Below, in pieces: positions 1 through 12,809 of a stretch of 12,809 bases of DNA. Position 1 is the first letter of the stretch, and every line of letters starts with the position of its first letter. This DNA is from Clostridiales bacterium. GTDB taxonomy: Bacteria > Bacillota > Clostridia > Saccharofermentanales > UBA5734. Position numbers and translations under genes: made by a program. The stretch is from assembly GCA_007135995.1 (NCBI GenBank), contig SLHU01000134.1:1-12809 (forward strand), written 5' to 3'. The notes under the pieces were generated by a model. It did not search any database and was not told the origin of the DNA. It saw nothing but the letters and a program-made list of their open reading frames with translations.

Positions 1-1
1 G

Positions 2-412
2 CCTAGTGTTTGGCGCATTCTGGAAACGCTGGATCATGAGAAAATGAATGTCATGGAGACGCTTGGCTGTGAGCGTATTTCTTATGTGGAAGCCTGTAAG
101 TACCGTAATACACTGGAGGATGAACGTGATCCAAAAGAAGTTTTCTTTTGGTACGCAGACATGCCCAATCCATTACAAGGGCCGAAGGTAGTCGATTCCC
201 GGTTTATTGCTGAGGATGTCCCTCAGGGATTAGTTCTGATGGAAACACTGGGTATGGAGTATAATGTAAAAACACCCGTTTGTACGGCTTTGATCGAGTT
301 GGCATCTGCGGCTTTAGGGCGCGACCTGAGGCTTGAAGGCAGGACGGTTGAACGATTAGGCCGCGACACCATTAAAAAAATTATAAAAGACAGCGCGGAA
401 GTAAAAAGCTAA
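2..412 (+). CDS. Opine/octopine dehydrogenase-family protein, C-terminal part (5' end outside window)
   Basis: The frame is open from the first bases to the TAA at 410-412, giving 136 residues with no start of its own; the ATG at 44 is internal. The segment matches the C-terminal helical domain of the NAD/NADP octopine/nopaline dehydrogenase family: a leucine-rich stretch with L-D-x-E-K, then R-F-I-A-E-D-V-P-Q-G-L-V, a T-P-V-C-T-A-L-I-E-L-A segment and a final G-R-D-L-R-x-x-G-R-T-x-E-R-L-G motif. Family members have an N-terminal Rossmann domain, which would lie upstream, and oxidise or form N-(carboxyalkyl) amino acids; many bacterial members have no proven substrate. The next gene starts about 100 nt downstream on the same strand. 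Family assignment rests on the C-terminal motifs alone; the reaction is not assigned. Confidence 0.75.
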   Translation, partial: PSVWRILETLDHEKMNVMETLGCERISYVEACKYRNTLEDERDPKEVFFWYADMPNPLQGPKVVDSRFIAEDVPQGLVLMETLGMEYNVKTPVCTALIELASAALGRDLRLEGRTVERLGRDTIKKIIKDSAEVKS

Positions 413-500
413 TCGAAACCAATGCGCATCAGGCTGTATGAAATTTCGATATTCCGCGGCTGTGCAAACAAACGAAACCATATCATCAGTTTAAGTGAAG

Positions 501-505
501 AGGAG
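501..505 (+). promoter_or_regulatory. Ribosome binding site deciding the start of the C-GCAxxG-C-C protein
   Basis: AGGAG lies 9 nt before the ATG at 515. No comparable site precedes the in-frame ATG at 422, so the shorter product is chosen. Confidence 0.7.
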
Positions 506-514
506 AAAAGTATC

Positions 515-964
515 ATGACTGGACATGCTGAACTGGCAAAAGATTTATTTAGCAAGGGATACAACTGTTCGCAGGCTGTCTTCGCAGCTTTTTGTGACGA
601 GACAGGGATGGACCGGGAAACGGCGCTGCGGCTGTCATCTTCTTTCGGCGGCGGTATGGGTAAGCTGCGCGAAGTGTGCGGCGCGGTCAGCGCGATGTTT
701 CTGATCGCAGGCCTGAAAACCGGCAATATCGATCCTGCCGATAAAAGTGCCAAAAAGCAGCATTATGAACGGATTCAGTCACTGGCAGCTCAGTTTGAGC
801 AACAGCATGAAACCATTATCTGCAGAAAACTGCTGGGCTTGCCGGAGGGAAAAGATAGTCCGGTGCCGACCGAGAGAGATGAAAAGTTTTATAAGGAGCG
901 GATCTGCATGAAGCTGGTTGAAGATGCCGCTGATATAATGGATGCCTTTCTGCAGAAAAACTAA
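515..964 (+). CDS. C-GCAxxG-C-C family redox protein
   Basis: A 149-residue protein of the C-GCAxxG-C-C family, putative redox-active or metal-binding proteins of anaerobes with unproven function. The cysteine layout is the evidence: Cys18 in G-Y-N-C-S-Q-A, Cys55 in the glycine-rich F-G-G-G-M-G...V-C-G-A-V segment, Cys103 in I-I-C-R-K-L-L-G, and Cys131 in E-R-I-C near the end. There is an extra Cys27. No signal peptide or membrane segment is seen, so it is cytosolic. The start at 515 is preferred because AGGAG at 501-505 lies 9 nt upstream; an in-frame ATG at 422 would add 31 residues that do not resemble the family. It sits between the opine dehydrogenase-like gene and the glycyl radical enzyme, so an electron-transfer role nearby is possible but inferred. 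The stop codon falls inside the first unit of a tandem repeat array. Confidence 0.85.
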   Translation: MTGHAELAKDLFSKGYNCSQAVFAAFCDETGMDRETALRLSSSFGGGMGKLREVCGAVSAMFLIAGLKTGNIDPADKSAKKQHYERIQSLAAQFEQQHETIICRKLLGLPEGKDSPVPTERDEKFYKERICMKLVEDAADIMDAFLQKN

Positions 965-1147
965 GATGACACCGCGCATATAGGAGAAATATCAAACGCT
1001 GAGTTGACGCAGCGCGCAGCAAAGAAATACAAAAAACCGAGCTGACAACGCGCATAGCAGTGAACACAAAACACTGAGCGGATGCCGCGCACGCGAATCA
1101 TAAAGGCTGCCGAGCTGACGCTGCGTTTAAAAATACAAAATAGTAAG
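963..1147. repeat. Degenerate tandem repeat, five units of 36-38 bp
   Basis: Five diverged units begin at 963, 1001, 1039, 1076 and 1112, so the spacing is 38, 38, 37 and 36 bp. Each opens with a form of GAGCTGAC (AAGATGAC, GAGTTGAC, GAGCTGAC, GAGCGGAT, GAGCTGAC), followed by a GC-rich core near CGCGCA and then an A-rich tail. The first unit overlaps the TAA of the upstream gene at 962-964. The array fills most of the spacer before the glycyl radical enzyme gene. The units are too diverged and too closely packed for a CRISPR array, as there are no spacers between conserved repeats. Function is unknown; it looks like old local tandem duplication. Confidence 0.75.
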
Positions 1148-1176
1148 CTAGCAGGCAAGCAGTTTGTGATTAACTT

Positions 1177-1185
1177 TGGTAGAAT
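1177..1185 (+). promoter_or_regulatory. Candidate extended -10 promoter before the glycyl radical enzyme gene
   Basis: TGGTAGAAT gives an extended -10 (TGn followed by TAGAAT, five of six matches to TATAAT). Transcription would begin near 1192, leaving a leader of roughly 20 nt. No convincing -35 hexamer is found at the normal distance, which extended -10 promoters can tolerate. It falls just after the tandem repeat array. Read by eye only. Confidence 0.35.
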
Positions 1186-1212
1186 AATAACAAGGGATTT
1201 GCAGGGAAAGAT

Positions 1213-3552
1213 GTGCGGGGTATGATAATGACAAACAGCTGCGATTATATTGACCTGGTATCACCTAGAATTGCCCGCCTGAAAGATGATCTGATGCAGA
1301 CATCTTCTGAGCTTTGTTTTGAGCGGGCTGAAATTCTGACTGCTGCTTATCAAAAATATGAATCGGAACACCCGGTTTTAAGACGCGCCAAAGCACTGCA
1401 TGATGTTTTTTGTCAGCTGCCGATTTTTATCCGCGAAGGTGAGCTGATTGCAGGCCAGCGTGCTTCTAAACTTGCGGGACGGTCCGTGTATCCTGAGTAT
1501 AATTTAAGTCATCTTGATCCGCAGCTGATACCTGCAGAAATCAGGCAATACTGGCAGGGGAAAACCATATCAGACCTGACACATGCACGTTATCCGGAAA
1601 CACTGTTGAAAGCAGAAAAAGAACTGGCCTGCGGCTATGTGACAGGCGCTTCAAGCGGCTATGGGCATGTGATCGTTGATTATGAGAAGGTCATCAATAA
1701 AGGCCTTGTCTCTATCTGTGATGAGGCCAGGCATCATCTTCAAACATTAGATGACGGCGCTGCTGACGACGCGGCCGACAATCTGGAACAGAAAATGTTC
1801 CTTGAGTCGGTCTGTATCACGCTGGAAGGCGTGATGAAGTGGGCAAGGCGATACGCAAAGCTCGCGGATCATCTGGCAGATGTAGCAGCAGATGGAGACA
1901 GGCAAAAAGAACTGCGGCTGATCGCCAGGCATTGCCGCCAGGTTCCGGCCGGTCCGGCCAGAACCTTCCATGAGGCACTGCAAAGTTTCTGGTTTATTCA
2001 CATCGCCTTGCATATTGAGCAGTTCGGATGGTCCATTTCAGCCGGCCGGCTGGACCAGTATCTGTTCCCGTTTTACAGCAGCGCATTAGAAACGGGCGAT
2101 CTGAGTGAACCTGAGCTGTTTGAACTGCTGCAGAATCTGTGGATTAAATTCATGGAAAACACAGATACGGGCGCTGGTCATACTGTATTTCAAAATCTGA
2201 CCCTTGGCGGACAAGATGAGAATGGCAATGACATGAGCAATCGTTTGTCATTCTTGTGCCTTGATGTCATGAAATCTCTTAAGGTCAATCAGCCGGCGCT
2301 TTCTGTCCGCTGGCACCCAAAGATAGACCCTGCATTCTGGACCGCTGTTCATCAGGCGATTGCCCGGGGCATGGGCATGCCGGCGATCTTTAATGACAAT
2401 GTCATCATAGCGGCGCTGGAAGCAAGGGGTGTCAGCCGTGAACACGCGTATCAATATGGCATTGTCGGCTGCGTTGAGCCCTGTATTCCCGGATCTCAAT
2501 ATGGCGTGACGGCAGGCGGTCACCTTAACTGCGCCAAAGCATTGGAGCTGGCACTCAATAACGGCCAGTCGATGCTGACAAAACAGGCAATCGGGGTCAG
2601 AACCGGGTCAGTGTCGTCTTTTAATACATTTGAGGATCTGTGGCAGGCGTACCAGAAACAGGTGGCCTATCTGCTGGATCTTAATCTGATTGAAACAGAC
2701 ATCAACGGTCAGATTCAAAAAGCTTTCGGACAGTGTCCGCTGATGTCCTCGCTGCTGAACGACTGCCTGGCGCAGAAAAAAGAGATGAATCAGGGTGGTG
2801 CCCGGTATAATTTATCCGGGCTTTCAGTTTTCGGTTCAAGTGATACCTGTGACAGTTTTATGTCGATTCGCAAATGGGTGTTTGACCATGCATTGTTGGA
2901 TCTTGAATCATTACGGCAGCTGCTGATATCAGACTTTGAAGATCATCCATCTTTCAGGCTGCTGTTTGCCAATAAAACACCCCGTTACGGCAATGATGTT
3001 CCCGAAGCGGATGATATGATAAACCGGGTCAACGCTGTGCATGCTGATTATCTGTCCGGCAAATATGATTTCAGAGGCGGGCAGTATACATGCGGTGTCT
3101 GGCCTGTGAATGGCCATGTTGATTCCGGAACCTGGACCGCTGCTTTGCCTGACGGCAGGCAAAGCGGACAGCCATTAGCTGATGGCGTAGGGCCATGTCA
3201 GGGTGCCGACAGGCAAGGACCGACAGCACTGTTAAGATCGGTTTCCAAACTGAATAATCTCAGGCACTGGCCGGCAGGGAATACCTGCAACATTAAATTT
3301 TCTGCAGCGTATATGAAACAATCAGCTGATATTGAGCGCCTGAGAGATTTAGTTACCACCTTCATGATCCTGGGCGGCCAGGAACTGCAGATTAATGTGC
3401 TTGATCAGAAAACACTGTTGGACGCCATGGAATTTCCTGAAAAGCATGCTGATCTCATTGTACGTGTCGCTGGTTACAGCGCCTACTTTACCAGACTGTC
3501 CAGGCAGGTGCAGCAGGAGATTGTCTCAAGAACTGTGCAGTGTGTTTCGTGA
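1213..3552 (+). CDS. Glycyl radical enzyme (PFL/glycerol dehydratase-like), substrate unassigned
   Basis: A 779-residue glycyl radical enzyme of normal family length. The N-terminal part has the S-P-R-I-A-R-L-K start of the domain and a P-I-F-I-R-E-G-E-L-I-A-G segment. The middle carries S-I-S-A-G-R-L-D-Q-Y and M-P-A-I-F-N-D-N. The active-site loop is G-C-V-E-P-C with the thiyl-radical Cys420, Glu422 and a second cysteine, Cys424. The C-terminal R-V-A-G-Y-S-A-Y-F loop holds the radical-bearing Gly754. Cys-x-Glu points to the dehydratase/lyase side of the family (glycerol dehydratase, choline lyase, hydroxyproline dehydratase) rather than pyruvate formate-lyase, which uses Cys-Cys. The diol dehydratase Asp expected about 14 residues after the cysteine is Ala here, with Thr at +13, so glycerol or propanediol dehydration is not well supported. 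No radical-SAM activase is in the window. The start is uncertain: GTG at 1213 has AGGGA nearby; ATG at 1222 and 1228 are alternatives. Confidence 0.93.
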   Translation: MRGMIMTNSCDYIDLVSPRIARLKDDLMQTSSELCFERAEILTAAYQKYESEHPVLRRAKALHDVFCQLPIFIREGELIAGQRASKLAGRSVYPEYNLSHLDPQLIPAEIRQYWQGKTISDLTHARYPETLLKAEKELACGYVTGASSGYGHVIVDYEKVINKGLVSICDEARHHLQTLDDGAADDAADNLEQKMFLESVCITLEGVMKWARRYAKLADHLADVAADGDRQKELRLIARHCRQVPAGPARTFHEALQSFWFIHIALHIEQFGWSISAGRLDQYLFPFYSSALETGDLSEPELFELLQNLWIKFMENTDTGAGHTVFQNLTLGGQDENGNDMSNRLSFLCLDVMKSLKVNQPALSVRWHPKIDPAFWTAVHQAIARGMGMPAIFNDNVIIAALEARGVSREHAYQYGIVGCVEPCIPGSQYGVTAGGHLNCAKALELALNNGQSMLTKQAIGVRTGSVSSFNTFEDLWQAYQKQVAYLLDLNLIETDINGQIQKAFGQCPLMSSLLNDCLAQKKEMNQGGARYNLSGLSVFGSSDTCDSFMSIRKWVFDHALLDLESLRQLLISDFEDHPSFRLLFANKTPRYGNDVPEADDMINRVNAVHADYLSGKYDFRGGQYTCGVWPVNGHVDSGTWTAALPDGRQSGQPLADGVGPCQGADRQGPTALLRSVSKLNNLRHWPAGNTCNIKFSAAYMKQSADIERLRDLVTTFMILGGQELQINVLDQKTLLDAMEFPEKHADLIVRVAGYSAYFTRLSRQVQQEIVSRTVQCVS

Positions 3553-3557
3553 TAGGC

Positions 3558-3600
3558 TGTAAACGCTGTCGCCGGTTATAAGCAGAACTGCAGCGTTGAC
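3558..3600. promoter_or_regulatory. Inverted repeat after the glycyl radical enzyme gene, containing a cre-like sequence
   Basis: Arms at 3559-3568 (GTAAACGCTG) and 3591-3600 (CAGCGTTGAC) pair at nine of ten positions around a 22-nt loop, just after the stop at 3550-3552. There is no downstream T-run, so a classical intrinsic terminator is unlikely. The left arm, read from 3558 as TGTAAACGCTGTCG, resembles the CcpA cre consensus (TGWAARCGYTWNCW) with two mismatches. It lies about 155 nt before the next start codon. It could be a weak hairpin or a catabolite-control site. Confidence 0.3.
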
Positions 3601-3726
3601 AGATGACAGGCAAAAGTAATTATTTGATGCCAGGCATGTATTGATTTGAAACATAGACGATCGTGAAAAGTAAGGGTGATCAAGTAAAACGATTATGACA
3701 AAAGACACGACAAAGGGGGAACGTTT

Positions 3727-4746
3727 ATGAAAGCAGTCAGGTTTTTGGGCAAAGGAATCAGTGATGTCGCACCCGTACCGGATCCGGCAGCCGATCCGGA
3801 AAAAGTCTTGCTGAGAATATGGGCCAGCGCCTTGTGCGGCAGTGAGAATGGCACTTACTTCGCAGAAGCTGCTCAGTCGCCAGAAGGCCTGGATTATAAG
3901 GTGCCCGGTCATGAGATGGCCGGCGAAGTGATGGATCCGGGCCCGTCAGATCATTTAAGAAAAGGCGACAGAGTCGTTGTCCAGATTATGGATGGCTGTG
4001 GGGAGTGCTTTTACTGCCGAAACAGCGCAGACCGGTTCTGCGAAAACTTGAATTATGAAGGCGGTACACACGCACAATTTATTGCCCTGCCTGAAAAGTG
4101 CGTGATTAAAGCACCGGATGACATTTCCTACGACACTTTGGTTTTACTGGGAGGCGACACCATCGGCGTTGCCTACCGGGCAACACAAAAACTGTCGCTT
4201 CGCCCGGGCCAGGTCGTTTATGTCTCCGGCGCCGGCCCCATTGGCTTGGGGATGATCACGATGCTCAAGCATTATGGCTGCTTTGTGGTGGTCAGTGAAC
4301 CGCATGCTTACAGAAAAACATTCGCCGGGACCACCGCGGGTGCTGATTTAATTTTAGACCCGAACGCGGATGATATCAAACAGCGGCTGCGTGACTTGAC
4401 AGATGGCGTTGGTCCTGAAATCACCATTGAATGTTCGGGTCATCCTGGTGCACAGATGCAGGCTTTGGACTATACCCGCTGCCAGGGGACCGTCTTATTT
4501 GCCGGTGAGAATTATAAAGAATTGAAGATCATTCCCAGCGCTCATGTTATTCATAAAGAGTTGACAATCAAGGGCGCTTTTTATTTTACTGCAGCCGACT
4601 TTTATGAAATTGTTAAGCTGTACCGCAGCGGTCTGAAGGTTGACCACCTTGTTAGTCACCGGGTTGACCTGAAGGACGCGCCTGACGCGATTGATCAGTT
4701 CTCAAAAGGTCTGACCGGCAAGGTGATTATCCACCCGCAAAGCTAA
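3727..4746 (+). CDS. Zinc-dependent medium-chain alcohol/polyol dehydrogenase
   Basis: A 339-residue cytosolic MDR dehydrogenase that oxidises a secondary alcohol, polyol or sugar alcohol (or runs the reverse reduction) with a nicotinamide cofactor. Catalytic zinc ligands are Cys37 in A-L-C-G-S-E and His62/Glu63 in G-H-E-M-A-G-E. The structural zinc lobe has Cys91, Cys94, Cys97 and Cys105. The Rossmann glycine motif G-A-G-P-I-G is at 168-173, and Glu191 at the end of the second strand favours NAD over NADP. Length and motifs fit the sorbitol/threonine/galactitol-phosphate dehydrogenase group; the substrate cannot be fixed. The ATG at 3727 follows a strong AAGGGGGA site ending 6 nt before it. 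Its position between a glycyl radical enzyme and a sugar isomerase-like protein suggests it feeds or drains a polyol or ketose intermediate. Confidence 0.9.
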   Translation: MKAVRFLGKGISDVAPVPDPAADPEKVLLRIWASALCGSENGTYFAEAAQSPEGLDYKVPGHEMAGEVMDPGPSDHLRKGDRVVVQIMDGCGECFYCRNSADRFCENLNYEGGTHAQFIALPEKCVIKAPDDISYDTLVLLGGDTIGVAYRATQKLSLRPGQVVYVSGAGPIGLGMITMLKHYGCFVVVSEPHAYRKTFAGTTAGADLILDPNADDIKQRLRDLTDGVGPEITIECSGHPGAQMQALDYTRCQGTVLFAGENYKELKIIPSAHVIHKELTIKGAFYFTAADFYEIVKLYRSGLKVDHLVSHRVDLKDAPDAIDQFSKGLTGKVIIHPQS

Positions 4747-4989
4747 ACAGTTTTAAAAAGACACCGCGGCGCTCAGTCACGTTTTGCCTTTCCGGTGTCA
4801 GCTGTTTGCATCCCGGAGTCTCGATCTTTCAGGCATGGGTGGCTTGTCAGAGGAAGTCGTATTGAAAAAGACAGCCTGCAGAAAGGAACATCAAAAGAAA
4901 AGACAACAACGAGAAAGAAACAACCTGCTTAAATCAAGTAATCCACAGACAAAAGATAACTCACAGTAAAAGGAAGGATAGGAATTGAT

Positions 4990-5838
4990 ATGCGTATAGG
5001 AGGCCCCGTTTTTGTTCGGTCTGAAGATCCTGAAGAGCTGGTTCGGGCACATCATAAAAAAGGATATCGCGCCGGGTTATGTCCGGACTTTCTCAAACTG
5101 GAAGACACCCGTCAAATAGCGGCCGTCAGGGAGACTTTTGCTGCCGGTGATATTGTCATCGCTGAAGTAGGTGCCTGGTGTAACCCGCTGACGCTTCATG
5201 CAGATGAAGCCAGAAAAAACATTGATTATGTTGCAGGGAGGCTGGCTCTGGCTGATGAAGTGGATGCCAAATGTTGTGTTAATATTGTCGGTACCTGGTC
5301 AGAAGCAAACTGGTACGGGCCAGATGCGAAAAACTACAGTGCTGATTTTTTTGACCACGCGGTTGATGTATCACGACAGATTATTGACCAGGTTAACCCC
5401 AAGCGAACACAAATGACTTTTGAACTGATGCCGTACAGCTTTCTGGACTCAGCCAGTGAGTACATGCGTTTCCTAAAAGCGCTGGACAGGCCGGCTGCCG
5501 GGGTTCATTTTGATCCGGTGAACTGCATCAGCTCGGCTCGCCTGTACTACAACAGTACCGCCTTTTTTAAGGACTGCTTCGCGATCTTTGGCGACGACAT
5601 TGCCTCAATTCATCTGAAAGATATAAAGATCAGATCCGAGCCTTTCAGCGTTATGTTTGACGAGGTTCCCATCGGCACCGGTCAGATTGATTATGTTGCC
5701 CTGATGAACATGCTCGCCAAGCTGCCTGAAGACACGCCCGTGCTGTTGGAGCACCTGCCGGATGAGGCAGCGTATGACAAGGCGGCCGGTGTTGTCCGGG
5801 CCAGTGCCGAAAAAGCCGGTGTTTCGCTGTCACTTTGA
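4990..5838 (+). CDS. Xylose isomerase-like TIM-barrel protein (sugar phosphate isomerase/epimerase family)
   Basis: A 282-residue protein of the AP-endonuclease-2/xylose isomerase-like TIM-barrel family. Likely divalent-metal ligands are Glu145 (F-E-L-M-P-Y), Asp175 (H-F-D-P-V-N), His208 (S-I-H-L-K-D) and Glu254 (L-L-E-H-L-P), in the order and spacing typical of epimerases and isomerases of this fold. The G-T-G-Q-I-D-Y motif at 229-235 is also usual. The family includes ketose 3-epimerases, inosose dehydratases and hydroxypyruvate isomerases; the exact reaction is not assigned. ATG at 4990 has AGGA 6 nt upstream. It stands between the zinc dehydrogenase and the GH4 glycosidase, in keeping with a sugar-conversion step. 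The 243-nt spacer before it becomes strongly A/purine-rich over its last 120 nt. Confidence 0.87.
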   Translation: MRIGGPVFVRSEDPEELVRAHHKKGYRAGLCPDFLKLEDTRQIAAVRETFAAGDIVIAEVGAWCNPLTLHADEARKNIDYVAGRLALADEVDAKCCVNIVGTWSEANWYGPDAKNYSADFFDHAVDVSRQIIDQVNPKRTQMTFELMPYSFLDSASEYMRFLKALDRPAAGVHFDPVNCISSARLYYNSTAFFKDCFAIFGDDIASIHLKDIKIRSEPFSVMFDEVPIGTGQIDYVALMNMLAKLPEDTPVLLEHLPDEAAYDKAAGVVRASAEKAGVSLSL

Positions 5839-5959
5839 TTGTATTTGATCGTAATCGGTGCCCGCACAGAAATCATAAGTGATGCCTGCGCACAACCAGA
5901 CGTCTCAAAATGAGATTTTGAAGAAGACTGAAAAGTCAGATATGCCTTAAGAAAGGTAC

Positions 5960-5966
5960 AGGAGGT
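5960..5966 (+). promoter_or_regulatory. Consensus ribosome binding site of the GH4 gene
   Basis: AGGAGGT, a full match to the anti-Shine-Dalgarno consensus, lies 4 nt before the ATG at 5971. It fixes the start and predicts strong translation. Confidence 0.8.
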
Positions 5967-5970
5967 TAAG

Positions 5971-7386
5971 ATGTCTAAGATTGCTTTAATTGGAGCTGGA
6001 AGCCTTATTTTTTGCAAAACACTGCTCAACGACATGTTCGCGACGCCGGCTCTCAGCGGCTCAACGTATGCGCTGATGGGGCCGACCCTATGGAAACTGG
6101 AAAAAATGAAAACATATGCCGATAATATTATCCAGAAAAATGATCTGGACGCACAGGTGTATTGTACAACCGACCGCAGAGACGCGCTCAAAGACGCGGA
6201 TTACGTGATCCTCATGTTCCAGATTGGCGGTCTGGAAGCCTATACGTTTGACTATGAGATTCCGATGAAATACGGGGTTGACCAGTGCATTGGTGATTCC
6301 ATGGGCCCCGGCGGTATCTTTCGCTGCCTTCGCTCAGCGCCGGTTCTGATGGGTATTGGCGATGACATGAAAGAACTGTGTCCGGATGCCTATCTGCTTA
6401 ATTATGTTAATCCGATGGGAGCGGTCTGTACGACTTTAGGCCGGGCAACGGATGTTAAATTTGTCGGTCTTTGTCATGGGGTTCAGACCACGCTGGATTT
6501 GATCGCGGGATATACGGATTGTGAAAAAGATGAGATTGACTATCTGTGTGCCGGCATCAATCACATGGCCTGGTTTTTAAAACTGGAAAAAGACGGTAAT
6601 GATCTTTATCCGCTGCTGAAAGCAAACATGGAAAAACCGGCGTACTACAAAAATGAGAAAGTCCGCGGTGAAGTGATGCGCCATGCCGGCTACTTCATGA
6701 CTGAATCCACCGGTCATTTGTCGGAGTATCTGCCCTGGTTTCGCAAAAACCAGAAAGAACTGGATCTATACTGCGATGAACCGGCCTTTGGCGGTGAAAG
6801 CGGTGCCTACCTGAACTTTAGTCAAATGGTTGCCGAAAAGTTTAAAAACACTGATGTCCTGTCGATTGAGACAGGTGATCTGGAACCACGTTCTAAAGAA
6901 TATTGCTCGTATATTCTGGAGGCACTGGAGACCGGCGTTCCCTTCAGGCTCAATGGCAATGTGATCAATCAGGGCATGATCACGAACCTGCCTGATGGCG
7001 TATGTGTGGAAGTACCGATGTATGTTGACCGCGAAGGCCTGCATCCCATGATCGTCGGCGAGCTGCCGATGCACCTGGCCGCGATGAACCAGACAAACCT
7101 GACCGTTCAGTCGCTGGCAGCGCAGGCCGCGATTACCGGTGACCCGAACCTTGCATTCTGGGCCTGCGCGCTCGATCCTCTGACCGGTGCTGTTTTGTCG
7201 CTTAAAGAAATCCGCGATATGGTGATTGAACTGTTTGAAGCCGAAGCTCCCTGGCTGCCGCAGTTTGAAGGCAAGACACTGGATAAGATCGACATAATCG
7301 ATATTCCTGAAGACACCGTACCGGCACCGGTACCGGTCGACCCGGCCCTGGCCATTAACAGCCGTTTTGGGAAACTGGCGGAGTAA
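5971..7386 (+). CDS. GH4-family glycosidase (MelA/LplD-like alpha-galactosidase, -glucosidase or -galacturonidase)
   Basis: A 471-residue family 4 glycoside hydrolase. These cytosolic enzymes cleave glycosides by a redox-elimination mechanism that needs NAD and a divalent metal. Visible motifs are the N-terminal Rossmann G-A-G-S at 8-11, the substrate loop I-G-D-S-M-G-P-G-G at 107-115, N-Y-V-N-P-M-G at 144-150, and the metal ligands Cys168 in G-L-C-H-G-V-Q and His198 in G-I-N-H-M-A-W. The combination of G-D-(S/T)-(M/L)-G-P-G-G and C-H-x-V-Q is closest to the MelA alpha-galactosidase and LplD galacturonidase branch and unlike 6-phospho-alpha-glucosidases. The C-terminus is rich in Pro and Val (D-T-V-P-A-P-V-P-V). 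The sugar and linkage cannot be assigned. As the last gene of the plus-strand block it probably releases the sugar processed by its neighbours. It converges on the permease gene with 29 nt between stops. Confidence 0.92.
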   Translation: MSKIALIGAGSLIFCKTLLNDMFATPALSGSTYALMGPTLWKLEKMKTYADNIIQKNDLDAQVYCTTDRRDALKDADYVILMFQIGGLEAYTFDYEIPMKYGVDQCIGDSMGPGGIFRCLRSAPVLMGIGDDMKELCPDAYLLNYVNPMGAVCTTLGRATDVKFVGLCHGVQTTLDLIAGYTDCEKDEIDYLCAGINHMAWFLKLEKDGNDLYPLLKANMEKPAYYKNEKVRGEVMRHAGYFMTESTGHLSEYLPWFRKNQKELDLYCDEPAFGGESGAYLNFSQMVAEKFKNTDVLSIETGDLEPRSKEYCSYILEALETGVPFRLNGNVINQGMITNLPDGVCVEVPMYVDREGLHPMIVGELPMHLAAMNQTNLTVQSLAAQAAITGDPNLAFWACALDPLTGAVLSLKEIRDMVIELFEAEAPWLPQFEGKTLDKIDIIDIPEDTVPAPVPVDPALAINSRFGKLAE

Positions 7387-7424
7387 CGCGCTGTATCATC
7401 TGGCAGAATAACACGCTACATCAT
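7384..7424. repeat. 25-bp-period imperfect duplication across two convergent gene ends
   Basis: TAACGCGCTGTATCAT at 7384-7399 and TAACACGCTACATCAT at 7409-7424 match at 13 of 16 positions with a period of 25 bp. The first copy contains the TAA stop of the GH4 gene. The second contains the TAG stop (minus strand, 7416-7418) of the permease gene. No terminator hairpin with a T-run is seen between the two stops. Confidence 0.55.
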
Positions 7425-9215
7425 AAAATACGCGGTGATGATGGTCAGCAGCGTATAAATAAAAGCGGGGATCATATTAAAGGCCATGATTTTGCCTGTT
7501 GAGGAAAAGGTGCCTGTTGTGGAGGTGACGGCTACCACATTGTTAATGCAGAACATGTTGCCAATCGCCGCGCCCGATACTTGCAGCGCAACGATCAGAA
7601 CCGTTGAAAAACCCAGTATATGAGCTGTTTGAAACTGTAGTGAAGAAAACATAATACAAGATACAGTGCAGGAGCCGGACACATAGGTGCCTAGCATGCC
7701 GATCAGTGGTGAAACAACAGGGAAAGCCTGACCAGTTGATTCTGCCAGTCCGGAAGCGATTTGCGTCAGCATGCCGGGCAGTCCGGCTGTGTTAATGTGT
7801 GAATTCATCATGATCTGGACCATGGCGATCCCGCAGATCAGCGCAACAGCCAGAAGTCTTAACTGCTTGACCGTCTGGCCCAGCATCTGGCCAACGGTTT
7901 TCAGGTTTAGACCGCGGATCAGACCCGTTATGACAGCTGTGACAATAAAGGGAAAGAGCCCTGCGTTAAGAAACGGTGCCAGGCTGTAATTGGCTCCTGT
8001 AACGCCCAAAATAGATATCTGATTAAACGTAACAGATTGTAGAAGTGATTTAATACCAATTGCCGGAATACGGCTTAAAAGAAGAAAAACCGCAATCACA
8101 AGATAGGGTGTCCAGGCCATAAGCAAAGAAGGCGATTCATTTTTTCTGACGATCGCCTCATCGGCCTGGACGGGTATTTTAGTTGCTTCTATGCTGTCGA
8201 TCGCCTCATCGGCCCGGGCGAGTATTTTTGTCGTTTTTTCCCCGGTGACAGCTTCATCAGTCAAGTCACGATTTTCAGTCACTTTTTTACTGTCGACGGC
8301 TTCATCGGCTCGGGCGGGCAAGCTGGTTTGTTTTGTCTCATCTTTCTCCGGGTGTGATTCTTTCGCGTCAGGGAACGTCCAGACATGGCGCGGGACGAGA
8401 AATTTCATCCTGGCTGCGAGAATTGTCAAGGTCAATCCGATGAGCGCGCTGATAATGGACGGAAATTCAGGACCGATTGTGTTTGCTAAGATCAGATAGG
8501 GGATCACAAAGACCAGGCCTGAATAAAGTGCGAAGGGAATTGCTTCCATTGCTGACTTTAAACGCCTGCCATGGCTGAAACTCACCGTTAATACGATCAC
8601 AATCATCACGGGCACGAAGACCCCGCCAACCGCCAGTAAAGCCGCCACGCTGCCGGCCAGCTGTCTGGTAAACTGTTCAATATCCTGGCCTGAACCTGTT
8701 ATATCCGAGCTGATAGAGGCAATTGTGGTCAGCGTGGGCGTGCCAACTGCCGCGAAGGGAACAGGTGTGCTGTTCGCGATCAGCGCGACCATGCAGGCAG
8801 CGACCGGCGGGAAACCCAAGCCAACAAGTAATGGCGCCGCCAGCGCAGCCGGTGTGCCAAACCCGGCTGCCCCTTCTATGAACGCGCCAAACATCCAGGC
8901 GATTATAATCGCCTGGATGCGTTTGTCGGGTGTAATTCTGGAAAAACCGCTGTTGATCACATCGATAAAACCAATTTTCTTTAGAACATTGAGCAGAAGA
9001 ATAGCACCAAAAACAATAAACAAAACATCAAATGATCTCAAAGCCCCCGTCAGCGCGAAGGCTGTGATCACTCTGGCGGGCATGCCCCAGTAAAGCCAGC
9101 CGATGAGTATCGTTGACGCAAAGGAAATGAAAAGTGCTTTGGCAGCCGATAAGCGAATGCCAACCATTAAGAAGATTGCTAACAAGACAGGTAAAAGCGC
9201 CAGTAATGTTTCCAT
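7416..9215 (-). CDS. lctP: LctP-family L-lactate/glycolate permease with an expanded repeat-containing loop
   Basis: A 599-residue polytopic inner-membrane transporter of the LctP family (E. coli LldP, GlcA), which imports L-lactate, D-lactate or glycolate with protons. Family landmarks are I-T-P-D-K-R-I-Q at 94-101, [13 protein letters not shown] at 110-122, A-N-S-T-P-V-P-F near 147-154, and near the end G-T-Y-V-S-G-S and a conserved N-V-V-A-V segment. Hydrophobic helices fill residues 1-270 and 365-599. Between them lies a charged loop of about 95 residues, much longer than in E. coli, with four 16-residue repeats. The start is placed at the ATG at 9215 because GGAGG lies 5 nt before it; an ATG one codon earlier is too close, and a TTG at 9227 has no ribosome site. 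Downstream of a glyoxylate-type gene set, glycolate is a plausible substrate, by inference. Confidence 0.92.
8130..8321 (-). repeat. Four in-frame 48-bp repeats in the permease cytoplasmic loop
   Basis: The core A-D-E-A (T-D-E-A in the second copy) recurs with its Asp at residues 304, 320, 336 and 352, an exact 16-residue period. A typical unit is [16 protein letters not shown]. At DNA level the TCGCCTCATCGG core recurs at 8153 and 8201, and its variants (GCTTCATCAG, GCTTCATCGG) follow at 8251 and 8299, all in 48-bp steps. The segment is charged and hydrophilic, with no membrane span. It inserts where LctP proteins normally have a short variable loop, so the transporter should tolerate it. 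Confidence 0.85.
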
Positions 9216-9575
9216 CATCGCCTCCAAAGAGCTTTGCTGATCATTCGTCTGAAGAAATACAGGTTAATATGCAGGCAATTCGTTACGAGTAGTTATTTAT
9301 GCTTTGTGTGACACGGCATCAATAAGGCTGCCCGAACCATGATCAAGTGCCTTTTTAAAACACATTGATGCTAGTTTCACATTGATGCTAGTTTACAGCA
9401 CGCTTATACAGGCTGATCAAACAGCATTCAGCTTCAGTCCATAAAAAGGAAGCAGGTCATCCTTCTAACTGATGATGAATTGCTGCACCACTGCGGATGG
9501 ATGCCTGCCGTGCTTTTTATTGATTGCCTTGATGTTTATCTGCTGTGCTATGGCCTTGATGTTTGCCTGCTGTGT
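9216..9575. other. 360-nt non-coding spacer upstream of the permease gene
   Basis: No credible gene on either strand. It holds the GGAGG ribosome site of the permease (9221-9225), an exact 17-bp tandem duplication (9361-9394) and an imperfect 27-31 bp repeat abutting the end of the hydroxyacid dehydrogenase gene (9500-9584). A permease promoter or a terminator for the dehydrogenase gene would lie here, but no convincing -35/-10 pair or hairpin with a T-run was found by eye. Confidence 0.6.
9361..9394. repeat. Exact 17-bp tandem duplication
   Basis: CACATTGATGCTAGTTT occurs twice with no mismatch and no gap, at 9361-9377 and 9378-9394. The perfect identity suggests a recent event. It lies about 150 nt upstream of the permease start, in the likely promoter region. 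Confidence 0.95.
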
Positions 9576-9584
9576 TTACTGATT
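9500..9584. repeat. Imperfect tandem repeat, three units of 27-31 bp, ending in the dehydrogenase stop
   Basis: Units begin at 9500, 9531 and 9558 with GATG followed by a T/C-rich stretch and a (C)TGC(C/T)GTG core. From 9526 and from 9553 the two best copies agree at 21 of 24 positions, sharing GCCTTGATGTTT and CTGCTGTG. The last unit runs into the final codons of the minus-strand hydroxyacid dehydrogenase gene. Confidence 0.65.
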
Positions 9585-10535
9585 AACAACATTCACAGGC
9601 TGCCCTTCGACAAAGCTTTTCAGGTTATTCACAGCGATGTCCATCAGCCTTTGTCTCGATTCTTTTGGCGCCCAGGAGATATGAGGCGTGATCAGGCAGT
9701 TTTTGGCTTTCAGCAGCGGGTTGTCTGCTTTGATCGGCTCACTGGAAACAACATCCAGTCCTGCGGCGAAAACCTTGCCGCTGTTGAGCGCGTCAGCCAG
9801 ATCCTGTTCAACAATCAGCTGCCCCCTTGAATTGTTGAGTAGAATAACACCGTCTTTCATCTGACTGATACTGGTCTGATTGATCATATCAATGGTATCT
9901 GGCAAGGCAGGGCAGTGAAGCGAGATGATATCCGATTCAGCATAGATGTCATCAAGTGAAACATATTTCATCTGCTCATTTTCCAGCGCTTTATTCTGAT
10001 ATTTATCGAAAGCCAGGACGTTCATGCCTAATGCCTGAGCAATCTGTCCTGTTTTCTGGCCGATCCGGCCATAGCCAATGATGCCCATCGTTTTGCCTGC
10101 CAGCTCAATGAGCGGATAATTCCAATAGCAAAAATCCTGGCACTTTGTCCATTCACCGCGACTGACAGAACTGGCATGATCTCCGATATGGTGGCAGATC
10201 TCAAGCAGCAGCGCGATCACAAACTGCGCCACGGCGTCTGTGCCATAAGTTGGAATATTTGTGACCAGAATTCCTCTTTTACTGGCTGCTTCCAGATCAA
10301 CTACATTGTATCCAGTTGCCAGCACACCGACATATTTGACATTCGGACAAGCCGCAAAGACAGCATCGGACAGCACGACTTTGTTTGTTAAGACAATTTC
10401 AGCGTCACCAATACGTGAAACGGTCTGGTCCTCTGGCGTACGGTCGTACACAGTCATATCGCCTATTGCCTCAAATCCCGACCAGTCAAGATCGCCGGGA
10501 TTAAGCGTATATCCATCTAAAACGACAATTTTCAT
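9576..10535 (-). CDS. D-2-hydroxyacid dehydrogenase, glycerate dehydrogenase/hydroxypyruvate reductase type
   Basis: A 319-residue cytosolic NAD-dependent D-isomer-specific 2-hydroxyacid dehydrogenase. The nucleotide motif G-Y-G-R-I-G is at 154-159, and Asp177 at the end of the next strand favours NAD(H). The catalytic triad is Arg237 (N-N-S-R-G), Glu266 (D-V-x-x-x-E-P) and His285 (T-P-H-I-S-W). The D-F-C-Y-W-N-Y-P-L-I-E-L-A-G-K-T segment at 134-149 is typical of glycerate dehydrogenases, which interconvert hydroxypyruvate and D-glycerate; glyoxylate reduction is often a side activity. ATG at 10535 has GAGG 6 nt upstream. With the carboligase-like gene and the isomerase upstream on the same strand, it would supply the final reduction of a glyoxylate-to-glycerate route. 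Family is firm; substrate is likely but unproven. Confidence 0.92.
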   Translation of the reverse strand: MKIVVLDGYTLNPGDLDWSGFEAIGDMTVYDRTPEDQTVSRIGDAEIVLTNKVVLSDAVFAACPNVKYVGVLATGYNVVDLEAASKRGILVTNIPTYGTDAVAQFVIALLLEICHHIGDHASSVSRGEWTKCQDFCYWNYPLIELAGKTMGIIGYGRIGQKTGQIAQALGMNVLAFDKYQNKALENEQMKYVSLDDIYAESDIISLHCPALPDTIDMINQTSISQMKDGVILLNNSRGQLIVEQDLADALNSGKVFAAGLDVVSSEPIKADNPLLKAKNCLITPHISWAPKESRQRLMDIAVNNLKSFVEGQPVNVVNQ

Positions 10536-10562
10536 AAAATACCTCTTCTTTCTATCCTAATT

Positions 10563-10610
10563 TCTATGAATCCTAAATTGTATGCATCGCAGATTCTATG
10601 TTCATTTCCC
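10563..10610. repeat. Degenerate 16-bp tandem repeat, three units
   Basis: Units start at 10563 (TCTATGAATCCTAAAT), 10579 (TGTATGCATCGCAGAT) and 10595 (TCTATGTTCATTTCCC), exactly 16 bp apart. A partial relative, TCTATCCTAATT, precedes them at 10551. The array lies directly upstream of the hydroxyacid dehydrogenase start. Confidence 0.5.
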
Positions 10611-10690
10611 CTTTTTTAAAAGCAGCGTGGTTCATTAAAACTTCTAAAAACGCGGTTGCCTTCTGCCTTCTCAGGAGGTTTATCTAAATC

Positions 10691-10719
10691 AAACGTTCCT
10701 GATATAACGTTTCTGATAT
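10691..10719. promoter_or_regulatory. 14-bp tandem repeat forming a 7-bp dyad; candidate operator or hairpin
   Basis: AACGTTCCTGATAT (10692-10705) is followed at once by AACGTTTCTGATAT (10706-10719), with one mismatch. Because AACGTT is self-complementary, the pair also makes an inverted repeat, AAACGTT (10691-10697) with AACGTTT (10706-10712), separated by 8 nt. On the minus strand this lies just after the isomerase stop and about 160 nt before the dehydrogenase start. It could bind a dimeric regulator such as the adjacent IclR protein or form a small RNA hairpin. No T-run follows on the minus strand. Confidence 0.4.
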
Positions 10720-10730
10720 CATGCATGCAC

Positions 10731-11642
10731 TTAGAGCAGCGCCCAGGCGCGATTCAACACGCGTTTGGCATTCGCGATCACAAGTTCTGAATCTTCATCT
10801 TTCCAGGGTTTAACTTCAAATGATAAAACATAGGGTTTTTGTTCGTTGAAAAAGCCTTCGTTTTTCAGCACCCGCAGAAAATCAAGGACCTGATTGACAT
10901 CATTGGCGCTGCCCGGGAAACCAAATCGCTGGTGCTCATCGCCATAGCCTTCTGCTGCGGGGTCTTTAATGACTGTATTGCCAATATGAAAATGGGTCAG
11001 GAAAGGTTTCAATGTACGCACAACATATTCATTTGACTCGTACGTCATGGGAATATGTGAAAGGTCTATCAGGAGCCCAAAATTATTATACTGTGTCCGG
11101 ACATCTGCCGCAAAGCGAGCAGCTAAAGCAGCAGGCCCGATCAGCGCCTTTTTGGCGATGTCATAATCGAAAACCTCCAGCTCAATAAACATGTTTTTTG
11201 TTTTTGCGTATTCACAAAGTTTCAGCGTTGTTTTCAGCAGCTGCTGATAGGCCTCGTCTTTTGTCTCAACATCCCATTTGCCGCTCAAAAAAGCAATGCC
11301 TTTGCTGCCCAGTTCATATGCTTCGTCGATCGCGTCAATTAAGGTGCGCTCAGCTTTTGCTCTTTCATCTTCGTTTATAGCATTCGGATTCAATCCTGTT
11401 GTCAGCAGCCGCGGCTGAGCGCCATAGCAGACTGTCATATGAGATGATTTCAGGAGGTCGGCAACATCTGTCCGCTGCTGATGATCTTTAATCCAGTTGA
11501 CTTCAATTGCATCAAAATAGTCGTCAGTCGCGATTTTTTTGATGATAGACTCTGTGTTTTCACAGGTTCCTTTCAGTAAACTGGGATAGGCCATAAAGGC
11601 TACCAGACCTACTTCAAAAAATTTCTTCATCGATTCATTCAT
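10731..11642 (-). CDS. TIM-barrel sugar phosphate isomerase/epimerase-family protein (hydroxypyruvate isomerase candidate)
   Basis: A 303-residue xylose isomerase-like TIM-barrel protein. Probable metal-site residues are Glu156 (I-E-L-E-V-F-D), Asp193 with His196 (L-I-D-L-S-H), His219 (H-F-H-I-G-N) and Glu276 (L-S-F-E-V-K-P-W). It is longer than classical hydroxypyruvate isomerase (about 260 residues) and only distantly like the plus-strand barrel protein in this window. ATG at 11642 follows AAGGTGA, and the gene begins 12 nt after the IclR gene stops, so the two are almost surely co-transcribed. Between a glyoxylate-carboligase-like gene and a hydroxypyruvate reductase-type gene, conversion of tartronate semialdehyde to hydroxypyruvate is the natural guess, but that rests on context. 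An epimerase acting on another small sugar or sugar acid is the alternative. Confidence 0.88.
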   Translation of the reverse strand: MNESMKKFFEVGLVAFMAYPSLLKGTCENTESIIKKIATDDYFDAIEVNWIKDHQQRTDVADLLKSSHMTVCYGAQPRLLTTGLNPNAINEDERAKAERTLIDAIDEAYELGSKGIAFLSGKWDVETKDEAYQQLLKTTLKLCEYAKTKNMFIELEVFDYDIAKKALIGPAALAARFAADVRTQYNNFGLLIDLSHIPMTYESNEYVVRTLKPFLTHFHIGNTVIKDPAAEGYGDEHQRFGFPGSANDVNQVLDFLRVLKNEGFFNEQKPYVLSFEVKPWKDEDSELVIANAKRVLNRAWALL

Positions 11643-11654
11643 TTCATCACCTTT

Positions 11655-12437
11655 TTAACCTTCGTATCCAAGTACTTTTGATATTTCATTCGCTGTTTCA
11701 ATCACATGCTGACGAATAAATTCAATTTTCTGCATATTCATTCGGCTGACAGGACCAGAAACACTGATGCTGGCGACAATATGCGATGTATAGTCCCTGA
11801 TCGGCGCAGCGACGCAGCGAGCGCCGATTTCACACTCCTCGTCATCAAGCGCGTAACCCTTGCCTGATACCTGCTCAAGCTCTGACTGGAGACTTTCATA
11901 CGATGTGATCGTATGATGCGTCAGTCTTTGCAGACCTTCTTTTTCAACGCGTGTCCGAAGCGTTTCGCGATCATGATTTAAAAGCAAAAGCTTGCCGACG
12001 CCTGTACAATGAAGCGGTGCTTCTTTGCCTATGCGCTGCATGACCTGCAGAATATTGCTTGGTCCGCTTTGAACATCAATGTAAACTGCGCGATTGTTTT
12101 CTTCAATCGCCAGGCAGGCAGATTCACCCACTTTATGAACAAGTTCAACCAAGTACGGCTTGACCAGATCGCGCATATTATACTGCTCGTAGACCATCGT
12201 CCCGATTTTGCTCAGTTTCAGTGTAAGTGAATAACGAAGTGTTTCAGGATTTTGCTTCACATAATTGTTTTTCTCCAGCGTCGCAAGAAAACGAATCACT
12301 GTGCTGGCAGGGTATCCCAGTTGTTGCGCGATATCCTGAAGCCGGACAGGCTGCCTGTTTTCTGCCATATATTCTATGATACGAAGCGCTTTTTCGAGTG
12401 ACTGATTATTATTTTTTATTTTGTCGTCATTAGCCAT
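11655..12437 (-). CDS. IclR-family transcriptional regulator
   Basis: A 260-residue IclR regulator: an N-terminal winged helix-turn-helix (residues about 13-64, with the helix-turn-helix around R-L-Q-D-I-A-Q-Q-L-G...T-V-I-R-F-L) and a C-terminal effector-binding domain (about 80-257). Asp198, Cys208, Ser225 and Ser227 fall at the same spacing as Asp212, Cys222, Ser239 and Ser241, which bind glyoxylate or pyruvate in E. coli IclR; numbering and residues of the latter are from memory. The start is ATG at 12437, with TGAGGT ending 7 nt before it; an in-frame ATG at 12479 would add 14 residues lacking a ribosome site. It is the first complete gene of the minus-strand block and most likely controls it, perhaps with itself, in response to a small 2-oxo acid. 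Confidence 0.93.
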   Translation of the reverse strand: MANDDKIKNNNQSLEKALRIIEYMAENRQPVRLQDIAQQLGYPASTVIRFLATLEKNNYVKQNPETLRYSLTLKLSKIGTMVYEQYNMRDLVKPYLVELVHKVGESACLAIEENNRAVYIDVQSGPSNILQVMQRIGKEAPLHCTGVGKLLLLNHDRETLRTRVEKEGLQRLTHHTITSYESLQSELEQVSGKGYALDDEECEIGARCVAAPIRDYTSHIVASISVSGPVSRMNMQKIEFIRQHVIETANEISKVLGYEG

Positions 12438-12444
12438 ACAGATT

Positions 12445-12450
12445 ACCTCA
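12445..12450 (-). promoter_or_regulatory. Ribosome binding site deciding the start of the IclR gene
   Basis: On the minus strand TGAGGT stands 7 nt before the ATG at 12437. It supports the 260-residue product over the longer frame from 12479. Confidence 0.65.
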
Positions 12451-12492
12451 ATGTAAATCGAAAAATGATAAACAATCATCTAAGTTTACCAT

Positions 12493-12519
12493 AAAAAGCA
12501 TGCTTAAATCAGGCTTTTT
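12493..12519 (-). terminator. Weak candidate terminator hairpin between the carboligase-like and IclR genes
   Basis: AAAAAGC (12493-12499) and GCTTTTT (12513-12519) are inverted repeats around a 13-nt loop. Read on the minus strand, the hairpin ends in its own run of five T. It sits about 80 nt past the carboligase-like stop and about 55 nt before the IclR start. Only two G-C pairs hold the stem, so it is a poor terminator and may simply lie in the IclR promoter region. Confidence 0.25.
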
Positions 12520-12600
12520 GGAGACAGGCCTGGACTTGAGAGTGTCTGTTCAGCATCCGCATCCATATCAGCGTATCAAAATTTGCAGGATCAAACCAGA

Positions 12601-12809
12601 TTATTGAAATTCCTTGATACTTTCTATATTGATGCCCATTGAGCAGTCTGCCTCGCAGTCGCAGTATATATCAACAACATAAGGCTTATCAGCTGATAAT
12701 GCCCGTTCAAATGCAGCAGACAGCTGCTTTGGATCAAGCACGCGTTCGCCCTGGCCTCCAAATCCTTCCGCGATTTTGACATAGTCCATATCCTTCTGAT
12801 TTTCGTTCA
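12601..12809 (-). CDS. gcl: Glyoxylate carboligase-like ThDP enzyme, C-terminal end (5' part outside window)
   Basis: The frame is open from the window edge to the TAA at 12601-12603, giving 68 residues. The ATG at 12789 is internal, since the codons before it remain open. The segment D-Y-V-K-I-A-E-G-F-G-G-Q-G, then a valine/proline-rich strand P-Y-V-V-D-I, matches the end of the ThDP-binding domain of acetolactate synthase-like enzymes. The tail D-C-S-M-G-I-N-I-E-S-I-K-E-F resembles the S-M-G...V-x-E-F ending of glyoxylate carboligase (tartronate-semialdehyde synthase), which joins two glyoxylates with loss of CO2. Acetolactate synthases usually end differently. The hydroxypyruvate reductase-like, isomerase and IclR neighbours support the call. 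Other members of the superfamily are possible, because only about a tenth of the protein is visible. Confidence 0.6.
   Translation of the reverse strand, partial: NENQKDMDYVKIAEGFGGQGERVLDPKQLSAAFERALSADKPYVVDIYCDCEADCSMGINIESIKEFQ

Follow-up and report, generated by a model that had tools for sequence, protein, structure and literature searches.

The described glycyl radical enzymes (GREs) against which a new member can be set include the B12-independent glycerol and propanediol dehydratases, the choline trimethylamine-lyase CutC, the trans-4-hydroxyproline dehydratase HypD, and YbiW and PflD, to which a 2024 paper reportedly assigns 1,5-anhydrohexitol lyase activity. In glycerol dehydratase, His281, Asp447, and Tyr640 have active-site roles. 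The C-x-E motif is not exclusive to eliminases, as the aryl-acetate decarboxylases also carry it. As a motif of the GRE eliminases it is described in PMC7077986, and many GREs have no known function (PMC11574389).

Here we analyze an oxygen-sensitive GRE of an uncultured anaerobic bacterium, encoded in a 12,809-nucleotide stretch of DNA (G000:C116:1-12809, the window), which appears to be an entire contig of a MAG (2.19 Mb, 432 contigs, 59.5% complete). The enzyme belongs to a real, well-bounded, and clearly separate subfamily of a known enzyme kind, whose function is uncharacterized as far as our searches reach; among the open-licence papers listed in our literature search, no title or abstract opening describes it.

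The GRE Gene and Its Neighbors

On its plus strand, the window carries in order the end of an octopine-dehydrogenase-like gene, a gene for a C_GCAxxG_C_C family protein (422-964, ending 248 bases ahead of the GRE), the GRE gene, and genes for an MDR dehydrogenase, a TIM-barrel protein, and a GH4 protein. Minus-strand genes for an LctP permease, a D-2-hydroxyacid dehydrogenase, a second TIM-barrel protein, and an IclR regulator follow. The GRE and its downstream neighbors are the following:

1213..3552, plus strand: GRE, 779 aa from GTG 1213 (ORF list, translation, and Pfam domains)
3727..4746, plus strand: Zn-type MDR dehydrogenase, below all NCBIfam equivalog cut-offs
4990..5838, plus strand: xylose-isomerase-like TIM-barrel protein (AP_endonuc_2, Pfam)
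5971..7386, plus strand: GH4 family protein, which exceeds the cut-off of the alpha-galactosidase subfamily PRK15076

In Pfam profile scans, the protein contains a PFL-like domain (residues 18-636, 561.5 bits) and a Gly_radical domain (residues 656-760, 90.3 bits), both far beyond chance. Its Cys loop reads G419-C420-V421-E422-P423-C424, with Thr433 at +13 and Ala434 at +14 from the catalytic Cys, and its glycyl loop reads R751-V-A-G754-Y. The PFL-like barrel, the catalytic Cys, and the C-terminal Gly_radical domain together identify it as a glycyl radical enzyme, and the translation contains every residue that an earlier note on this DNA had named (Cys420, Glu422, Cys424, Thr at +13, and Ala at +14). 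The position of AGGGAAAG, read by eye at 1203-1210 upstream of the gene, suggests that ATG 1222 is a likelier start than GTG 1213. The protein would then have 776 aa (a numbering shift of 3), or 774 aa if it began at ATG 1228 (a shift of 5); all residue numbers given here count from GTG 1213.

The nearest solved chains to the MDR dehydrogenase in a PDB sequence search are threonine 3-dehydrogenase, ketose reductase, and sorbitol dehydrogenase; the TIM-barrel protein at 4990..5838 has no PDB sequence match. With the MDR dehydrogenase, the TIM-barrel protein, and the GH4 protein beside the GRE, the carbohydrate or polyol surroundings proposed in the earlier note are borne out. The MAG as a whole carries eight GRE loci (on C32, C50, C116, C159, C255, C266, C312, and C349), despite its incompleteness.

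A Subfamily Apart from the Characterized Groups

The window GRE scores under the cut-off of every one of the 12 NCBIfam models that it matches. Its equivalog scores fall about half short of the cut-offs, while the CutC, HypD, and PflD references each clear that of their own model: the window GRE reaches 518.7 bits on the HypD model NF043068 (cut-off 1100; HypD reference 1513.4), 447.1 on the CutC model TIGR04394 (cut-off 1050; CutC reference 1567), and 477.7 on the PflD model PRK09983 (NF007437; cut-off 1109; PflD reference 1489.2). Scores likewise lie below the cut-offs for the sulfopropanediol dehydratase models HpsG NF048011 and HpfG NF048009 (494.0 and 449.1 bits; cut-offs 1000), the aryl-acetate decarboxylase models NF033718 and NF033715 (320.5 and 276.0 bits; cut-offs 1100 and 1150), and the pyruvate formate-lyase model TIGR01255 (126.4 bits; cut-off 994.2). 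On TIGR01774 (PFL2-3) the GRE attains 621.5 bits against a cut-off of 678.2, a miss that says little, since the CutC and HypD references (663.9 and 657.5 bits) miss that cut-off as well. For isethionate sulfite-lyase, no such model is among the NCBIfam matches, and PDB 7kq3 scores 321.9 bits versus 471 for the best chain.

Homologs were gathered as 820 proteins at E ≤1e-100, out of 7998 scored candidates, and 120 of the 820, the window protein included, were listed and aligned; with three added loci they make up the family set of 123. Among these listed matches and added loci, the 122 relatives are 51-87% identical to the window GRE, and the source names among the matches listed include Clostridia, Anaerolineae, and Candidatus Poribacteria. 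Eight models are common to all 29 family members scanned (E ≤1e-60). Three genomes carry members referred to below: G939, of the same genus (GRE 87% identical), G936 (57%), and G084 (52%); the members from G084 and G936 are also under every NCBIfam cut-off.

Fifteen other GREs served for comparison, namely CutC, HypD, PflD, YbiW, a propanediol-type enzyme linked to Pdu genes, six further GREs from plasmids, and four from the same MAG as the window. The PflD reference (L047), L045, and L046 were labeled by NCBIfam scores above cut-off, YbiW by its record's gene name, and the propanediol dehydratase (L049) from its pduA/pduB neighbors rather than its own annotation; the MAG GREs on C32 (pyruvate formate-lyase by model), C255, and C159 were left out of the tree. 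The 123 members split from all 15 with a branch of 0.57 and a support of 1.0, counted as an unrooted split (0.945 after re-rooting). YbiW falls outside this split, in a cluster that it forms with L052 and L022 (support 1.0). The MAG GREs C312, C349, and C266 adjoin the family with a support of only 0.582 and on long branches; they cluster together at 0.931, and the split that holds them, the family, C50, and L050 has a support of 0.941. Support for the deeper branches is partly weak (0.426 and 0.582), which makes any placement of the family's nearest relative tentative. The clustering with none of the characterized groups tested, along with the missed NCBIfam cut-offs, agrees with the unclear class originally assigned to this enzyme. 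The GREs on C266, C312, and C349 themselves score under every NCBIfam cut-off, and their identity to the window GRE is 28-34%.

The family is rare in the genomes searched. At E ≤1e-170, with the best few first-look candidates per genome scored and the window's own genome counted, it occurs in 3 of 188 genomes of the order, in 2 of 391 and 2 of 362 genomes of the class (overlapping draws that hold the same two genomes, the window's own among them), and in 1 of 398 genomes of a phylum draw, which is the window's own; in the order of G084 it occurs in one of three genomes, G084 itself. A scan of genome contigs returned one locus, L009, which appears to be the contig of the G939 locus L023, as both are 3,332 bases long and 87% identical to the window GRE; the two were counted once. 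Viral contigs yielded no relative of the window GRE, and plasmids yielded distant GREs only, the best at 34.9% identity.

Signature Residues and a Shortened Segment

At 20 positions, T144, G435, H437, and W630 among them, at least 96% of the family share a residue that none of the 15 comparison GREs has. Individual features, with counts over the 123 members, are as follows:

1666..1668, plus strand: His152 codon, 123/123; aligned counterpart of the beta-1 His in glycerol/propanediol dehydratase, HypD, and PflD
2029..2031, plus strand: Trp273 codon, 122/123; His in glycerol/propanediol dehydratase, and HypD has an aligned Trp
2146..2196, plus strand: shortened segment K312-N328, 17 residues versus 25-26 in 11 plasmid-borne GREs
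2470..2478, plus strand: catalytic Cys loop C420-V421-E422, C420 and E422 each 123/123
2482..2484, plus strand: Cys424 codon, poorly kept in the family and hence not conserved; S 66, C 41, G 10, A 5, L 1
2509..2523, plus strand: T433-A434-G435-G436-H437, family signature, residues +13 to +17 relative to the catalytic Cys
3100..3102, plus strand: Trp630 codon, 123/123; Tyr in glycerol/propanediol dehydratase
3472..3474, plus strand: Gly754 codon, predicted glycyl radical site in RVAGY

The eliminase-type C-x-E motif, the sequence criterion for GRE eliminases, is thus present in all 123 members, in keeping with the dehydratase/lyase type first proposed. Thr433 is invariant and Ala434 nearly so: at +14, 118 of the 120 listed proteins have Ala and 2 have Ser, and the three added loci have Ala, so that the reported loss of the Asp of diol dehydratases extends across the family. 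Two details that the earlier note had singled out fared less well. The combination of Thr at +13 with a residue other than Asp at +14 is neither an oddity nor a unique family trait, being common to 5 of the 15 comparison GREs (CutC, YbiW, L051, L052, and L053), and Asp at +14 is itself found in only 6 of the 15. Cys424, present in 41 of the 123 members, is discarded as a functional residue. L051 is an Enterococcus raffinosus plasmid GRE with Thr at +13, Ala at +14, and an adjoining activase; it lies four genes after an alpha-rhamnosidase and is under all the equivalog cut-offs shown.

The K312-N328 segment is 17 residues long in 119 of the 123 members and 16 or 18 in the remaining ones, and full-length in YbiW, PflD, and CutC. 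A short segment is by itself not peculiar to these proteins, as three of the four MAG GREs measured are also short (13-15 residues; the fourth has 57). By alignment, the missing part includes Phe333 of glycerol dehydratase, a residue that in other eliminases fills the place of HypD's substrate-binding Ser, according to PMC7077986.

Among the references, HypD shares with the window GRE His at 152, the aligned Trp at 273, and His at 635, and differs in the Cys-loop residues after C-V-E. CutC (32% identity) has the C-x-E loop and Thr at +13 in common with it, but places Asp where the window GRE has His152 and lacks the A-G-G-H. Residue 273, Trp in the window GRE, is His in YbiW and Ser in PflD.

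Gene Context in Relatives

Gene context was drawn from four genomes (the window, G939, G936, and G084) and differs among them. In G939 the same MDR dehydrogenase follows the GRE, while in G936 a subtilase gene comes after it. In G084, on the GRE strand and after a short ORF, there follow genes for three proteins: an L-fucose-isomerase-like one (28.2 bits, slightly below the 29.3 that Pfam requires), an FGGY kinase, and an apiosidase-like one. G084 holds many glycyl radical systems within one genome, with 31 GRE-activase model matches at E ≤0.001, some of which are gene pieces or weak.

A Proposed Function

The reading that we put forward, and to which we give about an even chance, is that the enzyme acts as a C–O eliminase of a canonical glycyl radical system, most likely on a sugar- or polyol-derived molecule that exceeds glycerol and propanediol in size. 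A separate radical-SAM activase would set the radical on Gly754, from which it would be transferred to Cys420. The resulting thiyl radical would abstract an H atom from a hydroxyl-bearing carbon, Glu422, aided by His152, would deprotonate that carbon's hydroxyl, and the adjoining C–O bond would break, through water loss or ring or ether opening, giving a carbonyl product. The substrate pocket may be opened by the A-G-G loop and the lost Phe333 segment and lined by Trp273, Trp630, and His437, and the neighboring dehydrogenase could handle the polyol or carbonyl.

The eliminase chemistry we infer from the conserved motif and the predicted fold; the class of substrate, and the pocket roles that the alignment transfers from other enzymes, are offered with less assurance. 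The smaller Cys-loop residues and the lost Phe segment point to a larger pocket, and the two Trp and the extra His would suit a polyhydroxylated substrate. The sugar or polyol nature of the substrate is suggested by the neighbors, here a polyol-type dehydrogenase, a TIM-barrel protein, and a GH4 protein, and elsewhere an FGGY kinase and a fucose-isomerase-like protein. A bolder version, that loss of the Phe segment enlarges the pocket enough for the enzyme to eliminate from, or open, an intact sugar ring, sugar acid, or glycoside, is tentative and on balance unlikely.

Were this version true, it would provide a radical entry into anaerobic carbohydrate breakdown by a subfamily absent from the NCBIfam models and PDB entries searched. 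More generally, a sugar derivative as substrate would mean an added radical route in that breakdown. The subfamily signature is searchable, the partner activase in a relative makes the subfamily testable, and the small set of pocket changes points to substrates worth trying first.

Alternative Readings and the Activase

Since the nearest PDB chains, by sequence and by predicted fold, are the propanediol and glycerol dehydratases (PDB 1r8w, 5i2a, 9rco), and His152 and Ser274 are kept, the GRE could be an ordinary diol dehydratase, acting on glycerol or 1,2-propanediol, that diverged in uncultured anaerobes. We consider this very unlikely: identity is only about 35%, the +14 Asp is lost in 123 of 123 members, the His at 273 and the Tyr at 630 are both replaced by Trp, a His stands at +17, the Phe333 segment is missing, and no microcompartment shell gene was found among the ten window ORFs scanned. 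A function like that of YbiW and PflD (PDB 8id7, 8id0, 8yjo), opening 1,5-anhydrohexitols or their phosphates, draws on several points of likeness, in that YbiW, too, combines Thr at +13 with a small +14 residue, Gly, PflD shares the His at 635, FGGY kinase and isomerase-like genes lie beside the G084 member, and the PDB titles give the ligands, two of the entries being crystals with 1,5-anhydrohexitol phosphates. It is nevertheless improbable, given the separate tree branches, identities of 31% and 35%, a PRK09983 score less than half of its cut-off, and the finding of no aldolase or sugar phosphotransferase gene among the same ten ORFs. Fold scores do not tell aryl-acetate decarboxylases from all eliminases. 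A decarboxylase or another C–C or C–N lyase with the same loop we regard as still more doubtful, for the decarboxylase models give 276.0 and 320.5 bits versus 447-519 for HypD, HpsG, PRK09983, HpfG, and CutC.

A further alternative concerns activation and is compatible with the eliminase proposal: in the window organism the GRE may have no activase of its own and be switched on by that of another GRE. The ten ORFs of the window that were scanned contain no radical-SAM domain, nor does C116 carry any of the MAG's 14 matches to TIGR02494 (GRE activase), as the earlier note had it for the window. Each of the four strong activases found elsewhere in the MAG has another GRE as its neighbor, and none of the 31 activase-model matches in G084 falls on C1, the 105.8-kb contig that holds its GRE. 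In G936, in contrast, a canonical activase (TIGR02494, 353.1 bits versus a cut-off of 174.35; 332.1 on the HypD-activase model, short of its cut-off of 425) is the gene just ahead of the GRE (L024:369-1319 and L024:1316-3604, respectively), the two sharing 4 bases at the GRE start. None of the MAG activases is more than 47% identical to it, as would fit borrowing. With this pair the family is not activase-less as a whole, and the linkage varies, overlapping in G936 and with no match on the G084 contig. The earlier conclusion that only a gene unlinked to the GRE, or one farther away, can supply the activation accordingly went too far, the window being apparently an entire contig of a MAG that is 59% complete. 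With 432 contigs in that MAG, the partner may simply be missing, and we judge a borrowed activase to be unlikely.

The Minus-Strand Cluster

The genes at 7416-12479 on the minus strand (IclR regulator, TIM-barrel protein, D-2-hydroxyacid dehydrogenase, and LctP-type permease) form a separate cluster that looks like a hydroxyacid uptake and use module; its TIM-barrel protein has no PDB sequence match. The LctP permease (7416-9227) is matched by Pfam and NCBIfam models in two stretches, and its middle, by eye, contains a charged, repeat-like insert.
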